Source: Ignavibacteriales bacterium (lineage in GTDB: Bacteria > Bacteroidota > Ignavibacteria > Ignavibacteriales > Melioribacteraceae). Taken from it: a stretch of DNA of 64,000 bases. Within the stretch, counting starts at the first letter, position 1. Each line of letters starts with the position of its first letter. A program made the translations under genes and the position numbers. This document shows positions 1 through 64,000 of this stretch, piece after piece. The notes beneath the pieces were generated by a model, which saw only the letters and a list, made by a program, of their open reading frames with translations, did no database searches and had not been told where the DNA came from. Where the stretch lies: contig JAPLFG010000002.1 of NCBI GenBank assembly GCA_026390795.1, positions 1-64,000 on the forward strand. The letters run 5' to 3'.

Positions 1-190
1 TACACAAGAATACAATCAAAAGCTTTCAGAAGAGAGAGCTCAAACAGTTAAAAATTACCTCGTTTCAAAAGGTATCGCTGAAAACAGACTTACAACAATC
101 GGTTTTGGAAAAAGCAATCCGATTGCTGACAACAAGACAGAAGAAGGTAGGGCGATGAACAGAAGAATTGTGTTTAGAATTATTAAATAA
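1..190 (+). CDS. OmpA-family protein, C-terminal end only
   Basis: This is the last 62 codons of a gene that begins before the window, read in frame 2 with a TAA at 188-190. The peptide carries the end of an OmpA peptidoglycan-binding domain: an [13 protein letters not shown] helix, a [17 protein letters not shown] segment and an [12 protein letters not shown] ending. In this family the domain grips peptidoglycan in the periplasm and anchors an outer-membrane protein or lipoprotein to the wall. The N-terminal part, which would tell barrel from lipoprotein, is not visible. A strong terminator follows 20 bases downstream, so this gene ends its transcription unit. Confidence 0.9.
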
Positions 191-210
191 CTTCTTTTAG
201 CAATTCATAT

Positions 211-242
211 ATCCCTGTAACTAAAAGTTACAGGGATTTTTT
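211..242 (+). terminator. Rho-independent terminator after the OmpA-like gene
   Basis: A perfect 12-bp stem (ATCCCTGTAACT pairing with AGTTACAGGGAT) closes a 3-base AAA loop and runs into six T residues. It separates the OmpA-like gene from the next one. Confidence 0.93.
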
Positions 243-319
243 ATAGAGTATATAAATCTAAAGCGACTAATCCATATAGTATTTTTTACAATTTCACATT
301 ATAAAAAAGGAATATATTC

Positions 320-793
320 ATGAAACATTTTTATCATTTAGTAATTGTGCTTTTTCTTTTGACCGCAGTTAATGAATCCATTGCGCAAAAACGTTCCTTT
401 GGACTTGGTGTGATGCTAGGTGAGCCGAGCGGAATTAGTGCAAAATTATGGACCTCTGATAATAACGCTTTTGACTTTGGTCTTGGATGGTCCGTCTTTA
501 ACAACCGCAACGATTCTGGGAATAGCTTTCATTTTCATATGGATTACCTTTGGCATTCATTTAATGCAATAAGTTCTACCGAACGGTTTCCGTTATACTA
601 TGGCATCGGTGGACGTTTTAGAGGAGGTGCAGGAAATGAAAGTACACTAGCAGTTCGAGGTGTGTTGGGCATTGCATGGTTACCGCGCGACACCCCAATT
701 GATGTTTTCATCGAATTGGCTCCATCACTTGAATTTACGCCTTCAACCGGATTTGCTCTCGATGCCGCTATCGGAGCTAGATATTTCTTTTGA
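320..793 (+). CDS. Small outer-membrane beta-barrel protein, function unknown
   Basis: The product has 157 residues. Residues 1-22 form a Sec signal peptide that ends in SIAQ. The mature part alternates hydrophobic and polar residues in short glycine-bounded strands (FGLGVMLGEPSGISAKLW, FDFGLGWSVF, YYGIGGRFRG) and ends in the aromatic pair YFF, as outer-membrane barrels do. About eight strands fit in this length. I do not recognise a specific family and no ligand can be inferred. A GGA ribosome site lies about 8 bases before the ATG. It stands alone between a terminator and an AT-rich gap. Confidence 0.75.
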   Translation: MKHFYHLVIVLFLLTAVNESIAQKRSFGLGVMLGEPSGISAKLWTSDNNAFDFGLGWSVFNNRNDSGNSFHFHMDYLWHSFNAISSTERFPLYYGIGGRFRGGAGNESTLAVRGVLGIAWLPRDTPIDVFIELAPSLEFTPSTGFALDAAIGARYFF

Positions 794-1170
794 TAATTCA
801 GTCATTCTATGTATTAACATTTTTACATAAGTGATAGAATAGAAAGATTAAGATTACTGTTAAGTATTTGGAGGATGGGTAATGTTATTTGTGTAGGGGT
901 TTGATTTTCCTTGTCGATAGGTATCGGCATTATTTCAAACCACTACTCATTTTAAAAAAATATTTTTTATGAGATTGTGAGATGGTATCAATCTTAACCA
1001 AAATTTTTTATTTATTATTTGTTTGTAAAGATCAGATAAACTCAGCTTAATATTAAGGTCATGAACGATTTGTATTCCCTCATTTTATTATCATGTAATG
1101 CCTACGGATGGAGTGCCAAAAAACTACTTGAAAAATTATTATTTCACTTTTTGAGAGAGGAATAACTAAA
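794..1170. other. Intergenic gap, nothing recognisable
   Basis: This AT-rich stretch holds no convincing reading frame on either strand, no terminator-like hairpin and no clear repeat. It presumably carries the promoter of the CsbD-like gene, but I could not point to a box pair with confidence. Confidence 0.5.
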
Positions 1171-1395
1171 ATGGATAAACTGGAAATTCAAGAAAATTGG
1201 GATGAACTTAAGGGGAAACTTAAACATACATATGCGGATCTAACGGATGATGATTTACTCCTTATAGAAGGTAAAGAAGAAGAATTGTTAGGAAAACTTC
1301 AACAAAAGCTCGGGAAAACTAAAGGAGAAGTGCGTTCTGTGATTGAAAAATTTGCGAATACAGTTCATCTAAAAAAACATAACAACCATTTGTGA
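1171..1395 (+). CDS. CsbD-family stress protein
   Basis: This 74-residue soluble, highly charged protein matches the CsbD pattern: an N-terminal W-x-x-LKGKLK segment (residues 10-18), an acidic DLTDDDLLLIEGKEEELLGKLQ core and a KTKGEV motif. CsbD-like proteins are small helical proteins induced under general stress in many bacteria. Their molecular role is not established. A GAGAGGAA ribosome site precedes the ATG. Both flanks are non-coding, so it is probably transcribed on its own. Confidence 0.85.
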   Translation: MDKLEIQENWDELKGKLKHTYADLTDDDLLLIEGKEEELLGKLQQKLGKTKGEVRSVIEKFANTVHLKKHNNHL

Positions 1396-1815
1396 AATAA
1401 TTTTCCATAATGTAGATTATATTATCTTCAACTCGCAAACAATTAAAACGTATTAAAGCTATCGCAAGACCTTTATACTTGATGCGTTGAAAAGAACAAT
1501 TGCTATCAATTTATTCTAAATGACTGAACAACAAAAGAGTGAGTACAAATATTTTAAATAAGTTTTTGATAGTAATGATTTTGCGGTATGATATTGTCGT
1601 AGGTATAACAAGAATAATGAATGGAGTCTAGACTGAAATAGTTGATTGCATTAATCGCGGTGTTTTTACTTTTTCATATCCTCAATTTATAATAATAATG
1701 CATCTGGAAACACATTCTCGAAATTATATCGTTACGGTCAATGAATTTATATTTCTTCGCTCGGAATAGATTTCCAAATTCATCATAAAACATTCCTTCT
1801 ATTTAGATAATTGTT
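1396..1815. other. Intergenic gap, nothing recognisable
   Basis: I see only AT-rich sequence with stop codons in all frames. No tRNA, palindrome or strong promoter could be supported. Confidence 0.45.
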
Positions 1816-3345
1816 TTGGAAATAAAACTTATACATAAAATAACTCTTGCCGCAATTGGATTTATTGGAACATGTGCGGTCATTCTGCTTACAAGCAACT
1901 TCGGTGCGGGAGTATCACCGGACTCGGTTGCATACATATCTGCCGCAAGAAATTTAGCCGAGGGACATGGATTTCTAACTTATAATGGACTCTACCTGGT
2001 CGTTCAACCTCCGCTATATCCTATACTGCTGGCTGTAATAAAAAAAATAACATTATTAGATCCTCTTATATCAGCTGGTTACGTTAATGCGGTTCTTTTC
2101 GGGCTGATAATATATTTATCCGGATTATTATTGGTAAGATATCTGAAATCATTCACTTTAATCATATTAGGAACCGTATCTGTACTAATTTCCTTTGCAC
2201 TCGTTCAATCATCTTTGATGGCATTGTCTGAACTTCTTTTTATTTTTCTTGTACTTCTATTTCTTTATTCTTTTGGGACTTATCAAAAAAAAGGGAATTC
2301 GTTTTCCTTTTTTCTTTTCTCGGTTTCTGTGGCATTATCATGTCTTACCCGTTACACTGGTGTTGTTCTTATTTTAACTGGTCTGATTTGTATCCTTCTC
2401 TTGAATAAAAATAATGTTATAGAAAAATTTTGGAATTCTCTAATTTTTCTAATTATTACTGTTGCACCAATCTCTATTTGGATTATCAGAAATATTTTAA
2501 TTTCAGGTACTCTCGTTGGGCAAAGAGCGGAATCTTCATATACTCTTTTCGATAATATCAAATTTTTCTACAGCACCGTTTTGCATTGGTATTTACCGTT
2601 GAATTCAACGAATATCTACTTAACGTTTATAATATTGATTACAGCAGTTTGGTTTTTCTTTGGATTAGATAGATCAAGATCATCTTTTGCGGAATTATTT
2701 AATCAGATTGGACCAATTCTTCTTTTCGTGTCACTTTATGTGGGTGTTATTGTCATTTCTTCAACAACTACTGCTTACGACCGGATCTCCGATCGCTTGC
2801 TCTCTCCAATTTTCATCCCAATAATTTTAATTTCATTTTTTGTCTTTGATAGAATTCGTATTTGGTTAATAACATTTTTTTCTTCAAAATTAATTACTGT
2901 TTTATTTGTCATAGGAATAGTATGGTTGATAAAATCTCCTGCTGAAAATACGCTTCACATAATTGATGAGTATATAACTTTTTCCGGATGGGGATATAAC
3001 TGTGAGTCATGGAAGAAAAGTGAAACCGTTGAATTTCTTAACCAACACAAATCGTTATGGAAAAATTTTGCTTTTTATAGTAATGAACCTGAAGCTGTTT
3101 ATATCCTAACAAATTTAAATACTGAGCGTAGTCCGGCCAAGACATTTTACAATTCTCCTCAACTTTTTAACGTTAGTGCAGATCAAAATGAGATTTGGAA
3201 AAATGAAAAAAATGCATGTCTAATATGGTTCAATAAAACTAATCGAAGTTTTCTTTTTACAATTGATGAACTGCAAAAAAAAATAAATATGAAGGAAGTT
3301 GCACAACTAAAGGATGGGGAAATATACACCATTTTGGGAAAGTGA
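1816..3345 (+). CDS. GT-C family membrane glycosyltransferase (PMT/ArnT-like)
   Basis: This 509-residue protein has about ten hydrophobic membrane segments between residues 8 and 375 and a soluble C-terminal part. The first loop contains DSVAYISAARNLAEGHGF followed by QPPLYPILLA (about residues 36-75). This fits the acidic first-loop signature of GT-C enzymes that transfer sugars from polyprenyl-phosphate donors on the outer face of the inner membrane. Acceptor and sugar cannot be told from sequence. The start is uncertain: a TTG at 1816 is the only candidate close to the first membrane segment, the ribosome site is weak and the next ATG lies far inside. No neighbour suggests a glycan cluster. 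Confidence 0.7.
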   Translation: MEIKLIHKITLAAIGFIGTCAVILLTSNFGAGVSPDSVAYISAARNLAEGHGFLTYNGLYLVVQPPLYPILLAVIKKITLLDPLISAGYVNAVLFGLIIYLSGLLLVRYLKSFTLIILGTVSVLISFALVQSSLMALSELLFIFLVLLFLYSFGTYQKKGNSFSFFLFSVSVALSCLTRYTGVVLILTGLICILLLNKNNVIEKFWNSLIFLIITVAPISIWIIRNILISGTLVGQRAESSYTLFDNIKFFYSTVLHWYLPLNSTNIYLTFIILITAVWFFFGLDRSRSSFAELFNQIGPILLFVSLYVGVIVISSTTTAYDRISDRLLSPIFIPIILISFFVFDRIRIWLITFFSSKLITVLFVIGIVWLIKSPAENTLHIIDEYITFSGWGYNCESWKKSETVEFLNQHKSLWKNFAFYSNEPEAVYILTNLNTERSPAKTFYNSPQLFNVSADQNEIWKNEKNACLIWFNKTNRSFLFTIDELQKKINMKEVAQLKDGEIYTILGK

Positions 3346-3499
3346 TTTTTCTATTCGTTGGGGCAATACATTTTCTAAATTTTAGCTGCTATAATTTATC
3401 ATGAATCATTCGATTGTGTCCAAAATTCGGGATAATCTCAAGTAAATATCACACGAGTATTTTTTTTGCTGAATAAGTTTATTCTCGTAAAAATAAAAC

Positions 3500-3540
3500 T
3501 TGACAAAAGCCGCAACCATTTGTATAATTGTCTATACAAA
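3500..3540 (+). promoter_or_regulatory. Sigma-70 promoter with overlapping GntR-type operator
   Basis: A TTGACA box (3500-3505) and a TATAAT box (3523-3528) are separated by exactly 17 bases. A perfect palindrome with 8-bp arms TTTGTATA and TATACAAA around a 6-base spacer covers 3519-3540. It therefore covers the -10 element. A repressor bound there would block its own promoter. The same palindrome, slightly degraded and inverted, recurs at 16488-16509. Confidence 0.85.
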
Positions 3541-3559
3541 GTAGCGAGTTCAGAAAAAC

Positions 3560-4645
3560 ATGATTGTTGATAAAAGTAGCCCAATTCCTTCATATTTCCA
3601 ATTGCAGACTTGGCTCAAAGAACAGATTCAACAAGGCATTTTTAAACTTAATGATAAAATACCGACTGAAGAAGAATTAGTACAGCTAACTGGATTGGCT
3701 AGAGCTACTGTTCGACAGGCAATTCAAAACCTATCCAACATGGGTTATCTTGTACGCAAAAAAGGTCTGGGGACATTTGTTACTATTCCTCAAATTAATC
3801 CAGAGAAGCAAATTATTATTGGAATTATTGTTCCCGATATCCGAAGCGGTTATGCACCGGAATTGGCGCGAGGGGCAGAAGATGAGGCAGCTAAAAATAA
3901 GCACAGTTTAATTCTTTGCAGCTCCGATGATTTATATGTCAAAGCTGAGTTTCATGCAAATAGATTGATCGAAAATAATGTCAGTGGCGTAATCTTCGTA
4001 CCAACCTCATCTTCAGATAATAAGAATAAACTTTTGATTCAAAGGTTTAGGGAAAAAAATATTCATGTAGTTCTTGCGGATCGCACCATAGCCAATATAG
4101 AGTCGGATTTTGTTACTACTGATAATTTTGAAGGCGCATACAAGTTAACAAATCATTTGATCTCAAAAGGACATAAGAAGATTGCATTTGTGTATAGCAA
4201 TATTTTTAGCACGGAACGACTACGATTTGATGGGTATAAAAAGGCATTGGAAGAGAATGGAATACAATATGACCAGAATATAGTTATAAGCCATTCCGGA
4301 CCATTTAACGAAGAACAGTTCTCAAAGTATGCCTCTTCAATTTTAAAACAGAGAAAAAAGATCACTGCAATATTTGCAGGACACGATCGGATTGCACTTA
4401 CATTTTACTTGGTTGCAAGGGATATGGGACTTTCTTTCCCGGAAGATCTTTCAATTGTTGGTTACGATGATTTGAACTTAGAGATGATTTCCTTAACGAC
4501 GATGCATCAGCCAATATATGAAATGGGTGTTGAAAGCATGAAACTCATTAACGCAAGGATTGGCGGTAAATCGGAGAATCAAAAATCTGTTATCCTTAAT
4601 TCATTTTTAGTGGAACGTGAATCAGTTCTGCTGAACAAATTATGA
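3560..4645 (+). CDS. GntR-LacI chimeric transcriptional regulator (AraR type)
   Basis: This 361-residue regulator combines an N-terminal GntR winged helix (residues about 5-75, with PIPSYFQLQTWLKEQI, PTEEEL and LARATVRQAIQNL) with a C-terminal LacI/periplasmic-binding-like sensor (residues about 85-355, with IIGIIVPDI, GVIFVPTSS, VVLADR and SIVGYDDL). The architecture is that of AraR, in which a sugar bound to the C-terminal domain releases DNA. It opens the inositol-type locus and has a palindrome over its own promoter, so autorepression relieved by a pathway sugar is likely. The ligand may be inositol or an intermediate, which is inference. The ribosome site is poor. Confidence 0.9.
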   Translation: MIVDKSSPIPSYFQLQTWLKEQIQQGIFKLNDKIPTEEELVQLTGLARATVRQAIQNLSNMGYLVRKKGLGTFVTIPQINPEKQIIIGIIVPDIRSGYAPELARGAEDEAAKNKHSLILCSSDDLYVKAEFHANRLIENNVSGVIFVPTSSSDNKNKLLIQRFREKNIHVVLADRTIANIESDFVTTDNFEGAYKLTNHLISKGHKKIAFVYSNIFSTERLRFDGYKKALEENGIQYDQNIVISHSGPFNEEQFSKYASSILKQRKKITAIFAGHDRIALTFYLVARDMGLSFPEDLSIVGYDDLNLEMISLTTMHQPIYEMGVESMKLINARIGGKSENQKSVILNSFLVERESVLLNKL

Positions 4646-4818
4646 GGCCGTATAAGTAAATTAAAAAAGGAAATATTAATCATCGAAGCATAAGGTCTTA
4701 AAAACCTCGAGGAGAGATATTACCTAAAGTAAATAGAAGAATATTATAATAAGACAATAAGGGTTATTAATATTTTTTTATAAATAATCTCAAGAATTAA
4801 TCATAAGAGGAAAACAAA

Positions 4819-5832
4819 GTGAGAAAAAAAATCAACGTTGGATTAATCGGTGCAGGCAGACTAGGCACTATGTACGCTGAATTCTTGACTACTAGAGTAG
4901 CTGGGGCATACCTTGTTGCGGTAGCGGACATTATTCCGGAAAGAGCTACTAAATGTGCTGAACGATTTGGTATTCCCAAAAAATACTTTAGCCATCAGGA
5001 AATAAATGATGATAAAGAATTGGATGCTGTAATTGTAACTGCAACAACAATGAATCATAAAGAAATTGTTATTGATGCGGCAGGCAAAAGGAAACCGGTC
5101 TTTTGTGAAAAACCAATGACTCTAACATTGAAAGATGCCCGAGAGATGAAAGCCGCAATAGAAAAATCCGGCGTTTTTTATCAACAGGGATATATGAGAA
5201 GATTCGATACCGGATTTGCAGCGATGAAAAGAAAAATTGATGAAGGTGTAATTGGAAGACCGGTTGTTTTTAGAGGTTCATCAAGAGATCCTTATTTACC
5301 AACACTTGAATATTTATATCCGCATAATAGTGGTGGACAAATATTAGATATGGCAATTCATGATATTGATATTGCGCGCTGGTGCATGGGAGAAATATCA
5401 ACTGTTTATTCTATCGGAGGTGTTTTAGCATTTCCTGAAGTAGAGCCAACCGGCGATACAGATAATGTAATCATGTCATTTAAATATGAAAGCGGTTGTT
5501 TGGGAGAAATTGATATAAGCAGAAACGGTGTTTATGGTTATGATATTAGAGCAGAAATTCTTGGCACGAAAGGAACTATTAAAGCAGGTTACTTGAGGGA
5601 AACGCCAATTCTTGTTTTGACAAAAGAAGGAGTCACTCACGATGTTGTTCCTTACTTCCCTGAAAGATTCTGCGATGCTTATGTAACTCAGCTAAATGAT
5701 TTCTTGAACAACTTAACTAATAACCTGACACCAATGATAACCATCGAAGACGGAATTGCCGGATTGCAAGTTGCAGTTGCTGCAAACGCTTCATTGCAAC
5801 AAAATAAAATTGTCAACGTGAAAGATTTTTAA
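4819..5832 (+). CDS. iolG: Inositol 2-dehydrogenase, Gfo/Idh/MocA family
   Basis: The 337-residue protein begins with a Rossmann motif GAGRLG (11-16), carries the family EKP motif (97-99, K98) and has D177 and H181 in LDMAIHDID. These are spaced like the Lys-Asp-His catalytic set of inositol dehydrogenases. The expected reaction is NAD-dependent oxidation of myo-inositol to 2-keto-myo-inositol (scyllo-inosose) in the cytoplasm. The family has many sugar substrates, so the assignment leans on the next three genes, which match IolM, IolN and IolO. The start is a GTG chosen because AGAGG lies 8 bases before it. The gap to the regulator shows no terminator, so co-transcription is possible. Confidence 0.85.
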   Translation: MRKKINVGLIGAGRLGTMYAEFLTTRVAGAYLVAVADIIPERATKCAERFGIPKKYFSHQEINDDKELDAVIVTATTMNHKEIVIDAAGKRKPVFCEKPMTLTLKDAREMKAAIEKSGVFYQQGYMRRFDTGFAAMKRKIDEGVIGRPVVFRGSSRDPYLPTLEYLYPHNSGGQILDMAIHDIDIARWCMGEISTVYSIGGVLAFPEVEPTGDTDNVIMSFKYESGCLGEIDISRNGVYGYDIRAEILGTKGTIKAGYLRETPILVLTKEGVTHDVVPYFPERFCDAYVTQLNDFLNNLTNNLTPMITIEDGIAGLQVAVAANASLQQNKIVNVKDF

Positions 5833-5869
5833 GAAAACTTAACTAAAAATAAAATTGATTGGAGATTAA

Positions 5870-7057
5870 ATGAGAACGGTATCATTATTTGCAAATTGGG
5901 AACCAAAGCCGGACTTCGTTCTCGGCAAAAAAGATATTGATGGAAAGTTGACATACCTGGGAAGTAAAGTATGGCGCAATCCTTCAATTAAAATTGTCGA
6001 TAAAGAAGTTCGCGAACCGGGCCCAACAGAAGTTTTGATCGAAGTTAAAGCATGCGGCATTTGCGGCAGCGACGTTCATATGTACCAAACCGACAAAGAC
6101 GGTTACATCTTTTATCCTGGCTTAACTGCTTTTCCATCAACTCTAGGTCATGAGTTCAGCGGTGTTGTTGTAAAAGCTGGTGAGAAGGCAATTAATAAAA
6201 GAACAAATAAAAAATATGATATTGGTGAAGGAGTTTGTTCTGAAGAAATGTTGTGGTGCAGTTACTGCCGCCCATGCGCGGACGGATATCCAAACCATTG
6301 CGAAAACCTTCATGAAATCGGTTTCTCTTGCGACGGTGCTTATGCAAAATACATTGTTGTTGATGCTAGATATTTATGGAGTATAGAAAGTTTCAAGGAA
6401 TTATATGGTGAAGAAAAAATGTGGCTGCTTGGAAGTCTGGTTGAACCTACATCGGTTGCATACCATGCTGTAATTACAAGAGGCGGTGGAATTCTTCCAG
6501 GAGAAAATGTTGTAATACTCGGTGCCGGTCCGGTTGGTGCGGCTGCTTGTGCAATCTTAAGAAGAGCAGGTGCAAATTGTGTAATACTTTCGGAACCTTC
6601 GGCAGCAAGAAGAAAAATGGCACTAGCACTTGGCGCAACACATGTAATCGATCCTAATTCTCAAAATGTTGCAGATGAGGTATTGAGAATTACAAATGGT
6701 CATGGTGCGAAATTAATTCTAGAAGCTACGGGATTACCAGGCGTAGTTTGGAAAGATGTAGAAAGAATTATTTGGGAAGGAAGAGCAGTAAATGCAACTG
6801 TTGTGGTTGTTGCCCGCGCTGATGCTAAAATTCCTTTAACAGGAGAAGTCTTACAAGTAAGACGCGCGAATGTTGTCGGTGCTCAAGGTCACTCTGGTCA
6901 CGGTGTTTTTCCAAATGTTATTAGCTGTATCTCATCCGGAATGGATGTTTCTCCAATGATTACAAAAAAAATAAAGTTGGATGAAGTAGAAGCAAATTTA
7001 AAAATGCTTCAGACCGATAGAGATGAAGTAAAAATAACTTTAACAAATTTTGAGTGA
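5870..7057 (+). CDS. iolM: Zinc-dependent dehydrogenase, probable scyllo-inosose 3-dehydrogenase
   Basis: This 395-residue medium-chain zinc dehydrogenase has the catalytic zinc residues C65 (CGICGSD) and H94-E95 (GHE), four structural zinc cysteines (C130, C133, C136, C144) and a nucleotide-binding GAGPVG (218-223). It has a 40-residue N-terminal extension compared with ordinary threonine or sorbitol dehydrogenases. In Thermotoga maritima the corresponding cluster member IolM (TM0412) oxidises 2-keto-myo-inositol with NAD. Position between iolG and iolN supports the same role here, giving a diketo-inositol. GGAG lies 9 bases before the ATG, and 37 bases separate it from iolG. Confidence 0.8.
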   Translation: MRTVSLFANWEPKPDFVLGKKDIDGKLTYLGSKVWRNPSIKIVDKEVREPGPTEVLIEVKACGICGSDVHMYQTDKDGYIFYPGLTAFPSTLGHEFSGVVVKAGEKAINKRTNKKYDIGEGVCSEEMLWCSYCRPCADGYPNHCENLHEIGFSCDGAYAKYIVVDARYLWSIESFKELYGEEKMWLLGSLVEPTSVAYHAVITRGGGILPGENVVILGAGPVGAAACAILRRAGANCVILSEPSAARRKMALALGATHVIDPNSQNVADEVLRITNGHGAKLILEATGLPGVVWKDVERIIWEGRAVNATVVVVARADAKIPLTGEVLQVRRANVVGAQGHSGHGVFPNVISCISSGMDVSPMITKKIKLDEVEANLKMLQTDRDEVKITLTNFE

Positions 7058-7081
7058 AAAAATAAAATAAAGGAGTAAGTT

Positions 7082-8176
7082 ATGCCTAAATGGATTAAAG
7101 CAGACCGTGGAGATATTCTTTTTGAAGACACCAGCGTTGGCAGATTGAAAAAGAAAATCTGGGATGCAAGCGATGCAGAGATTGATAAAATATTAGCTGA
7201 ATACGAAATCCCATCTCCATCAGAGTTAGCAAAACCTGGCACGTATATTCAAACTACAATTCGTAAAAATGTTATTGAAAATAGAAAAAAGAACGATATT
7301 CTGTTCATACCGATCGGATGCACAGAATTACATGGTCTGCATACTGTAACTGGACTTGATACTTTCATGGTTACTCAAATTCTTGAAGGTGTGAGACGTT
7401 ATACAGCAAAGAAAGGTGCACCTGTAAATATTTCTTGGACCCCTCTGAATTTTGGCGGACATCCGCATCATCATATTGGAATGCCTGGAACAATTCACCT
7501 AGAAGATGAAGTTCTAAAAAGAATGCTGATTGATGTAATGGTTGGATTTTGGAATGACGGATTTAGAAAAATCGTTTTGATTAATAACCACGGTCATTCA
7601 TGGCTGCTTGAAGCCGCAATTCAAGAATTGCAAAAGACTTGGAATCTTCCCGGTATGTTCAGAACAATTGATTGGCACAGATCTGTTCGTGAGTTTTTCA
7701 GAACGAAAGATCGCGGTGGAGATTGGGATGATGATTTTGTTCACGCTGACGAAGCAGAGACTTCAGTTCTTCTATTATTAGCAAAACAATTTGTAGAAAT
7801 GAATTATGCGGAAGAAACAAAGGTAGTACCATATTTACCAGATGGTCATTTTGATAAGGCTGTTGATCCATTTGGACGACCGTGCCGCTGGTCTGAAGGA
7901 CAAGGACATTTTCCAACAGAGATGGGTTCAATTCCAGAAGGTGTTGTCGGAAGACCGACGATTGGAACAGCACAAAAAGCAAAAAGAACAATTGCGGCGG
8001 TGCTTTCTTATTTAACACTTGTTCATGATGAAATTTTTGAAGCATATCCATCAGGCAAAGTTCCTCCAATTGAAAAAACAACAATGCGTACCACAAAAGA
8101 GATGGAGCCGTTCATGAAAGAACCTTTTACTGAAGGATGGCGGCCAATTTATGCAATCAACAAAATGGGATTATAA
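7082..8176 (+). CDS. iolN: Creatininase-fold hydrolase, probable 3-dehydro-scyllo-inosose hydrolase
   Basis: The 364-residue protein shows the creatininase-family metal-site pattern: IPIGCTELHGLHTVTGLD (E82, H84, D93), GGHPHHHIGMPGTIHL, INNHGHS (H170) and HADEAETS (E224, E226). Members open ring or amide bonds using two metal ions. In the T. maritima inositol route IolN (TM0413) hydrolyses the diketo-inositol to 5-keto-L-gluconate. The residues before about 70 are an extra N-terminal arm relative to creatininase. The gene follows iolM by 24 bases with a clear AAGGAG site, and iolO starts 5 bases after it. Confidence 0.8.
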   Translation: MPKWIKADRGDILFEDTSVGRLKKKIWDASDAEIDKILAEYEIPSPSELAKPGTYIQTTIRKNVIENRKKNDILFIPIGCTELHGLHTVTGLDTFMVTQILEGVRRYTAKKGAPVNISWTPLNFGGHPHHHIGMPGTIHLEDEVLKRMLIDVMVGFWNDGFRKIVLINNHGHSWLLEAAIQELQKTWNLPGMFRTIDWHRSVREFFRTKDRGGDWDDDFVHADEAETSVLLLLAKQFVEMNYAEETKVVPYLPDGHFDKAVDPFGRPCRWSEGQGHFPTEMGSIPEGVVGRPTIGTAQKAKRTIAAVLSYLTLVHDEIFEAYPSGKVPPIEKTTMRTTKEMEPFMKEPFTEGWRPIYAINKMGL

Positions 8177-8181
8177 TTGAT

Positions 8182-8991
8182 ATGAAGTTCAGCATAGTTC
8201 TATCAACACAACCAACAGCATTTTCGGCTCTTGCATACAAAGGAAAATTATCCGAAAATATTTCTAAAATAAAAATGTATGGCTACGATGGAGTAGAACT
8301 AGCTGTGAGAGATCCAAAGCTTTTGGATCTTGTTGAACTCAATTCGATCTTAAGAGAAAATCACTTGCCCGTTCCTGCTATAGGAACGGGTCAAGCTTAT
8401 GGTGAAGAAGGATTATCATTTACTCATCCTGATAAAGAAATAAGAAAAAAAGCAGTTGAAAGAATAAAATCCCAGCTAAAGTTTGCCGAACAGTTTAATG
8501 CAATAGTAATAATTGGTTTAGTACGAGGTAAAAAAGAAGCGGAACTAAATTATGAGCAAGTTGAAGATTGGTTGATTGAAGCGCTTGATGAATGTGCTTC
8601 ATCGAATGAAAAAATAAAATTAGCAATTGAACCAATTCATAGATATGAAACTAATATAATCAATACCGTTAATTCAGGAATGCTATTCCTCGAAAAATTG
8701 AATAAAAAAAATGTGGGATTATTACTTGATTCTTTTCATATGAATATTGAAGAGCCATTAATTATTGAAAGCATTAAAAATGCGAGAGAAAAATTATTTC
8801 ATTTTCATGTTGCAGACTCAAACAGATGGTATCCGGGTGCGGGTCATATTGATTTTAAATCAATTCTAGAAACGCTCGAAAAAATAAAATATACCGGATT
8901 TGTCTCCGCCGAAATTATGCCTCTGCCGGATTCCGATACGGCGGCTAAAAGGACTATTAATTTTCTGCAAGAGTTATCGATGAACAGGTAA
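8182..8991 (+). CDS. iolO: Sugar isomerase/epimerase TIM barrel, probable 5-keto-L-gluconate epimerase
   Basis: The 269-residue protein is an AP-endonuclease-2-type TIM barrel. The four metal ligands expected for the fold are present: E150 (AIEP), D183 (LLDSFHM), H209 (FHFHVADSNRW) and E244 (SAEIMPL). Length and motifs such as AIGTGQAYGEEGLS, IIGLVRGKKE and DSFHMNIEE closely match my memory of T. maritima IolO (TM0416), which converts 5-keto-L-gluconate to D-tagaturonate. The ATG at 8182 is preferred over an in-frame ATG at 8137 because the latter lies inside iolN and would add 15 residues unlike the family. No good Shine-Dalgarno is visible, so translational coupling to iolN is likely. Confidence 0.85.
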   Translation: MKFSIVLSTQPTAFSALAYKGKLSENISKIKMYGYDGVELAVRDPKLLDLVELNSILRENHLPVPAIGTGQAYGEEGLSFTHPDKEIRKKAVERIKSQLKFAEQFNAIVIIGLVRGKKEAELNYEQVEDWLIEALDECASSNEKIKLAIEPIHRYETNIINTVNSGMLFLEKLNKKNVGLLLDSFHMNIEEPLIIESIKNAREKLFHFHVADSNRWYPGAGHIDFKSILETLEKIKYTGFVSAEIMPLPDSDTAAKRTINFLQELSMNR

Positions 8992-9047
8992 ATGAAATTT
9001 GTCTTGTTTATTTGCATCGAATTAACTGAAATAAATGAAGCTCCATA

Positions 9048-10043
9048 ATGTCAAAAAGAGAATTTGCGATGAATTCATATAAGAATAAAAAAACATTCGT
9101 TTCATTTATTCAAAAAAACCCCTTATCATTTCTAATTATTTTCACTTTTCTCCTTGTTAACTATAATACAGTATCTTCACAAAACAGCAAAAGTAATTCA
9201 TCTAGATTTCTTGTAGTTAGCGATTGGGGAGGATCTGCATCGAACGATCAAAAAGCTGTTGCAAAAGCCATGGCACATGAGGCGGATAAGATTGGGGCTC
9301 AATTTGTTGTCACTGTCGGGGACAACTATCATGTTGATGGTATCTCAAGCGCAACAGATTCGAGATGGAAAACTGAATTTGAAGATGTATATGATTTTTC
9401 ATCTCTACAGATTCCATGGTATCCATCGTTAGGTAATCATGATTATCGAGGAAACGTTGGGGGTGAAATTGAATACTCCAAATTAAGTACCCGTTGGAAA
9501 CTTCCTGCGCGCTATTATGCACAGACAGAAAAGATCGACGATTCAAGTTCTGTACTTATTGTTCACCTCGATACATCTCCGTTTATTGAAGCGTACCGCG
9601 AAGGACCTATTCAATATCATTTGGATGGACAGAATACTAAAAAACAAATTTTTTGGTTGGATTCAGTACTTACTGCAACAACTGCACGATGGACAATTGT
9701 AGTAGGTCATCATTCTGTTTACGCGGCTGCTTCTAATAAAGGAAACACAGAAGAATTGATTAATGATGTACTTCCAATACTAACAAAGCACAGAGTGCCA
9801 TTATATATCTGCGGACATTATCATGTGTTACAGCATCTTAAAAACGGCAAAACCGATTTCGTCGTCTGTGGAGGCGGCGCTAAGTTCGGTACTGTCGATC
9901 CGCGCGAAGATGTTGTGTTCGGTTCTGGTTCTTTAGGTTTTCTTTCTATTACGGTTACGGTGAATGATTTGCAGGTTAAGATCATTAACGATAAAAATGT
10001 AACTCTGCATAGTTTTCAGATACCGGATGAAACGACTCGATGA
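9048..10043 (+). CDS. Exported calcineurin-like phosphatase, purple-acid-phosphatase-like (copy 1)
   Basis: The 331-residue protein starts with a long signal region (residues 1-45, hydrophobic core about 26-40, SSQ cleavage site). It then carries the metallophosphoesterase blocks in order: SDWGG, GDNYHVDG, GNHDYRGN, VVGHHSVYA and GHYHVLQH. Arrangement and size resemble tartrate-resistant (type 5) acid phosphatase, but the Fe-binding tyrosine expected in GDNFY is His here. It should remove phosphate from organic phosphates in the periplasm or outside. Next to inositol genes, inositol phosphates are the natural guess. A paralogue lies at 21234-22217. The start may instead be the ATG at 9069. 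Confidence 0.82.
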   Translation: MSKREFAMNSYKNKKTFVSFIQKNPLSFLIIFTFLLVNYNTVSSQNSKSNSSRFLVVSDWGGSASNDQKAVAKAMAHEADKIGAQFVVTVGDNYHVDGISSATDSRWKTEFEDVYDFSSLQIPWYPSLGNHDYRGNVGGEIEYSKLSTRWKLPARYYAQTEKIDDSSSVLIVHLDTSPFIEAYREGPIQYHLDGQNTKKQIFWLDSVLTATTARWTIVVGHHSVYAAASNKGNTEELINDVLPILTKHRVPLYICGHYHVLQHLKNGKTDFVVCGGGAKFGTVDPREDVVFGSGSLGFLSITVTVNDLQVKIINDKNVTLHSFQIPDETTR

Positions 10044-10120
10044 TGTTTGGAGGAATAATAAAAATTGAGTAGCAATAAAAATATTTTTATGTACAGATTG
10101 ATTAACATTGATTTAATTTC

Positions 10121-11608
10121 ATGCAAGAAAGCCCAATTTTAGAATTATGCAATATCCGAAAATCGTTTCCGGGCGTTGTTGCTTTGGACAATGTTGATTT
10201 TAAACTTCACGAGGGTGAAGTTCATGTATTACTCGGCGAAAACGGTGCAGGCAAGTCAACACTTGTTAAAATTATAAGCGGAGCTTCACAAAAGGAGAGC
10301 GGCGAAATATTCTTGTATGGCAGCAAGATTGATATCAAATCTCCGAAACACGCCAGAGAACTTGGCATTGGAATTATTTACCAGGAATTAAATCTCATCC
10401 CATCTCTTACGGCAGCAGAAAATATTTTTCTTGGTCGCGAAAGTACAGATATGATTGGGGTTATTGATCAAAAATCACACATCTCCTCTTCACAAAAAAT
10501 ATTAAATGAACTTGGGATTGATCTCGACTGCAATATTCCTATAAAAAATTTTGGAATTGCTCAGAAACAAATGATCGAAGTAGCAAAAGCTTTATCCCTC
10601 AAAACAAAAATTCTGATAATGGATGAACCAACATCAGCATTGTCTAAGACGGAAATAAAACAACTTTTTGATGCTATCCGAAAATTGAAAGAGAAAGGCG
10701 TTTCAATTATTTATATCTCCCACAGATTAGAAGAGCTATTTGAAATAGGTGATTGGATTACGGTACTAAGAGACGGTAAATGGATTGATACAAAAAGAAT
10801 TGATGAAACATCCAATGCAGAGTTAATAAGTTTGATGGTGAACCGAGAATTAAAAGAACTCTTCCCTAAACATAATTCGAAGATTGGAAATGAAATTTTA
10901 AGAGTTGAAAATCTTTCTATAAAAGGATCGCTTAAGAAAATAAATTTTTCTTTGCATTGCGGAGAAATTCTTGGAATCTCAGGTTTAGTCGGATCGGGAA
11001 GAACTGAACTTGCACGGGCATTATTCGGAGTTGATAAAATTGATTCCGGAGAGATATATATAAAAGGAAAACTTGTAAATATTAAATCACCAAGTGATGC
11101 GATTGATAACGGTATAGGATTCTTAACCGAAGACCGCAAGTCTCAAGGTTTGGTTCTAATCTTGACGGTGAAAGAAAATATAAGTTTGGCGAATCTTGAC
11201 TCTTTTTCTAAGCTCGGTGTAATCAATTTTAAAAAAGAAAAAGAAGAGGCAGAACAATATCAAAAAAGTTTGCGTATTAAAACACCGGGGTTGAATCAAA
11301 AAGCAATAAATCTTAGCGGCGGTAATCAGCAAAAAGTGATTCTAGCTAAATGGCTCAGTAGTAAATCCGATATTCTCATTTTTGATGAACCGACAAGAGG
11401 GATTGATGTTGGAAGCAAAGTGGATATTTATCATTTAATGAATCGGCTTGCGGAACAAGGTGTCGCAATTATTATGATCTCATCTGAATTACCAGAAATC
11501 CTTGGAATGAGTGATAGAATATTAGTTATGCATCAAAATGAAATTGCAGGCGAAATATTAGAAAATGCAACACAAGAAAAAATAATGCAATATGCTGTAG
11601 GGACATAA
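10121..11608 (+). CDS. Sugar ABC transporter ATPase, RbsA type
   Basis: This 495-residue protein contains two fused ABC ATPase domains. The first has a standard Walker A GENGAGKST (39-47), LIMDEPTSALS and the ISHRLEE segment. The second has the degenerate Walker A GLVGSGRTE, LTEDRKSQGL, signature LSGGNQQK and IFDEPTRGID, which is typical of RbsA/MglA/IatA. It would energise the permease whose ATG follows the TAA directly. Family substrates include ribose, galactose, xylose and, in the Caulobacter IatA system, myo-inositol. Placement after iolGMNO favours inositol. Confidence 0.93.
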   Translation: MQESPILELCNIRKSFPGVVALDNVDFKLHEGEVHVLLGENGAGKSTLVKIISGASQKESGEIFLYGSKIDIKSPKHARELGIGIIYQELNLIPSLTAAENIFLGRESTDMIGVIDQKSHISSSQKILNELGIDLDCNIPIKNFGIAQKQMIEVAKALSLKTKILIMDEPTSALSKTEIKQLFDAIRKLKEKGVSIIYISHRLEELFEIGDWITVLRDGKWIDTKRIDETSNAELISLMVNRELKELFPKHNSKIGNEILRVENLSIKGSLKKINFSLHCGEILGISGLVGSGRTELARALFGVDKIDSGEIYIKGKLVNIKSPSDAIDNGIGFLTEDRKSQGLVLILTVKENISLANLDSFSKLGVINFKKEKEEAEQYQKSLRIKTPGLNQKAINLSGGNQQKVILAKWLSSKSDILIFDEPTRGIDVGSKVDIYHLMNRLAEQGVAIIMISSELPEILGMSDRILVMHQNEIAGEILENATQEKIMQYAVGT

Positions 11609-12556
11609 ATGATTGCTAAAAATTTATTATTAAATAACGGCAGACAATTTGGAACACTGATAGGATTAGTTTTTGTCTCGGCTATTTTCTGCATTTTGAG
11701 CCCTTATTTTTTTACTGTATCTAATATTCTAAATATTGCTCAGCAAACTTCCATCAACGGAATAATTGCAGTAGGGATGACATTTGTAATTATCTCTGCA
11801 GGAATTGATTTGTCTGTTGGCTCCATCGTTGCTTTTTCCGGAGTTGTACTAGCAGGTCTTTTGCAAGCGGGAGTATCAGAACCATTTGCAATTTTACTGG
11901 GATTAATGGTTGGGTTAATCTGCGGATTGTCCAATGGACTGTTAATAAGTTATGGTCGGCTTCCTCCTTTTATTGCCACATTAGGAATGATGAGCGTTGC
12001 AAGGGGAGCCGCACTTCTTTATACGGAAGGAAGACCAATATCAGGCTTTTCAAACGGATTCAGATTTTTAGCTACCGGTGAAATATTTAAGATTCCAATC
12101 ACTGTACTTATTATGATTTCTATTTATCTGATTGCTCATTTTGTTCTGACCAGGACAAAATTAGGGCGATACACATACGCTATAGGCGGAAACGAAGAAG
12201 CCGCACATTTATCCGGTATAAATACAAAATTTATTAAAACAATTATTTATGGGATCAGCGGGTTATTAAGCGGATTTGCCGCATTGATTTTAACAGCACG
12301 TTTAAATTCTGCACAACCGATTGCCGGTATTATGTATGAGCTTGATGCTATAGCCGCAGTTGTAATCGGCGGAACAAGCTTGTTAGGTGGGGAAGGAAAA
12401 TTATCCGGAACTCTGATTGGTGCTTTAATCATGGGCATTTTGAGAAACGGATTAAATTTGCTGGGGGTTTCATCTTTTATTCAGCAGATTGTAATAGGAC
12501 TAGTAATTATCTGTGCAGTATTAATCGATATGACTTTGAAAAAGAAAAGAATGTAA
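11609..12556 (+). CDS. Sugar ABC transporter permease, RbsC type
   Basis: This 315-residue membrane protein has 8-10 hydrophobic segments and the BPD_transp_2 signatures GMTFVIISAGIDLSVGS (about 52-68) and VVIGGTSLLGGEGKLSGTLIGA near the C-terminus, which contact the ATPase. It forms the inner-membrane channel of the importer whose ATPase lies directly upstream with no gap and whose binding protein begins 20 bases downstream. Translational coupling is expected because no separate strong ribosome site is visible. Confidence 0.93.
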   Translation: MIAKNLLLNNGRQFGTLIGLVFVSAIFCILSPYFFTVSNILNIAQQTSINGIIAVGMTFVIISAGIDLSVGSIVAFSGVVLAGLLQAGVSEPFAILLGLMVGLICGLSNGLLISYGRLPPFIATLGMMSVARGAALLYTEGRPISGFSNGFRFLATGEIFKIPITVLIMISIYLIAHFVLTRTKLGRYTYAIGGNEEAAHLSGINTKFIKTIIYGISGLLSGFAALILTARLNSAQPIAGIMYELDAIAAVVIGGTSLLGGEGKLSGTLIGALIMGILRNGLNLLGVSSFIQQIVIGLVIICAVLIDMTLKKKRM

Positions 12557-12575
12557 TTTCAAAAGGATTGAATAG

Positions 12576-13523
12576 ATGAAAAAAATATTTATTCTAGTAC
12601 TACTTACAAGCTTGGTCTATTTTTTTGCGGGATGCAGAAAGTCGGATAAAGAGATTAATGGAAAACCCACAATTGCTTTTGTAATGAAAACTTTGAACAA
12701 TCCTTATTTTATTGAAATGCAAAAAGGTGCCGAAGAAGCTGCAAAAAGATTGGGAGTAAATTTAGTGGTTCAAGCAGCGGACAGAGAAGTTGATGTTGAA
12801 AAACAAATGCAGATAATTGAAAATTTGATTCAGAGAAAAGTTTCTGCCCTTTGTATTACTCCAAGCGGATCTAAAGAAATTGTCCCGGCAATAGTTAAAG
12901 CCAATGAGGCAGGTATTCCTGTATTAATCGTAGATACAAGAATTGATAAACAAACTTTAACAGAAGCTCAAGCAAAGATTGTGACTTTTATAGGTTCCGA
13001 TAATATTGATGGCGGAAGAATTGCCGGAAAATTTATTGTCGATAAACTTGGCGGTAAAGGGAATATTGTAGTACTGGAAGGAATCCCCGGTCATGAAACA
13101 GGTGATGCAAGATTGAAAGGGTTTTATGAAGTGATAAAAGATAACAAAGAGATAAAAGTTATTGCAACACAAACAGCTAATTGGGAAAGAGATCAGGGCT
13201 ATGTAGTTTTTCAAAATATTCTTCAGGCACATCCGGACGTGGAAGCAGTATTTGCATGTAACGATATGATGGCTCTCGGTGCAGTTGAAGCAATTTCGGC
13301 TGCAAAAAAGAAACATAAAATTATTGTTGTCGGATTCGATGCGATTCAAGACAGCAGAGATGCGATCATGAACGATCAAATGAACGGTTCAATTGCACAA
13401 CATCCTGAAGAGATGGGAAGACTTTCGGTTGAAAATGCTTTCAAAGTTATTAAAGGTGAAAAAATCCCTACGGAAATTCCGGTTCGAATTGAATTAATAA
13501 CAAAGGACAGGTTACAGAAATAA
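12576..13523 (+). CDS. Sugar-binding lipoprotein of the ABC importer, RbsB type
   Basis: The 315-residue protein has a lipoprotein signal with lipobox FAGC (cysteine about residue 20) and a Peripla_BP_4 fold: IAFVMKTLNNPYFIEMQKGAEEAAK, VSALCITPSG, PVLIVDTRID, FIGSDNIDGGRIAGKF and VVGFDAIQDSRDAI. It would capture the sugar in the periplasm and deliver it to the adjacent permease. RbsB-type binding proteins bind ribose, xylose, inositol and similar pyranose-like rings, so sequence alone does not fix the ligand. The following gene begins in the stop codon (TAATG), so the two are coupled. Confidence 0.92.
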   Translation: MKKIFILVLLTSLVYFFAGCRKSDKEINGKPTIAFVMKTLNNPYFIEMQKGAEEAAKRLGVNLVVQAADREVDVEKQMQIIENLIQRKVSALCITPSGSKEIVPAIVKANEAGIPVLIVDTRIDKQTLTEAQAKIVTFIGSDNIDGGRIAGKFIVDKLGGKGNIVVLEGIPGHETGDARLKGFYEVIKDNKEIKVIATQTANWERDQGYVVFQNILQAHPDVEAVFACNDMMALGAVEAISAAKKKHKIIVVGFDAIQDSRDAIMNDQMNGSIAQHPEEMGRLSVENAFKVIKGEKIPTEIPVRIELITKDRLQK

Positions 13524-16360
13524 TGTGGAGTGATACTAAGATAGTAAGCAACAAAGCACCATGGCTGAATGAGCTTGAAGAAAAGTTACAGGGGAAAGTT
13601 CAGTCGGATAAAGTTACAAAGCAATTGTATAGCACCGCTGCTTGTATATTTGAAATAGTACCGCTTGCTGTTGTAATCCCCAAAAATATCGAAGATATTA
13701 AAACCGCAATCAATATTTGTAATAAATATAAAATTCCTATTCTGCCTCGTGGTGCAGGTTCAAGTCTATCCGGTAATTCGGTTGGTGAAGCTGTAATTCT
13801 TGATTTGACTCATCACTTCAAAGAAATAAATATTATAAATGATGAACTAGTAAGAAGCGGTGTTAGCGTTGTACTAAATAATTTGCAAGCCGAATTGAAA
13901 CAACATAACAGAAAATTTGCACCGGATCCAAGCAGTGGTAATGTTTGTGTCATTGGAGGAATGCTGGGGAATAACAGCGGCGGTCCGCACACACTAAAAC
14001 ACGGAAATATGTACCGGCACGTTGAAGAAATTAATGTCATTCTTTCGAACGGCAAAATATTTAATGCAAGAAATATTCTGCTGAATGAAATTGCTACTTT
14101 AGATGACTTTCATAGACCATATTATGAAAAAGTAAAATTACTTCTTGAAGAATATTCTGAAAAAATAAATTTCAGCCGACCTCATACAACAAAGAGTGCT
14201 TCCGGTTACCAAGTATGGGATATTCTAACCGAGACCCATCTAAATATGGCATCACTATTTGTTGGAAGTGAAGGAACATTAGGTGTTTTTACTGAAGCAG
14301 TGCTCAAAACAATTCCAATTGTAAAACGTCGCGGAATGATCTCTTTGTATTTCACAGATCTAGAAAAGATGGGAATTGCTGTAAGCCATTTACGATCTTT
14401 AGGCGCTTCTGCCATAGAATATGTGGATCAATCATTTCTACATCTTGCGCTGACTTTCCGACCGGAACTTCAAAAATTTTTACCAGGGCATGTAAAATTT
14501 TTACTTTACGTTGAATTTGAAAATGATGACGAAGCGAGTATCGGTAAAGTCTTACAAGAGTGTGAAAAAATAATCTGCCTCGATGAGAAATTAGCCGAGC
14601 TCGGTTCCTATTCAGTAAATGAAGAAGAGATCGAAAATATTTTCCGTGTTCGAAAAGCAGCCACCGTAATTCTGAATAAAATTGAAGGAAAAGAAAAACC
14701 TCTTCCATTTGCAGAAGATTGCGCAATTCATCCAAGCCTATTCCCAAAATTTTTAGTTGATGTTTCTAAAATTATGGATGATTACCCGTTTCGTTATGCA
14801 ATGTTCGGTCATGCCGGCGATGGAAATTTGCATATCAGACCATTGCTGAATTTGAAAGATGAAAAATCATTCGCGAATGCTGAAGATTTCATGGAAAAAT
14901 TTGTTGATCTGGTTATTAAATATAACGGGACTATGACGGCAGAACATGGTGATGGTAGATTGAGAACTCCATATATGGAGAAAATATTTCCGAAGCTGAT
15001 TCAATTATTTAAAGAAATTAAAAATCTTTTTGATCCCGCCGGGATAATGAACCCGGATATTCTTGTTCCGCTTAAAAATTATAAATGGAATGAAAATTTA
15101 AGATATACACCTGAATACAGTTACGTTGAAATATCTCAAAGAATGAACAGTGAAAATTGGAGAGCAGAAATTGAAAAATGTCACGGATGCGGAACTTGCC
15201 GTGAATATTGCCCTGTATTTCAAGCGACCGGTGAAGAAGAAGCAACAGCCAGATCCAAAGCAAATATTCTTCGCGGAATTATTTCTGGAAAAATTTCCAC
15301 TTCCGAAATCAACTCCGATCACTTTTATAAAATTATGAATAACTGTTTGAATTGCGGTCAATGCTTGACCGACTGTCCCACCGGTGTAAACATACCCGGA
15401 ATTGCCGTACTCGCAAAGGAGAAACTTCATGAAGAACGAGCATTTAAATTAAACGAGATTATTCTTCAAAGAGGGAAGACTGTAAGCGGACTTGCTTCAT
15501 TGGTCCCAAAATTAAGTAACAAATCCTTATCGTATTCTTCGGTAAGAAAAATTATGGATGTTACTTTGGGGATTCATAGCAAAAGGAATTTCCCAAATTT
15601 TGCACGAGCGGAAAAAAGATTGCAGAGTAATACTCAAAGTAAAAGAGTAGTTTTATGGACCGGTTGCGCCGCACAGTTTAATGATCCTGATGGAGAACTT
15701 GAAAGCAGTATTCAAATCTTAAACAAACTCGGTTTCGAAATAATTTCACCTGAATGGGAATGTTGTAATATCGCAAAATTATCATATGGTAATTTTAAAG
15801 ATTGCCAAAAAGATATTGATTTTAATATCAAAACATTACTCCCGTATTGTGATCAAAATATCCCAATTGTCTTTACTGCTGCATCTTGCGGTTATGCATT
15901 TATGCACGAACACAAAATCTTTTTCCCGGAAAATAATTATATAAAAAAAATTGCCGAAAGAAGCTACGATATTCACGAATTCTTAGGAGAGATATTTGCG
16001 GAAGGAGAATATAAAAATTCTTTCGCACCGATTAACGAGCGGATTGTATATCACGCACCATGTCATCTCAAGACACAAAAAAATAAATACGGTCCAACTG
16101 ATTTATTAAAAATGATCCCGGGTCTTGAACTAGTCAAAATAAAAGATAGCTGTTGTGGAATCGCCGGAACATTCGGCATGAAAAAAGAAAACTTCGAACT
16201 TTCTATGGCAATAGGATCTACACTTTTTAGTGAAATAAAAAAAACAAAAGTTGATTACGCTCTTTCTGGATGCGGGACTTGTCAAATTCAAATTAAGCAA
16301 GGTACCGGTCTGGAAGTTATTCATCCAATTGTGCTGATTAACCAATCATTTCAACATTAG
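13523..16360 (+). CDS. FAD-linked oxidase fused to a GlcF-like iron-sulfur module
   Basis: This 945-residue enzyme joins a PCMH-type FAD-binding domain (about 35-215, LPRGAGSSLSGN), a FAD-oxidase C-terminal domain (to about 525, MFGHAGDGNLHIRP and EHGDGRLR), two 4Fe-4S clusters (C553, C556, C559, C563 and C608, C611, C614, C618) and two CCG domains. This is the layout of fused GlcD-GlcF, D-lactate and D-2-hydroxyglutarate dehydrogenases, which pass electrons from a 2-hydroxyacid to quinone or another carrier. The substrate is unknown. It overlaps the binding-protein gene by one base, so it belongs to the importer operon and may oxidise an acid made by the pathway. Confidence 0.85.
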   Translation: MWSDTKIVSNKAPWLNELEEKLQGKVQSDKVTKQLYSTAACIFEIVPLAVVIPKNIEDIKTAINICNKYKIPILPRGAGSSLSGNSVGEAVILDLTHHFKEINIINDELVRSGVSVVLNNLQAELKQHNRKFAPDPSSGNVCVIGGMLGNNSGGPHTLKHGNMYRHVEEINVILSNGKIFNARNILLNEIATLDDFHRPYYEKVKLLLEEYSEKINFSRPHTTKSASGYQVWDILTETHLNMASLFVGSEGTLGVFTEAVLKTIPIVKRRGMISLYFTDLEKMGIAVSHLRSLGASAIEYVDQSFLHLALTFRPELQKFLPGHVKFLLYVEFENDDEASIGKVLQECEKIICLDEKLAELGSYSVNEEEIENIFRVRKAATVILNKIEGKEKPLPFAEDCAIHPSLFPKFLVDVSKIMDDYPFRYAMFGHAGDGNLHIRPLLNLKDEKSFANAEDFMEKFVDLVIKYNGTMTAEHGDGRLRTPYMEKIFPKLIQLFKEIKNLFDPAGIMNPDILVPLKNYKWNENLRYTPEYSYVEISQRMNSENWRAEIEKCHGCGTCREYCPVFQATGEEEATARSKANILRGIISGKISTSEINSDHFYKIMNNCLNCGQCLTDCPTGVNIPGIAVLAKEKLHEERAFKLNEIILQRGKTVSGLASLVPKLSNKSLSYSSVRKIMDVTLGIHSKRNFPNFARAEKRLQSNTQSKRVVLWTGCAAQFNDPDGELESSIQILNKLGFEIISPEWECCNIAKLSYGNFKDCQKDIDFNIKTLLPYCDQNIPIVFTAASCGYAFMHEHKIFFPENNYIKKIAERSYDIHEFLGEIFAEGEYKNSFAPINERIVYHAPCHLKTQKNKYGPTDLLKMIPGLELVKIKDSCCGIAGTFGMKKENFELSMAIGSTLFSEIKKTKVDYALSGCGTCQIQIKQGTGLEVIHPIVLINQSFQH

Positions 16361-16460
16361 TACTGCATTTAAATGATACTTAGAAATTGAAATATTGATT
16401 TTTCATATAGGACAATAGGTTTTAATTAGTCGATTTAAATTTATAATGGAAAGATAATCC

Positions 16461-16509
16461 TTGACGTTCGTGTCTCATCTGTTTATTATAGTATAGACAA
16501 TTAGACAAA
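16461..16509 (+). promoter_or_regulatory. Second promoter with matching GntR-type operator
   Basis: TTGACG (16461-16466) and TATTAT (16484-16489) are 17 bases apart. At 16488-16509 lies a sequence that matches the reverse complement of the 3519-3540 palindrome at 19 of 22 positions, with the shared core GTATAGACAATTA at 16491-16503. The site borders and partly covers the -10 box. It should place the genes from 16583 onward under the regulator encoded at 3560. Confidence 0.78.
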
Positions 16510-16582
16510 TGGATGAATGGACAAAAACTTTGTTTAGGCTCTTTCCTATTCTCAATCATATTAAAGTTATACGGAGGAAAAA

Positions 16583-17626
16583 ATGAAAATGATGAAAACA
16601 TTAGCTTATAAGGATATTGGTAAAATAGTACTTGAAGAAAGACCGATTCCCAAAGTAACTGAACCTTTTGAAGTTGTTATAAAAGTTTTTGCATGTGGAA
16701 TCTGCGGAACGGATGTAAAAATTATGGAAGGTAAACATGTCGTTGGTGATGATATTGCAATCGGACATGAATTTTGTGGAGTCGTTAAAGAAATAGGAAG
16801 TCATGTTACTTCCATTAAGGTTGGCGATAGAGTAGCTGTTGATAATAGTCTGAGATGTGGTTTATGTGAAGCTTGCCGAACCGGTAACAGCCCTCAATGT
16901 GAATGGTTGAAAACAAAATCAATCGGTATTTTCCAAAATGGTGGTTATGCAGAATATTGTTTGTTGCCAGAGAATGCTTGCTTTAAAATCCCGGATGAAA
17001 TGGATGACATTACTGCAACACAAGTTGAAACATTAGGAACCGTTCTGAATGGAATGAATACCGTCCAGATGCAATGCTGGGATACCGTTGTTATTCTTGG
17101 GTTCGGACCGATAGGATATCTGTTTGCAGCTCTTGCAAAAAATGTAGCTGCAAAAGTTTTGGTTACGGAAATTGATCCGTTTAGAATTAATGTCGCTAAA
17201 CAGTTAGGAGTTCCGGTTCTCAATCCTAACGAAGTTGATCTTGAAAAAGAAATATTAGCTTTCACTGACGGTAAAGGTGCGGATGTAGTAATTGATGCAT
17301 GTGGTAGTCAATTAGAAAATGCAATCAAATATGTTTTACCTGGTGGAAAGATTTTAGCCTTTGGAATGGACAGCAGTATAAAAGCTACCGTAATTCCAAA
17401 TACTATAACGAGGAAGGCGATAAAAATATTGGGTACATATATAGGCCAGAATACAATAGTTCCGGCAATTAAAATATTAGAGTCAGGTAAAATAAATATG
17501 AAACCTTTCTTTACTGAAGTTATCCCATTGGAGAATGGAGTATCTTCATTTGGTAAATTAGGACTAGATCTGGCAACACTTAAACATATTCCTAAACAGG
17601 CTATGAAGATAGTAATTAAACCATAG
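16583..17626 (+). CDS. Zinc-dependent alcohol/polyol dehydrogenase
   Basis: This 347-residue medium-chain dehydrogenase has catalytic zinc residues C41 (CGICGTD) and H62-E63 (GHE), structural zinc cysteines in RCGLCEACRTGNSPQC and a GFGPIG nucleotide-binding motif. It resembles sorbitol and threonine dehydrogenases and is clearly different from the longer IolM at 5870. The substrate is unknown. It could be another inositol stereoisomer, or fructuronate reduction downstream of UxaE. It is the first gene after the second operator, with CGGAGG 7 bases before the ATG, and heads a unit with the antiporter and PfkB kinase. Confidence 0.85.
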   Translation: MKMMKTLAYKDIGKIVLEERPIPKVTEPFEVVIKVFACGICGTDVKIMEGKHVVGDDIAIGHEFCGVVKEIGSHVTSIKVGDRVAVDNSLRCGLCEACRTGNSPQCEWLKTKSIGIFQNGGYAEYCLLPENACFKIPDEMDDITATQVETLGTVLNGMNTVQMQCWDTVVILGFGPIGYLFAALAKNVAAKVLVTEIDPFRINVAKQLGVPVLNPNEVDLEKEILAFTDGKGADVVIDACGSQLENAIKYVLPGGKILAFGMDSSIKATVIPNTITRKAIKILGTYIGQNTIVPAIKILESGKINMKPFFTEVIPLENGVSSFGKLGLDLATLKHIPKQAMKIVIKP

Positions 17627-17680
17627 CAATTAGAAGCATCTTGTTTTCTTAAATCCAAGTTGCTGTTATTAGAGGAATTA

Positions 17681-19033
17681 ATGAAAAAAATATTTAAATT
17701 TTTCGCTACGGGCCCAGATATAGCTCCTATTGAAGATGAAAAGCTCGTAAATTCTCTTTATAAGAAATATAGATTTCAAGTGATGATGGCAATCACTGTA
17801 GGTTATGGTGTAGTTTATACTTGCCGCCTCGCATTATCTGTTGTAAAAAAACCATTAATTGATGGTGGGATTTTTTCCGCCGATGACTTAGGAATTATTG
17901 GTTCAGCTATTTTTTATACATATGCGTTCGGAAAACTGACGAACGGATTTCTTGCAGACCATGCCAACATTAAACGGTTTTTTTCTTTTGGTGTACTCAT
18001 CTCCGCATTAATCAATCTTGCTATGGGATGGACACCACTCTTGTGGGTTTGGGTTGTGCTTTGGGCTTTGAATGGATGGTTCCAAGGTTTTGGAGCACCT
18101 GCCGGTATAGTATCAATGACTCAATGGTTTAGCAATAATGAACGTGGTCGCAAATATGGGATCTGGAGTACTGCACATTCAATAGGTGAAGGATTGACTT
18201 TTGTAGGTGTTGCGGGTCTTGTAAGTCTTTTTGGATGGCGGGCTGGTTTTATTGGACCAGGTTTGACGTGCGTAATTGTAGCAGTTTTGCTCTATATCTA
18301 TTTGCAAGATCGACCTAAAACATTAGGATTGCCAACTATTGCAGATTGGAGGAATGACCATGGTGTTCCTGTATTAGGTGGTGATGGAAAACAACCTAGC
18401 ATTTGGACTCTTCAACGTTCGATATTAAAAATACCTGCGATTTGGGTTCTTGCACTATCAAGTGCAACTATGTATGTAACTAGGTACGCAATCAATAGCT
18501 GGGGCATTCTTTATTTACAGGAAGAAAAAGGATATTCACTTCTCGAAGCCGGAAGTATGCTTGGATTAACAACCATTGCTGGTATGTTAGGCTGCTTAGC
18601 ATATGGCTATGCATCCGATAAATTGTTTCATGCAAGACGTCCTCCGGTTACGTTAATAGTTGGTATTTTAGAAATCATTTCATTATTAATAATCTTTTAC
18701 GCACCTCCTGGAAATCCTACTTTATTAACAATTGCATTCCTCTTTTATGGTTTTTCACTTAATGGTTTAGTTACAACTTTAGGTGGATTATTTGCCACTG
18801 ACATTGCACCCAAAAAAGCTGCGGGTGCTGCAATGGGTTTTATCGGAGTTTTCAGTTATCTGGCAGCAGCAACACAAGAACGCATAAGCGGGTTTTTGAT
18901 TGAAAAAGGGACTACAATAGTTGATGGTGTAAGACATTACGATTTTAGTACTGTGACAATTTTTTGGGTAGGTGCTTCCGTTGTTTCATTAATTCTTGCA
19001 ACCTCACTCTGGAAAGCAAAGGTGAGTGACTAA
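17681..19033 (+). CDS. OPA-family organophosphate:phosphate antiporter (GlpT/UhpT-like)
   Basis: The 450-residue protein is a 12-segment major-facilitator transporter of the OPA family. It keeps YTCR (R49) at the place of the phosphate-binding R45 of GlpT and the family block LNGWFQGFGAP...TQWFSNNERGRKYG. OPA carriers bring phosphorylated organic compounds across the inner membrane in exchange for phosphate. Its position in an inositol locus, next to a PfkB kinase and phosphatases, suggests inositol monophosphate or glycerophosphate as cargo. This is inference. The ATG at 17681 is chosen because AGAGGA lies before it; an upstream TTG at 17660 would add seven residues. Confidence 0.85.
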   Translation: MKKIFKFFATGPDIAPIEDEKLVNSLYKKYRFQVMMAITVGYGVVYTCRLALSVVKKPLIDGGIFSADDLGIIGSAIFYTYAFGKLTNGFLADHANIKRFFSFGVLISALINLAMGWTPLLWVWVVLWALNGWFQGFGAPAGIVSMTQWFSNNERGRKYGIWSTAHSIGEGLTFVGVAGLVSLFGWRAGFIGPGLTCVIVAVLLYIYLQDRPKTLGLPTIADWRNDHGVPVLGGDGKQPSIWTLQRSILKIPAIWVLALSSATMYVTRYAINSWGILYLQEEKGYSLLEAGSMLGLTTIAGMLGCLAYGYASDKLFHARRPPVTLIVGILEIISLLIIFYAPPGNPTLLTIAFLFYGFSLNGLVTTLGGLFATDIAPKKAAGAAMGFIGVFSYLAAATQERISGFLIEKGTTIVDGVRHYDFSTVTIFWVGASVVSLILATSLWKAKVSD

Positions 19034-19049
19034 AAATATTGGAGTAATA

Positions 19050-19946
19050 ATGACTGAACAATTAAAGAAGTACGATATAGTTTTTCTTGGCAATTATACT
19101 AAAGACACAATAATTACCTCTACCGGGACTAGATACCTGGATGGCGGCGGATTTAATTATGGCGCACACGCAGCCAAGATGCTCGGAATGAGTGTTGCCG
19201 CCGTAACAAGACTTAATAAAGATGATAAACGTGTTGTAGATAAATTACAAAAAATTGGTGTTGATGTATTTCCTTTTTATACCCTTTCTTCTACACATAT
19301 GGTTTTAGATTATCCAACTTCAGATCCTGATGATAGAATATTAAGTAGCCCGGCAACAGCAGGTTCTTTTACCCCAGATCAATTTTATGATTTGGAAGCA
19401 AAAGCCTTTTTGATGAACGGATCAATTCGTGGAGAGATTCCCTTTGATGTTGTTGAATACCTTCGCAAAAAAAATGCTCTCCTTGTAGGCGACTTGCAAG
19501 GATTTATTAGAATCGTTGCTTTAGACAACAAATTGCTTCATGCACCATGGCCGGAAAAAGAAAAATTTCTTGCATTGCTGGATATCTTAAAAACAGATGC
19601 TGTTGAAGCAGAATCTTTAACAGGTGAAAATGATATTAGAAAAGCAGCTAAAATTCTTGCGGATATGGGTCCTAAAGAAGTTGTGCTTACCCACCGAGAT
19701 GGAATTCTAGTCCTAGCTTATGGAATATTTTACGAAGCAAAGTTTTATTCAAACAGCTTAGTAGGAAGAAGCGGTAGAGGTGATACTTGCATCGCTTCAT
19801 ATGTGGCTAAACGGCTTACATCACCGCCTGAAATAGCTATAAAATGGTCGGCTGCAACAACTAGTCTTAAAATGGAAGTTGAGGGACCTTTCCTAAGAAG
19901 CATCGAAGAAATAAAGAAATTAATAGAGGAAAAGTATTTAGGATAA
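19050..19946 (+). CDS. PfkB-family sugar kinase resembling T. maritima TM0415
   Basis: The 298-residue ribokinase-fold protein has an N-terminal DGGGFNYGAHAAKMLG segment and the anion-hole/catalytic motif GRSGRGDTC (D245), a variant of the usual GAGD. The GRGDTC motif, DLQGFIRI and AESLTGENDIRKAAKIL match my recollection of TM0415, the PfkB protein inside the T. maritima inositol cluster. It should phosphorylate inositol or a keto-acid derived from it. The ATG at 19050 has GGAG 6 bases before it. A GTG at 19026 would overlap the antiporter gene. Confidence 0.82.
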   Translation: MTEQLKKYDIVFLGNYTKDTIITSTGTRYLDGGGFNYGAHAAKMLGMSVAAVTRLNKDDKRVVDKLQKIGVDVFPFYTLSSTHMVLDYPTSDPDDRILSSPATAGSFTPDQFYDLEAKAFLMNGSIRGEIPFDVVEYLRKKNALLVGDLQGFIRIVALDNKLLHAPWPEKEKFLALLDILKTDAVEAESLTGENDIRKAAKILADMGPKEVVLTHRDGILVLAYGIFYEAKFYSNSLVGRSGRGDTCIASYVAKRLTSPPEIAIKWSAATTSLKMEVEGPFLRSIEEIKKLIEEKYLG

Positions 19947-19996
19947 TAATACATAGCTCGAACTAAAGCTTTAGAATTTACTTAGGATGTTCAACA

Positions 19997-21196
19997 ATGA
20001 GAAATAAATTTTTATCAAGATTTGTATCACTTCTTTTTTCCGTAGTTCTATGCCAAGTATCAATCGCTCAAAATATAACAAAGGATTTTTCATTTATTGT
20101 TTCGAGTGATCAAAGAGCTCATGCAACTGAAGCGTTTCGTTCGCACGAATACACGATGGGAGGATATGAAGCGATAAAGAAAGTGGGCAAGGGCTCATTT
20201 ATGATTGTTCTCGGAGACCTCGATCCACCTCAAGCAACGTTTGACCTAATTGATAATATACTCGGTAAAGACTACAAAAGGTATGCAGTTGTTGGAAATC
20301 ATGATATTGAAAATCCCGAGAGTATTGAATACTTAAGAGCAATGAATAGAGGCAATATATCTTTGCCGAATATTGTTAGAAAAGGTCCTGCAGGATCTGA
20401 AGAAACAACATATTCATTTGATTACGGGGATGTTCATTTTGTTGTGTTGAACGTTTATTATGATGGGAAAGCTGATAATGCAGCAGATGGAAATATTGCA
20501 CCTGAACTTCTTAGCTGGTTTGAAAATGATTTAAAACTGAACAAGAAAAAACATGTTTTTGTCTTTGGGCACGAACCGCTTTTTCCGGTTCTGGATATGG
20601 AAACAGGAACAGTCCGCCACGAAGGAGATGCATTAGATAAATATCCTTTGAACACATTAAAATTTGAACAAGTGCTTCAGAAATATAAAGTCACAGCATA
20701 TTTAAGCGGACATGTGCACTGCGCTTCATATTCAAGCATTAATGGAATATGGCTGCTCAATTCTGGACATATCTATGGACAGGAAGATAATTACACAGCA
20801 GAAAAATTGTACGCAAGATTGATTACGGAAATTGAAAAAGCTAAGTCAACTGGAGTCTCACAACAAGATGCTATAAAGGTGTTCTTCCAATCTCAGCTCA
20901 AAGAGATTAAAAAAGTTGTCTTTAATTTCGGATTCGGGGACGGCAAAGGGACGGACTACAAAAGTTTGACAGATGAAGAAACATGGAAACATTTTAATGA
21001 GTTTTTTGACAATTGCTTAAGAGACAAATCTGAATTACAAAGGTATTCACAGTTATTTTGGAAAAACACTATTTGGAGACCAAGTACATTCCTGAAAATT
21101 AAAATTCACGGAAATAGTGCCATTTTGGAAATTTACAGAGACAAAGATTTTTTTGGAAATTATGAATTAAAACATACTCAAGTACTATATAAGTAA
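19997..21196 (+). CDS. Exported calcineurin-like metallophosphatase (third type)
   Basis: The 399-residue protein has a signal peptide (residues 1-25, ending SIAQ) and metallophosphoesterase blocks SSDQ, GDLDPP, GNHDIENP, FGHEPLFP and SGHVHC, giving a full two-metal site. About 150 C-terminal residues after SGHIYGQ form an extra region of unknown role. It is distinct from the two PAP-like paralogues in spacing and motifs. The substrate is probably a phosphate ester available outside or in the periplasm. It lies 50 bases after the PfkB gene and 37 before the next phosphatase, within the same likely operon. Confidence 0.82.
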   Translation: MRNKFLSRFVSLLFSVVLCQVSIAQNITKDFSFIVSSDQRAHATEAFRSHEYTMGGYEAIKKVGKGSFMIVLGDLDPPQATFDLIDNILGKDYKRYAVVGNHDIENPESIEYLRAMNRGNISLPNIVRKGPAGSEETTYSFDYGDVHFVVLNVYYDGKADNAADGNIAPELLSWFENDLKLNKKKHVFVFGHEPLFPVLDMETGTVRHEGDALDKYPLNTLKFEQVLQKYKVTAYLSGHVHCASYSSINGIWLLNSGHIYGQEDNYTAEKLYARLITEIEKAKSTGVSQQDAIKVFFQSQLKEIKKVVFNFGFGDGKGTDYKSLTDEETWKHFNEFFDNCLRDKSELQRYSQLFWKNTIWRPSTFLKIKIHGNSAILEIYRDKDFFGNYELKHTQVLYK

Positions 21197-21233
21197 CATT
21201 TAAGATTAATAAAATATTATAACAGAAGGCCCC

Positions 21234-22217
21234 ATGAAAAACATAAAAATTAGATCTCTGTTTCTCTCGGTGTTAATTTTTGTTCTTGCTATTTCGCAAC
21301 AGAGTATACTTTATAGTCAAAATGAAAATGTTGTTCCTAAAAGTGCGCAAGCTTTGTCAGAGTTGGGAAAGAATTTTACTTTTATGATTGCAAGTGATTT
21401 AGGGCGTAACGGGTATTATGATCAAAAGCCCGTGGCGGAAATGATGGGTGAGGTTGCCACAATTGCTGAGCCGGAATTTGTTGCTGCAATAGGCGATGTA
21501 CACCATTTTCTGGGTGTAAAGTCGGTACAGGATCCCTTGTGGCAGACTAATTTCGAGTGGATTTATAAACATCCCGAATTGATGATTAAGTGGTATCCGG
21601 TAATGGGCAACCATGAATACCGTGGTAACACACAGGCTGTGATAGATTATTCCAACGTAAGCCGACGCTGGATAATGCCTAGCCGTTATTATGCTAAAAC
21701 CTTTTCTGCGGCTAAAAATGTGGGAGTACTACTTCTCTTCATTGATACCGCACCAATAATAGATAAGTACCGTATCGATTCTGAAGAATATCCGGATGCA
21801 GGCAAACAATCCATGGAACGACAGTTAGCGTGGATAGACTCCACTCTGGGTGCCTCCAAAGCTAAATGGAAAATCGTTCTCGGTCATCATCCTATTTACG
21901 CGGGAACCGGCAAAGAAGAAGCCGAACGTGTAGATCTTCAAAAACGGCTTCAGCCCCTGCTCGATAAAAACAAAGTAGATATTTCGGTGGGCGGGCATGT
22001 TCATAATTTTCAACATATACACGCAACCAATTCCAATGTAGATTATTTTGTTAATAGTTCAGCTTCACTAACAAGGAAAGTATCGCCACTTCAAGGTGAG
22101 TTATTCGGAAGTTCGGATTCCGGTTTCACTCTTTGTACCATAAATGAGACGGAATTGATTATCACTTTTGTGAACAAAGCCGGTGAAATTATCTATCAGT
22201 ATAAACGGACGAAATAG
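21234..22217 (+). CDS. Exported calcineurin-like phosphatase, purple-acid-phosphatase-like (copy 2)
   Basis: The 327-residue paralogue of the 9048 gene has a signal peptide (1-28, ending LYSQ) and the blocks SDLGRNG, GDVHHFLG, GNHEYRGN, VLGHHPIYA and GGHVHNFQH. As in copy 1, His stands where purple acid phosphatases have the iron-binding tyrosine. The shared sequence around WYP..GNH.YRGN, S.RW..P.RYYA and LDS.L (copy 1) or IDSTL (copy 2) shows common descent. It should act on phosphate esters outside the inner membrane, beside the TonB receptor and phytase genes that follow. Confidence 0.83.
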   Translation: MKNIKIRSLFLSVLIFVLAISQQSILYSQNENVVPKSAQALSELGKNFTFMIASDLGRNGYYDQKPVAEMMGEVATIAEPEFVAAIGDVHHFLGVKSVQDPLWQTNFEWIYKHPELMIKWYPVMGNHEYRGNTQAVIDYSNVSRRWIMPSRYYAKTFSAAKNVGVLLLFIDTAPIIDKYRIDSEEYPDAGKQSMERQLAWIDSTLGASKAKWKIVLGHHPIYAGTGKEEAERVDLQKRLQPLLDKNKVDISVGGHVHNFQHIHATNSNVDYFVNSSASLTRKVSPLQGELFGSSDSGFTLCTINETELIITFVNKAGEIIYQYKRTK

Positions 22218-22415
22218 GTTTACGAAGATGGGAGAATTTGGTTCAAAATAATATGGTGGCAAGGATTTTACTAATAATTATTTATTTGGACTTACTCAAA
22301 TTCTATATAAATAACTTTTAAATAATTCTAATATTTCTCAACAGGAGGTGCTTAAAAACATTCAATTATACTTTAATCAACGAAGCAAAATTAATTTTAT
22401 CAATAGGAGAGGAAG

Positions 22416-25223
22416 ATGGCTATTAATTTTTCGCACATAATTCGGAAAAACGCCCATTTAATTCTGATCTGTATTGCATTAATAGGGTTTTTCACAACGA
22501 GTTCAATCTTTGCACAAAAGACTGCACAAGTTACCGGTCGTATAACGGATGCAGATACAAAAGAATATTTACCGGGCGCAAATGTTGTTCTAAAAGGGAC
22601 TCGTTTTGGGGATGCGACCGATAAAGTAGGAAATTACAAAATTTCGAATGTACCTCCCGGTGCATACGAACTTGTTGTAACATACATTGGATATGTTGAT
22701 CAAACAATAAATATAACTGTTGGTACAAATGGAGCTACTGTAAAACAGAATGTTGCCATTAGCCAGACAGAAGTTAAAATGGGAGAAGTTGTTGTAACTG
22801 GACTCAGACAAGGTCAAACCAAAGCAATGAACGTCCAAAAAACTTCAGACAAGATTGTTAATATCGTTTCTCAAGAGCAAATGGTGCGCTTACCTGATTT
22901 AAATACCGCTGAAATTTTACAGCGTATTTCCGGAATTTCAATTGTTCGCGACCAGGGTGAAGGACGTTATGTTCAAATCCGTGGTACGGATGCACGACTC
23001 ACTTCCGTTTCTGTAAACGGAGAAAAAATCATCGCTCCGGATCCTGGTGAGCGTTATGTCGGAATGGATGTTATCTCAGCAAGCCAGGCTGCTTCAATAG
23101 AAGTTTCTAAAACTGTAACACCCGATATGGATGGTGACGCAGTCGGTGGATCTGTAAATATAAAATCGAAAAGTGCTTTTGATTCCGATAAACCATTCTT
23201 CAATATAACTGCCGGTACCGGTACAAGCGATATTATGGGTAAACCACTTTGGCAGGGCGGTTTTACATACGGCTCAAAATTTGGTGACGAAAATCAATTC
23301 GGCTTTGCCATTACTGGCAACTACGATAAGTGGGAAAGGGAGACATGGGATCTTGAAAGCACTTATAACGACCTAACAATTGGTGGTGTTGATAGACCCC
23401 AATCATTAACAGATGTAGATTTTAGAAATTATAATGTATCTCGTGAAAGAATTAATGTGGCTGCAAATCTTGAATATCAGCCAAGTACAGATAATACTTT
23501 CTTCATACGCGGTATGTATAACAATAGGGACGATTACGAGTATAGACGAAATCTTTATATTAGACCATCCAAGGGTACATTCACAGACTTAACAACTATT
23601 ACAAAGGGAAAGGTTTATCAAGGGCTCAAAGATCGCCTTGAGAGACAGAATATATTCGCTCTTTCTGCCGGCGGTATTAACAAAATTGACGATTTGATTT
23701 TGGATTACACAGTTGCATATAACGAAGGTGGAACAAAAAAGAACGACGAAACCGATCCTCAGTTTGTTATGACATCTTCACTGAACATGGCACTAAATTT
23801 AAGCGATCCGCAAAGACCTAATTATAGAATTACAAGTACAGGTGCTACCGCAGATCAGTTTAATTCCGACAACTTTAAAATGGACCAGGTAAAATATAAT
23901 AACGACAATGCAACAGACCGGGACTATATGGCTGGTGCCAATTTGAAATATGATTTTAAACTTGCTGATTATCCTTCCACATTAAAATTAGGTGGTAAAA
24001 TACATTTACGTGAAAAAGTAAAAACTCAAGATCGTTATGTCTATAAATGGGGTGGTGCAAGTAATTTATTATTGACACAATTTGTTGGAGATGATGTAAA
24101 TATTTACGACGGAACTTACCGGCTTGGTCGAATTATTGACGGCACTAAGTTTAGACCATTTTTCGAATCTATGAAAAATAAGGCTGGTGGTTTCGTTGGC
24201 GAAATTGACCACATAAATTCTGAAGGGTCCAGTTTTACTGCGGATGAGAACACGATAGCATATTATGTAATGGATACATGGAAACTTGATGACTGGATGG
24301 TAATTGCCGGAGTTCGACATGAATTTACAGACCTTACAAATAAGAGTAGCGAAATTCAGTTAGATGCTAACGGTGATTATCTATCGACCACTCCAAGAGA
24401 AGCTACATTAAGTTACAACAACTTTTTACCCTCGTTGCAAGTCCGTTACAGAGTCTCTTCGATGAGCAACATACGCTTCTCCTATACAAATACACTTGCA
24501 CGACCGAACTTTTTCGACCTAGTTCCTTACAAACAAGTTGATCCTGACGGTCTTACAGTATTGGAAGGTAATGCTTCTCTAATACCAACTACATCTACAG
24601 CCCTCGACTTATTAGCAGAGTACTATTTTGAAGAAGGTGGTTTGATTTCAGGCGGTGTTTTTTATAAAAAATTAAATGATATTATTTTTATGCAAACCTC
24701 AAAGATCTCTGGCGGTTTATATGATGGGTATTGGCATACACAGCCGGTTAACGGAGGAACTTCAACACTTGTAGGTGCGGAAGTAAATTTTGAATACCAA
24801 TTAAAATTCTTACCAGGATTTTTAGATGGATTCGGATTAGCAGCCAACTACGCTTATACACATTCATCAGCAGATGTTGGTGGAAGATTAGAGCGCGCAG
24901 AGTTACCAGGTCAAGCAGCAAACGTTGCCAACTTCGTAGTAAGTTATGAAAAATTCGGATTCACGGGACGCTTCAGTATTGGTTACAACGGTCAGTTTGT
25001 TGAGGAAGTTGGAACATCTTCTCAATACGACAGAATTTACAAAGCACATACACAAATGGACATCTCAGCCAGCCAGGACATTATCAGCGGATTGCAAATT
25101 TATTTTGAGTGGATTAACGTAAATGATGCACCAATGATTTATTATCAAGGTGATGAGAACCATCCATTACAACAAGAATGGTATGCTTCATGGATGCATT
25201 TTGGCTTTAAGTACAAGATGTAA
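22416..25223 (+). CDS. TonB-dependent outer-membrane receptor
   Basis: The 935-residue protein has a signal peptide (to about residue 33), a carboxypeptidase-regulatory-like domain (about 38-115, VTGRITDADTKEYLPGANV), a plug (about 125-250, with NTAEILQRISGISIVR and VQIRGTDARLTSVSVNG) and a long barrel. The plug wording is that of the TonB receptor group common in Xanthomonas and Caulobacter for plant-derived sugars. Cargo would be a compound too large for porins. The phytase gene directly downstream suggests phytate or partly dephosphorylated inositol phosphates. A strong GGAGAGGAAG site precedes the ATG and a terminator follows. Confidence 0.92.
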   Translation: MAINFSHIIRKNAHLILICIALIGFFTTSSIFAQKTAQVTGRITDADTKEYLPGANVVLKGTRFGDATDKVGNYKISNVPPGAYELVVTYIGYVDQTINITVGTNGATVKQNVAISQTEVKMGEVVVTGLRQGQTKAMNVQKTSDKIVNIVSQEQMVRLPDLNTAEILQRISGISIVRDQGEGRYVQIRGTDARLTSVSVNGEKIIAPDPGERYVGMDVISASQAASIEVSKTVTPDMDGDAVGGSVNIKSKSAFDSDKPFFNITAGTGTSDIMGKPLWQGGFTYGSKFGDENQFGFAITGNYDKWERETWDLESTYNDLTIGGVDRPQSLTDVDFRNYNVSRERINVAANLEYQPSTDNTFFIRGMYNNRDDYEYRRNLYIRPSKGTFTDLTTITKGKVYQGLKDRLERQNIFALSAGGINKIDDLILDYTVAYNEGGTKKNDETDPQFVMTSSLNMALNLSDPQRPNYRITSTGATADQFNSDNFKMDQVKYNNDNATDRDYMAGANLKYDFKLADYPSTLKLGGKIHLREKVKTQDRYVYKWGGASNLLLTQFVGDDVNIYDGTYRLGRIIDGTKFRPFFESMKNKAGGFVGEIDHINSEGSSFTADENTIAYYVMDTWKLDDWMVIAGVRHEFTDLTNKSSEIQLDANGDYLSTTPREATLSYNNFLPSLQVRYRVSSMSNIRFSYTNTLARPNFFDLVPYKQVDPDGLTVLEGNASLIPTTSTALDLLAEYYFEEGGLISGGVFYKKLNDIIFMQTSKISGGLYDGYWHTQPVNGGTSTLVGAEVNFEYQLKFLPGFLDGFGLAANYAYTHSSADVGGRLERAELPGQAANVANFVVSYEKFGFTGRFSIGYNGQFVEEVGTSSQYDRIYKAHTQMDISASQDIISGLQIYFEWINVNDAPMIYYQGDENHPLQQEWYASWMHFGFKYKM

Positions 25224-25250
25224 TAAATAAAAAAAGTACCTCTTATTCCA

Positions 25251-25278
25251 GGCCGCTGTATGATTACAGCGGCCATTT
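25251..25278 (+). terminator. Terminator after the TonB receptor gene
   Basis: A perfect 10-bp stem GGCCGCTGTA / TACAGCGGCC closes the loop TGAT and is followed by ATTTT. The short T run makes it weaker than ideal, so some readthrough into the phytase gene is possible. Confidence 0.8.
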
Positions 25279-25336
25279 TCCATAAAATATAAAGAGCTAG
25301 AAGAATTGAAGAGTTATTTAATCTGGAGTTATAATT

Positions 25337-26464
25337 ATGAGAACGAAAGTTATTCAATACCTTATGAACATGAGTGCGTTTGTTACTATCATTTTGATAA
25401 TTGGATGCCAAAAAGTTGTAAGTCAAGACCAGAATCAATCGAATGTAGTTAAGCCAGTAGTAGTTACAGATACTGTTAAATGGGATACAGATGATCCTGC
25501 AATTTGGATTAGTCCTGCAGATCCTTCAAAGAGTTTAATTATTGGAACCGATAAAGATTCCGACGGCGCCTTATTTGTATTTGATTTAAATGGAAAAATA
25601 ATTGAAGAGAAAACGGTTCGGAATCTAAAACGCCCGAATAATGTTGATGTTGAATACGGACTTATTCTTAATGGAAAGCCTGTTGATATAGCAGTAACAA
25701 CAGAAAGGGAAACAAACAAAATTCGTATTTATAGTCTTCCCGATATGAAGGCAATTGATAATGGCGGCATTGAAGTTTTTTCCGGAGAAAGCCAGCGCGC
25801 ACCAATGGGAATTTCAATTTATAAAAGATTAAAAGATGATTCTGTATTTGCAATCGTAAGTAGAAAGAGCGGTCCAACCGAAGGATACTTATGGCAATAT
25901 TTATTGAAAGATGATGGTAAAGGAAATGTTGCCGGAACATTAGTTCGTAAGTTTGGTGCTTACAGCGGCAAAAAAGAAATTGAATCAATCGCGGTTGATG
26001 ATAAATTGGGATATGTCTATTACAGCGACGAACAAGTCGGAGTCAGAAAATATTATGCTGATCCGGACGCTAAAGATGCAGATAAACAGTTGGGTATAAT
26101 TTGTACTTCAGACTATCTTGAAGATAATGAAGGGATTTCGATTTATGAAGTTGATGATACTACCGGCTACGTGCTGGTATCAGATCAAAGCGCAAACAGA
26201 TTCCGTATTTATACTAGAGAAGGTGTCCTGGCAGATCCAAAAGAAGAAATAGTCGCACAACCACATAATCATAAATTAGTCAAAATTGTAAATGTAATGA
26301 CTAACAACAGTGACGGATCTGAGGTTACGAATGTTGTTGTAAATGAAAAATTTCCAGGCGGTATGTTCGTTGCAATGTCTGATAACAAAACATTCCAATT
26401 TTATTCATGGGCAGATATAGCTGGGAAAGATTTAAAGACTGCTCCTAAAAGCAATAAAAAATAA
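25337..26464 (+). CDS. Beta-propeller 3-phytase, lipoprotein
   Basis: The 375-residue protein has a lipobox IIGC (C24) and the beta-propeller phytase signatures DDPAIWI (52-58), SLIIGTDKDSDGALFVFDLNGK, RPNNVDVEYG (99-108), EIESIAVDDKLGYVYYSDEQVG, DNEGISIYEVDD and DGSEVTNVVVN...GGMFVA. Enzymes of this family are calcium-dependent and release phosphate stepwise from phytate (inositol hexakisphosphate). Length matches the family's usual 350-380. As a lipoprotein it probably sits on the outer membrane, ahead of uptake by the neighbouring TonB receptor. It lies between that receptor and the uxaE-like gene. Confidence 0.93.
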   Translation: MRTKVIQYLMNMSAFVTIILIIGCQKVVSQDQNQSNVVKPVVVTDTVKWDTDDPAIWISPADPSKSLIIGTDKDSDGALFVFDLNGKIIEEKTVRNLKRPNNVDVEYGLILNGKPVDIAVTTERETNKIRIYSLPDMKAIDNGGIEVFSGESQRAPMGISIYKRLKDDSVFAIVSRKSGPTEGYLWQYLLKDDGKGNVAGTLVRKFGAYSGKKEIESIAVDDKLGYVYYSDEQVGVRKYYADPDAKDADKQLGIICTSDYLEDNEGISIYEVDDTTGYVLVSDQSANRFRIYTREGVLADPKEEIVAQPHNHKLVKIVNVMTNNSDGSEVTNVVVNEKFPGGMFVAMSDNKTFQFYSWADIAGKDLKTAPKSNKK

Positions 26465-26503
26465 AGTACTTAAATTATTTTATTCATCATATAGCGACTA
26501 ACA

Positions 26504-27748
26504 ATGGAATTGACAAAATATTCAATCGGGGTTGGAGATCGATTTACGCATCAAGCAAAAGCCCAGCTTGCAGCAATTAAAAAAGCAGAAGATGCCGGTA
26601 TTTTAATTACTCCGGTTTGGAATAAATCTTTTAGAGAACATCAAATAATTCACAGCCGTCCTGAAGATACACGTGTTGAAGCAGATTCTGCGGTCAAATC
26701 ATTGAAGTGGAACCATCCTTATTTTGTTGATGCTGATCATGTTGGTTTGAAAACCATTGATCACTTTATTGATTCATGTGATTTCTTTACTCTTGATGTA
26801 GCAGATTATATCGGTAAAAAAACCGATGACAATAAAATCGAATCGCTCGTAAAGAAAAATAGAAATTACTGCGGTGTATTAGATATACCCGGTATAAATG
26901 AAAAAGTGGAAATCAATGAAACACTAATTTTTAAAGTTGCCGAAAAATTTCTATTTGCAGTTGAAGAAGCAGGCAAGGTATACCGGCATCTATTAGATAA
27001 AAAAGGGAAGAATAATTTTGTTGTTGAAGTTTCCATGGATGAAACCGACGAACCTCAAACTCCTATTGAAATGCTTTTTATTTTAGCGGCAATTGCTCAA
27101 GAAGAGATACCAATCCAGACAATTGCACCCAAGTTCTCCGGAAGATTTAATAAGGGTGTAGATTACGTAGGAGATGTTGAGTTGTTCAGCCGGGAATTTG
27201 AAGAAGATCTAGCAGTTATAAAATTTGCTGTAAATGAGTTTAATCTTCCTAAAAATCTGAAACTAAGCGTTCACTCCGGCAGCGATAAATTCTCAATCTA
27301 CTCACCTATAAACAAAGCCATTAAAAAATTTGATGCGGGCATTCACCTTAAAACTGCAGGGACTACATGGCTTGAGGAATTAATTGGATTAGCTTCAGCC
27401 GGAGGTGAAGGTTTGCAGATAGCGAAAGAAATTTATAAAAGTGCATATAACCGGTATGATGAACTTTGCGGTCCATACAAAACGGTTATTGATATTGATA
27501 CAAAAAAACTTCCTATTCCGGAAGAAGTTGATAATTGGACAGGAGAGAAATATGCCGCAACATTACGGCATAATCAATCAAATGAAGAGTACAATTTAAA
27601 TTTCCGGCAGCTGCTTCATGTGGGTTACAAAGTTGCCTCAGAAATGGGCGACCGCTATCTAAATGCTTTAGATAAATATGAAGAAGTAATTGCGGAAAAT
27701 GTAATTCAAAATTTATACGAACGGCATATTCAAAAAGTATTTTTTTAA
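26504..27748 (+). CDS. uxaE: Tagaturonate/fructuronate epimerase family protein
   Basis: The 414-residue soluble protein begins MELTKYSIGVGDRF and contains NHPYFVDADHVGLKTIDHF, FFTLDVADYIGK, VEVSMDETDEPQTP and LSVHSGSDKFSIY. I recognise this pattern as the UxaE family, first described in T. maritima, which interconverts D-tagaturonate and D-fructuronate. This joins exactly at the product of IolO. No catalytic residues are assigned here; several His and Asp residues in the quoted blocks are good metal-ligand candidates. It lies 40 bases after the phytase gene. No UxuA, UxuB or KDG enzymes are in the window, so later steps must be elsewhere. Confidence 0.75.
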   Translation: MELTKYSIGVGDRFTHQAKAQLAAIKKAEDAGILITPVWNKSFREHQIIHSRPEDTRVEADSAVKSLKWNHPYFVDADHVGLKTIDHFIDSCDFFTLDVADYIGKKTDDNKIESLVKKNRNYCGVLDIPGINEKVEINETLIFKVAEKFLFAVEEAGKVYRHLLDKKGKNNFVVEVSMDETDEPQTPIEMLFILAAIAQEEIPIQTIAPKFSGRFNKGVDYVGDVELFSREFEEDLAVIKFAVNEFNLPKNLKLSVHSGSDKFSIYSPINKAIKKFDAGIHLKTAGTTWLEELIGLASAGGEGLQIAKEIYKSAYNRYDELCGPYKTVIDIDTKKLPIPEEVDNWTGEKYAATLRHNQSNEEYNLNFRQLLHVGYKVASEMGDRYLNALDKYEEVIAENVIQNLYERHIQKVFF

Positions 27749-27780
27749 TCCCTTTCTCTATTCTTATTAAGGAGTAAATC

Positions 27781-28068
27781 ATGTCGTTATTGACTATCAT
27801 GGCTAAATTCACAATAAAGCAAAATGCAAACGAAGAAGTCCGCAGAGAATTATTAACACTTGTTGAACCTACCAGGAAAGAAAAAGGATGCGTTGATTAT
27901 ATCTTCTATGAAGACCTGGAAAATCCGCTGGTAATAATGCTCTATGAAAATTGGGAAAGCGTTGAGGATCTGGATGCGCATATGTATACAAGACGATTTA
28001 AAGATTGCTTTGCTAAAATTGATGGATTATATGAGATAGAAGTTCATCGCTTATCTAAGATCAACTAA
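27781..28068 (+). CDS. Antibiotic-biosynthesis-monooxygenase (ABM) domain protein
   Basis: This 95-residue protein is a single ferredoxin-like ABM domain: LTIMAKFTIKQNANEEVRRELLTLVEPTRKEKGCVDYIFYED, then MLYENWESVEDLDAHMYTRRFKDC. YgiN/YdhR-type members act as small quinol or cofactor-free monooxygenases, but many have no known function. The strong AAGGAG site lies before the ATG and the gene follows uxaE by 32 bases, so it is in the same transcript. Its role in sugar-acid breakdown is unclear. Confidence 0.85.
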   Translation: MSLLTIMAKFTIKQNANEEVRRELLTLVEPTRKEKGCVDYIFYEDLENPLVIMLYENWESVEDLDAHMYTRRFKDCFAKIDGLYEIEVHRLSKIN

Positions 28069-28175
28069 TTCGGGTATTTTTTTTAGAAATGAAATTAATT
28101 CGATCCGAAAAGTGAATCATATCAGTTCAGTTAAGATTTGTTTAGTGTGGACGGTAAAAATATGAGGTGAGTAAA

Positions 28176-29168
28176 ATGAAAATGTTAGTGCGATATGTTT
28201 TGTACATTTTTTTAGGTATGATATTACTGCAACCGGCAAAATTATTTTCTCAAAAATCAGCTTACAAAATTGTTGGTGCAATTAACATTGGCGGCGAGGG
28301 GAAATGGGATTATCTTTCTATTGATACAACCATGCACCGATTGTATGTAGCACATGAAACTAGAGTTCATGTAATTGATCTGGATAACAATACCTTGATT
28401 GGTGAAATCTCAGATTTGCAAGGTGTTCACGGTGTGGCATTTGCATTTGGTAAAGGATTTATAAGCGAAGGCGTCAGTAATTCTGTTACAGTATTTGATC
28501 TCAAAACACTGAAGCCAATTTCTAAAATAAAAGTAACAGGTGAAAAACCGGACGCGATTACGTATGATCCTTTTTCAAAAAGAATTTTTACATCAAACAA
28601 TAAAAGTGCGGATATAACGGCTATTGATGCCGAGTCTAATAAAATTGTTGGAACAATTAAGCTTGATGGCGCTCCTGAAGCTTCCGTCTCGGATTTGATT
28701 GGAAAAATGTTTGTGAATCTAGAAGACACGAATGCTGTAAACATATTCAACCCGAAGACTCTTGAAGTAATCTCGAGATGGTCGGTTAAACCATGCAAAA
28801 TACCAACGGGACTAGCAATAGATAGGAAAAACAAAAGATTATTTTCAGCCGGTAGAAATAATTTTATGGCAGTTATTGATATGGAATCCGGGATGGTCAT
28901 TAAAACAGTTCCTATCGGCGGCGGTGTTGATGGTTGCGTATTTGATCCAATGCTGCATCTTATTTTCTGTTCAAATGGCGACGGAACTATCACGGTTATT
29001 AAACAAGATTCTCCCGATAAATATAGAGTGTTGGCAAATATAGTAACTGTGAAAGGCGCCAAGACAATTGCACTTGATGAAAGAACTCACCGGGTCTATA
29101 CCGCCGGAATAATAAATGGCGAAAAGAATTTGAAAAGTTTTGGCGTTTTAATCCTTGATGTTAAATGA
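28176..29168 (+). CDS. Exported YncE-like beta-propeller protein
   Basis: The 330-residue product has a signal peptide (1-25, ending LFSQ) and a series of roughly 40-residue repeats with YVAHETRVHVIDLDNN, SKRIFTSNNKSADITAIDAESNKIVGTI and HRVYTAGIINGEKN, typical of the YVTN/YncE propeller. These proteins are periplasmic or surface-bound scaffolds of unknown activity. It lacks the DDPAIW-type phytase residues, so it is not a second phytase. The ATG at 28176 is preferred to a GTG at 28167 because GAGGTG sits 6 bases before that ATG and overlaps the GTG. Confidence 0.82.
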   Translation: MKMLVRYVLYIFLGMILLQPAKLFSQKSAYKIVGAINIGGEGKWDYLSIDTTMHRLYVAHETRVHVIDLDNNTLIGEISDLQGVHGVAFAFGKGFISEGVSNSVTVFDLKTLKPISKIKVTGEKPDAITYDPFSKRIFTSNNKSADITAIDAESNKIVGTIKLDGAPEASVSDLIGKMFVNLEDTNAVNIFNPKTLEVISRWSVKPCKIPTGLAIDRKNKRLFSAGRNNFMAVIDMESGMVIKTVPIGGGVDGCVFDPMLHLIFCSNGDGTITVIKQDSPDKYRVLANIVTVKGAKTIALDERTHRVYTAGIINGEKNLKSFGVLILDVK

Positions 29169-29245
29169 CAAGGTTTCAAATTGGAAATCCCCGTTAACGA
29201 AAATTAATTTTAAAAAATAAATCAGTTTTACTCTGTTGAGGAAAT

Positions 29246-29915
29246 ATGGAAATAATTAACCCGGGTAATGAGGATTATCATATTCATTCTCTTAACTATT
29301 CTGATGGAATGAATACTGTTGATGAGATTGTAAAATTTGCCGGAGAGATCGGACTTACTAAAATCACCATTACAGATCATTGTCAAATGCATCTTGATAT
29401 AAGAAAATTTGTAAAAAAAAAATCATTATACAATGATAGAACGTTGGAAAAACGTACATAACAATGTTGAAGTCACTTTCGGCATTGAAGCAGATTTATT
29501 AAATGAAGACGGTGATATATGCATGGATATACAGGGTGCAACTTCGGATACAATTTTGCTTTCGTCTCATCCTGCACCGATCTATCCGAGTTACCCGAAG
29601 AAAATAACGGAAGGATATTTAAATGCAATAGAACGGTTTCATGAAAAAATATCTTTTTTGGCTCATCCATGTTCAACATATTTTGAAGAATATATTGATA
29701 TAGATGCTATTATTGAATTATGTAACAAATACGAAAAACCGATGGAATTTAATTGCGCTAATTTTGTAAACAAAAGGACAAACATTAAAAACCTTCATAA
29801 GATGTTGAGAAATTGTAACCAGGTTTATGTAAACAGTGACGCCCACACTCTATATGAATTGAAGGAATTAAGAAAAATTGGTCTGCAATATTTAAAAGAA
29901 AATTCCTTCGTATAA
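29246..29915 (+). pseudogene. PHP-domain phosphoesterase split by a +1 frame change at an A10 run
   Basis: Two frames cover one PHP (histidinol-phosphatase-like) domain. The first frame (29246-29461) supplies DYHIHS and ITDHC. The second (readable from 29415 to 29915) supplies GIEADL, LLSSHP, FLAHPC and VNSDAHT. All metal-ligand motifs are present when the frames are joined, giving about 222 residues. The join falls in a run of ten A at 29413-29422, and removing one A restores a single frame. It could be a sequencing or assembly error, a fresh mutation, or transcriptional slippage. PHP enzymes hydrolyse phosphate esters such as histidinol phosphate, so a role in the phosphate-ester locus is possible. 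Confidence 0.75.
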
Positions 29916-30012
29916 CCAAATTAAAATCACTGAAAAGAATAATATGAAACGCCTCCTAAATGCATAGTTTTATATTTCTAGCTATTTGATCAATTAAAAT
30001 CTATATAAGAAA

Positions 30013-30234
30013 CTATAAAATAATCTTAAGCTTTTTGATTTTACTTTGCAATGTTGTCGGTTTCATTTTGAGCAAGAATGCGGCACCATCCTTACCGTAA
30101 ATCTTCCCATCGGCCAACTTAAGAGCTTTCCGGATTATTTTTTTTGTCTCTTCATCGAGCGATTGGACGGTAGTTTGAACTTCTTCGTTATCGCTTTTGA
30201 TGGAATTATCTTTTTCAAAAATATAATCGTAGTC
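30013..30234 (-). pseudogene. Remnant of a Fis-type helix-turn-helix regulator
   Basis: On the minus strand an open stretch without a start codon encodes about 73 residues ending in a TAG at 30013-30015. It contains IIRKALKLADGKIYGKDGAAFLLKMKPTTLQSKIKKL split over two helices, which is the C-terminal DNA-binding domain of sigma-54 activators such as FhlA-type regulators. A stop codon at 30235-30237 and the ars promoter cut it off upstream. The AAA+ and sensor domains are absent, so it is a decayed fragment and should not be expressed as a working regulator. Confidence 0.72.
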
Positions 30235-30239
30235 TCAAA

Positions 30240-30284
30240 TTGACTTTCAAATAAACCCGCCATATATTTCGGTCGTTAACGAAA
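30240..30284 (+). promoter_or_regulatory. ars operon promoter and probable ArsR operator
   Basis: TTGACT (30240-30245) and TATATT (30263-30268) are 17 bases apart. An interrupted palindrome TTTCG (30267-30271) and CGAAA (30280-30284) begins within the -10 box and ends 7 bases before the arsR ATG. This is a fitting place for ArsR autorepression. Confidence 0.65.
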
Positions 30285-30291
30285 TGAGATT

Positions 30292-30636
30292 ATGGAAGAA
30301 TCGACAAATATATTCAAAGCACTTTCTGATAAGAATCGTCTGCGTATCTTAAAAATGCTTCAAATAAAACCTCTTTGTGTTTGCGAAATTACTGATATTC
30401 TTCAACTTGCCGCCTCCACTGTTTCGCAGCATCTAAGTGTATTAAAAAAAGAAGGATTTATATTGGAAGAAAGAGAAGGGAAATGGGTGAACTATCTTAT
30501 CAACCAGAGACCCGGAGATCAAAGAATTTCTGCGATTTTGAGCCAATTGGATTTTTGGTTAGGCGATAATCAATTGATTGAAAATGATAAACAGAAAGTT
30601 AAAGTTGTTGACCGTTTTAAAGTTTGCGGGTTATAA
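30292..30636 (+). CDS. arsR: ArsR-family arsenite-responsive repressor
   Basis: The 114-residue winged-helix protein has IFKALSDKNRLRILKML, the metal-sensing motif LCVCE (about residues 28-32) and the recognition helix AASTVSQHLSVLKKEGF. Cysteine pairs in this helix bind trivalent arsenic in ArsR proteins and cause release from DNA. A further cysteine in the C-terminal KVCGL may add a third ligand. It heads the operon with arsC and the efflux genes and is close to its own palindrome, so it is very likely autoregulated. Confidence 0.93.
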   Translation: MEESTNIFKALSDKNRLRILKMLQIKPLCVCEITDILQLAASTVSQHLSVLKKEGFILEEREGKWVNYLINQRPGDQRISAILSQLDFWLGDNQLIENDKQKVKVVDRFKVCGL

Positions 30637-30692
30637 TTTTTTTTGATTCAACAATTCGGTGAAAAGCGAATTAGAAGTAGGAGAAAATAAAA

Positions 30693-31139
30693 ATGTTAAA
30701 AAAAATTTTGATACTCTGCACCGGAAACAGCTGCAGAAGTCAAATGGCTGAAGGATTCTTGAAATCTTTTTCCAAAGGGATTGATTCCCACGATTCACAA
30801 TTAGAAGTTAATTCAGCAGGTACGAATTCATCCAAACAAGTGCATCCGAAAGCGATCCAGGTAATGAAAGAAGTAGGAATCGATCTTTCAAAAAACCATC
30901 CCAAAATGGTTGATCAATTCTTAGGTGATTCTTTCGATTACGTTATTACTGTATGCGATAACGCAAAAGAAACTTGTCCGGTATTTATTGGAAAAGTTGG
31001 AAAGCAATTGCATATAGGTTTTGAAGATCCGGCGGACGCAACCGGAACGGAGGAAGAAATTCTTTCTGAGTTCAGAAAAATTAGAGATGAAATTAAAAAT
31101 GACTTTTACAAATTCTACGAAGAAAATTTAAGGAGTTAA
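30693..31139 (+). CDS. arsC: Arsenate reductase, thioredoxin-coupled (LMW phosphatase fold)
   Basis: The 148-residue protein has the phosphate-loop CTGNSCR (C9-x5-R15) and the redox pair C88 and C95 in VCDNAKETCP, with the same seven-residue spacing as C82 and C89 of Staphylococcus aureus ArsC. It reduces arsenate to arsenite using these three cysteines, and is regenerated by thioredoxin. Small thioredoxin-like proteins are encoded directly after it, which fits. GTAGGAG precedes the ATG. Confidence 0.95.
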   Translation: MLKKILILCTGNSCRSQMAEGFLKSFSKGIDSHDSQLEVNSAGTNSSKQVHPKAIQVMKEVGIDLSKNHPKMVDQFLGDSFDYVITVCDNAKETCPVFIGKVGKQLHIGFEDPADATGTEEEILSEFRKIRDEIKNDFYKFYEENLRS

Positions 31140-31143
31140 AAAA

Positions 31144-31401
31144 ATGCTAAACATCAAAGTGCTTGGATCAGGCTGCGCGAACTGTATCAATTTAGAAAAG
31201 CTCTGCAAAGAAGTTATATCAGAAAATAATATTGCAGCTGAAGTAGAAAAAGTAACAGATTACAAAGACATAATGAGTTACGGAATTATGAGCACACCGG
31301 GCCTGGTTATAAACGGTAAAGTTGTTCACAACGGTAAGCTCCCGACAAAATCAACATTAGCACATCTGTTGATAAATGAATTAGCCAAAGAGAATAATTA
31401 A
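31144..31401 (+). CDS. Small redox-active disulfide protein (mini-thioredoxin) 1
   Basis: This 85-residue single-domain thioredoxin-fold protein has the active site GSGCANC (C11, C14) and the cis-proline segment STPGLVING. It belongs to the group annotated as redox-active disulfide protein 2. It starts 4 bases after arsC, with AAGGAG inside the arsC end. It is a candidate electron donor to ArsC or a thiol carrier for arsenite. A close relative lies at 34019 in the same operon. Confidence 0.9.
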   Translation: MLNIKVLGSGCANCINLEKLCKEVISENNIAAEVEKVTDYKDIMSYGIMSTPGLVINGKVVHNGKLPTKSTLAHLLINELAKENN

Positions 31402-31444
31402 GGTCTGATAGAAACCTTGATTGTCAAATTTGTAGGCAGATCAA

Positions 31445-31846
31445 ATGTTTTGCAATAAAGGAAATATTATTAACGGTATTCGGCATTTTTCACCAAGAGA
31501 AGTTTTGGAAGAATGTCAAAAAGGCGCATTACTGATTGATTTGAGACGGGAATTCGAATACCTCTATAAACAATTTGACGTTCCTAATATTATTTACAGT
31601 AGACCGGAATCAGTTAGAGATCATTATGATAATATTTCCAAAGATATTCCGGTTATAATTGCTGACAATGCAGGATTAAGAAGCAGAGAGATTGTAGAGT
31701 TCCTAATTGGAAAAGGATTTACAAATGTAGGTAATCTTATCGGAGGTATGTTTGAATGGGACAGGGATGAGTTGCCACTGAAAATAAATAATAAAGAAAT
31801 GCTTAGCGGTTCATGTCTTTGTGTACTAAGAAAAAAGAAACAATAA
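31445..31846 (+). CDS. Rhodanese-like domain protein with the active cysteine replaced
   Basis: The 133-residue protein shows the rhodanese fold: SPREVLEECQKGALLIDLRREFEY, then IPVIIADNAGLRSREIVEFLIGKGF and LIGGMFEWDRDELPL. The active loop reads DNAGLRS (residues 74-80), whereas working sulfurtransferases have Cys at position 74. So persulfide transfer from this site is unlikely. A cysteine pair near the C-terminus (SGSCLCV) could bind thiols or arsenite. Its place between a mini-thioredoxin and Acr3 suggests an accessory role in arsenic handling. The function is not known. Confidence 0.83.
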   Translation: MFCNKGNIINGIRHFSPREVLEECQKGALLIDLRREFEYLYKQFDVPNIIYSRPESVRDHYDNISKDIPVIIADNAGLRSREIVEFLIGKGFTNVGNLIGGMFEWDRDELPLKINNKEMLSGSCLCVLRKKKQ

Positions 31847-31858
31847 AAAGGAAATGAT

Positions 31859-32950
31859 ATGAGCTCACTTACAAAAAAACTTTCATTCTTAGACAGATAT
31901 TTAACTCTTTGGATATTTCTTGCAATGTTCATCGGAGTTTTTTCAGGTTATCTCTTTCCGGGAATAGCAAAATTTTGGGAGTCACTTAAATCATCACCAG
32001 AAAGCACCACAAACATACCTATTGCAATCGGCTTGATTCTTATGATGTATCCTCCTCTTGCAAAAGTTAAATATGAAGAGTTGGGAGATGTATTCAAAAA
32101 CGTAAAACTACTTTCTCTTTCGCTAGTTCAGAACTGGATTATCGGACCAATCTTAATGTTTTTTCTTGCAATAATTTTTCTACAAGACTACCCGCATTAT
32201 ATGGCTGGTTTAATACTGATTGGACTTGCGAGATGTATTGCAATGGTAATTGTGTGGAATGAACTTGCAAAAGGTGATACTGAGTATGCTGCCGGTCTGG
32301 TTGCGTTCAACTCAATTTTTCAAGTGCTCTTCTTTTCGGTTTATGCTTATGTGTTCTTAACAGTTTTACCTCATTGGTTCGGTTTTCAATCATTCAAAGT
32401 TGATATAACAATCGGACAAATTGCGGAGAGTGTTTTTATTTATCTTGGAATTCCTTTCATAGCCGGAATAATAACTCGCTTCACATTGATAAAACTGAAA
32501 AACAAAGAATGGTATCAGACGAAGTTTATTCCAAAGATTAGTCCAATAACTCTAATTGCTCTGCTCTTCACAATCATCGTAATGTTCTCGCTTAAGGGTG
32601 AATACATTGTAAAAATACCGCTCGATGTTGTGCGCATTGCAATTCCGCTGCTATTCTATTTTGTGATAATGTTTCTTGTTTCTTTCTATATGGGAAGAAA
32701 GATCGGAGCGGATTATTCAAAAACAGCAACACTTTCCTTTACTGCTGCCAGTAACAATTTTGAATTAGCAATTGCAGTAGCAGTCGCTGTGTTTGGAATA
32801 AACAGCGGAGAAGCATTCGCTGCTGTTATTGGTCCTCTTGTAGAAGTGCCGGTTCTCATTGCGTTGGTGAATGTAGCTTTATGGTTTCAGAAAAAATATT
32901 TTAAAAATGCAGAGGAAGGAACTGTCAAAGCTCCTAATGTTTGTCCATAA
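31859..32950 (+). CDS. acr3: Acr3-type arsenite efflux permease
   Basis: This 363-residue protein has ten membrane segments and the Acr3 hallmark block [21 protein letters not shown] with the essential cysteine (C126), followed by [13 protein letters not shown], and a second conserved block [19 protein letters not shown]. It expels arsenite from the cytoplasm using the proton gradient. The gene begins 12 bases after the rhodanese-like gene with AAAGGAAA as ribosome site. The stop codon overlaps the next ATG. Confidence 0.95.
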
Positions 32951-34008
32951 TGAATGGTATTAAAATGAATTATCTCTCAAATAAATTGAACGAAGAAAAA
33001 ACCAAATTCCTAATTCCACTAGTGTTGTTGCCGGTGTGGCTTATTCTTTATTTGAATCTTGAAAACCTCACAAACTTTTTGATTTATGAAATCGTGAACC
33101 TATCTAAAGGCGCCCATCTTACAGATGCTGTCTGGTTTTTCATCTTCGAAGTGCCGAAAGTTCTTCTACTACTTACGCTAATTGTTTTTGGTGTTGGAAT
33201 AATAAGAAGCTACTTCTCTCCGGAACGAACAAGAAAGTTGCTTGGCGGTAAAAAGCTTTTTGCCGGAAATGTTTCGGCAAGTCTATTGGGAATTGTAACT
33301 CCATTTTGCTCATGTTCAGCAATTCCTCTTTTCCTCGGATTTGTAGAAAGCGGAGTTCCGCTTGGTGTAACGTTTTCTTTTCTAATTGCAGCGCCAATGA
33401 TAAATGAAGTTGCACTTGTTTTGCTCTTCGGTTTGTTCGGTTGGAAGACAGCTCTTTTATATATGTCAACCGGTTTGTTAATAGCGATGATTTCCGGTTA
33501 TATAATCGGCAGATTAAAATTAGAAAGGTATGTTGAACCGTGGGTATATGAAGTTAAAGCTGGACATCTTGAAATGGAAGAAGAAAAAATTCCTTTCTCT
33601 CAAAGAATAACCGCCGGTATTGATGCCGTAAAAGAAATTGTTAGTAAAGTTTGGATATATATAGTAATCGGAATTGCTGTCGGCGCGGGAATACACGGAT
33701 ATGTGCCGGAAAACTTTATGGCTTCGCTGATGGGTAAATCAGCATGGTGGTCTGTCCCGATTGCTGTTATTCTTGGCGTTCCTATGTATTCAAATGCTGC
33801 GGGGATAATTCCGATAGTTCAAGCATTGTTGGAAAAAGGCGCATCGCTAGGAACTGTGCTTGCGTTTATGATGAGCGTTATCGGTTTGTCGCTCCCCGAA
33901 ACTATAATTCTTAAAAAAGTTCTCAAGCTGCAATTGATTTTTGTTTTTGTCGGAGTTGTAGCCGCGGGAATAATTATTGTTGGTTATCTTTTTAATTTGA
34001 TTTATTAA
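32950..34008 (+). CDS. ArsP/DUF318-type permease
   Basis: The 352-residue membrane protein has the DUF318 signature TPFCSCSAIPLFLGF with two cysteines, then VPLGVTFSFLIAAPMINEVALVLL, and a repeat-like second half with VPMYSNAAGIIPIVQALLEKG. Members called ArsP export organic arsenicals; others are of unknown cargo. It is co-operonic with acr3, so it may widen the range to methylated arsenic or act with the thiol proteins. The ATG at 32950 shares one base with the acr3 stop; an in-frame ATG at 32965 is possible. Confidence 0.82.
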   Translation: MNGIKMNYLSNKLNEEKTKFLIPLVLLPVWLILYLNLENLTNFLIYEIVNLSKGAHLTDAVWFFIFEVPKVLLLLTLIVFGVGIIRSYFSPERTRKLLGGKKLFAGNVSASLLGIVTPFCSCSAIPLFLGFVESGVPLGVTFSFLIAAPMINEVALVLLFGLFGWKTALLYMSTGLLIAMISGYIIGRLKLERYVEPWVYEVKAGHLEMEEEKIPFSQRITAGIDAVKEIVSKVWIYIVIGIAVGAGIHGYVPENFMASLMGKSAWWSVPIAVILGVPMYSNAAGIIPIVQALLEKGASLGTVLAFMMSVIGLSLPETIILKKVLKLQLIFVFVGVVAAGIIIVGYLFNLIY

Positions 34009-34018
34009 AGGAGTAGAA

Positions 34019-34258
34019 ATGGTTTCAGTAAAAGTTCTTGGCACCGGATGCAAAAAGTGCCAGACACTTGAGGCGAAAGTCCGAGAATTAATATCTTCAA
34101 ATAATATTGATGCTGTAGTTGAAAAGGTTACTGATCTTGAAGAAATTGTAAAGTCCGGCATAATGATGACGCCCGGCTTGGTCATAAATGATAAAGTAAA
34201 AAGTTTCGGAATTATTCCAAAAGACAAACAGATTATAAACTGGTTAAAGGAAAATTAA
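34019..34258 (+). CDS. Small redox-active disulfide protein (mini-thioredoxin) 2
   Basis: This 79-residue thioredoxin-fold protein has GTGCKKC (C11, C14) and MTPGLVINDK. It is clearly paralogous to the protein at 31144, with the same segments LISSNNIDAVVEKVTDLEEIV and IMMTPGLVIN. AAGGAG lies before the ATG, 10 bases after the permease gene. In many genomes this small protein is paired with DUF318 permeases, which supports a joint function. The reaction partner is not known. Confidence 0.9.
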   Translation: MVSVKVLGTGCKKCQTLEAKVRELISSNNIDAVVEKVTDLEEIVKSGIMMTPGLVINDKVKSFGIIPKDKQIINWLKEN

Positions 34259-34259
34259 A

Positions 34260-34652
34260 ATGTTGAGTGAAACGAGATCCCGTTTAGCGGGAAAATATTC
34301 AAGAGGAGCATTTTTATTTATTGTTTTTATCTTTGCTGGAGTAACATTCGGTCAATCAAAACCAAAAGTAACATTTATTGAACTCGGTTCTGTAAACTGT
34401 ATACCGTGTAAACAAATGCAGCCGGTTATGAAGGCAATTGAAGCAAAATTTGGTGAAAGAGTAAAAGTAATTTTTTATGATGTCTGGACAGAAGAGCAAA
34501 AACCAATGGCTGAAAAATATGGGATAAAGCTTATTCCAACTCAGGTATTTCTTGATGAGAAAGGGAAGGAATTTTTCCGTCACGAAGGATTTTATCCGGA
34601 GAAAGAAATAGATAAACTTCTGCAAGGGAAAGGTTTGAAAGTGAAAAAATAA
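34260..34652 (+). CDS. Exported thioredoxin-family protein
   Basis: The 130-residue protein has an N-terminal hydrophobic segment (residues 17-30, ending TFGQ) and a thioredoxin domain with VNCIPCKQM (C47, C50), YGIKLIPTQVFLDEKGKE and a C-terminal FYPEKEIDKLL. It should exchange disulfides in the periplasm, with electrons from the CcdA membrane protein encoded downstream. The first ten or so codons read through a hairpin sequence and look unlike a signal peptide, so the true start or leader may have been altered. Confidence 0.88.
   Translation: MLSETRSRLAGKYSRGAFLFIVFIFAGVTFGQSKPKVTFIELGSVNCIPCKQMQPVMKAIEAKFGERVKVIFYDVWTEEQKPMAEKYGIKLIPTQVFLDEKGKEFFRHEGFYPEKEIDKLLQGKGLKVKK
34279..34293. repeat. 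Small hairpin inside the first codons of the thioredoxin gene
   Basis: TCCCG and CGGGA form a perfect 5-bp stem around TTTAG, in a GC-rich patch unlike the AT-rich surroundings. It lies between the ATG and the hydrophobic segment and could be an inserted mini-palindrome. Confidence 0.45.
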
Positions 34653-34659
34653 ACTCGAT

Positions 34660-34745
34660 GGCTCTCTGCGAAATCTCTGCGTTCCTCTGTGTAACAAAAA
34701 ACTTACACGGAGAAACAAAGAGTTTGTACTGAGTCGCACGGAGAA
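34660..34745. repeat. Intergenic repeat of the CTCTGCG/CTCTGTG type
   Basis: The gap before ccdA holds repeated units CTCTGCG, CTCTGCG and CTCTGTG, then an inverted arm: CTCTGTGTAA (34685-34694) faces TTACACGGAG (34703-34712), and CACGGAG recurs at 34737-34743. The motif is of a kind scattered in many environmental bacterial genomes. It can fold as RNA and sits inside the ars transcript. Confidence 0.55.
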
Positions 34746-34755
34746 GGGAGAATAG

Positions 34756-35448
34756 ATGATTGACCAAATATTCGGAATTTTGTACGATGCTATGAACGGT
34801 GCTGTGTGGATTGCAGTCCTGGCTTCATTTGCGTGGGGAGTGTTATCAATACTTCTTTCGCCATGCCACTTGTCAAGCATTCCGCTTGTTGTTGGATTTA
34901 TCAGTTCTCAAGGGAAAATCTCTTTGAGAAGAACGTTTTACATCTCACTTGTTTTTTCTGTCGGGATATTAATCACGATAGCAATAATCGGAATTATAAC
35001 TGCGTCGCTTGGAAGACTAATGGGTGATGTCGGGAAGATCGGGAATTATCTTGTTGCGGGAATATTTTTTCTTGTTGGGCTTTATCTTCTCGATATAATA
35101 AAACTTAATTGGAACATAGGGTTAAAGCCTACAAAAGCGAAAGGATTATGGGCTGCACTGATACTTGGGTTACTATTTGGCTTAGCGCTTGGACCTTGTA
35201 CATTTGCTTATATGGCACCGGTTCTTGGTATAGTATTTCAAACTGCTCAAACAAATTATTTCCTTGCGATGGTATTTTTACTTGCCTTCGGAATAGGACA
35301 TTGTTCAGTTATTGTAGGCGCCGGAACATTAACCAAAAAAGTTCAGCAGTATTTGAACTGGAGCGAAGAATCTAAAACTATTCTTTGGATAAAAAGAATC
35401 TGTGGGATTCTTGTCATTTTAGGCGGTGTATTTTTACTCTTAAATTAA
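34756..35448 (+). CDS. ccdA: CcdA-type thiol-disulfide transmembrane transporter
   Basis: The 230-residue protein has six membrane segments and the two conserved cysteine sites LLSPCHLSSIPLV (C37) and LALGPCTFAYMAPVLG (C148). CcdA moves reducing equivalents from cytoplasmic thioredoxin to periplasmic thiol proteins. The exported thioredoxin upstream is its likely partner. The gene ends the arsenic/thiol operon and has GAAGGGAG before its ATG. Confidence 0.9.
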   Translation: MIDQIFGILYDAMNGAVWIAVLASFAWGVLSILLSPCHLSSIPLVVGFISSQGKISLRRTFYISLVFSVGILITIAIIGIITASLGRLMGDVGKIGNYLVAGIFFLVGLYLLDIIKLNWNIGLKPTKAKGLWAALILGLLFGLALGPCTFAYMAPVLGIVFQTAQTNYFLAMVFLLAFGIGHCSVIVGAGTLTKKVQQYLNWSEESKTILWIKRICGILVILGGVFLLLN

Positions 35449-35685
35449 TGTTCGATTCTTAATAAGTGAAGAAGAATTTATTCAGCGTCTAAAATTGGAA
35501 TTAATTAATCAAATATTTACTTTACAAAGTAGAGAAGTGGGATTATGAAATAGGAATATCAAAAATATAAATCTCATCTTAATTATTTGAAGAATCAAAG
35601 TTTTCCGAACCTACCTAAAAAAGTGTAAATTGAAAATTGAGAGTACAGAATTCAATATTTGCTTAAACAACCAAATTGAGAATTA

Positions 35686-36726
35686 ATGAGCGTAAATAAA
35701 TCTTTAGAAGAATTTATTAAGGGGATTCCAAAAGCGGAATTGCATTTGCATATTGAAGGAACATTGGAACCGGAGCTGATGTTCGAAATTGCTAAACGAA
35801 ACAACATAAAGATAAAACAAAAATCGATACAAGAACTTCGCGACGCATACCACTTTAACAATCTACAAGAATTCCTTGATATTTATTACGAAGGCGCTTC
35901 GGTTCTAATCACCGAACAAGATTTTTATGATATGACTTGGGCTTACCTAGAGAAAGCTCATTCGCAAAATGTTCTTCATGCAGAGATATTTTTTGATCCC
36001 CAGACTCATACGAATCGCGGTATTAGCTTCCACACAGTTATCAAAGGCATCCATAGAGCCCTTGATGATGCCAATGAGAAATTTGGAATCACAAGCAAGT
36101 TAATTCCATGTTTTCTAAGAGACATGGATTCAAACTCGGCAATGGAAACTCTTAATAAAGCATGTGCATACAAAAATTGGATCACTGCATTCGGACTTGA
36201 TTCTGCAGAGATTGGTAATCCTCCTTCAAAATTTAAAGAAGTGTTTGATAGCGCCCGTGATAAAGGATTTTTAACAGTTGCCCATGCGGGTGAGGAAGGT
36301 CCGGCTGAATATGTCTGGGAAGCAATTAATTTATTGAAAGTCTCAAGAATTGATCACGGCAATCATTCTCTTGATGATGAATCTTTGGTAGAATACTTAT
36401 ATCAGACGAAAATTCCGCTAACTGTTTGTCCGCTTTCCAATTTAAAATTAAAAGTGGTGAAGAACTTAACAGAACATCCATTAAAAGAAATGATGAGGAA
36501 AGGATTACTTGTAACTCTCAACTCGGATGATCCGGCATATTTTGGCGGATATATAAGTGAAAATTATTTGGCATTGGCAGAATCATTGAGCTTGACAAGA
36601 GAAGAGATTTATCAGCTCGCCAAAAATTCTTTTATTGCCAGCTTCCTTGATGAGATTGAAAAAGAAATGATGATAAAAAAAATAGAAGAGTTCAGTCTTA
36701 GTTTCTCTGCTAGAAAACTGATATGA
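35686..36726 (+). CDS. Adenine deaminase (adenosine-deaminase superfamily)
   Basis: This 346-residue zinc TIM barrel has PKAELHLHIEGTLEPELMFEIAKRN (H20 and H22 as metal ligands), EIFFDPQTHTNRGI, VAHAGEEGPAEY, RIDHGNHSLDD and LNSDDPAYFGGY. The IEGTLEPELMF and EIFFDPQTHT wording is that of the adenine deaminase subgroup, while adenosine deaminases carry DG(S/C)L instead. It should convert adenine to hypoxanthine for purine salvage. It stands alone, about 240 bases after ccdA. Confidence 0.85.
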   Translation: MSVNKSLEEFIKGIPKAELHLHIEGTLEPELMFEIAKRNNIKIKQKSIQELRDAYHFNNLQEFLDIYYEGASVLITEQDFYDMTWAYLEKAHSQNVLHAEIFFDPQTHTNRGISFHTVIKGIHRALDDANEKFGITSKLIPCFLRDMDSNSAMETLNKACAYKNWITAFGLDSAEIGNPPSKFKEVFDSARDKGFLTVAHAGEEGPAEYVWEAINLLKVSRIDHGNHSLDDESLVEYLYQTKIPLTVCPLSNLKLKVVKNLTEHPLKEMMRKGLLVTLNSDDPAYFGGYISENYLALAESLSLTREEIYQLAKNSFIASFLDEIEKEMMIKKIEEFSLSFSARKLI

Positions 36727-36783
36727 AAAAAGTTTTTACTCTGTGTATATCATAAAAAAGATTATTTTTTTGGAAAAAGGTTA

Positions 36784-37404
36784 ATGGAATTTCAAAATAA
36801 AGATCATTGGTACGACGGATTATTCTACGATAAAATAATCGCGCCGAATCAAGATAAAGCTTATCGAATAGTCAGATCACTCTTATCAGATAATTGCTCA
36901 CTTCTAGATGTCGGATGCGGAACAGGCAGATTAGCATTTCAATTAGTTTCAAAGTTCAGTAGGTATGAAGGAATTGATCCTTCAAAAAAAAATATTGAGT
37001 TGGCGTTAAATAATCTTTCCAAAAGCCCATCCGAAAAAATTTCATTTCATCACACGGACGCTAAGACTTTCATGCAATCTCAAAATAAGCAATTTGATTT
37101 TGCCGTAATCTCCTATGTCATACACGAAGTGGATGAAGATAAAAGGGAGAATCTTTTACTTGCACTTTCCGAATCAGTTAACAAAATAATAGTCGTAGAT
37201 TATTTGTACCCTCGTCCAAATAATTTCTGGTCATTCTTAAATGAATTTGTTGAATTTGCCGCCGGTAAAGAACATTACAGAAATTTCAAATCATATCTTG
37301 CCGGAAAGGGGATTGGCGGTCTCGCCGGAAGAACGGGATTAAAAATTGTTAGAGAGATAAAAAATAGTCCATCGACTTCCCATATCGTAGTATTAACCAA
37401 GTAA
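36784..37404 (+). CDS. Class I SAM-dependent methyltransferase
   Basis: The 206-residue protein has the SAM-binding motif LLDVGCGTGRLAFQL (about 39-53), a GIDPSKKNIELAL acidic loop and FDFAVISYVIHEVDED as motif post-II. It matches the Methyltransf_25/11 group, which includes UbiE-like enzymes. The substrate cannot be told. It follows adenine deaminase by 57 bases on the same strand. Confidence 0.82.
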   Translation: MEFQNKDHWYDGLFYDKIIAPNQDKAYRIVRSLLSDNCSLLDVGCGTGRLAFQLVSKFSRYEGIDPSKKNIELALNNLSKSPSEKISFHHTDAKTFMQSQNKQFDFAVISYVIHEVDEDKRENLLLALSESVNKIIVVDYLYPRPNNFWSFLNEFVEFAAGKEHYRNFKSYLAGKGIGGLAGRTGLKIVREIKNSPSTSHIVVLTK

Positions 37405-37573
37405 AATGCAGCAATTGTAAAAGTATTGAATGAAGAGACCTCCAACTGAAACTAACCCAATTTAGTTTACCTTGGGATAAATGTACTCATAAAAGCAAAA
37501 ATTACACAAGGGTTCAACTAATCTTTTGTTTATTGCGCTCATTGAGTTATTTTTGCACAGCGTAAAATAAAAT

Positions 37574-37647
37574 GGCGCGTTCGTCTAGTGGTCCAGGACG
37601 CCGCCCTCTCAAGGCGGAGATCACGGGTTCGACCCCCGTACGCGCTA
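37574..37647 (+). tRNA. tRNA-Glu (anticodon CTC)
   Basis: The 74-base sequence folds as a complete cloverleaf. The acceptor stem is GGCGCGT with ACGCGCT (G1-T72 wobble), the anticodon stem CCGCC with GGCGG, the loop CTCTCAA with anticodon CTC at 37608-37610, and the T arm ACGGG, loop TTCGACC, CCCGT. The discriminator base is A and CCA is not encoded. Its 3' half is repeated at 37918-37974, with a GIY-YIG gene between. Confidence 0.96.
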
Positions 37648-37666
37648 CATTTTTTTATAGTCGGTT

Positions 37667-37912
37667 ATGTTGATGTTTGCTTATTTATTAAGAAGTATTA
37701 AGGATGGTACCTACTACTACGGATCAACAAAAGACTTAGAGAGTAGATTAAAAGAACATAATAATGGAAAAGTTAAGTATACAAAGGGGCACCGACCTTA
37801 TAAATTGCACTATTTTGAAGAATTCACCTCAAGGAAAGAAGCTTTTGAAAGAGAAAGATTTTTCAAGTCGATAGATGGATATAACTGGCTAAAAGAGAAG
37901 GGGATAATTTAA
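37667..37912 (+). CDS. GIY-YIG nuclease-domain protein
   Basis: The 81-residue protein is a stand-alone GIY-YIG domain: YLLRSIKDGTYYYGSTKDLESRLKEHNNG (the GIY/YIG strands appear as TYY and YYG, with Arg at about residue 28), then PYKLHYFEEFTSRKEAFERERFFKS, which supplies the conserved Glu. This YhbQ/UPF0213-like group contains single-strand or structure-directed nucleases. It begins 19 bases after the tRNA and ends 5 bases before a broken copy of the tRNA 3' half. So it looks like the cargo of a small mobile unit. An internal ATG at 37673 is also possible. Confidence 0.88.
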   Translation: MLMFAYLLRSIKDGTYYYGSTKDLESRLKEHNNGKVKYTKGHRPYKLHYFEEFTSRKEAFERERFFKSIDGYNWLKEKGII

Positions 37913-37917
37913 ATAAA

Positions 37918-37974
37918 GCGGAGATCACGGGTTCTCCCGAAGGGACTCCTACGGAGGACCCCCGTACGCGCTAC
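37918..37974 (+). repeat. Displaced tRNA-Glu 3' half with hairpin insert in the T-loop
   Basis: Bases 37918-37934 repeat 17 bases of the tRNA (anticodon stem through T-loop start) and 37958-37974 repeat 17 bases of its end. Where the intact tRNA has one G, this copy has 23 bases (37935-37957). They form two adjacent mini-hairpins, TCCC-GAA-GGGA and CTCC-TAC-GGAG. The copy has no 5' half and cannot make a tRNA. Confidence 0.9.
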
Positions 37975-37978
37975 TATT

Positions 37979-38004
37979 AGGGAAATTATTTGTTTCCCTT
38001 TTTT
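37979..38004 (+). terminator. Terminator after the displaced tRNA half
   Basis: A 7-bp stem AGGGAAA / TTTCCCT around TTATTTG runs into a row of six T. It probably was the terminator of the original tRNA gene before the GIY-YIG unit came between. Confidence 0.82.
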
Positions 38005-38055
38005 GTTTAATATTAACCGGTAAATAAATTTCTATTTTCATTTTGGACGAATCTT

Positions 38056-38391
38056 ATGTCTCGATACGAAAAACATATTTTCATTTGCGAAAATAAAAGA
38101 GATCCTAGTGATCCCCGCGGTTGTTGTTCCGAAAAGAATTCGTTGGCAATCCGTGATCTTTTTAAAAAACGTCTGAAAGAATTGGGACTCAACAAAAAAA
38201 TGCGTGCAAACGGCACCGGTTGTTTAGATGCTTGTGCGTTTGGTCCTAGCATTGTAGTTTATCCGGAACAAATTTGGTACGGCGGGGTAAAGGTTGATGA
38301 TGTAGAAGAAATAATTCAGAATCATTTAATTAATGATAAGCCTGTTGAAAGATTATTAATTAAGGATAAGAAGTTTTTAAGAGATGAGTGA
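38056..38391 (+). CDS. Thioredoxin-like [2Fe-2S] ferredoxin
   Basis: The 111-residue protein begins YEKHIFICENKRDPSDPRGCC and continues ANGTGCLDACAFGPSIVVYPE. Cysteines C11, C23 or C24, C56 and C60 would hold one [2Fe-2S] cluster, as in the thioredoxin-like ferredoxins of clostridia and Azotobacter. It is a small cytoplasmic electron carrier; its partners are not shown. Its end overlaps the nth start by 8 bases, so the two are co-expressed. Confidence 0.88.
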   Translation: MSRYEKHIFICENKRDPSDPRGCCSEKNSLAIRDLFKKRLKELGLNKKMRANGTGCLDACAFGPSIVVYPEQIWYGGVKVDDVEEIIQNHLINDKPVERLLIKDKKFLRDE

Positions 38392-39040
38392 ATTAACAGA
38401 TAAAAAATATGCAAAAAAAATTTTCGATCTTCTCGGAAAAGAATATCCCGCTGTTCGACCAGCACTGGATTATACTTCACCATTTCAGTTATTAATTTCA
38501 ACCATTCTTTCCGCACAATGTACAGATGCGCGGGTTAACATCGTAACAAAAACTCTTTTCAAGAAATACAAAAAGCCGGAAGACTATCTAGAAGTTGAAA
38601 ATACGGAACTTGAGAAAGATATTTTTTCTACGGGATTCTACAGGCAGAAAGCTAAGAGTATTCGCAATTGTTGTGCGGAGCTAATTGAAAGACATAATGG
38701 TAAAGTGCCAAAAGATTTTGATGCGCTCACAAAACTTTCCGGTGTAGGCAGAAAAACCGCATCTGTCGTTGCGGGAAATGCATTTGGAATTCCGGCAATT
38801 GCAGTTGATACTCACGTTAAAAGGTTATCAAACTTGCTTGGCTTAGTGAAAACATCGGATCCGGAAAAAATTGAATTCCGTTTAAAAGAATTATTGCCGG
38901 AAAGTTATTGGATCAATGCATCGCATTGGCTTGCCACACATGGAAGAATTGTATGCTTTGCAAATCGACCGCAGTGTCATCTTTGTGTGCTGGCAGATAT
39001 TTGTCCTTCCTTCAATCCAAAGAGTGGAGTTAAAAAATGA
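38384..39040 (+). CDS. nth: Endonuclease III (DNA glycosylase/AP lyase)
   Basis: The 218-residue protein has the helix-hairpin-helix LSGVGRKTASVV with the catalytic Lys, the catalytic Asp in IAVDTHVKR and the C-terminal [4Fe-4S] set C-x6-C-x2-C-x5-C in CFANRPQCHLCVLADIC. It removes oxidised pyrimidines and cuts at the abasic site in base excision repair. Length matches E. coli Nth (211). The next ATG overlaps its TGA. Confidence 0.95.
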   Translation: MSELTDKKYAKKIFDLLGKEYPAVRPALDYTSPFQLLISTILSAQCTDARVNIVTKTLFKKYKKPEDYLEVENTELEKDIFSTGFYRQKAKSIRNCCAELIERHNGKVPKDFDALTKLSGVGRKTASVVAGNAFGIPAIAVDTHVKRLSNLLGLVKTSDPEKIEFRLKELLPESYWINASHWLATHGRIVCFANRPQCHLCVLADICPSFNPKSGVKK

Positions 39041-39606
39041 ACGGTGAAAAAATGAGAGACCGGAATTTCTGCCAGGAAATTTTGAATGAATTTACCAAAA
39101 GCGATAGTTTATTAAAACATGCTTTTGCGGTAGAAACATGTGTACGGGCTTACGCAGAAAAATTTAATGAAGATATTGAGTATTGGGGAAATGTTGCACT
39201 GCTTCACGATTTTGATTATGAAAAATATCCAACAGCAGAAGAACATCCATTTAAAGGAAGTGAAATTTTGAAAGAGAGAGGATTTGATGATGAATTCCGG
39301 AATACCATTATGTCTCATGCGGATTACTCAAATATTCCAAGAGAGACATTATTAATGAAAACCCTCTTTGCATGTGATGAGTTAGCCGGATTTATAACCG
39401 CAGTGACTTATGTTCGCCCGAGCAAAAGTATTGATGAGGTTGAATTGAAATCCGTCATCAAAAAAATGAAAGATAAAGCTTTTGCGCGTGCAGTGAATCG
39501 CGATGATATTACAAAAGGTGCTGAAGTGCTTGGTATTGCACTAGATGCGCATATTCAATTTTGCATTAATGCGATGAAAAATAATAAAATGGCTCTGGGA
39601 TTATAA
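39037..39606 (+). CDS. HD-domain (HDIG) hydrolase
   Basis: The 189-residue protein has the HD metal ligands H28 (LKHAFAVE), H57-D58 (LLHDFDYEKYP), a SHADY segment and CDELAGFITAVTYVRP. The LLHDFDYE...HPFKGSEIL form is common in small Bacteroidota/Chlorobiota proteins annotated as hydrolases or HDIG proteins. They probably hydrolyse a phosphate ester or nucleotide. The substrate is not known. It overlaps nth by 4 bases (ATGA), and an ATG at 39052 is a possible later start. Confidence 0.82.
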   Translation: MNGEKMRDRNFCQEILNEFTKSDSLLKHAFAVETCVRAYAEKFNEDIEYWGNVALLHDFDYEKYPTAEEHPFKGSEILKERGFDDEFRNTIMSHADYSNIPRETLLMKTLFACDELAGFITAVTYVRPSKSIDEVELKSVIKKMKDKAFARAVNRDDITKGAEVLGIALDAHIQFCINAMKNNKMALGL

Positions 39607-39925
39607 AAAAAATATTGCGGTATTTTTCCTAGTAAAAGTGTGAATAAAAATTTTCGAAATGGTATGCAGTTTCTATTTTTGCTTGATTGCTGCTTGGTAT
39701 GAACGAGATTTTAGATAATTAACCGGGGTGGTTAGGAAAACCGGATAGATCACACATCAATATAAAAATGTGAGAATATTCTTAATTGACTTGACAAGCG
39801 ATGGTATCTTCCCTAAATTTTGCCTCGTAAAAATGGAGAAAAATTATAGAGAGTTTGTCTACCGCTTTTGAATACTATATTCAGCAATAAAATTTTAAAA
39901 ATTTAACATTATTCTCAATAGCGCG
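39607..39925 (+). promoter_or_regulatory. Intergenic region with a porU promoter
   Basis: The gap holds TTGACA (39791-39796) and TAAATT (39814-39819) at 17-base spacing, which gives a leader of about 100 bases before the porU ATG. No gene, tRNA or strong terminator is seen in the rest. A CCGG...CCGG segment at about 39722-39745 has no structure that I could assign. Confidence 0.6.
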
Positions 39926-42900
39926 ATGAAAACTAAATTCTCTTTAATGATTCTCTTTTTTGTTTTAAATCTGGTCTTGTCTGCCCAGGACATTAAAATT
40001 CTTTCATCAGATTTAAATTCCATCATCCTAGAGTACCACCCGGTTTACGGCGACACTTCTGCAATTTCATCGCAGGGCGAACAATTTTTTAAAATAAAAT
40101 TGCTCGGTGGGTTTGTTGCAAATTTTGCAAAACAAGGATTACCGCAGCTTCAAGTCCGTGCATTAAATATTGGCGTTCCTTCTGAAGTAGGGAATACGAT
40201 TCAGGTTCTAAGTTCAGATTTTTCTATACTTAGCGGAAAATATTTGCCAAATCCCCGTTTGGAAAAATATTCGGTTGGTGCAGTTGAAAAATATTTAAAA
40301 GGTGATAATTATTCCTCAACGTCAGAGCCGGATTTAGTTTCTTTTGGAGAATTTGGGTTAGTCAGAAATCTTCCAGTACAAACAATTAATATTTACCCGA
40401 TTCAATTTGACGGTAAATCAAATACAATTAAAGTATATAAGAAAATTATTTTCAAGATTTCCTTTTCATCATCTCGTGCAGCCGCTCAACCAGTAAAAGA
40501 CGATTTGCTTCAATCAGTTGTTCTTAATTGGGATGTTGCTAAAAATTGGGGTGTTGCAGAAAAGAAACTCCAAAAAATATCCAGCTCGGCTTTTGCAGAC
40601 GGGGATTGGTATCGCATTGAAACTCCGGGAGAAGGAATTTACAGAATAGACAGAAATTATCTGCAGGCATTGGGTGTTGATGTTAACAACGTTGATCCTA
40701 GGAAGATAAAGATATTTGGTTATGGAGGTTATTCTTTACCGGAAGCTGTTAGTTTATCTAAAAGCAGCGGACCAATTGAAAATGCTATCTATATATCCGG
40801 AGAGCAAGACGGCAAGTTTGATGCGAGTGATTACATTCTCTTTTACGGAAGACAACCAGAATTTTGGGAATATAGTACATTGCTGAAAAAAATTATCCGT
40901 TTGAAACAGCCATATTCAAAAAAGAATTATTATCTGCTCAACATCAGTTCTACAAATGGAAAGCGGATGACTGAAAAACCTTCGTTAAATATTTCAAACG
41001 CATACCCACAGCAATCAACGTTTGCATTTGTAAGTAACGATAAAGACAGTACTAACATTGGTAAATCCGGTAGAGACTATTTAGGAGACCAATTTGATTC
41101 CTTTACAAAAAGTAGAACTTATATTAATACATTAACCGGAATTCTTCCTTCAAGTAAGATCAATTACAAATTCAGACTTATAAACGGCGGCACTACTGCG
41201 GTTTCAGTTTTGGTTCAGGAGAGTGGTACTCAGATCTACAATACTTCTATTAGAGGTACTGTCGATTTTATTTATGGCTATGAAGATTCGGGGTCAGAAA
41301 CTGCAACATATAGTGGTACTCTTTCTCAAGAAAGAAGCAATCTAAAGATTTCACTTACATCGAGTTCAGATGCGCAAAGATTATATCTGGATTATTTTGA
41401 AATTTATTATCAGAGAGCACTAAACTCTATTTCGGATAATCTTTTATTTTTCTCCAAAGATACCACTACTAATATTGAATATACTCTTAGTAACTTTTCG
41501 AATAGTACGATTCAGGCATTTGATGTGACCGATTACGCAAATGTTAAAATTATCAGCGGGGCTGCAATCAGCGGCGGTCAGTTAAAGTTTGAGGCAAGCG
41601 AAATTAAAGGTAACGTGAGCAAATATCTTTCTGTCGGGCAGTCAGGTTTTAAGGTACCGGTAAACGGGATAAAAATTACCAACTCGAATCTTCGAGGTAA
41701 TTTGGCCGGCAGCGAAATGATTATTATAGCTCCGCGCGATTTCAAAACCCAAGCCGAAAAATATGCATCTTACCGTTCAAGTCAGTCACCTTATAAATTA
41801 TCCACACAGATTTTTTATGTAGATGATATAATGAATGAATTTTCCGGCGGAGTGCTTGATCCTACAGCTATCAGAGATTTCGTAAAATTTGCATATGACA
41901 ACTGGCAGATCAAACCATCTTACCTTCTATTATTCGGCGACGGTGATTATGATTATCTCAATAGCGAAAAATTAAATGTAAATTTTATTCCTACTTATCA
42001 AACGGCGGAATCGTTGGATGAAATTTCTTCATATCCAATGGATGATTACTTTGCCCGTGTTTCCGGTGACGATAGAAAAATTGATCTTGCAATCGGTAGA
42101 ATGAATATTCAAACAACTCAAGATGCCGATGTTGTGATTGCTAAAGTTATCAAATACGAAACCGGTTTGGAGAAAGGAATTTGGCGCAATACAATTACAC
42201 TTGCGGCAGATGACGGACCTGCTGCTGCCGGACAGGATGACGGCAGCACCCATACAGCTCAATCGGAAAATTTAGCTAACAATAAAATTCCAAAATATTT
42301 TGATTTGGATAAAATTTATCTTGCTGCTTATCCAACTGTTTTTACCGGATCCGGCAGAAGAAAACCTGGAGTTAATAAAGCTATAGTTGATGCTGTCAAT
42401 AATGGAACTCTAATTTTAAATTGGATTGGGCATGGTAATCCCGGTGTTTGGGCGCATGAAAGTGTCTTTGAAAAAACAACAACAATTCCGCAATTAGTAA
42501 ATCAAAATTATTTTTTCTTAACTGCAGCAACCTGCGACTTCGGAAAATATGATGATCCGTCAACTCAAAGTTCAACCGAATTAATGAATAATAAAGGTGA
42601 TGGTGGTTCAATAGCAGCTTTTACTGCGGCACGAGTCGTTTTTTCAACTTCCAATGCCGAGATAAACGATTCGTTATATTCAAATCTTTTCAGAGTGCGG
42701 GACGCAAATAACTTGCCTGTAAGAATTGGGAAAGCATATTTTCTTACAAAACAATTTCTCAATTACGAAAATGATGATAAGTATCACTTGTTTGGCGATC
42801 CTGCATTACGTCTTGATGAACCTCAGATGAAAACCGCAATTGATTCAGTTAATGGTAAAAGTTTAAAAGCGTTAGTTCAGTTAAATGCACTTAGCCCGGT

Positions 42901-43885
42901 GATTATTAAAGGTTCTGTAAGAAATCCGGACGGGACAAAGAATTTATACAATGGCGAAGCGGTTGTAAGTGTATTCGATTCGGAGCGCTCTCTTGAATTA
43001 AAAGAAATGAATTACACAATTACTCTTCCCGGAGGATTGATTTACAAAGGAAGAGCAACAGTTACAAATGGTGAATTCCAATCCGAGTTTGTTGTTCCAA
43101 AAGATATTTCATATGAAAACAAAAATGGAAAGATTGTCTCATATATCTCCAACAGCAGCATTGATGGAGTTGGGTTTACAAATAATATTATTGTCGGTGG
43201 AACAAATCCGGATGCGAAGAGCGATGGTAAAGGGCCGGATATCGCAATCTATTTTGACAATGTAAATTTTACGAGCTCTTATTTGGTTAATCCGGATTTT
43301 ACATTGATTGCAAAACTTTCAGATCAAACCGGCTTGAATACAACAGGCACCGGTATTGGGCATAAACTGGAAGGGATCTTGAATGATGATCAAACTAACG
43401 CGATAGATTTTTCAAATAATTTTGTCGGTGATCTTAATTCCGGCGGTAAATCGGGTACCATTAATTACAAATTTACAAATATGAGTCCGGGCGATTATAA
43501 ATTAACAATTAAAGCTTGGGATGTTTACAACAACTTATCAACTCAAGATGCTTCATTCACAGTTGTTTCGGCTGATAATGGAATTGTACTTCGCGATGTA
43601 GTTAATTATCCCAACCCGTTTTCATCAAATACAACATTTACATTTCAACATAATATAAGCAGTGCGATTAATGCCAAGATAAAAATCTATTCCATTGCCG
43701 GAAGATTGATAAAACAAATTGAAGCAACTGACTTGCTGGATAAATTTGTAAAGATTGATTGGGATGGACGCGATGAAGATGGAAATCAAATTGCAAACGG
43801 CACTTATCTTTACAAACTGATTGTTGAGTCGGTGGATGGTTTGTTTAAAGATAACGTGCTTGGAAAGTTAGCAGTAGTTAGATAG
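39926..43885 (+). CDS. porU: PorU-type T9SS signal peptidase/sortase (C25 gingipain family)
   Basis: This 1319-residue protein has a signal peptide (1-20, ending LSAQ), a long N-terminal beta-rich region, a C25 protease domain with the catalytic His in WIGHGNPGVWAHES (H836) and Cys in AATCDFGKYDDP (C870), and a C-terminal T9SS sorting domain (NYPNPFSSNTTFTF...LYKLIV). PorU cuts sorting domains from cargo at the cell surface and attaches the proteins to lipopolysaccharide. The adjacent porV gene gives the same order as in Porphyromonas gingivalis. Confidence 0.92.
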   Translation: MKTKFSLMILFFVLNLVLSAQDIKILSSDLNSIILEYHPVYGDTSAISSQGEQFFKIKLLGGFVANFAKQGLPQLQVRALNIGVPSEVGNTIQVLSSDFSILSGKYLPNPRLEKYSVGAVEKYLKGDNYSSTSEPDLVSFGEFGLVRNLPVQTINIYPIQFDGKSNTIKVYKKIIFKISFSSSRAAAQPVKDDLLQSVVLNWDVAKNWGVAEKKLQKISSSAFADGDWYRIETPGEGIYRIDRNYLQALGVDVNNVDPRKIKIFGYGGYSLPEAVSLSKSSGPIENAIYISGEQDGKFDASDYILFYGRQPEFWEYSTLLKKIIRLKQPYSKKNYYLLNISSTNGKRMTEKPSLNISNAYPQQSTFAFVSNDKDSTNIGKSGRDYLGDQFDSFTKSRTYINTLTGILPSSKINYKFRLINGGTTAVSVLVQESGTQIYNTSIRGTVDFIYGYEDSGSETATYSGTLSQERSNLKISLTSSSDAQRLYLDYFEIYYQRALNSISDNLLFFSKDTTTNIEYTLSNFSNSTIQAFDVTDYANVKIISGAAISGGQLKFEASEIKGNVSKYLSVGQSGFKVPVNGIKITNSNLRGNLAGSEMIIIAPRDFKTQAEKYASYRSSQSPYKLSTQIFYVDDIMNEFSGGVLDPTAIRDFVKFAYDNWQIKPSYLLLFGDGDYDYLNSEKLNVNFIPTYQTAESLDEISSYPMDDYFARVSGDDRKIDLAIGRMNIQTTQDADVVIAKVIKYETGLEKGIWRNTITLAADDGPAAAGQDDGSTHTAQSENLANNKIPKYFDLDKIYLAAYPTVFTGSGRRKPGVNKAIVDAVNNGTLILNWIGHGNPGVWAHESVFEKTTTIPQLVNQNYFFLTAATCDFGKYDDPSTQSSTELMNNKGDGGSIAAFTAARVVFSTSNAEINDSLYSNLFRVRDANNLPVRIGKAYFLTKQFLNYENDDKYHLFGDPALRLDEPQMKTAIDSVNGKSLKALVQLNALSPVIIKGSVRNPDGTKNLYNGEAVVSVFDSERSLELKEMNYTITLPGGLIYKGRATVTNGEFQSEFVVPKDISYENKNGKIVSYISNSSIDGVGFTNNIIVGGTNPDAKSDGKGPDIAIYFDNVNFTSSYLVNPDFTLIAKLSDQTGLNTTGTGIGHKLEGILNDDQTNAIDFSNNFVGDLNSGGKSGTINYKFTNMSPGDYKLTIKAWDVYNNLSTQDASFTVVSADNGIVLRDVVNYPNPFSSNTTFTFQHNISSAINAKIKIYSIAGRLIKQIEATDLLDKFVKIDWDGRDEDGNQIANGTYLYKLIVESVDGLFKDNVLGKLAVVR

Positions 43886-43930
43886 AATATAAATCATGAA
43901 TAAAAATATCTTTTATTGGAGGTAGTAAAA

Positions 43931-45091
43931 ATGAAAAAAATATCGATGCTTTTTATAGTGTGCGCATTGATAATGTCGTTCGGAAATAGAATTGAAGCAC
44001 AAGGCGAATCGGCAGTTCCGTTTCTCCTTCTTGCACCAGATTCTCGTGCCGGCGGTATTGGTGAATCCGGAACCGGTTTGGCTGATAACTCAGCCGCAAT
44101 CTTTTGGAATCCAGCAGGAATAGCATTCTTAACAGGTTCCGAATTTAGTTTTACGCATAGCAATTGGCTTCCGCAATTTCAACTCGACCTATTTTACGAT
44201 TATGCAACTTACCGTGAATACATGGACGATTTAAACGGTAGTATAACGGCAAGTATAACATATATGAACTTTGGTGAATTTGTTAGAACGAGTTCGAATT
44301 CTCCGGATCCGATCGGAACATTCAAATCTTTCGATGCAGCATTGACGCTTGGTTACGCAACCAAGTTAAGTAATAATTGGGGAATGGGTTTCAATTTTAG
44401 ATTGATACATAGCCGTCTTGCAGATAAACCGACTGAAGCCGAGCAAGGTTCAGGGGTTGCAACATCTGTTAGTTTCGATATCGGTGCAATGTACCGCCCG
44501 GAACATTTCGAAGTTCCTTTCCTTGGCGATCTTGGAAATTCATTTAGTCTTGGATTCAATCTGAGCAACCTTGGTCCTAAAATTTATTATATAGATCAGG
44601 CGCAATCAGATCCTATTCCAACAGATCTGCGTGTTGGTCTTGCAGCAAGAATTTTCCAAGATGAATATAATTCGCTTACATACACTTTGGATTTTAGTAA
44701 ACTCTTGATTGGTGTTGCGGATAGTTCCGGCAGACGTCCGGAATTTTATAAAGCACTCTTTACATCATGGACCGACCGCCCGTTCACAGAAGTTCTAAAG
44801 ACTATTAATACAGCTATGGGAATGGAATATTGGTACGGCATTCCTTCAGATTTTATGTTTGCTCTCCGTTTGGGATTTTTCTATGAAGATCCGGATCACG
44901 GTAACAGAAAATTTGTAACATTAGGCGCCGGAATCCGTTATGATTTATATGGATTCGATTTTAGTTACATAACAACTGATATTTTCAAAGGAACAGAGAA
45001 CCATCCTCTTTCTAATACATTGCGTTTCACATTACTAGTTGGGTGGGGATCGGTATCAAAACCAACACTCGGTTTTCCACGCGGAATCTAA
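43931..45091 (+). CDS. porV: PorV (LptO) T9SS outer-membrane shuttle protein
   Basis: The 386-residue product has a signal peptide (ending IEAQ), then SAVPFLLLAPDSRAGGIGESGTGLADNSAAIFWNPAGIAF, here spread over the first 45 mature residues, which is the PorV/PorQ signature. The rest is a FadL-like barrel. PorV carries cargo proteins from the translocon to the PorU surface complex. The ATG at 43931 follows GGAGG by 9 bases; an upstream TTG at 43916 is part of that ribosome site and is not a likely start. Confidence 0.93.
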   Translation: MKKISMLFIVCALIMSFGNRIEAQGESAVPFLLLAPDSRAGGIGESGTGLADNSAAIFWNPAGIAFLTGSEFSFTHSNWLPQFQLDLFYDYATYREYMDDLNGSITASITYMNFGEFVRTSSNSPDPIGTFKSFDAALTLGYATKLSNNWGMGFNFRLIHSRLADKPTEAEQGSGVATSVSFDIGAMYRPEHFEVPFLGDLGNSFSLGFNLSNLGPKIYYIDQAQSDPIPTDLRVGLAARIFQDEYNSLTYTLDFSKLLIGVADSSGRRPEFYKALFTSWTDRPFTEVLKTINTAMGMEYWYGIPSDFMFALRLGFFYEDPDHGNRKFVTLGAGIRYDLYGFDFSYITTDIFKGTENHPLSNTLRFTLLVGWGSVSKPTLGFPRGI

Positions 45092-45097
45092 ACTGAA

Positions 45098-48000
45098 ATG
45101 AAAAAACTATTTCTTGCATTGATTATTGGATTGGGCAGTACATCTGCCCAATCTTTTGTCGAAAGGACAATTCACGATCCGTCTCCGATTCTGAAAAATT
45201 TATCGTCTTCGGACACGCTGAAAATTCTTGCCGTGATGGTAGATTTTCAAGAAGATAAATATGATGCAACTATTGGAACTGGTAAATTCGGTTCAAATTA
45301 TACTCAAGATTACGGTGATACAATTTTAGACCCGCTTCCTCATAATGCAAATTATTTTTCGGATCATCTTCTATTTGCGAAAAATTATTTTAATAAAATT
45401 TCTCGTGGTAAACTGAATATTAATTATAAAGTTTTACCGGAGATAATCACCGTATCACAAACCTTACGAAATTATGTTCAGGAATATCAATCTAAAGATT
45501 TAACTCCGCTTGCAAATTTTGCAAAAGAAGTTTGGGCAATTGCCGACAACAAATTTTCTAATATAAAATTTTCAGATTACGATCTATTTGTAATATTTCA
45601 TGCCGGGGTAAGCAGCGGTCTAGATTTGGGTATCTTTTCTATCGATAGAAATATGCCGTCTCTTTATATGGGGCAAAATTCATTTCAAAAAATTTTCGGA
45701 AATCAATTTACCGGGTTCCCAACAAAACATGGTAAAATTTCAAACTCAATCATACTTCCCGAAACCGAGTCGAGAGAAGTATCTGCCGTTGATAATTCAA
45801 CTATTTTGATGCAGATAACAATAAACGGTGCTTTAGTTGCGAACATTGCAAGTTTTCTTGGACTGCCGGATTTGTTTAATACCGATACCGGTATAAGTGC
45901 TATCGGTCGTTTTGGTTTGATGGATGGGCAAGCAATCGTTGCGAATAATGGAATGTTTCCACCTGAACCCTCTCCATGGGAAAAAATGTTTTTAGGATGG
46001 GAGACACCCATAACTATTTCTAAATTAAGTTCACATCAAAGCGTTGCCGCAAGATCATCTTCAGTGTTTCAAGATACTACTTTATTGAAAGTGCCGATAA
46101 ACTCTTCAGAATATTATTTAATTGAAAACCGTCAGCAGGACGCAAACAAAGACAAAGTTAAAATTACTTACAAGAAAGGCGGACAGACTTATACAACGAC
46201 GATTCTACCGGATACAACCGGCTTATATACTATTCTTCCAGAAAAAATTCACGGCGGTGTTGTGGTTGATGTTGATGAATACGATGCAGCAGTTCCGGGA
46301 AATGGGATTGTCATTTGGCATATTGATGAGAATATCATAAATCAAAATATTGTCGAAAATAAAATAAATGCTGATCCAACTAAAAAAGGTGTTTATGTTG
46401 AAGAAGCCGATGGCATACCAGATATTGGAAAAATATTTAATTCAATTTTCGGCACTTCGATCGGTGAAGGAACTAATGAAGATTTTTGGTATTCCGGAAA
46501 TCCAGCTCAGCTTTACAAAAACAGATTCTCGCATGATACAAAACCAAGTACTAACAGTAATTCCGGCGCAAACAGTTTAATTACATTTGAAAATTTTTCG
46601 GCTATCTCTAACAAGATGTCGTTCGATCTGAGCTATAACCAAAATGAAATTAAGCTGATCTCTTCAACAAATCTTAACCTCAGTCAATCAGAAAAAATAT
46701 TTGCATCAAACAGTTATTCGTTTACAAATTTTATTTATGTAATTGAGAATACTAATCTAAATCAGTATGATATTAATGGTAAGCTGATTAAAACATTACC
46801 AAATTTTACGGAAGTAAAACCGGTTTCGTTCAGTTATAACGGTTCTGATTATTTGATTGGATCGAAAGGGCAGTTGTTGAATATTTATTCAATTGTTTCC
46901 GGCAAAGAATCTTTGAAAACGATAGATATATTATCTAAAGTAACAGCTCTCGCTGTTGATAAAGTCACTTCCGCAATTCCAAAAATATTTATTGGTACAA
47001 GCAACGGTAATGCATATGCGGCTCAGCTTGATCTAATATTAGGGATGAATCAATTTACTCCCAGTAGTTATTTAATTTATAAAGGAGATGATGCAATAAT
47101 TCAATTCGGAATTGATAATAATTACTACACAATACTTCAATCTAAAAAATTTATTTTTCACTCACCTCAGGATATTGTAAATACATTTTCTGCTAATGCG
47201 AAAAAATCAATTTTAACAATGGACTCTAATGGTAAACATGAATCAATAGTATTGTTTGATGATAACTATTTTAGTGTATTTGGCGCCCAGAACTTTATGT
47301 TCGGAATCAAATCGAACAACGTGATTAATAATTTTTCTGTTGCGGATCTGTTCAACGATGGGCAAAATTATATTCTTCTTTCAAACAGCAATATGATTGA
47401 TGCATACAACCTAGCCGGAAATCGTGCATTAAATTTTCCTTTTGCAATTTCTACCGGAGAAAATTTTATAGGAACTCCATTAGCAGTTGATTTAAATCAT
47501 GATGGAGTAACTAAAATTATCGCATTTACAGACAAGGGAAGTATCTATGTAATTAATCCAATCACTGGAAAAGTTGAAAATGGATTCCCGATTTCTACCG
47601 GTGCGCAATTTTCAGTAGATCCAATTTTGTTTGCAGAAGAATTGCCAACAATGGGTCCAATCTCAACATATAAACCGTATCTCGCAGCATTAGATCAAAC
47701 AAACAAGTTATATGTTTGGAACCTTTCGCCTATGCAAGGAAAATCATATTGGAGCGGGGAATTCGGAGATGCAATGAATACCTCATTTGTTCCGGGACCA
47801 TCCAGCACAAATAAGATTACGGAATTTTTTCCTATGGATAAAGCATACAACTGGCCAAATCCGGTTTACGGCAATTCAACCAACATTAGGTATTACACTT
47901 CGGAAGATGCTGATGTGAATATTAAAATTGTTGATCTTGCCGGAGAACTAGTCAGTGAATTGAACGGACATGCTAACGGCGGCTTTGATAGTGAAATAAT

Positions 48001-48109
48001 TTGGGATGTAAGTAAAGTTCAAAGCGGTATCTATTTTGCGCGGCTTGAAGTTAAAGGTGTCAGTGGAAATTCTGCCAATAAGATTATAAAGATTGCGGTC
48101 ATTAAATAA
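45098..48109 (+). CDS. T9SS-exported M6-like protein lacking the HExxH zinc motif
   Basis: The 1003-residue protein has a signal peptide (1-18, ending TSAQ), an M6-metalloprotease-like part (DTLKILAVMVDFQEDKYD, FLGLPDLFNTDTG, FGLMDG, PWEKMFLGW, IVIWHIDEN), a beta-propeller-like middle and a C-terminal T9SS sorting domain (NWPNPVYGNSTNIRYY...GIYFARL). In active members HExxH stands just before LGLPDL. Here the place reads ANIAS (248-252). So proteolysis by the usual mechanism is excluded. It begins 6 bases after porV and may be a surface binding protein or a T9SS helper. Confidence 0.82.
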   Translation: MKKLFLALIIGLGSTSAQSFVERTIHDPSPILKNLSSSDTLKILAVMVDFQEDKYDATIGTGKFGSNYTQDYGDTILDPLPHNANYFSDHLLFAKNYFNKISRGKLNINYKVLPEIITVSQTLRNYVQEYQSKDLTPLANFAKEVWAIADNKFSNIKFSDYDLFVIFHAGVSSGLDLGIFSIDRNMPSLYMGQNSFQKIFGNQFTGFPTKHGKISNSIILPETESREVSAVDNSTILMQITINGALVANIASFLGLPDLFNTDTGISAIGRFGLMDGQAIVANNGMFPPEPSPWEKMFLGWETPITISKLSSHQSVAARSSSVFQDTTLLKVPINSSEYYLIENRQQDANKDKVKITYKKGGQTYTTTILPDTTGLYTILPEKIHGGVVVDVDEYDAAVPGNGIVIWHIDENIINQNIVENKINADPTKKGVYVEEADGIPDIGKIFNSIFGTSIGEGTNEDFWYSGNPAQLYKNRFSHDTKPSTNSNSGANSLITFENFSAISNKMSFDLSYNQNEIKLISSTNLNLSQSEKIFASNSYSFTNFIYVIENTNLNQYDINGKLIKTLPNFTEVKPVSFSYNGSDYLIGSKGQLLNIYSIVSGKESLKTIDILSKVTALAVDKVTSAIPKIFIGTSNGNAYAAQLDLILGMNQFTPSSYLIYKGDDAIIQFGIDNNYYTILQSKKFIFHSPQDIVNTFSANAKKSILTMDSNGKHESIVLFDDNYFSVFGAQNFMFGIKSNNVINNFSVADLFNDGQNYILLSNSNMIDAYNLAGNRALNFPFAISTGENFIGTPLAVDLNHDGVTKIIAFTDKGSIYVINPITGKVENGFPISTGAQFSVDPILFAEELPTMGPISTYKPYLAALDQTNKLYVWNLSPMQGKSYWSGEFGDAMNTSFVPGPSSTNKITEFFPMDKAYNWPNPVYGNSTNIRYYTSEDADVNIKIVDLAGELVSELNGHANGGFDSEIIWDVSKVQSGIYFARLEVKGVSGNSANKIIKIAVIK

Positions 48110-48137
48110 TTTTTTCTCAGCATAATCCAAATTCTAA

Positions 48138-51100
48138 ATGAAAAAAATAATTTTTATATCATTACTGATTTTTGCATCCAAAACTTTCGCGCAGGATTTT
48201 AATTACAATCCGGATTTTAATTGGCTGACAATAAAAGGGAAGCATGTGCGTGTTCATTACCATGAAGAAGCAGAGCGCACGGCAAGAACAGTTGCCAAAA
48301 TTGCAGATGAAGTTTGGGGACCAATAACATCACTTTATCAATACGAACCGGATGTGGTTGATTTTGTTATTAAAGACATTGATGATTACTCCAACGGCGC
48401 CACATACTTTTTTGATAATAAGATTGAGATCTGGGCTTCATCGCTCGATTTTGATCTTCGGGGAACACACAACTGGCTTCGTAATGTTATCTCACATGAG
48501 TTTACGCATATGGTGCAGATTCAAGCATCAATGAAACTTTCCAGAACTATTCCGGTATTCTATCTTCAGTTTATGAATTATGAAGATAAGCGCCGCCCGG
48601 ATATTCTTTTCGGTTTTCCAAATGTTATTGCTTCATATCCCATTCCGGGAATTAATGTACCGGCCTGGTTTGCAGAAGGAACAGCTCAATACAACCGTAA
48701 AGAATTTAACTATGATAATTGGGATACTCATCGAGATATGATTTTGAGAAGTTATGCGCTGAAGAATAAAATGCTTACCTGGAATCAAATGGGAGTATTT
48801 GATAAGACTTCGCTCGGCAATGAATCTGTTTACAATTCAGGTTTTGCTCTTGTAAGATATCTTTCTCAAAAGTACGGTGAAGACAAACTTCGGCTTATAA
48901 ATAATAAACTAGGCAAACTTACTAACTTTACAATTGATGCGGCTTTTAAAGATGTGCTCGGTAAAGACGGTAATGAAATTTATGATGAATGGACCGGCTA
49001 CCTAAAGTCAGATTACAAAAAAAGAATGGCGGATGTAGAGTCGAATCAAGTTACGGGTGAAATGATTGTAAAAGAAGGATTTGGAAATTTCTATCCTACA
49101 TTTTCCCCGGATGGTTCCAAACTTTTGTATATCTCCAACAAATCGAATGACTATTTCGCCTTATCTTCTCTATATCTAATGGACTTGAAGACAAAGGAAG
49201 AGAAAAAATTAGAATCTCCCATCCGGTCGAATGTGAGTTTTATTCCCGGCACTAATAAAATTATCTACTCAAAATTAAGCGACGATAACCCGCGATTAGT
49301 AAACATTCATGACATTTATATTTATGATATAGATAAAGACGATGAAACCCGTCTTACGCACGGATTAAGAGCCAACAATCCTTCCGTCTCGAATGACGGC
49401 AAAAAAATTGTTTTTGTTTTTCAAAATGACGGGACTGTGAATCTCGGAATTGTTGATATTGATGGAAAAAATTTCAAACGGCTTACATTTTTTGAAAAAG
49501 GGGAACAACTTTACAATCCAAGATTTTCAGCCGATGATTCATATTTAATTTTTGATTATTCGTACAGCAATAACCGCGATGTTGCAAGAGTCAATGTTAA
49601 CGGTTCGGAGTATAAGCTTATAACAACATCTCCGGCTGATGAGCGTAATCCGTTCCAGGGTAAGGATGGCAAATTATATTACTCTAGCGATGAGACCGGC
49701 ATCTTTAATATTTATTCGCTCGATCTCTCAACCGGTGAGAAGAAACAATTAACAAACGTTACCGGCGGCGCTTTTATGCCTATGGTTAATGCCAACGGTG
49801 ATCTTGTTTATTCCGGTTATGTAGCTGATGGATATAAAATATTTCTTCTTCCAAAAGATCAAAGTGTACAAGTTGATACTACAAAAAAATATGTTTGGAT
49901 CGGCAATCCTCCTTTAGGAGAAGACAAACCAAACGGTGATATTGGAAATTTCAAAATTAATGCACTCCGGAATTATGATGATAAGGATCTTGCCGATTAC
50001 AAACCCGAAAAGTATTCCGGCTTTTTTTCCAAGCTGAGCATAATTCCATTTATCCGCTACGATAATTACAATACATCAAATTCAGGTTTGGATAGAATTA
50101 AACCGGGATTGTATATCTCATCGAGTGATGTGTTAAACCGGTTTTCAATCTTCGGCGGAGCTTCTCTTAATAGAAGGATGGAACGCGATCTATTTTTACA
50201 ATTCGATTACCGGAACAAACTTCCTTTGATTTATAATCTCGGTTTGAAACCGGAAATCGGATTTGAACTTTACAGCATCAGCAGAAAAAGTAATATTGAT
50301 ATACCATTTGGTATTGATTCAACCTTTGTCCCGGTTAGAATTGATTATAGAATTCCTGCCGATGTTACTTACAATTTGTTTGAAGTCGATTTTTTTGCCC
50401 ATCATAAAATCTTTGCAGATGGGAATAATGTTGAAGCACGGTTTATTTTCAGTCAGTATGTTTCAACGCTAAGCAGTTTCATTCTGCCTGAAAGCGGTAA
50501 TTATTTATATCCGGCTTCAGACGATAAATATTTCATCGGCAAAAATTTTCAACTCAAATTTACTCATGAGATAATTCAACCTGAGACGGATTCCGATATC
50601 AATCCAGTTGGTAGAAAAGTTACACTTCAATACAATTATGAATCCAACCGGTTTAATAATGAAGGTAACTATACTGTTGAGAATGGATTTTTAGAACCTC
50701 TTTACAATGTTTTTAATTTTCACCGGATCGAATTGAACTGGAAAGAATATTTCGGATTAGGAAACGGACAAACATTAACCGCACAGTTTCGAGGCGGTTC
50801 CATATTAGGTCCGGCTGTGCCAGACTTTTTTGATTATTACCTCGGCGGCTTGATCGGAATGAAGAGTTATCCGTTCTATTCAGTCAGCGGCAATGAAATT
50901 GGCTGGATAAATTTAACTTACCGGTTTCCACTTTTTAGAGATATTGATACGCGGATCGGTCAACTCTATGTTGACAAAATTTTTCTATCTGTTTACGGAG
51001 ATTTCGGCAACGCGTGGACGGGAAATTTCCCTTCGTTGAACGAATTCAAAAAAGGAGCCGGTGCTGAAATCAGAATAAAGATGAATTCGTTTTATCTATT

Positions 51101-51230
51101 TCCAACAAGTTTGTTTTTCAACGCTGCTTATTCATTCGACAAGTTTTCAAGAAAAATTTTAGGTGAAGACGTTACATATGGAAAAGAATGGAGTTTTTAC
51201 GGCGGTATTTTATTCGATTTCAGTTTCTAA
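48138..51230 (+). CDS. Gluzincin metalloprotease fused to a TolB-like propeller and a C-terminal barrel
   Basis: The 1030-residue protein has a signal peptide (1-19, ending TFAQ), an N-terminal zinc protease domain with HEFTH (H120, E121, H124) and a downstream WFAEG (E180), then TolB/WD40-like repeats (about 320-590: YPTFSPDGSKLLYIS, NPSVSNDGKKIVFVF, NPRFSADDSYLIF) and a C-terminal part of about 390 residues resembling a surface-antigen (Omp85-like) barrel ending GILFDFSF. An outer-membrane-anchored peptidase with its propeller in the periplasm or outside is the simplest reading. I do not know a characterised example. It follows the M6-like gene by 28 bases. Confidence 0.78.
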   Translation: MKKIIFISLLIFASKTFAQDFNYNPDFNWLTIKGKHVRVHYHEEAERTARTVAKIADEVWGPITSLYQYEPDVVDFVIKDIDDYSNGATYFFDNKIEIWASSLDFDLRGTHNWLRNVISHEFTHMVQIQASMKLSRTIPVFYLQFMNYEDKRRPDILFGFPNVIASYPIPGINVPAWFAEGTAQYNRKEFNYDNWDTHRDMILRSYALKNKMLTWNQMGVFDKTSLGNESVYNSGFALVRYLSQKYGEDKLRLINNKLGKLTNFTIDAAFKDVLGKDGNEIYDEWTGYLKSDYKKRMADVESNQVTGEMIVKEGFGNFYPTFSPDGSKLLYISNKSNDYFALSSLYLMDLKTKEEKKLESPIRSNVSFIPGTNKIIYSKLSDDNPRLVNIHDIYIYDIDKDDETRLTHGLRANNPSVSNDGKKIVFVFQNDGTVNLGIVDIDGKNFKRLTFFEKGEQLYNPRFSADDSYLIFDYSYSNNRDVARVNVNGSEYKLITTSPADERNPFQGKDGKLYYSSDETGIFNIYSLDLSTGEKKQLTNVTGGAFMPMVNANGDLVYSGYVADGYKIFLLPKDQSVQVDTTKKYVWIGNPPLGEDKPNGDIGNFKINALRNYDDKDLADYKPEKYSGFFSKLSIIPFIRYDNYNTSNSGLDRIKPGLYISSSDVLNRFSIFGGASLNRRMERDLFLQFDYRNKLPLIYNLGLKPEIGFELYSISRKSNIDIPFGIDSTFVPVRIDYRIPADVTYNLFEVDFFAHHKIFADGNNVEARFIFSQYVSTLSSFILPESGNYLYPASDDKYFIGKNFQLKFTHEIIQPETDSDINPVGRKVTLQYNYESNRFNNEGNYTVENGFLEPLYNVFNFHRIELNWKEYFGLGNGQTLTAQFRGGSILGPAVPDFFDYYLGGLIGMKSYPFYSVSGNEIGWINLTYRFPLFRDIDTRIGQLYVDKIFLSVYGDFGNAWTGNFPSLNEFKKGAGAEIRIKMNSFYLFPTSLFFNAAYSFDKFSRKILGEDVTYGKEWSFYGGILFDFSF

Positions 51231-51245
51231 TTATTTGGGGTATAA

Positions 51246-52124
51246 ATGAAAAAAATAATTGTGTTGTTTCTAATCGGCTGTCAGTTGTCAGTTATCAGCG
51301 GTCAGCAAGTTGTTAAGAATGAAGTAGGAAATTTATTAAGCGGTTCATTAAATCTTGATTCGAAAATTGCGTATGATAAATCTGAAAAAATAATAACACC
51401 GTCTTTATCAAATATTGATGATCAAAAAAAATCTGTTTGGCTTGCGGTTGGTTTATCGGCTGTGTTACCCGGTGCAGGCGAGTTCTATTCAGAGAGTTAT
51501 ATAAAATCTGCCGCATTCATTGCAGTCGAAGCAGCTGCAATAACGCTTGGGTTGATTTACGATAAAAAGGGGAATGATCAAACTGATTTTTTCCAAAATT
51601 ACGCTGACCAGCATTGGTCTGTTGACCGGTATGCGGCATGGACAATCAAACATGCGACTTCAATTAACGGCAGTGTTGATCCAACGAAGTACAATGTATT
51701 CGTAAATGGAAAAGTAGATTGGGCTGAGTTGAACCGGCTTGAAGGTGATCTCGGTACATATTATTCACACCGTCTGCCAAAATATGGCGAGCAGCAGTAT
51801 TTTGAACTTATCGGTAAATATCCGCAATTCAATGTTGGCTGGGATGATTTTGGAGATGTAAACACACCTTATTTTTACGGCGATCCTCTTACACAAAAAT
51901 TTCTCTATTATGCAGAAGAACGGGGAAAAGCAAATAATTTTTACAACGTTGCCGCAAAAGCAGTGCTTGTTGTGGTTGTAAACCATATCGTCAGCGCCGT
52001 TGATGCAGCTTGGACCGCGCACAGTTACAACAAAAATTTAGATATGCATGCAAGCATTGAAAGACGAGACTATGGTTTTATTACCGTATATTACCCCCAG
52101 TTAAATTTGCAGTATAGATTTTAG
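51246..52124 (+). CDS. DUF5683-like membrane-associated protein
   Basis: The 292-residue protein has a short signal segment, then KSVWLAVGLSAVLPGAGEFYSESYIKSAAFIAVEAAAITLGLIYD (two hydrophobic helices, spread over about 60-105), which resembles DUF5683 and other 'LPGaGqfY' proteins, and a second hydrophobic stretch near VAAKAVLVVVVNHIVSAVDAAW. Its role is unknown. The start of the gene carries a 7-base tandem repeat, which writes part of the signal segment. It lies 15 bases after the previous gene and 15 before der. Confidence 0.72.
   Translation: MKKIIVLFLIGCQLSVISGQQVVKNEVGNLLSGSLNLDSKIAYDKSEKIITPSLSNIDDQKKSVWLAVGLSAVLPGAGEFYSESYIKSAAFIAVEAAAITLGLIYDKKGNDQTDFFQNYADQHWSVDRYAAWTIKHATSINGSVDPTKYNVFVNGKVDWAELNRLEGDLGTYYSHRLPKYGEQQYFELIGKYPQFNVGWDDFGDVNTPYFYGDPLTQKFLYYAEERGKANNFYNVAAKAVLVVVVNHIVSAVDAAWTAHSYNKNLDMHASIERRDYGFITVYYPQLNLQYRF
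51281..51308 (+). repeat. Four-copy heptanucleotide tandem repeat in a signal-peptide region
   Basis: Units TCAGTTG, TCAGTTA, TCAGCGG and TCAGCAA follow each other at exact 7-base spacing. Since 7 is not a multiple of 3, each copy is read in a different frame, and gain or loss of one unit would break the reading frame. Confidence 0.7.
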
Positions 52125-52139
52125 GAACAACAAACCAGA

Positions 52140-53450
52140 ATGAGCACACCTTTAGTTTTAATTGTCGGAAGACCGAACGTTGGTAAATCAACTTTATTCA
52201 ATCGTCTTACCAATAGTACAACTGCAATCGTTGACGATGTCAGCGGTGTAACACGTGATAGAATTTACGGGGACGTTGATTGGAATGGAAAATATTTCCG
52301 CGTCATTGATACGGGCGGATACGTTCCAAATACGGAAGATCTCTTTGAAACAGCTATACGTGAACAGATTGAAATTGCAATGGATGAATGCGATGCCATT
52401 CTTTTTGTTGTTGACGGCAGAATCGGTTTGACTCCATCCGATAAAGAAGTTTCCGAATTACTCCGCCGCGCGAATAAACCAAGCTACTTGCTTGTAAATA
52501 AATGCGACTCTCCTGCTTTTGCCGTTAATGCCGCTGAATTTTATTCGTTCGGGTTGAAAAATGTTTATGATGTATCGGCGTTGAACGGAAGAAATCTCGG
52601 TGATCTTCTTGATGACCTTATGGCGCATCTTTCATTTGCAGATGATCTTGATACCGAAATCCGTTTGCGTCTTGCGATTATAGGAAAACCAAATGTTGGT
52701 AAATCTTCTATTGTTAATGCGCTGCTCGGTTACGACCGGACTATTGTAACTAACATCCCCGGTACTACAAGAGATAGTATAGATTCCATTTTAAAATATT
52801 ACGGTGAGGAAGTTGTTCTTGTTGATACCGCGGGTCTACGCAAAAAATCAAAAGTGAAAGAGAATATTGAATTTTTCTCAAACGTTCGAACATATAAAGC
52901 ATTATGGAGCTGTGATGTTGCAATTCTTTTGCTCGATTCAAATCTAGGAATTGAAAATCAAGATCAGAAAATAATTGATGAAGCTGTTCGCCGGAGGAAA
53001 GGTTTAATACTTGCCGTTAACAAATGGGATTTGATTGAAAAGGAAACCAACACGGCAAAACAATATACAGATGCAATTCAAAGAAAGATGGGTTCTATTG
53101 ATTATGTGCCGATTGTATATGTCTCTGCATTGACGAAGCAGAGAATTTTCAAATTGATTGATGTTGCCAAGAAAGTAAATGATGAAAGGAAGAAAAAAAT
53201 TCCGACCAGCGAGCTTAATGATATTCTTCTTCCAGAAATAGAAAATATGCCGCCTCCTGCATCACCAACCGGCAAAGAAGTAAAGATAAAATATATTCAG
53301 CAGGTTGGAGATCATTATCCAATTTTTATGTTTTTCTGCAACGATCCACGGAACATACCGGATCATTACAAGCGCTTTCTGGAAAAGATGATTAGAAGAA
53401 TCTTTGGTTTCGAGGGCGTACCGATGACACTTACTTTTAAGCAGAAGTAA
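52140..53450 (+). CDS. der: Ribosome-assembly GTPase Der (EngA)
   Basis: The 436-residue protein has two consecutive GTPase domains, the first with GRPNVGKST (10-18) and DTGGY, the second with GKPNVGKSS and DTAGLRKKSKV, plus NKWD and a C-terminal KH-like domain (YIQQVGDHYPIFMFFCNDP). The double-G-domain arrangement is unique to Der, which helps mature the 50S subunit. Length fits the family. The start ATG follows the previous stop closely. Confidence 0.97.
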   Translation: MSTPLVLIVGRPNVGKSTLFNRLTNSTTAIVDDVSGVTRDRIYGDVDWNGKYFRVIDTGGYVPNTEDLFETAIREQIEIAMDECDAILFVVDGRIGLTPSDKEVSELLRRANKPSYLLVNKCDSPAFAVNAAEFYSFGLKNVYDVSALNGRNLGDLLDDLMAHLSFADDLDTEIRLRLAIIGKPNVGKSSIVNALLGYDRTIVTNIPGTTRDSIDSILKYYGEEVVLVDTAGLRKKSKVKENIEFFSNVRTYKALWSCDVAILLLDSNLGIENQDQKIIDEAVRRRKGLILAVNKWDLIEKETNTAKQYTDAIQRKMGSIDYVPIVYVSALTKQRIFKLIDVAKKVNDERKKKIPTSELNDILLPEIENMPPPASPTGKEVKIKYIQQVGDHYPIFMFFCNDPRNIPDHYKRFLEKMIRRIFGFEGVPMTLTFKQK

Positions 53451-53555
53451 AAACAATTCCACTTGTTCATCTCAAAAATGAATTACAACCAATGAAGAAA
53501 TGTTTTTTAGTTTGCTTCTGCTAAACTCTCTAATGATTTCTTCAAACCATGTGTT

Positions 53556-53987
53556 CTAAGAAATCTTTGCATTTCTTTTATCACGAATTGCATCAATGCT
53601 CCATGGTCCAGCACCGGCTGCAGAAAAGTAAAGCCAAATAAAACAAAAAAGAACGGCAGCCACTCCACCATTTAATGTTGGCCAGAATCCTTGAGGATAG
53701 TGAAATTGGAAATATGCGACTGCCATCTCGCCGGACAAAATGAATGCAACCGGACGTGTAAAGAGACCGAATAAAATCAAACCACCTCCGAACACTTCCA
53801 GTATTCCGCCAATTCCAATTTGAGTTAATAATTTAGCAGTGTCGCCGTTTGGAGGCATCCCAACAGGAAAAGCGAATAGTTTTGATGTTCCTGCAAGAAT
53901 AAAAATTAAAGCAGAAATAATCCGAAGCACACTTTTCAATTGAGGTGCCCAAGAAATCCATTTAGATAATAAATTCATTTTATTCAT
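53556..53987 (-). CDS. DoxX-family membrane protein
   Basis: The 143-residue protein has four hydrophobic segments. Its hallmark blocks are RIISALIFILAGTSKLFAF, GIGGILEVFGGGLILFGLFTRPVAFILSGEMAVAYFQFH and LNGGVAAVLFCFIWLYFSAAGAGPWSIDAI. DoxX proteins are inner-membrane proteins, some of them linked to quinol oxidation or thiosulfate metabolism; most have no proven role. AGGAG lies before the ATG. It converges with der. Confidence 0.9.
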   Translation of the reverse strand: MNKMNLLSKWISWAPQLKSVLRIISALIFILAGTSKLFAFPVGMPPNGDTAKLLTQIGIGGILEVFGGGLILFGLFTRPVAFILSGEMAVAYFQFHYPQGFWPTLNGGVAAVLFCFIWLYFSAAGAGPWSIDAIRDKRNAKIS

Positions 53988-54080
53988 TATGTGTCTCCTA
54001 TTTTTTCTAAAAGAAATATTTTCACAATTTCTTATTCTGTTTCTTCCTTCTGCAAGTTCTTTTTCATTTAAATGCTGATT

Positions 54081-54842
54081 TTAATCCTTCCCAGTGATAT
54101 CTTCGAACCTAACATTCTGAACGGCGTACGATTGCCAATCCTTGTAATCGAAATGCCACCATTCGAATTCATAAACGGTGAATCCTTCTTTTTCCATTTC
54201 CAAACGTAATAGATCACGCAAACTCATTTCTTCGGATGTGCCGCCTTTATAATCTGCATAGGCGCGTTCAGACATTTCATCATACAGACTCGGCATAGTA
54301 ACCGGATTGCCGGTTTTCAAATCATAGAGAGTAAGATCAACCGCACATCCGCGGTTATGTTTGGAACCTTTGGATGGATCCGCAACAAAATTATGCAGAT
54401 CTGGTGGTGTAGCATCCCAAAATATTTTTGTGATGTACCATGGGCGATATGCGTCGTGAATTAAAAGCCCGAAGCCTTTTGATTCTAACGATTTAGAGAC
54501 ACGTACTAAAGCTTCTGCTGCTGGACGCTGCAAGAACGCACGCGCTTGACTATATAAAGGAGTACTCAAAAAATTATTTTTTGTCGCATAGCCAATATCG
54601 AGATGAATCGTTGAATCAAGTCTTATTATTTCCGTTAGCGACGCATTTCTAAATGCTCCCGTTTCTACTGGTGGTTTTGATCGTAAGGCTTCAACGATTA
54701 ACTCATCAACGGGACGCACCGGTGATATATGAAAGAACCCGGAGCTTGAACATGCTGTCAATAGAATTAAAAGTAAAAGTGAAAAGAATTTTAAAAATGA
54801 ATTTCTGCCGGTTTTATTATTACGCATAAACATGATTTCCAT
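54081..54842 (-). CDS. D-alanyl-D-alanine dipeptidase (VanX type), lipoprotein
   Basis: The 253-residue protein has a lipobox LTAC (C31) and the VanX zinc-site residues: H162 and D169 in SKHNRGCAVD, and E227 and H230 in EFEWWHFDY. An Arg in AYRP (R133) is also conserved. It cuts D-Ala-D-Ala released from peptidoglycan. As a lipoprotein outside the cytoplasm it most likely serves wall recycling or nutrition. There are no vanH or vanA neighbours, so glycopeptide resistance is not suggested. Starts at 54833 or 54827 are also possible. Confidence 0.9.
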   Translation of the reverse strand: MEIMFMRNNKTGRNSFLKFFSLLLLILLTACSSSGFFHISPVRPVDELIVEALRSKPPVETGAFRNASLTEIIRLDSTIHLDIGYATKNNFLSTPLYSQARAFLQRPAAEALVRVSKSLESKGFGLLIHDAYRPWYITKIFWDATPPDLHNFVADPSKGSKHNRGCAVDLTLYDLKTGNPVTMPSLYDEMSERAYADYKGGTSEEMSLRDLLRLEMEKEGFTVYEFEWWHFDYKDWQSYAVQNVRFEDITGKD

Positions 54843-54913
54843 TGAGATGGATTCAACTTAGCCCAAAAGAAATTTGTAGTCAATGGTTTTCTAATAATCC
54901 GTTTACTTTGAGA

Positions 54914-54977
54914 CTTGGTGACTTTGTGGCTAAGTCTTCGGAAAACATCATTTGCCATTAAGGCACGATGGCACTAA
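54914..54977. repeat. Imperfect inverted repeat of the CTTGGTG..TTTGTGGC type
   Basis: Left arm CTTGGTGACTTTGTGGC (54914-54930) faces a right arm (54954-54977) whose reverse complement begins CTTAGTGCCATCGTGCC, with 12 of 17 positions equal. It lies in the divergent gap between the dipeptidase and the flavoprotein gene. It resembles palindromic intergenic repeats found in many Chlorobiota-type genomes. Confidence 0.55.
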
Positions 54978-55095
54978 GAATCACGGAATATTTTAACTTT
55001 TTTGAGATCATGTGGGTGGTCAAAAAGGGGAGGGATAAAGGGTGAGTGAATTCTAAATTAATTATATTTATTACTGTAAAAATGGTTTGAGATAA

Positions 55096-56466
55096 ATGTA
55101 CCCGTTAAACCCGCGGAAAAATATAATCGTCATCGGCGGAAACGCAGCCGGACCCGCTGCCGCGGCTAAAGCAAAGCGCGCGGACCCGGATGCAAATGTG
55201 CTTATGATAGAAGCGGGAGATTTTATATCTACCGGGACTTGCGAACTTCCATACATAATTTCGGGAGAGATTAAGAATTTTGAAGAGATTGTATTCTTCA
55301 CTCCTGAATCTTTCAAAAAAGAGAAAGGTGTAAACGTTTTAATTTCACATCTGGTGGAAAAGATTGACCGTTCTAAAAAAATTATTATTGTCAAAAATGT
55401 AAAAACCGGTCACAAATTTGAACAAGAATTTGATAAACTAATTCTCTGTACCGGTTCTAATGCAAAATCGGTTCCGCTTCTTCCAAAAAATCTTTCCAAT
55501 CAATTCGTTCTTAAATCTGTTGCCGATCTAATCGCAATTAAATCTTATCTAGAAAAAAATAAAGTTCGTGATATTCTAATAGTAGGTGCCGGATATATAA
55601 GTTTGGAAGTTGCAGATGCATTCAAAAAACTCGGTTATTCAATTACTCTCATTGAGAAAGAAAATTTACCCATGCCGGGTGTGGATGATGAAACGCGCTA
55701 TTTAATCTCTGAGCTTCTTAAACAAAATGGAATAGAATTTTACGGCGGCTCAAAAGATGTAAAGTTTAATCAAGATGAACAGAAATTTCTCAGTATTAAA
55801 CTGGAAGGAAGAGTATTAGAATATGATATGGTGCTTCAAGGAGTTGGATTCGAGCCGAACAATAATCTGGCACTTTCTTCTAAATTAGCTATTGGGAACT
55901 CCGGTGGAATTAAAGTTGACCAGAAACTTCGTACTTCCGATCCAAACATTTTTGCCGCGGGTGACTGCATTGAAGTAATAAACCGAATTGTAAATAAATC
56001 GGAATATTTACCATTAGCAACAATTGCGCATCAATCCGGGCACACTGCAGGAGAAAATGCTGCCGGTGGTAACGTAACATTTCAGCCGGTAATTAAAAAT
56101 ATTGCTGTAAAATTTTTCGAAAAGTCGTTGGTGTCGGTCGGGTTAAATTCGGTTGAAACCAAGAAGCATGGTTTTAATTTTTCCTCCGTACATACTGTAA
56201 TACCAAATCTTGTTAAAGTGATGCCGCAATCTGAACAAGTATTTGGCAAAATAATTTTCGACAAAAACACAAAACTCATTCTTGGTGCAAATTTTTTTGG
56301 CGGACCTGAAACGGTTGGTTACGGCGATTTAATCTCGTCATTCATTCACAATAAAATAAAAGCAACAGAATTGGCGAACGTTAATTTCAACTATACTCCG
56401 CCGCTTTCGCCTTTTATAAATATACTTTCGGTTCTAGGTAGAAAAATTGAGAGGGAACTTAAATGA
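55096..56466 (+). CDS. CoA-disulfide-reductase-like pyridine nucleotide-disulfide oxidoreductase
   Basis: The 456-residue flavoprotein has an N-terminal FAD motif IGGNAAGPAAAAKAKR, the single redox cysteine C49 in STGTCELPYIISG, a second nucleotide-binding GAGYISLE and ASGDC-like AAGDCIEV. This is the pattern of CoA-disulfide reductases, NADH oxidases and related enzymes using one cysteine in place of a CxxxxC pair. It could reduce CoA disulfide, persulfide or oxygen. No rhodanese domain is fused. The upp ATG overlaps its TGA by four bases. Confidence 0.85.
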   Translation: MYPLNPRKNIIVIGGNAAGPAAAAKAKRADPDANVLMIEAGDFISTGTCELPYIISGEIKNFEEIVFFTPESFKKEKGVNVLISHLVEKIDRSKKIIIVKNVKTGHKFEQEFDKLILCTGSNAKSVPLLPKNLSNQFVLKSVADLIAIKSYLEKNKVRDILIVGAGYISLEVADAFKKLGYSITLIEKENLPMPGVDDETRYLISELLKQNGIEFYGGSKDVKFNQDEQKFLSIKLEGRVLEYDMVLQGVGFEPNNNLALSSKLAIGNSGGIKVDQKLRTSDPNIFAAGDCIEVINRIVNKSEYLPLATIAHQSGHTAGENAAGGNVTFQPVIKNIAVKFFEKSLVSVGLNSVETKKHGFNFSSVHTVIPNLVKVMPQSEQVFGKIIFDKNTKLILGANFFGGPETVGYGDLISSFIHNKIKATELANVNFNYTPPLSPFINILSVLGRKIERELK

Positions 56467-57089
56467 AAAATTTTTTCTTGGTTGAAAATCCTCTTGTAAA
56501 AAGAGATGTAACAATTCTCCGTGATAAGAATACAAATCAAAATGAATTTCGATTGGCGATGGATCGAGTTTCCCATTCAATCGCTATTGAGATCAGCAAA
56601 TCGTTCGAACTGACTCAATTCGACGTCGAGACTCCTCTCGAAATAACAAAAGGATACATTTTTAAAAAACAGATTGTTCTTATTCCGGTTTTACGTGCGG
56701 GACTCAGTATGGTAAGCTCATTTCTAGCAATGATCCCGGATGCTAAAGTCGGGCATATTGGATTACAGCGCGACGAAGTAACATTGCAGCCGGTTGATTA
56801 TTATTACAAGACACCAAAAAATCTTGATGAGTCTATTACCATTGTACTTGATCCCATGCTTGCAACCGGAGGAAGTGCAGTTGCATCTTTCAATTCACTG
56901 AAACAAAAAGGTGTCGGAAAATGTATTCTTGCATGTTTAATTGCCGCTCCGGAGGGAATAAAAAAAATGAATGAACATCATCCGGAAATTTCAATCTATA
57001 CAGCAGCTTTAGATAGGCAGCTTAATTCTGTTGGATATATTTTGCCCGGGCTCGGTGATGCTGGCGATAGGACTTTTGGAACACTCTAG
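56463..57089 (+). CDS. upp: Uracil phosphoribosyltransferase
   Basis: The 208-residue protein has IPVLRAGLSMVSSFL, HIGLQRDEVTLQPVDYYYK, the PRPP loop VLDPMLATGGSA and the C-terminal uracil-binding YILPGLGDAGDR. It makes UMP from uracil and PRPP in pyrimidine salvage. Length matches E. coli Upp (208). It overlaps the preceding flavoprotein gene (ATGA). Confidence 0.96.
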   Translation: MKNFFLVENPLVKRDVTILRDKNTNQNEFRLAMDRVSHSIAIEISKSFELTQFDVETPLEITKGYIFKKQIVLIPVLRAGLSMVSSFLAMIPDAKVGHIGLQRDEVTLQPVDYYYKTPKNLDESITIVLDPMLATGGSAVASFNSLKQKGVGKCILACLIAAPEGIKKMNEHHPEISIYTAALDRQLNSVGYILPGLGDAGDRTFGTL

Positions 57090-57109
57090 AATTTTGGAAT
57101 GTTTATCAA

Positions 57110-57316
57110 ATGAATGTTATACTTGAATCAAAAATTAAGTGTCCAAATTGCGGATTCGAAAGAATAGAAATCATGCCGGAGAATGCATGTCAACATTTTT
57201 ATCTCTGCTCCGGTTGCAACAAAATTATTAAACCACTTGAAGGGGATTGCTGTGTTTTCTGTTCTTATGGAACAGTAAAATGTCCGCCGATTCAAAAAGA
57301 TAGAAAATGCTGCTAA
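57110..57316 (+). CDS. Cys-rich zinc-ribbon-like mini-protein with GDCCVFCSYG
   Basis: The 68-residue protein has CPNCGF (C-x2-C), CQHFYLCSGCN and GDCCVFCSYGTVKCPP, nine cysteines or more in total, which fits two metal sites. GDCCvFCsyG proteins occur in many bacteria, often near metal or mercury/arsenic genes, but the function is not established. It lies 20 bases after upp and 10 before rel, so it is in the same transcript. Confidence 0.82.
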   Translation: MNVILESKIKCPNCGFERIEIMPENACQHFYLCSGCNKIIKPLEGDCCVFCSYGTVKCPPIQKDRKCC

Positions 57317-57326
57317 AGTAAAAATT

Positions 57327-59504
57327 ATGGAAATGACAATTAGCATAAAACACCAGCGGATGCTGGAAGATCTGCTTAAGATTTGCAGAACAAATCTTCC
57401 TACCGTTAATGAAGCGCTTATAAAAAAAGCGTTTCAGTTGAGCTATGAGTCGCACAAAAATGATTTCCGAGCTTCCGGCGAACCTTATTTTAACCACCCG
57501 TATGAAGTTGCAATGATTGTAGCACGGGAAATTCCACTTGATGATATATCGGTTATAAGCGCGTTGCTTCATGATGTTGTTGAAGACAGCGACATAGAAC
57601 TTGATTTTATTACCAAAGAATTCAGTAAAGAAATTTCTGAAATTGTCGACGGCGTTACAAAGATCGGCGGCGTTTTCAAAGGACAGGAAATTACACAAGC
57701 AGAAAATTACCGCAAACTTCTTCTCTCGATGGTAAAAGATGTACGAGTAATACTTGTAAAATTTGCAGATCGTCTTCATAATATGCGTACTCTTGAATTT
57801 GTTCATCCGCAGAAGCAGAGAAGAATTGCTAAAGAGACTTTAGAAATTTATGCACCGTTCGCACACCGTTTTGGATTAGGAATCTTGAAGTGGGAACTTG
57901 AAGATCTTGCGTTCAAGTATCTGAACAAAGAAGCGTATGAAGACATCGCTAAAAAAATTAAAAGCACGCGCAAGGAAAGAGAGATCTTTATAAATAGATT
58001 CTCCAAACCGATTGTTGAGAAGTTAACCGAACACCACATGAAATATGAAATTGGAGGGAGACCAAAACATCTTTACAGCGTTTATCGCAAAATGATAATT
58101 CAGAACAGACCATTTGAAGATATTTATGATTTACTCGCTATACGTATTATACTTGAGAGCAACGATGCGAATGAATGCTATTATGTGCTTGGAATAATAA
58201 ATCAGCTTTACAAACCGATCCCGGACCGCTTCAAAGATTTTATATCAATTCCTAAAAAAAATAATTATCAATCAATTCACACAACGGTAATTGGGCCTGA
58301 TGGGAAACTGATAGAAGTACAGATACGTACACGGAAGATGCATGAAATTGCAGAGAAAGGTGTTGCCGCACATTGGAAATACAAAGAGAATTCTGTTGCC
58401 AATGATAAAGATCTTGAAGAGTGGGTTAACTGGATACGCGATGTTTTCGAACATTCATCAAAAGATGAAGCTACAAAAGAAATTCTTGCCAGTTTTAAAC
58501 TCAATTTATATCAAGATGAGATTTACATATTCACTCCAAAGGGTGAATTGCGACGGCTGCCGTTAAATTCAACACCGGTGGATTTTGCTTTTGAAATCCA
58601 TAGTAATGTCGGTTACAAATGTATCGGTGCAAAAGTGAATGGGAAAATTGTTCCGCTCGATACTGTAATTCACAGCGGCGATCAGGTAGAAATCATCACA
58701 TCTAAAAATCAACATCCGAATAAAAGCTGGCTGCAGTTTGTCCAGACTCACAAAGCAAAAAATAATATCCGGAAATATTTAAATAAGGAAGAAGAACAAG
58801 TTCTTGATGCCGGTAAAGAGATTTGGAATCATAAAATTAAAAAGCTGAAACTCTCTTTCACGCCGGATGATTTATTAAAGCTTGTCCGCAAACTTAAATA
58901 TGATAACAACAGACAATTTTTTAAAGCCATTGCTCAAGACAAAATAAACTTGGATGAAATACTAAATCCTAAAATTGAGACGGAGGAGAAAGCAACTCCG
59001 GAAGTTCAATTCGAAAAATTTATTGATATAGCTAGAGGAAATGCGGGGGAAGTTGTTGTTGAAGGAGATCATAAAGGATTTGCTTACTCTTATGCTAAGT
59101 GCTGTAATCCGGTTCCCGGAGATCCGGTAATCGGCTATATAACTATCGGTGAAGGAATTAAAATCCACCGGAAAGATTGCAAGAACTTGATTAACATGGT
59201 TAAGACAAATCCGGACCGTTTAGTGCCGGTTACTTGGCCTAAAGAAAATGGAGCGTTTTTTGTCGCCGGACTTTCAATTCGCGGAGATGACGTTCCCGGA
59301 ATTCTTAAAGACATTTCAAACAGTATTACTACTTATCAGAATACGAATATTAAATCTGTGAACATTACAACCGGCGATTCTCTTTTCAAAGGTACGATTA
59401 CGGTCTTTGTAAAAGATTTAGATCATCTCAACAAATTAATAGAGCGTTTGAAGAAGAACCGTGGGATTTATTCTGTCGAACGGTTTGACGCTGATAATCA
59501 ATAA
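57327..59504 (+). CDS. rel: Bifunctional (p)ppGpp synthetase/hydrolase
   Basis: The 725-residue protein has the complete Rel layout. The HD hydrolase domain has its metal residues present (H57, H82-D83, E87-D88 in LLHDVVEDSD). The synthetase domain carries the RFKD loop near residue 302, which in this family marks the bifunctional class. A TGS domain (about 400-460), a Cys-containing region (YAKCCNPVPGD) and an ACT domain at the C-terminus follow. It makes and degrades the alarmone ppGpp. Confidence 0.96.
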   Translation: MEMTISIKHQRMLEDLLKICRTNLPTVNEALIKKAFQLSYESHKNDFRASGEPYFNHPYEVAMIVAREIPLDDISVISALLHDVVEDSDIELDFITKEFSKEISEIVDGVTKIGGVFKGQEITQAENYRKLLLSMVKDVRVILVKFADRLHNMRTLEFVHPQKQRRIAKETLEIYAPFAHRFGLGILKWELEDLAFKYLNKEAYEDIAKKIKSTRKEREIFINRFSKPIVEKLTEHHMKYEIGGRPKHLYSVYRKMIIQNRPFEDIYDLLAIRIILESNDANECYYVLGIINQLYKPIPDRFKDFISIPKKNNYQSIHTTVIGPDGKLIEVQIRTRKMHEIAEKGVAAHWKYKENSVANDKDLEEWVNWIRDVFEHSSKDEATKEILASFKLNLYQDEIYIFTPKGELRRLPLNSTPVDFAFEIHSNVGYKCIGAKVNGKIVPLDTVIHSGDQVEIITSKNQHPNKSWLQFVQTHKAKNNIRKYLNKEEEQVLDAGKEIWNHKIKKLKLSFTPDDLLKLVRKLKYDNNRQFFKAIAQDKINLDEILNPKIETEEKATPEVQFEKFIDIARGNAGEVVVEGDHKGFAYSYAKCCNPVPGDPVIGYITIGEGIKIHRKDCKNLINMVKTNPDRLVPVTWPKENGAFFVAGLSIRGDDVPGILKDISNSITTYQNTNIKSVNITTGDSLFKGTITVFVKDLDHLNKLIERLKKNRGIYSVERFDADNQ

Positions 59505-59512
59505 ATAATTTA

Positions 59513-59947
59513 ATGGAAAACTTTTTGGACGAACAGAGGATACTCGCAATCGATTTTGGCGAAAAGAGGATTGGGTTTGCAATAACAGATCCGATGAATA
59601 TTTTCGGTTACCCTTTAGTAACTGTTCCAAATGATAAAAAATTCTGGAATGAACTTTCAAAAGTAATCTTAGAATACAAAGTTGTTAAAATTATTTTAGG
59701 TTATCCGTTAAAAGAAAGCGGAAGTGAATCAACAAGTTCAAAAGCAGTTCTTAAATTCAAAGAAGAGCTGGAAAAGCGGATCACTCTTCCAATAGAATTA
59801 GTAGATGAAAGATATTCATCTTCTATTGCACGCGACCGTATAATAGAATCTGTGAGTTCGAAAAAGAAGCGGCGTGATAAATCGCTATTAGATAAAAATG
59901 CGGCAGCGGTTATGTTGGAAGACTATTTGAATAGTATAAAAAAATGA
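59513..59947 (+). CDS. ruvX: Putative Holliday junction resolvase RuvX (YqgF)
   Basis: The 144-residue RNase-H-like protein begins ILAIDFGEKRIGFAITDP and has IILGYPLKESGSES, ELVDERYSS and the C-terminal DKNAAAVMLEDYL with the last acidic residue. Members process 16S rRNA ends or resolve junctions. It lies 8 bases after rel, with the ATG chosen at 59513. Confidence 0.9.
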   Translation: MENFLDEQRILAIDFGEKRIGFAITDPMNIFGYPLVTVPNDKKFWNELSKVILEYKVVKIILGYPLKESGSESTSSKAVLKFKEELEKRITLPIELVDERYSSSIARDRIIESVSSKKKRRDKSLLDKNAAAVMLEDYLNSIKK

Positions 59948-60039
59948 AAAACTTCATCAATTAATGCCATAATAAATTGACATTTTTAATGATATAAATT
60001 ATTTTGAATCAGTGATAAAATTTAATTGGGAGCAAATTC

Positions 60040-60324
60040 ATGACATTAGACGCACTTGGAATGATTGAAACTAAAGGATTAGTCGGCGCAATTGAAGCTG
60101 CCGATGCAATGGTAAAAGCTGCAAAAGTAGAATTGATTGGAAAAGAAACAATCGGTGGCGGTTACGTAACTGTAATGGTCCGCGGTGATGTTGGAGCAGT
60201 AAAAGCTGCTACAGATGCCGGCGCTGCGGCAGCACAAAGAGTTGGAGAATTAGTTTCAGTTCATGTCATTCCACGTCCCCATACAGATGTTGAATTGATT
60301 CTGCCAAAACGCGCAGTAAAATAA
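60040..60324 (+). CDS. Bacterial microcompartment shell protein, BMC-H
   Basis: The 94-residue protein is one BMC domain: [32 protein letters not shown], then [28 protein letters not shown] and [19 protein letters not shown] gives the usual hexamer pore loop. Six copies form a flat hexagonal tile in the shell. GGGAGC precedes the ATG. It is followed after three bases by a longer paralogue. No vertex (BMC-P), trimer (BMC-T) or lumen enzyme gene lies in the window, so the rest of the organelle must be elsewhere or absent. Confidence 0.95.
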
Positions 60325-60327
60325 TAA

Positions 60328-61035
60328 ATGCAATTAGCGTTAGGTCTTATTGAAACCAAGGGCTTAATCGGTGCGATTGAAGCCGCCGATGCAATGGTTA
60401 AAGCCGCAAATGTGAAGTTAGTCAGTAAAGAAAAAATTACTGCCGCTTTAGTTACAGTAAAAATCATTGGTGAAGTTGCCGCTGTAAAATCGGCTGTTGA
60501 TGCCGGTGCTGCCGCGGCTCAACGTGTAGGTCAATTAGTATCCGCCCATGTTATTCCCCGCCCAGATGATCAACTTGAAGATATAATTTATTTTTCTTCT
60601 TTTTCCGTTGAGCCGGAAACTAAACAGCCACAAAAGAAAGTAAGAGTTGCAGAATCTAAAACCGTAGAAGAAGTTGTCGAAGAAAAAGTTGAATTGAAAG
60701 AAGATCTACTTAATGAAAATCTTTTTGATGTGTTGGAAGAGAGTAAGGATGAAGTTGTTAAAATCAAAAAAGAACGAAAGCCAAAAGATCAAACTAAAAA
60801 ACTGGAGACGCTTTCGAGGTTAGAAGTACTACGCACAGAAGCGATGAATGAGATTTCATCCGGCACAGAAATTTCATCTCCAAAAGAAGTTCCAACTTCC
60901 GAAGACCTCCTACAACTGAATGTTCACGAACTACGGCATCTTGCCCGTAGTTTTGAAAATTTTCCTATCAAGGGAAGACAAATTTCCCGCGCGAGCAGAG
61001 ATGAATTGAGAGAGTATTTTAAGCAACTCAAATAA
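60328..61035 (+). CDS. BMC-H shell protein with a long charged linker and a Rho-N/SAP-like tail
   Basis: The 235-residue protein has a BMC domain (1-80, with [21 protein letters not shown]), a Lys/Glu-rich linker (about 90-190) and a C-terminal motif [16 protein letters not shown], then [15 protein letters not shown]. This helix-helix pattern resembles Rho_N/SAP-type nucleic-acid-binding tails. So the tile may tether DNA, RNA or a protein on one face of the shell, in the way EutK carries a C-terminal winged helix. It is a tandem duplicate of the preceding gene plus the extension. The terminator follows at once. Confidence 0.85.
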
Positions 61036-61058
61036 TTTTGAATCTGATATCATAATAT

Positions 61059-61090
61059 AAAACTCCATTTATGTGGAGTTTTGTTTTTTT
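61059..61090 (+). terminator. Terminator after the BMC genes
   Basis: A perfect 9-bp stem AAAACTCCA / TGGAGTTTT with loop TTTATG is followed by G and seven T. Confidence 0.93.
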
Positions 61091-61166
61091 AATAAAGGTC
61101 AGATCCAAGGCAATATAATTTTATATTCCGTTCAAGAATTCGTACAAAGAAAAACGAAAAGAATTT

Positions 61167-61886
61167 TCAACTAATTTCTTTTGCTGATGATTTTAGCTGA
61201 GTAAGATGATTCTGCCATACCCCTATACTAACAACAATAAACGCTGATAACAGAGTATCCGATAACCAATGCTGATCATGGTAAATTCTTCCTATTGCTG
61301 TCATCACCGCAATGAAATACCAGAAACTTTTCCAGAGTATATTATCATACAAAGAAGCAAATACAGACGAGATCACAAACGCAATAGCCACATCTCCCGA
61401 TGGCAGCGAGAGTCTTTCATTTGGACCCAAAACAAAAGGAGTAAAATAAAGTTGCCCAACTCCGTTAAAAGGGCGCCATCTTCCTAAAAAAGATTTTAGT
61501 ATAGTTACAATTAATCCGGAATAGATGAATAATTGCAAAAATTTGTATCCCGTTGAACGAATCTTTTCTTTTTGAAATAGAAGTCCACCAATGTAGAAGA
61601 CCAGAAACAATATTAATACAGGTTGAGCTTTTCCATATCTATGAAAAAATGAAAAGACAGAATCAAAAAAAGGATTCCGTGCTGATTGTATCCACACTCT
61701 AAGATTATTATCAATAAAAAACATTGAGATAAAGAAAAAAATAAAGAAAATGAAAATTGTCGTCCGTGTTTTCCTTGTCCAATTTAAAGGAGCTTTTATA
61801 AACGCAGATGAATCATTAAATAAAGAAATTAAATCAACTTTAATTAAAGAAGTGCGATTGGATGACTTATCTGTATTATTCGACAT
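61167..61886 (-). CDS. PAP2-family membrane phosphatase with an altered PSGH motif
   Basis: The product (239 residues from the ATG at 61886) has about six membrane segments and the PAP2 motifs KSFLGRWRP (motif 1), LPSGD (motif 2, normally PSGH) and GRIYHDQHWLSD (motif 3). Such enzymes remove phosphate from lipid phosphates such as undecaprenyl-diphosphate. The change of the motif-2 His to Asp may weaken catalysis. A start at 61922 or a TTG at 61961 is possible. However, the TTG lies in the -35 box of the promoter, and the 61886 ATG has GGGA before it. Confidence 0.82.
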   Translation of the reverse strand: MSNNTDKSSNRTSLIKVDLISLFNDSSAFIKAPLNWTRKTRTTIFIFFIFFFISMFFIDNNLRVWIQSARNPFFDSVFSFFHRYGKAQPVLILFLVFYIGGLLFQKEKIRSTGYKFLQLFIYSGLIVTILKSFLGRWRPFNGVGQLYFTPFVLGPNERLSLPSGDVAIAFVISSVFASLYDNILWKSFWYFIAVMTAIGRIYHDQHWLSDTLLSAFIVVSIGVWQNHLTQLKSSAKEIS

Positions 61887-61931
61887 AAATTTCCCATTAA
61901 AAGACGGGTAAGCGGCCGCCATTGTTGAAAT

Positions 61932-61961
61932 ATTATACGCAGTTATGTTTTGTATTGCCAA
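61932..61961 (-). promoter_or_regulatory. Promoter of the PAP2 gene
   Basis: On the minus strand TTGGCA (61961-61956) and TATAAT (61937-61932) are separated by 18 bases. Transcription would begin near 61925, which rules out the earliest in-frame TTG as start codon. Confidence 0.65.
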
Positions 61962-62092
61962 TGGTAATATAAGATTGAACGGCGGAGAAACGCAATCGTA
62001 TCTTTAGACACAGCTGCAATCCCTAAATTTTAATCAGATTATCTTTAGAAACTTCGAATCGTTTAATCACGGGAGTTTTTTTATATTTCGGT

Positions 62093-63004
62093 ATGAAGAA
62101 AAAGATCATCACAATATCGGTAATTTCATTTTTCTCGATTGGACTCTGGGTTTATGTGTCTCTGTCAAATGTATTCGTAACTACAATTAAAGTTCCTATT
62201 AACATTACTGATTTGCCGAAAAATTATTCCTTAGGTAATTCCTCCGTTTCCGAAGTTTATATTCAAGTAAAAGGAAAAGGGTGGGAATTGGCAAAATTAA
62301 TTTTGGGACCGGAAGTTGATTTCGATATTTCCGCACATAGAAGAATTGGTCACCGTAAAAATGATTTGAATGATTTAATTGAAGCGAATGCCTGGCTTAC
62401 TTCTTCATTTCAAGTTTTGGAAATCACACCTTCTCAGATCGAGTATGATATCGAAAAAGTGGGTTCGAAAACAGTTAAGCTGATCAAGAATTTTAAACTG
62501 GATTTTAAACCCGGCTATGGTCCATCTTCAAAAATAAAAATTGTGCCGGAAACGGTTGAAATAAGCGGGCCGGCAAATCTGTTGCGCAATACCGATTCAA
62601 TAAAAACAGAGTACAAAAAAATTCCGGATGTTTCAGAAAATGTAAAATTCGATCTCAAAATTGAAGCCCCGGATGGTATAACCGTTTCCACCAAAATTTG
62701 CACTATCGAATTGGAAGTCCAAAAAATTGTTGATAAAACTTTTGAAAATATTGTTGTCGAAACTCGAAATGTTCCGCCGTCAAAGGACTTGATACTTTTC
62801 CCAGGTAAAATAAATGTGGTTATCCGCGGCGGAATTAACAAACTAGGCAGATTAACAAATGACAGTATTAAAGCCTATGTTGATTACTGGTCAGCACTTC
62901 GCGAAGAAAAAGGAACGATAGAGCCAATCATTGAATTACCGCAGTTCACAACACACGTAAGTACAATACCTAATAAACTAGAATACATCATTAAACAATA
63001 CTAA
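62093..63004 (+). CDS. YbbR-like (CdaR-type) single-pass membrane protein
   Basis: The 303-residue protein has one N-terminal membrane helix (residues 4-24) and about three YbbR repeats (IKVPINITDLPKNY...VYIQVKG; LKPGYGPSSK-like FKPGYGPSSKIKIVPETVEISGP; IVVETRNVPPSKDLILFPGKINVVIRG). In Gram-positive bacteria CdaR regulates the c-di-AMP cyclase CdaA. No cyclase gene lies here, so the link is uncertain. It stands 2 bases ahead of tmk. Confidence 0.83.
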   Translation: MKKKIITISVISFFSIGLWVYVSLSNVFVTTIKVPINITDLPKNYSLGNSSVSEVYIQVKGKGWELAKLILGPEVDFDISAHRRIGHRKNDLNDLIEANAWLTSSFQVLEITPSQIEYDIEKVGSKTVKLIKNFKLDFKPGYGPSSKIKIVPETVEISGPANLLRNTDSIKTEYKKIPDVSENVKFDLKIEAPDGITVSTKICTIELEVQKIVDKTFENIVVETRNVPPSKDLILFPGKINVVIRGGINKLGRLTNDSIKAYVDYWSALREEKGTIEPIIELPQFTTHVSTIPNKLEYIIKQY

Positions 63005-63006
63005 TT

Positions 63007-63621
63007 ATGTTCATAACATTTGAAGGTCTAGACTTTTGCGGTAAATCAACACAGGTTCAACTGCTTGAAAAATATCTACTGGATAACGAGAAGAATGTAA
63101 AAATTATTCGTGAACCGGGCGGAACACCTATTTCAGAAAAAATCCGGGATATTCTTCTTGATAAAAAAAATTCCGAAATGTCCGTTGAGACAGAACTGGT
63201 TTTATTTTCGGCAAGCCGTTCTCAGCTGGTTAATCAAGTTATTCTTCCGGCATTAAAAGAAAATGTATTTGTAATTTCGGACCGATTTCATGATTCATCA
63301 ATTGCCTATCAAGCTTTTGGTAGAAAAATTTCTCTGGAATTTGTTGAAAAGCTTCAGCAATTTGTCATCGGCAAAGCTGTTCCGGATATAACATTCTTTC
63401 TGGATATACCGATTGAAGAAGTGCTTAAAAGAAAATCGAAAGTAAAACATATAGAACTGGACAGAATTGAACTTTCTAAAATGGATTTTTACGAACGGGT
63501 GAGAAAAGGTTATCTCTATCTCGCCGAAAAGGAAAAAAGATTTCGGATAATAAGCGGGCAGCTTTCAATTCCGGAAATTCACGAGAAAATAATTCGTGAA
63601 GTGAAAATATTAGAGAAATAA
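63007..63621 (+). CDS. tmk: Thymidylate kinase
   Basis: The 204-residue protein has the P-loop FEGLDFCGKST (5-15), REPGGTPISEKIRDILL, VISDRFHDSSIAYQAFGR and a VLKRKSK lid. It phosphorylates dTMP to dTDP. The P-loop carries Phe-Cys in place of the usual Gly/Ala-x before GKST, which is unusual but near family variation. It follows the YbbR gene by two bases. Confidence 0.95.
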   Translation: MFITFEGLDFCGKSTQVQLLEKYLLDNEKNVKIIREPGGTPISEKIRDILLDKKNSEMSVETELVLFSASRSQLVNQVILPALKENVFVISDRFHDSSIAYQAFGRKISLEFVEKLQQFVIGKAVPDITFFLDIPIEEVLKRKSKVKHIELDRIELSKMDFYERVRKGYLYLAEKEKRFRIISGQLSIPEIHEKIIREVKILEK

Positions 63622-63633
63622 GAAAGGGTTAGT

Positions 63634-64000
63634 ATGAAAATTTGGAAAATCATTTTTCTTTCTGCGTTTGCAGTAATTTTGTTCTCCGGTTTTATAACAA
63701 GGGATAATGATATTTATCTCGAGATGAATAAAAGCATTGATGTTTTTGGGCGTGTATACAAAGAAGTTACTCTCAATTATGTAGATCATCTGAATCCGGA
63801 AGAATTTATGCTTGCCGGAATTAACGGAATGCTTACATCTCTGGATCCATACACAAATTTTATAGATGAAAATCAGCAGAAAGATATTGATATAATTACA
63901 AAAGGGAAGTACGGCGGCATAGGAGCTTCTATAGGAATTAGAAATGATAATGTTACTGTAGTTGATTTGATTGAAGGATTTTCGGCGCAGCGCCAGGGAA
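63634..64000 (+). CDS. S41 family C-terminal processing protease, N-terminal part
   Basis: The gene starts with ATG at 63634 after AAAGGG and runs off the window. The 122 visible residues have a signal or anchor helix (5-20), the DVFGRVYKEVTLNYVDHLNPEEFMLAGINGMLTSLDPYTNFID block typical of CtpA, then the beginning of a PDZ domain (KGKYGGIGASIGI...VVDLIEGFSAQRQG). CtpA proteases use a Ser-Lys pair to degrade or trim exported proteins. The catalytic residues are beyond the window. Confidence 0.92.
   Translation, partial: MKIWKIIFLSAFAVILFSGFITRDNDIYLEMNKSIDVFGRVYKEVTLNYVDHLNPEEFMLAGINGMLTSLDPYTNFIDENQQKDIDIITKGKYGGIGASIGIRNDNVTVVDLIEGFSAQRQG

Follow-up and report, generated by a model that had tools for sequence, protein, structure and literature searches.

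The window, a stretch of 64,000 nucleotides from the genome of an Ignavibacteriales bacterium, contains an intact tRNA-Glu gene, which is followed by a small gene encoding a GIY-YIG nuclease and, beyond it, by a second copy of the tRNA 3′ part that is split by 22 bases able to form two 4-bp hairpins with 3-base loops (Table 1). A sequence-only reading of the stretch had described the locus in much the same terms. The 81-residue GIY-YIG gene beside an intact tRNA-Glu is borne out by the ARAGORN tRNA call and by the match to the Pfam family GIY-YIG (PF01541; E 1.5e-15), and the terminator said to follow the displaced copy is present as a terminator-like hairpin with a T run at 37979-37999. The close adjacency of tRNA and ORF stands, the spacing being 18 and not 19 bases; likewise, the second copy of the tRNA 3′ part is real, but its matches to the intact gene comprise 19/20 and 18/18 positions rather than twice 17, and the interruption of the T-loop by TCCC-GAA-GGGA and CTCC-TAC-GGAG measures 22 bases (37935-37956) instead of 23. 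From the repeat spacing of 326 it follows that the insert relative to an empty tRNA gene amounts to 326 bp and lies in the T-loop, between TTC and GA. Because the identical layout recurs in relatives, the layout in the window is not due to chance. The observation is real and wider than first stated, the window unit being one member of a large family.

Table 1. Features of the tRNA-Glu locus, numbered as in the window, and family members residing in protein genes (G000 is the genome of the window)
Feature	Position or locus	Strand	Basis
Intact tRNA-Glu (CTC)	37574-37648	+	ARAGORN; identical to tRNA-Glu of the empty-site relative G029
tRNA-Glu 3′ end, supplied by the element on the insertion reading	37631-37648	+	Within intact tRNA-Glu
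Leader, tRNA to nuclease gene	37649-37666	+	Sequence
GIY-YIG nuclease gene, 81 aa, bare catalytic domain	37667-37912	+	Pfam PF01541, E 1.5e-15
Displaced tRNA copy before the hairpins (anticodon loop to TTC of T-loop)	37915-37934	+	19/20 identical to 37611-37630
Hairpin 1, TCCC-GAA-GGGA	37935-37945	+	Covariation, 16 distinct copies
Hairpin 2, CTCC-TAC-GGAG	37946-37956	+	Covariation, 16 distinct copies
Displaced tRNA copy after the hairpins, read as old native 3′ end	37957-37974	+	18/18 identical to 37631-37648
Displaced tRNA terminator	37979-38004	+	Terminator scan, stem 37979-37999; similar one in G029, G021, G022
Entire 326-bp insert, lying between 37630 and 37957 if read as an insertion	37631-37956	+	Repeat spacing and empty-site comparison
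Protein-gene members	G000:C2:267324-267554 (L002/L086), L109, L111, L114, L116, L118		
Protein-gene members, further	L124, L129, L135, L144, L145		

The Pfam match of the nuclease spans residues 4-67, and the residues Y6, Y17, G19, R27, H31, and E63 are invariant in seven aligned proteins. The AlphaFold2 model (mean pLDDT 96) is confident over the full length; with 81 amino acids, a single Pfam domain, and a model that is confident throughout, a separate DNA-binding part is absent. The phage nuclease SegB is larger than the window nuclease and has further domains. By sequence and fold, the nearest solved relatives are UPF0213 proteins (1zg2, 1ywl), followed by SLX1. The UPF0213 or YhbQ-YazA proteins, too, consist of a bare GIY-YIG domain of about 80-100 amino acids, and we know of no link between them and tRNA copies; SLX1 differs in being, according to the titles of the structure entries, a cellular enzyme for branched DNA with SLX4 as partner, and not a mobile element. 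Relatives of the window protein occur in Listeria, Bacillus, and other records. A search with this protein returned ten phage records (six from Listeria, two from Staphylococcus, two uncultured or unnamed) and four plasmid-collection records, all of them below 60% identity; the protein and peptide-pattern searches made revealed no carrier among phages, plasmids, or virus contigs, the one peptide pattern searched in viral contigs having yielded no relative. The nuclease ORFs are under purifying selection. Values of dN/dS ranged from 0.02 to 0.46 in those 18 of 24 pairs for which they were computable, synonymous sites being saturated in the other six, and the window ORF compared between G000 and G027 gave 0.08.

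For the comparison of empty and filled sites, 30 tRNA-Glu loci from genomes of the host's GTDB family were considered. Three genomes from the host's genus (G029, G021, and G022) have an empty site, with the terminator and a ferredoxin-like gene directly following the tRNA-Glu; in G000 and G027 the site is filled, and a like terminator together with the common ferredoxin-like gene is found 3′ of the displaced copy. Filled and empty alleles coexist within one genus, and the presence of the unit is patchy. It had been proposed that the unit entered the tRNA gene, restored its 3′ end from its own sequence, and pushed the old end and terminator downstream, and at this site the comparison agrees: the old tRNA end and a native-type terminator lie downstream, a complete 3′ end lies upstream, and the intact tRNA-Glu of the carrier G000 is identical to that of the empty G029. 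The proposal was to fall if the GIY-YIG gene occurred at this place without a tRNA copy, which is the case at none of the 30 loci, or if similar genes lacked the hairpin pair, which is found at related loci. At 25 nt (G024) and 52 nt (G006) 3′ of the tRNA-Glu there is a hairpin-bearing copy, the space between them being too short for a nuclease gene; in G015 and G017, pseudo-copies lie 5′ of the tRNA-Glu. G066 carries two copies of tRNA-Glu(CTC), both identical to that of the window and about 2 kb apart (G066:C61:55397-55471 and 57500-57574), unlike most genomes searched, which have one match for the window tRNA-Glu(CTC).

Within the host genome, tRNA-Cys (L003) is the site of another clear unit. 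When genomes were searched with a profile built from seven proteins, 73 of the 79 in the GTDB family matched at E 1e-5, as did 141 of 296 sampled from the phylum at E 1e-12. In total, 162 distinct ORFs from 54 genomes were tabulated, all from loci found or fetched in the genome searches; the higher-scoring matches were fetched and not every match of the 79 genomes, so that the sample is weighted towards the former and the shares given here refer to that sample. L009, which is the same contig as G027:C10, was counted once. Among the 128 ORFs scoring at least 60 bits, 112 are tRNA-linked, having either an intact tRNA or tmRNA within 300 nt (85 ORFs) or a chain of tRNA fragments of at least 24 nt; in the opposite-strand control, fragments of at least 24 nt accompany none of the 128 ORFs and a shorter tRNA hit accompanies 11. 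A looser first count had given 115, three of which rest on fragments below 24 nt, namely E016 and E035, which are found in tRNA-Cys and tRNA-Ser contexts with shorter fragments, and E091, a protein-gene case whose 18-nt tRNA hit is chance-like. Thirteen of the 128 ORFs (12 and E091) belong to a class residing in protein genes with no tRNA, and the sole unexplained ORF, E023, groups with a tRNA-Cys lineage on the tree. The nearest intact tRNA or tmRNA is invariably on the strand of the ORF (85/85), upstream in 59 cases and downstream in 26.

A restriction of the unit to tRNA-Glu does not hold, since 12 tRNA isotypes are targeted by the ORFs scoring at least 60 bits, Ser being the commonest, and tmRNA is the target in L189. 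There, the hairpin pair is located in the T-loop of the tmRNA 3′-end copy. At another locus (L004/L168; G000:C5:245804-246037), the tmRNA gene is followed on its own strand by a GIY-YIG ORF of the family, and a tmRNA copy is not evident. Lower-scoring ORFs are tRNA-linked in 21 of 34 cases by the looser test. Of the best 23 loci from outside the GTDB family, 21 contain an intact tRNA or tmRNA and 16 pass an automatic test for a fragment copy with internal insert; beyond these 16, such a copy is visible by eye in L180, L184, L185, and L202. At L050 (G019), L025, L042, and L018, contigs terminate inside or beside units, as if the repeats broke the assemblies, and unit counts in draft genomes would then be lower bounds. 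The family consists of a selfish-looking unit of 0.3 kb, composed of a tiny nuclease gene and a broken, hairpin-bearing tRNA copy, which is present in tRNA genes of many bacteria of one phylum.

Two layouts of the unit are found. In layout A, represented by the window, the intact tRNA is followed by the ORF and a hairpin-bearing 3′ part; in layout B (e.g., L024, L027, L038, L041, and L043), a hairpin-bearing 5′ part precedes the ORF and the intact tRNA. Simple entry with restoration of the 3′ end, as envisaged at the outset, agrees with the window site but not with these mirror-image units, which restore the 5′ side instead, nor with the tRNA-Cys locus L223 of G062. When the latter is compared with its empty counterpart L224 of G060, the copies flanking the intact tRNA on either side are of a different allele, and the copy is situated beyond a native-type terminator resembling that of the empty relative. 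From this allele and the position of the terminator it is seen that a simple split does not explain every locus; for G062, either a later exchange of the intact tRNA or a different route of entry would have to be assumed.

Units are also stacked at single tRNAs. The tRNA-Asn stack of G063 comprises two lineages with 39% protein identity; in G018, tRNA-Ser(gct) has one unit on each side (G018:C107:38453-39069, L104) with proteins that are 46% identical, and the proteins of the tRNA-Ser(gga) stack are about 55% identical. As different lineages share one tRNA, plain slippage is no explanation for these stacks. The notion that the proximal unit of a stack is the youngest was discarded, several distal units being broken but the proximal ORF in G018 being frameshifted, and the order of age, judged by eye, was not counted as evidence, the G063 stack holding two different lineages. 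Some units are decayed. Hairpin-bearing partial tRNA copies with no nearby nuclease gene are seen at L203 (121-nt period), L204 (106-nt period), L205-L209, L057, and L073, partly in tandem, as if non-autonomous units had been moved in trans.

The location of the hairpins was evaluated for the clean insertions, which make up 43 of 74 distinct events. With an expected share of 0.268, 36 of the 43 lie wholly inside hairpin loops of the tRNA, and the result is retained when each combination of isotype and position is counted once (20/25, p 4.5e-8); a few clean insertions are situated outside loops. Insertions are usually located in the T-loop (after TTC), in the anticodon loop, or in the D-loop on its 3′ side. 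Copies of the Cys, Asn, and Pro tRNAs differ in that a hairpin substitutes for a stretch of the tRNA sequence (arm strands) and is not added to it. A pattern search that demanded a T-loop-like right flank, and that misses the window pair, returned 13 hairpin-pair sites in three of seven genomes; at all eight inspected loci bearing the pattern, the pair follows a T-loop-like GTTC stretch, to be read with the flank required by the pattern itself in mind.

For covariation, 16 distinct 22-nt inserts were chosen by length, two of them from ORF-less copies. In this set, 99.2% of the cells of the twin hairpins are paired, and both-sided changes are found in seven of the eight pairs, with 24 such cells versus 6.3 in shuffles; sliding of the hairpin partners abolishes the signal. 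The twin hairpins are maintained through compensatory changes. For the window copy by itself, the structure of minimum energy, as RNA or as DNA, is a longer T-stem and not the twin hairpins; a search across the loci for covariation of this competing outer stem found none. Because the covariation backs the twin hairpins and not the outer stem, the former are preferred despite the fold of the single copy.

Conservation of the copy was followed in eight ORF pairs, four of which are comparable over the copy, the rest having a contig end or another layout. In three of these four pairs, the hairpin copy is more conserved than the synonymous sites of the ORF: for Glu in G000/G027, 2/60 positions of the copy with hairpins differ compared to 13/44.7 synonymous sites (p 2.5e-4); for Cys in G049/G050, 1/51 compared to 35.5/45.7 (p 2.5e-16, exact count); and for Asp in G078/G074, 0/45 compared to 9/44.3 (p 1.1e-3). 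The Cys copy of G000/G027, which contains a 20-nt insert further on, differs at 7/49 positions and is not clearly conserved (p 0.078); within its hairpin, the loop has changed and the stem has not. Conservation of the tRNA part could result from gene conversion with the intact tRNA, that of the hairpin stems could not. The arms of the copies match the co-resident tRNA at 2078/2092 positions within 12 nt of the junction, a figure biased by alignments that were chosen for similarity; arm length is highly variable.

A tree was calculated from 121 of the 128 ORFs, leaving out those with an internal stop or fewer than 55 amino acids; it is based on few columns, and many of its forks are open. Traits were mapped after reduction to a single row for each combination of genome and isotype and removal of one unassigned row, which gave 96 rows; the isotypes of E016, E035, E044, and E061 were labelled by hand, and the protein-gene class was treated as one state. 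Isotype, with 13 states, changes 14 times, as opposed to a mean of 62.9 and a minimum of 57 in 200 shuffles. For host genome, 89 changes are counted (shuffles: mean 85.7, minimum 81), and for host genus 66 (shuffles: mean 73.6, minimum 69), the latter being a weak signal. Since changes of isotype are few and those of host genome are like the shuffles, it is the target, much more than the host, that the lineages follow, and the weak host-genus signal indicates that part of the spread was vertical.

The 12 protein-gene ORFs on the tree form one clade (SH-aLRT 100). Their hosts read as integrase, REP-type transposase, and four-helix genes. The ORFs are flanked by inverted repeats of 13-17 nt, e.g., ACCCCGTGAGATA / TATCTCACGGGGT (12/12 examined, one mismatch allowed), and in eight of the 12 the host frame is open for at least 45 residues on both sides of the insert. 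These inserts may be spliced or may simply break the host gene. The class suggests that the GIY-YIG family acts on DNA targets besides tRNA genes. In G002, two ORFs are seen by eye at different sites of a single integrase-like gene.

Since tRNA genes are essential, the residence of a parasite within one of them is puzzling; the 0.3-kb unit seems to solve this by carrying the missing part of the tRNA. The unit is probably a minimal selfish element of the homing type, with the loop of one kind of tRNA as its target. We infer cleavage and movement from its architecture, the empty and filled sites, the loop positions, the covariation, the purifying selection, the conservation of the hairpin copy in three of four comparable pairs, the isotype-following lineages, and the stacks, all of which are shown by the present data. 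The small GIY-YIG nuclease would break an element-free tRNA gene in a loop, which would be the T-loop in the present case (TTC|GA), and the break would be repaired from an element-carrying copy, with pairing via the tRNA sequence itself. With tRNA sequence on both sides as repair homology, entry into genomes sharing nothing but the tRNA would become possible. The unit would supply the missing part, by which the essential gene is kept whole, and the old part would be displaced to the far side, where the paired hairpins at the old cut site would keep it from being cut and from functioning as a tRNA; they may double as a docking structure for the nuclease. The intact tRNA would stay a target, allowing units to stack at a single tRNA. 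A homing pattern is indicated because a lineage keeps one target across hosts, sites are found filled and empty, the insertion stretch is conserved, and the target gene remains whole. With free-standing GIY-YIG homing endonucleases the unit shares a catalytic domain with the core residues, the lack of a surrounding intron or intein, and a position in or beside the target with filled and empty alleles. The separate DNA-binding part that defines this class is absent from the unit, and the statement that the unit works like such an element is better supported than the statement that it is one.

Precedents exist for several of these traits. A nuclease element carrying its own copy of the end of its target gene occurs in Allomyces, where the endonuclease ORF of atp6/ORF360 reportedly supplies a duplicate gene end in place of the old end, which is displaced; that element is mitochondrial, has a protein-gene target and a larger ORF, and is not known to have hairpin-filled loops. 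SegB of phages T4/T6, a free-standing homing endonuclease of the GIY-YIG type, is encoded among tRNA genes (PMC13096335, PMC2988022); its cleavage is concentrated within tRNA genes, and through its activity a segment with tRNA and nuclease gene is amplified in tandem (PMC13096335). The reverse complement (converted here) of the motif given for it, RAWTSGAAC (PMC13096335), is GTTCSAWTY and fits the T-loop consensus GTTCGAATC, where many of the hairpins sit; the window T-loop, GTTCGACCC, departs from this consensus. As far as these accounts go, SegB resembles the unit in its GIY-YIG fold, its setting among tRNA genes, a motif fitting the T-loop on the other strand, and tandem copies of tRNA and nuclease. 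It differs in being phage-borne, the unit being chromosomal, and the relevant passages of PMC13096335 and PMC2988022 describe neither a displaced hairpin-bearing tRNA copy nor an isotype preference. Among known systems, SegB is the closest functional precedent. The double-hairpin elements of fungal mitochondria consist of two adjacent stem-loops, are in some cases inserted in RNA genes, and are thought to be mobile (PMC10085805, PMC4618339). Two adjacent stem-loops of conserved structure are likewise present in the 16 distinct 22-mers analysed here; the fungal elements are mitochondrial and mostly intergenic, with no partner nuclease reported in the relevant passages (PMC10085805, PMC4618339), unlike the pairs of the window type, which lie in tRNA-loop copies beside a nuclease gene.

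Two facts do not fit easily with plain homing. One is the tRNA stretch ahead of the hairpins, for which plain homing has no use; the other is that the intact tRNA of a carrier should still be cut: the displaced tRNA-Glu site is interrupted by hairpins in carriers, yet the intact tRNA has the sequence of the empty relatives, and a blocked old site therefore does not explain immunity. This leaves room for a guide role of the copy. The hairpin copy, as RNA or single-stranded DNA, would then pair with the tRNA gene by its arms, the hairpins would hold the nuclease, and the cut would be made at the bulge. Such a course is consistent with a bare domain that has no obvious sequence reader and whose lineages nonetheless keep one isotype, with arms matching the co-resident tRNA (on the similarity-chosen, biased alignments), with the conservation of copy and hairpins beyond synonymous sites in three of four pairs, and with SLX1, a branched-DNA nuclease, being among the nearest solved relatives. 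It is rendered unlikely by the wide variation in arm length, by the existence of ORF-less copies, and by the fact that an isotype read by the arms would not require the protein lineages to follow isotype, which they do. Taken further, and to be rated just as unlikely, the unit would be a new kind of minimal element, in which a bare nuclease domain is docked by a piece of the target gene, interrupted by paired hairpins at the cut point, and is thereby directed to any cognate tRNA gene; members of this family would also enter conserved motifs of integrase, transposase, and four-helix genes via inverted-repeat hairpins, and ORF-less copies would be moved in trans.

It is decidedly improbable that the protein is a toxin cutting one kind of tRNA as RNA, with the hairpin copy serving as an uncuttable antidote RNA. 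Nucleases of tRNA act in tRNA loops, which is where the insertion points lie, the lineages are isotype-specific, and the gene invariably shares its strand with the nearest intact tRNA (85/85). However, many copies are halves unable to fold as a tRNA, for which reason an antidote RNA mimicking a tRNA is only a weak rival, and in the Cys, Asn, and Pro copies the hairpin even replaces arm strands. Thirteen ORFs of the family reside inside protein genes that have no tRNA, and in hinting at DNA targets other than tRNA this class counts against a tRNA toxin, as do the SLX1 relatives, which, by their structure entry titles, act on branched DNA.

Transposition of the REP/RAYT or IS200/IS605 type, in which the twin hairpins would be ends moved as single-stranded DNA and the tRNA a mere landing place, has very little probability. 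Paired structured ends, ORF-less hairpin copies that are partly in tandem, and the inverted repeats around the ORF in the protein-gene class would be in line with it; the unit, however, has no HUH transposase, its hairpins are at one end only with tRNA sequence on both flanks, and each nuclease lineage keeps its own tRNA. Membership in these element classes as such was rejected on the lack of an HUH (Y1) transposase, the gene of the unit being of the GIY-YIG type. Most improbable of all is immobile tRNA-linked debris, i.e., partial tRNA duplications beside a vertically kept repair-type nuclease with hairpins as hypermutable palindromes, for which the weak host-genus signal, the decayed units, and the not clearly conserved tRNA-Cys copy of G000/G027 might be cited, against patchy presence within one genus, a tree sorted by isotype and not by host genome, purifying selection on the ORF along with a copy conserved in three of four pairs, and different lineages stacked at a single tRNA.

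Two further classes of elements were considered and rejected. A tRNA-site island of the tyrosine-recombinase type does not apply to a 326-bp unit with one GIY-YIG ORF and no integrase gene, with repeats interrupted by hairpins, and with insertions also in D- and anticodon loops. A group I or II intron is contradicted by the lack of a ribozyme-core Rfam match at the gathering threshold in 17 distinct loci; at this threshold, eight loci from the own genome yielded only tRNA or tmRNA, and L001 only tRNA.

The minimal homing-type element thus proposed for bacterial tRNA genes has no counterpart in the literature searched, a search made at the abstract level with subscription papers and bioRxiv mostly outside its scope. 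We likewise know of no earlier description of a nuclease unit in tRNA loops with a hairpin-bearing copy. Its repeated, isotype-sorted, hairpin-marked copies constitute many natural replicates, by which target choice, immunity, and the role of the hairpins are directly testable, and a coupling of paired hairpins to a nuclease would make the movement of such hairpins testable as well. For annotation it should be borne in mind that tRNA pseudogenes and GIY-YIG genes beside tRNAs in this phylum can be one element. In L015, from Patescibacteria, two tandem GIY-YIG genes are located between short inverted repeats, beside a possible small gene of the zinc-ribbon type.
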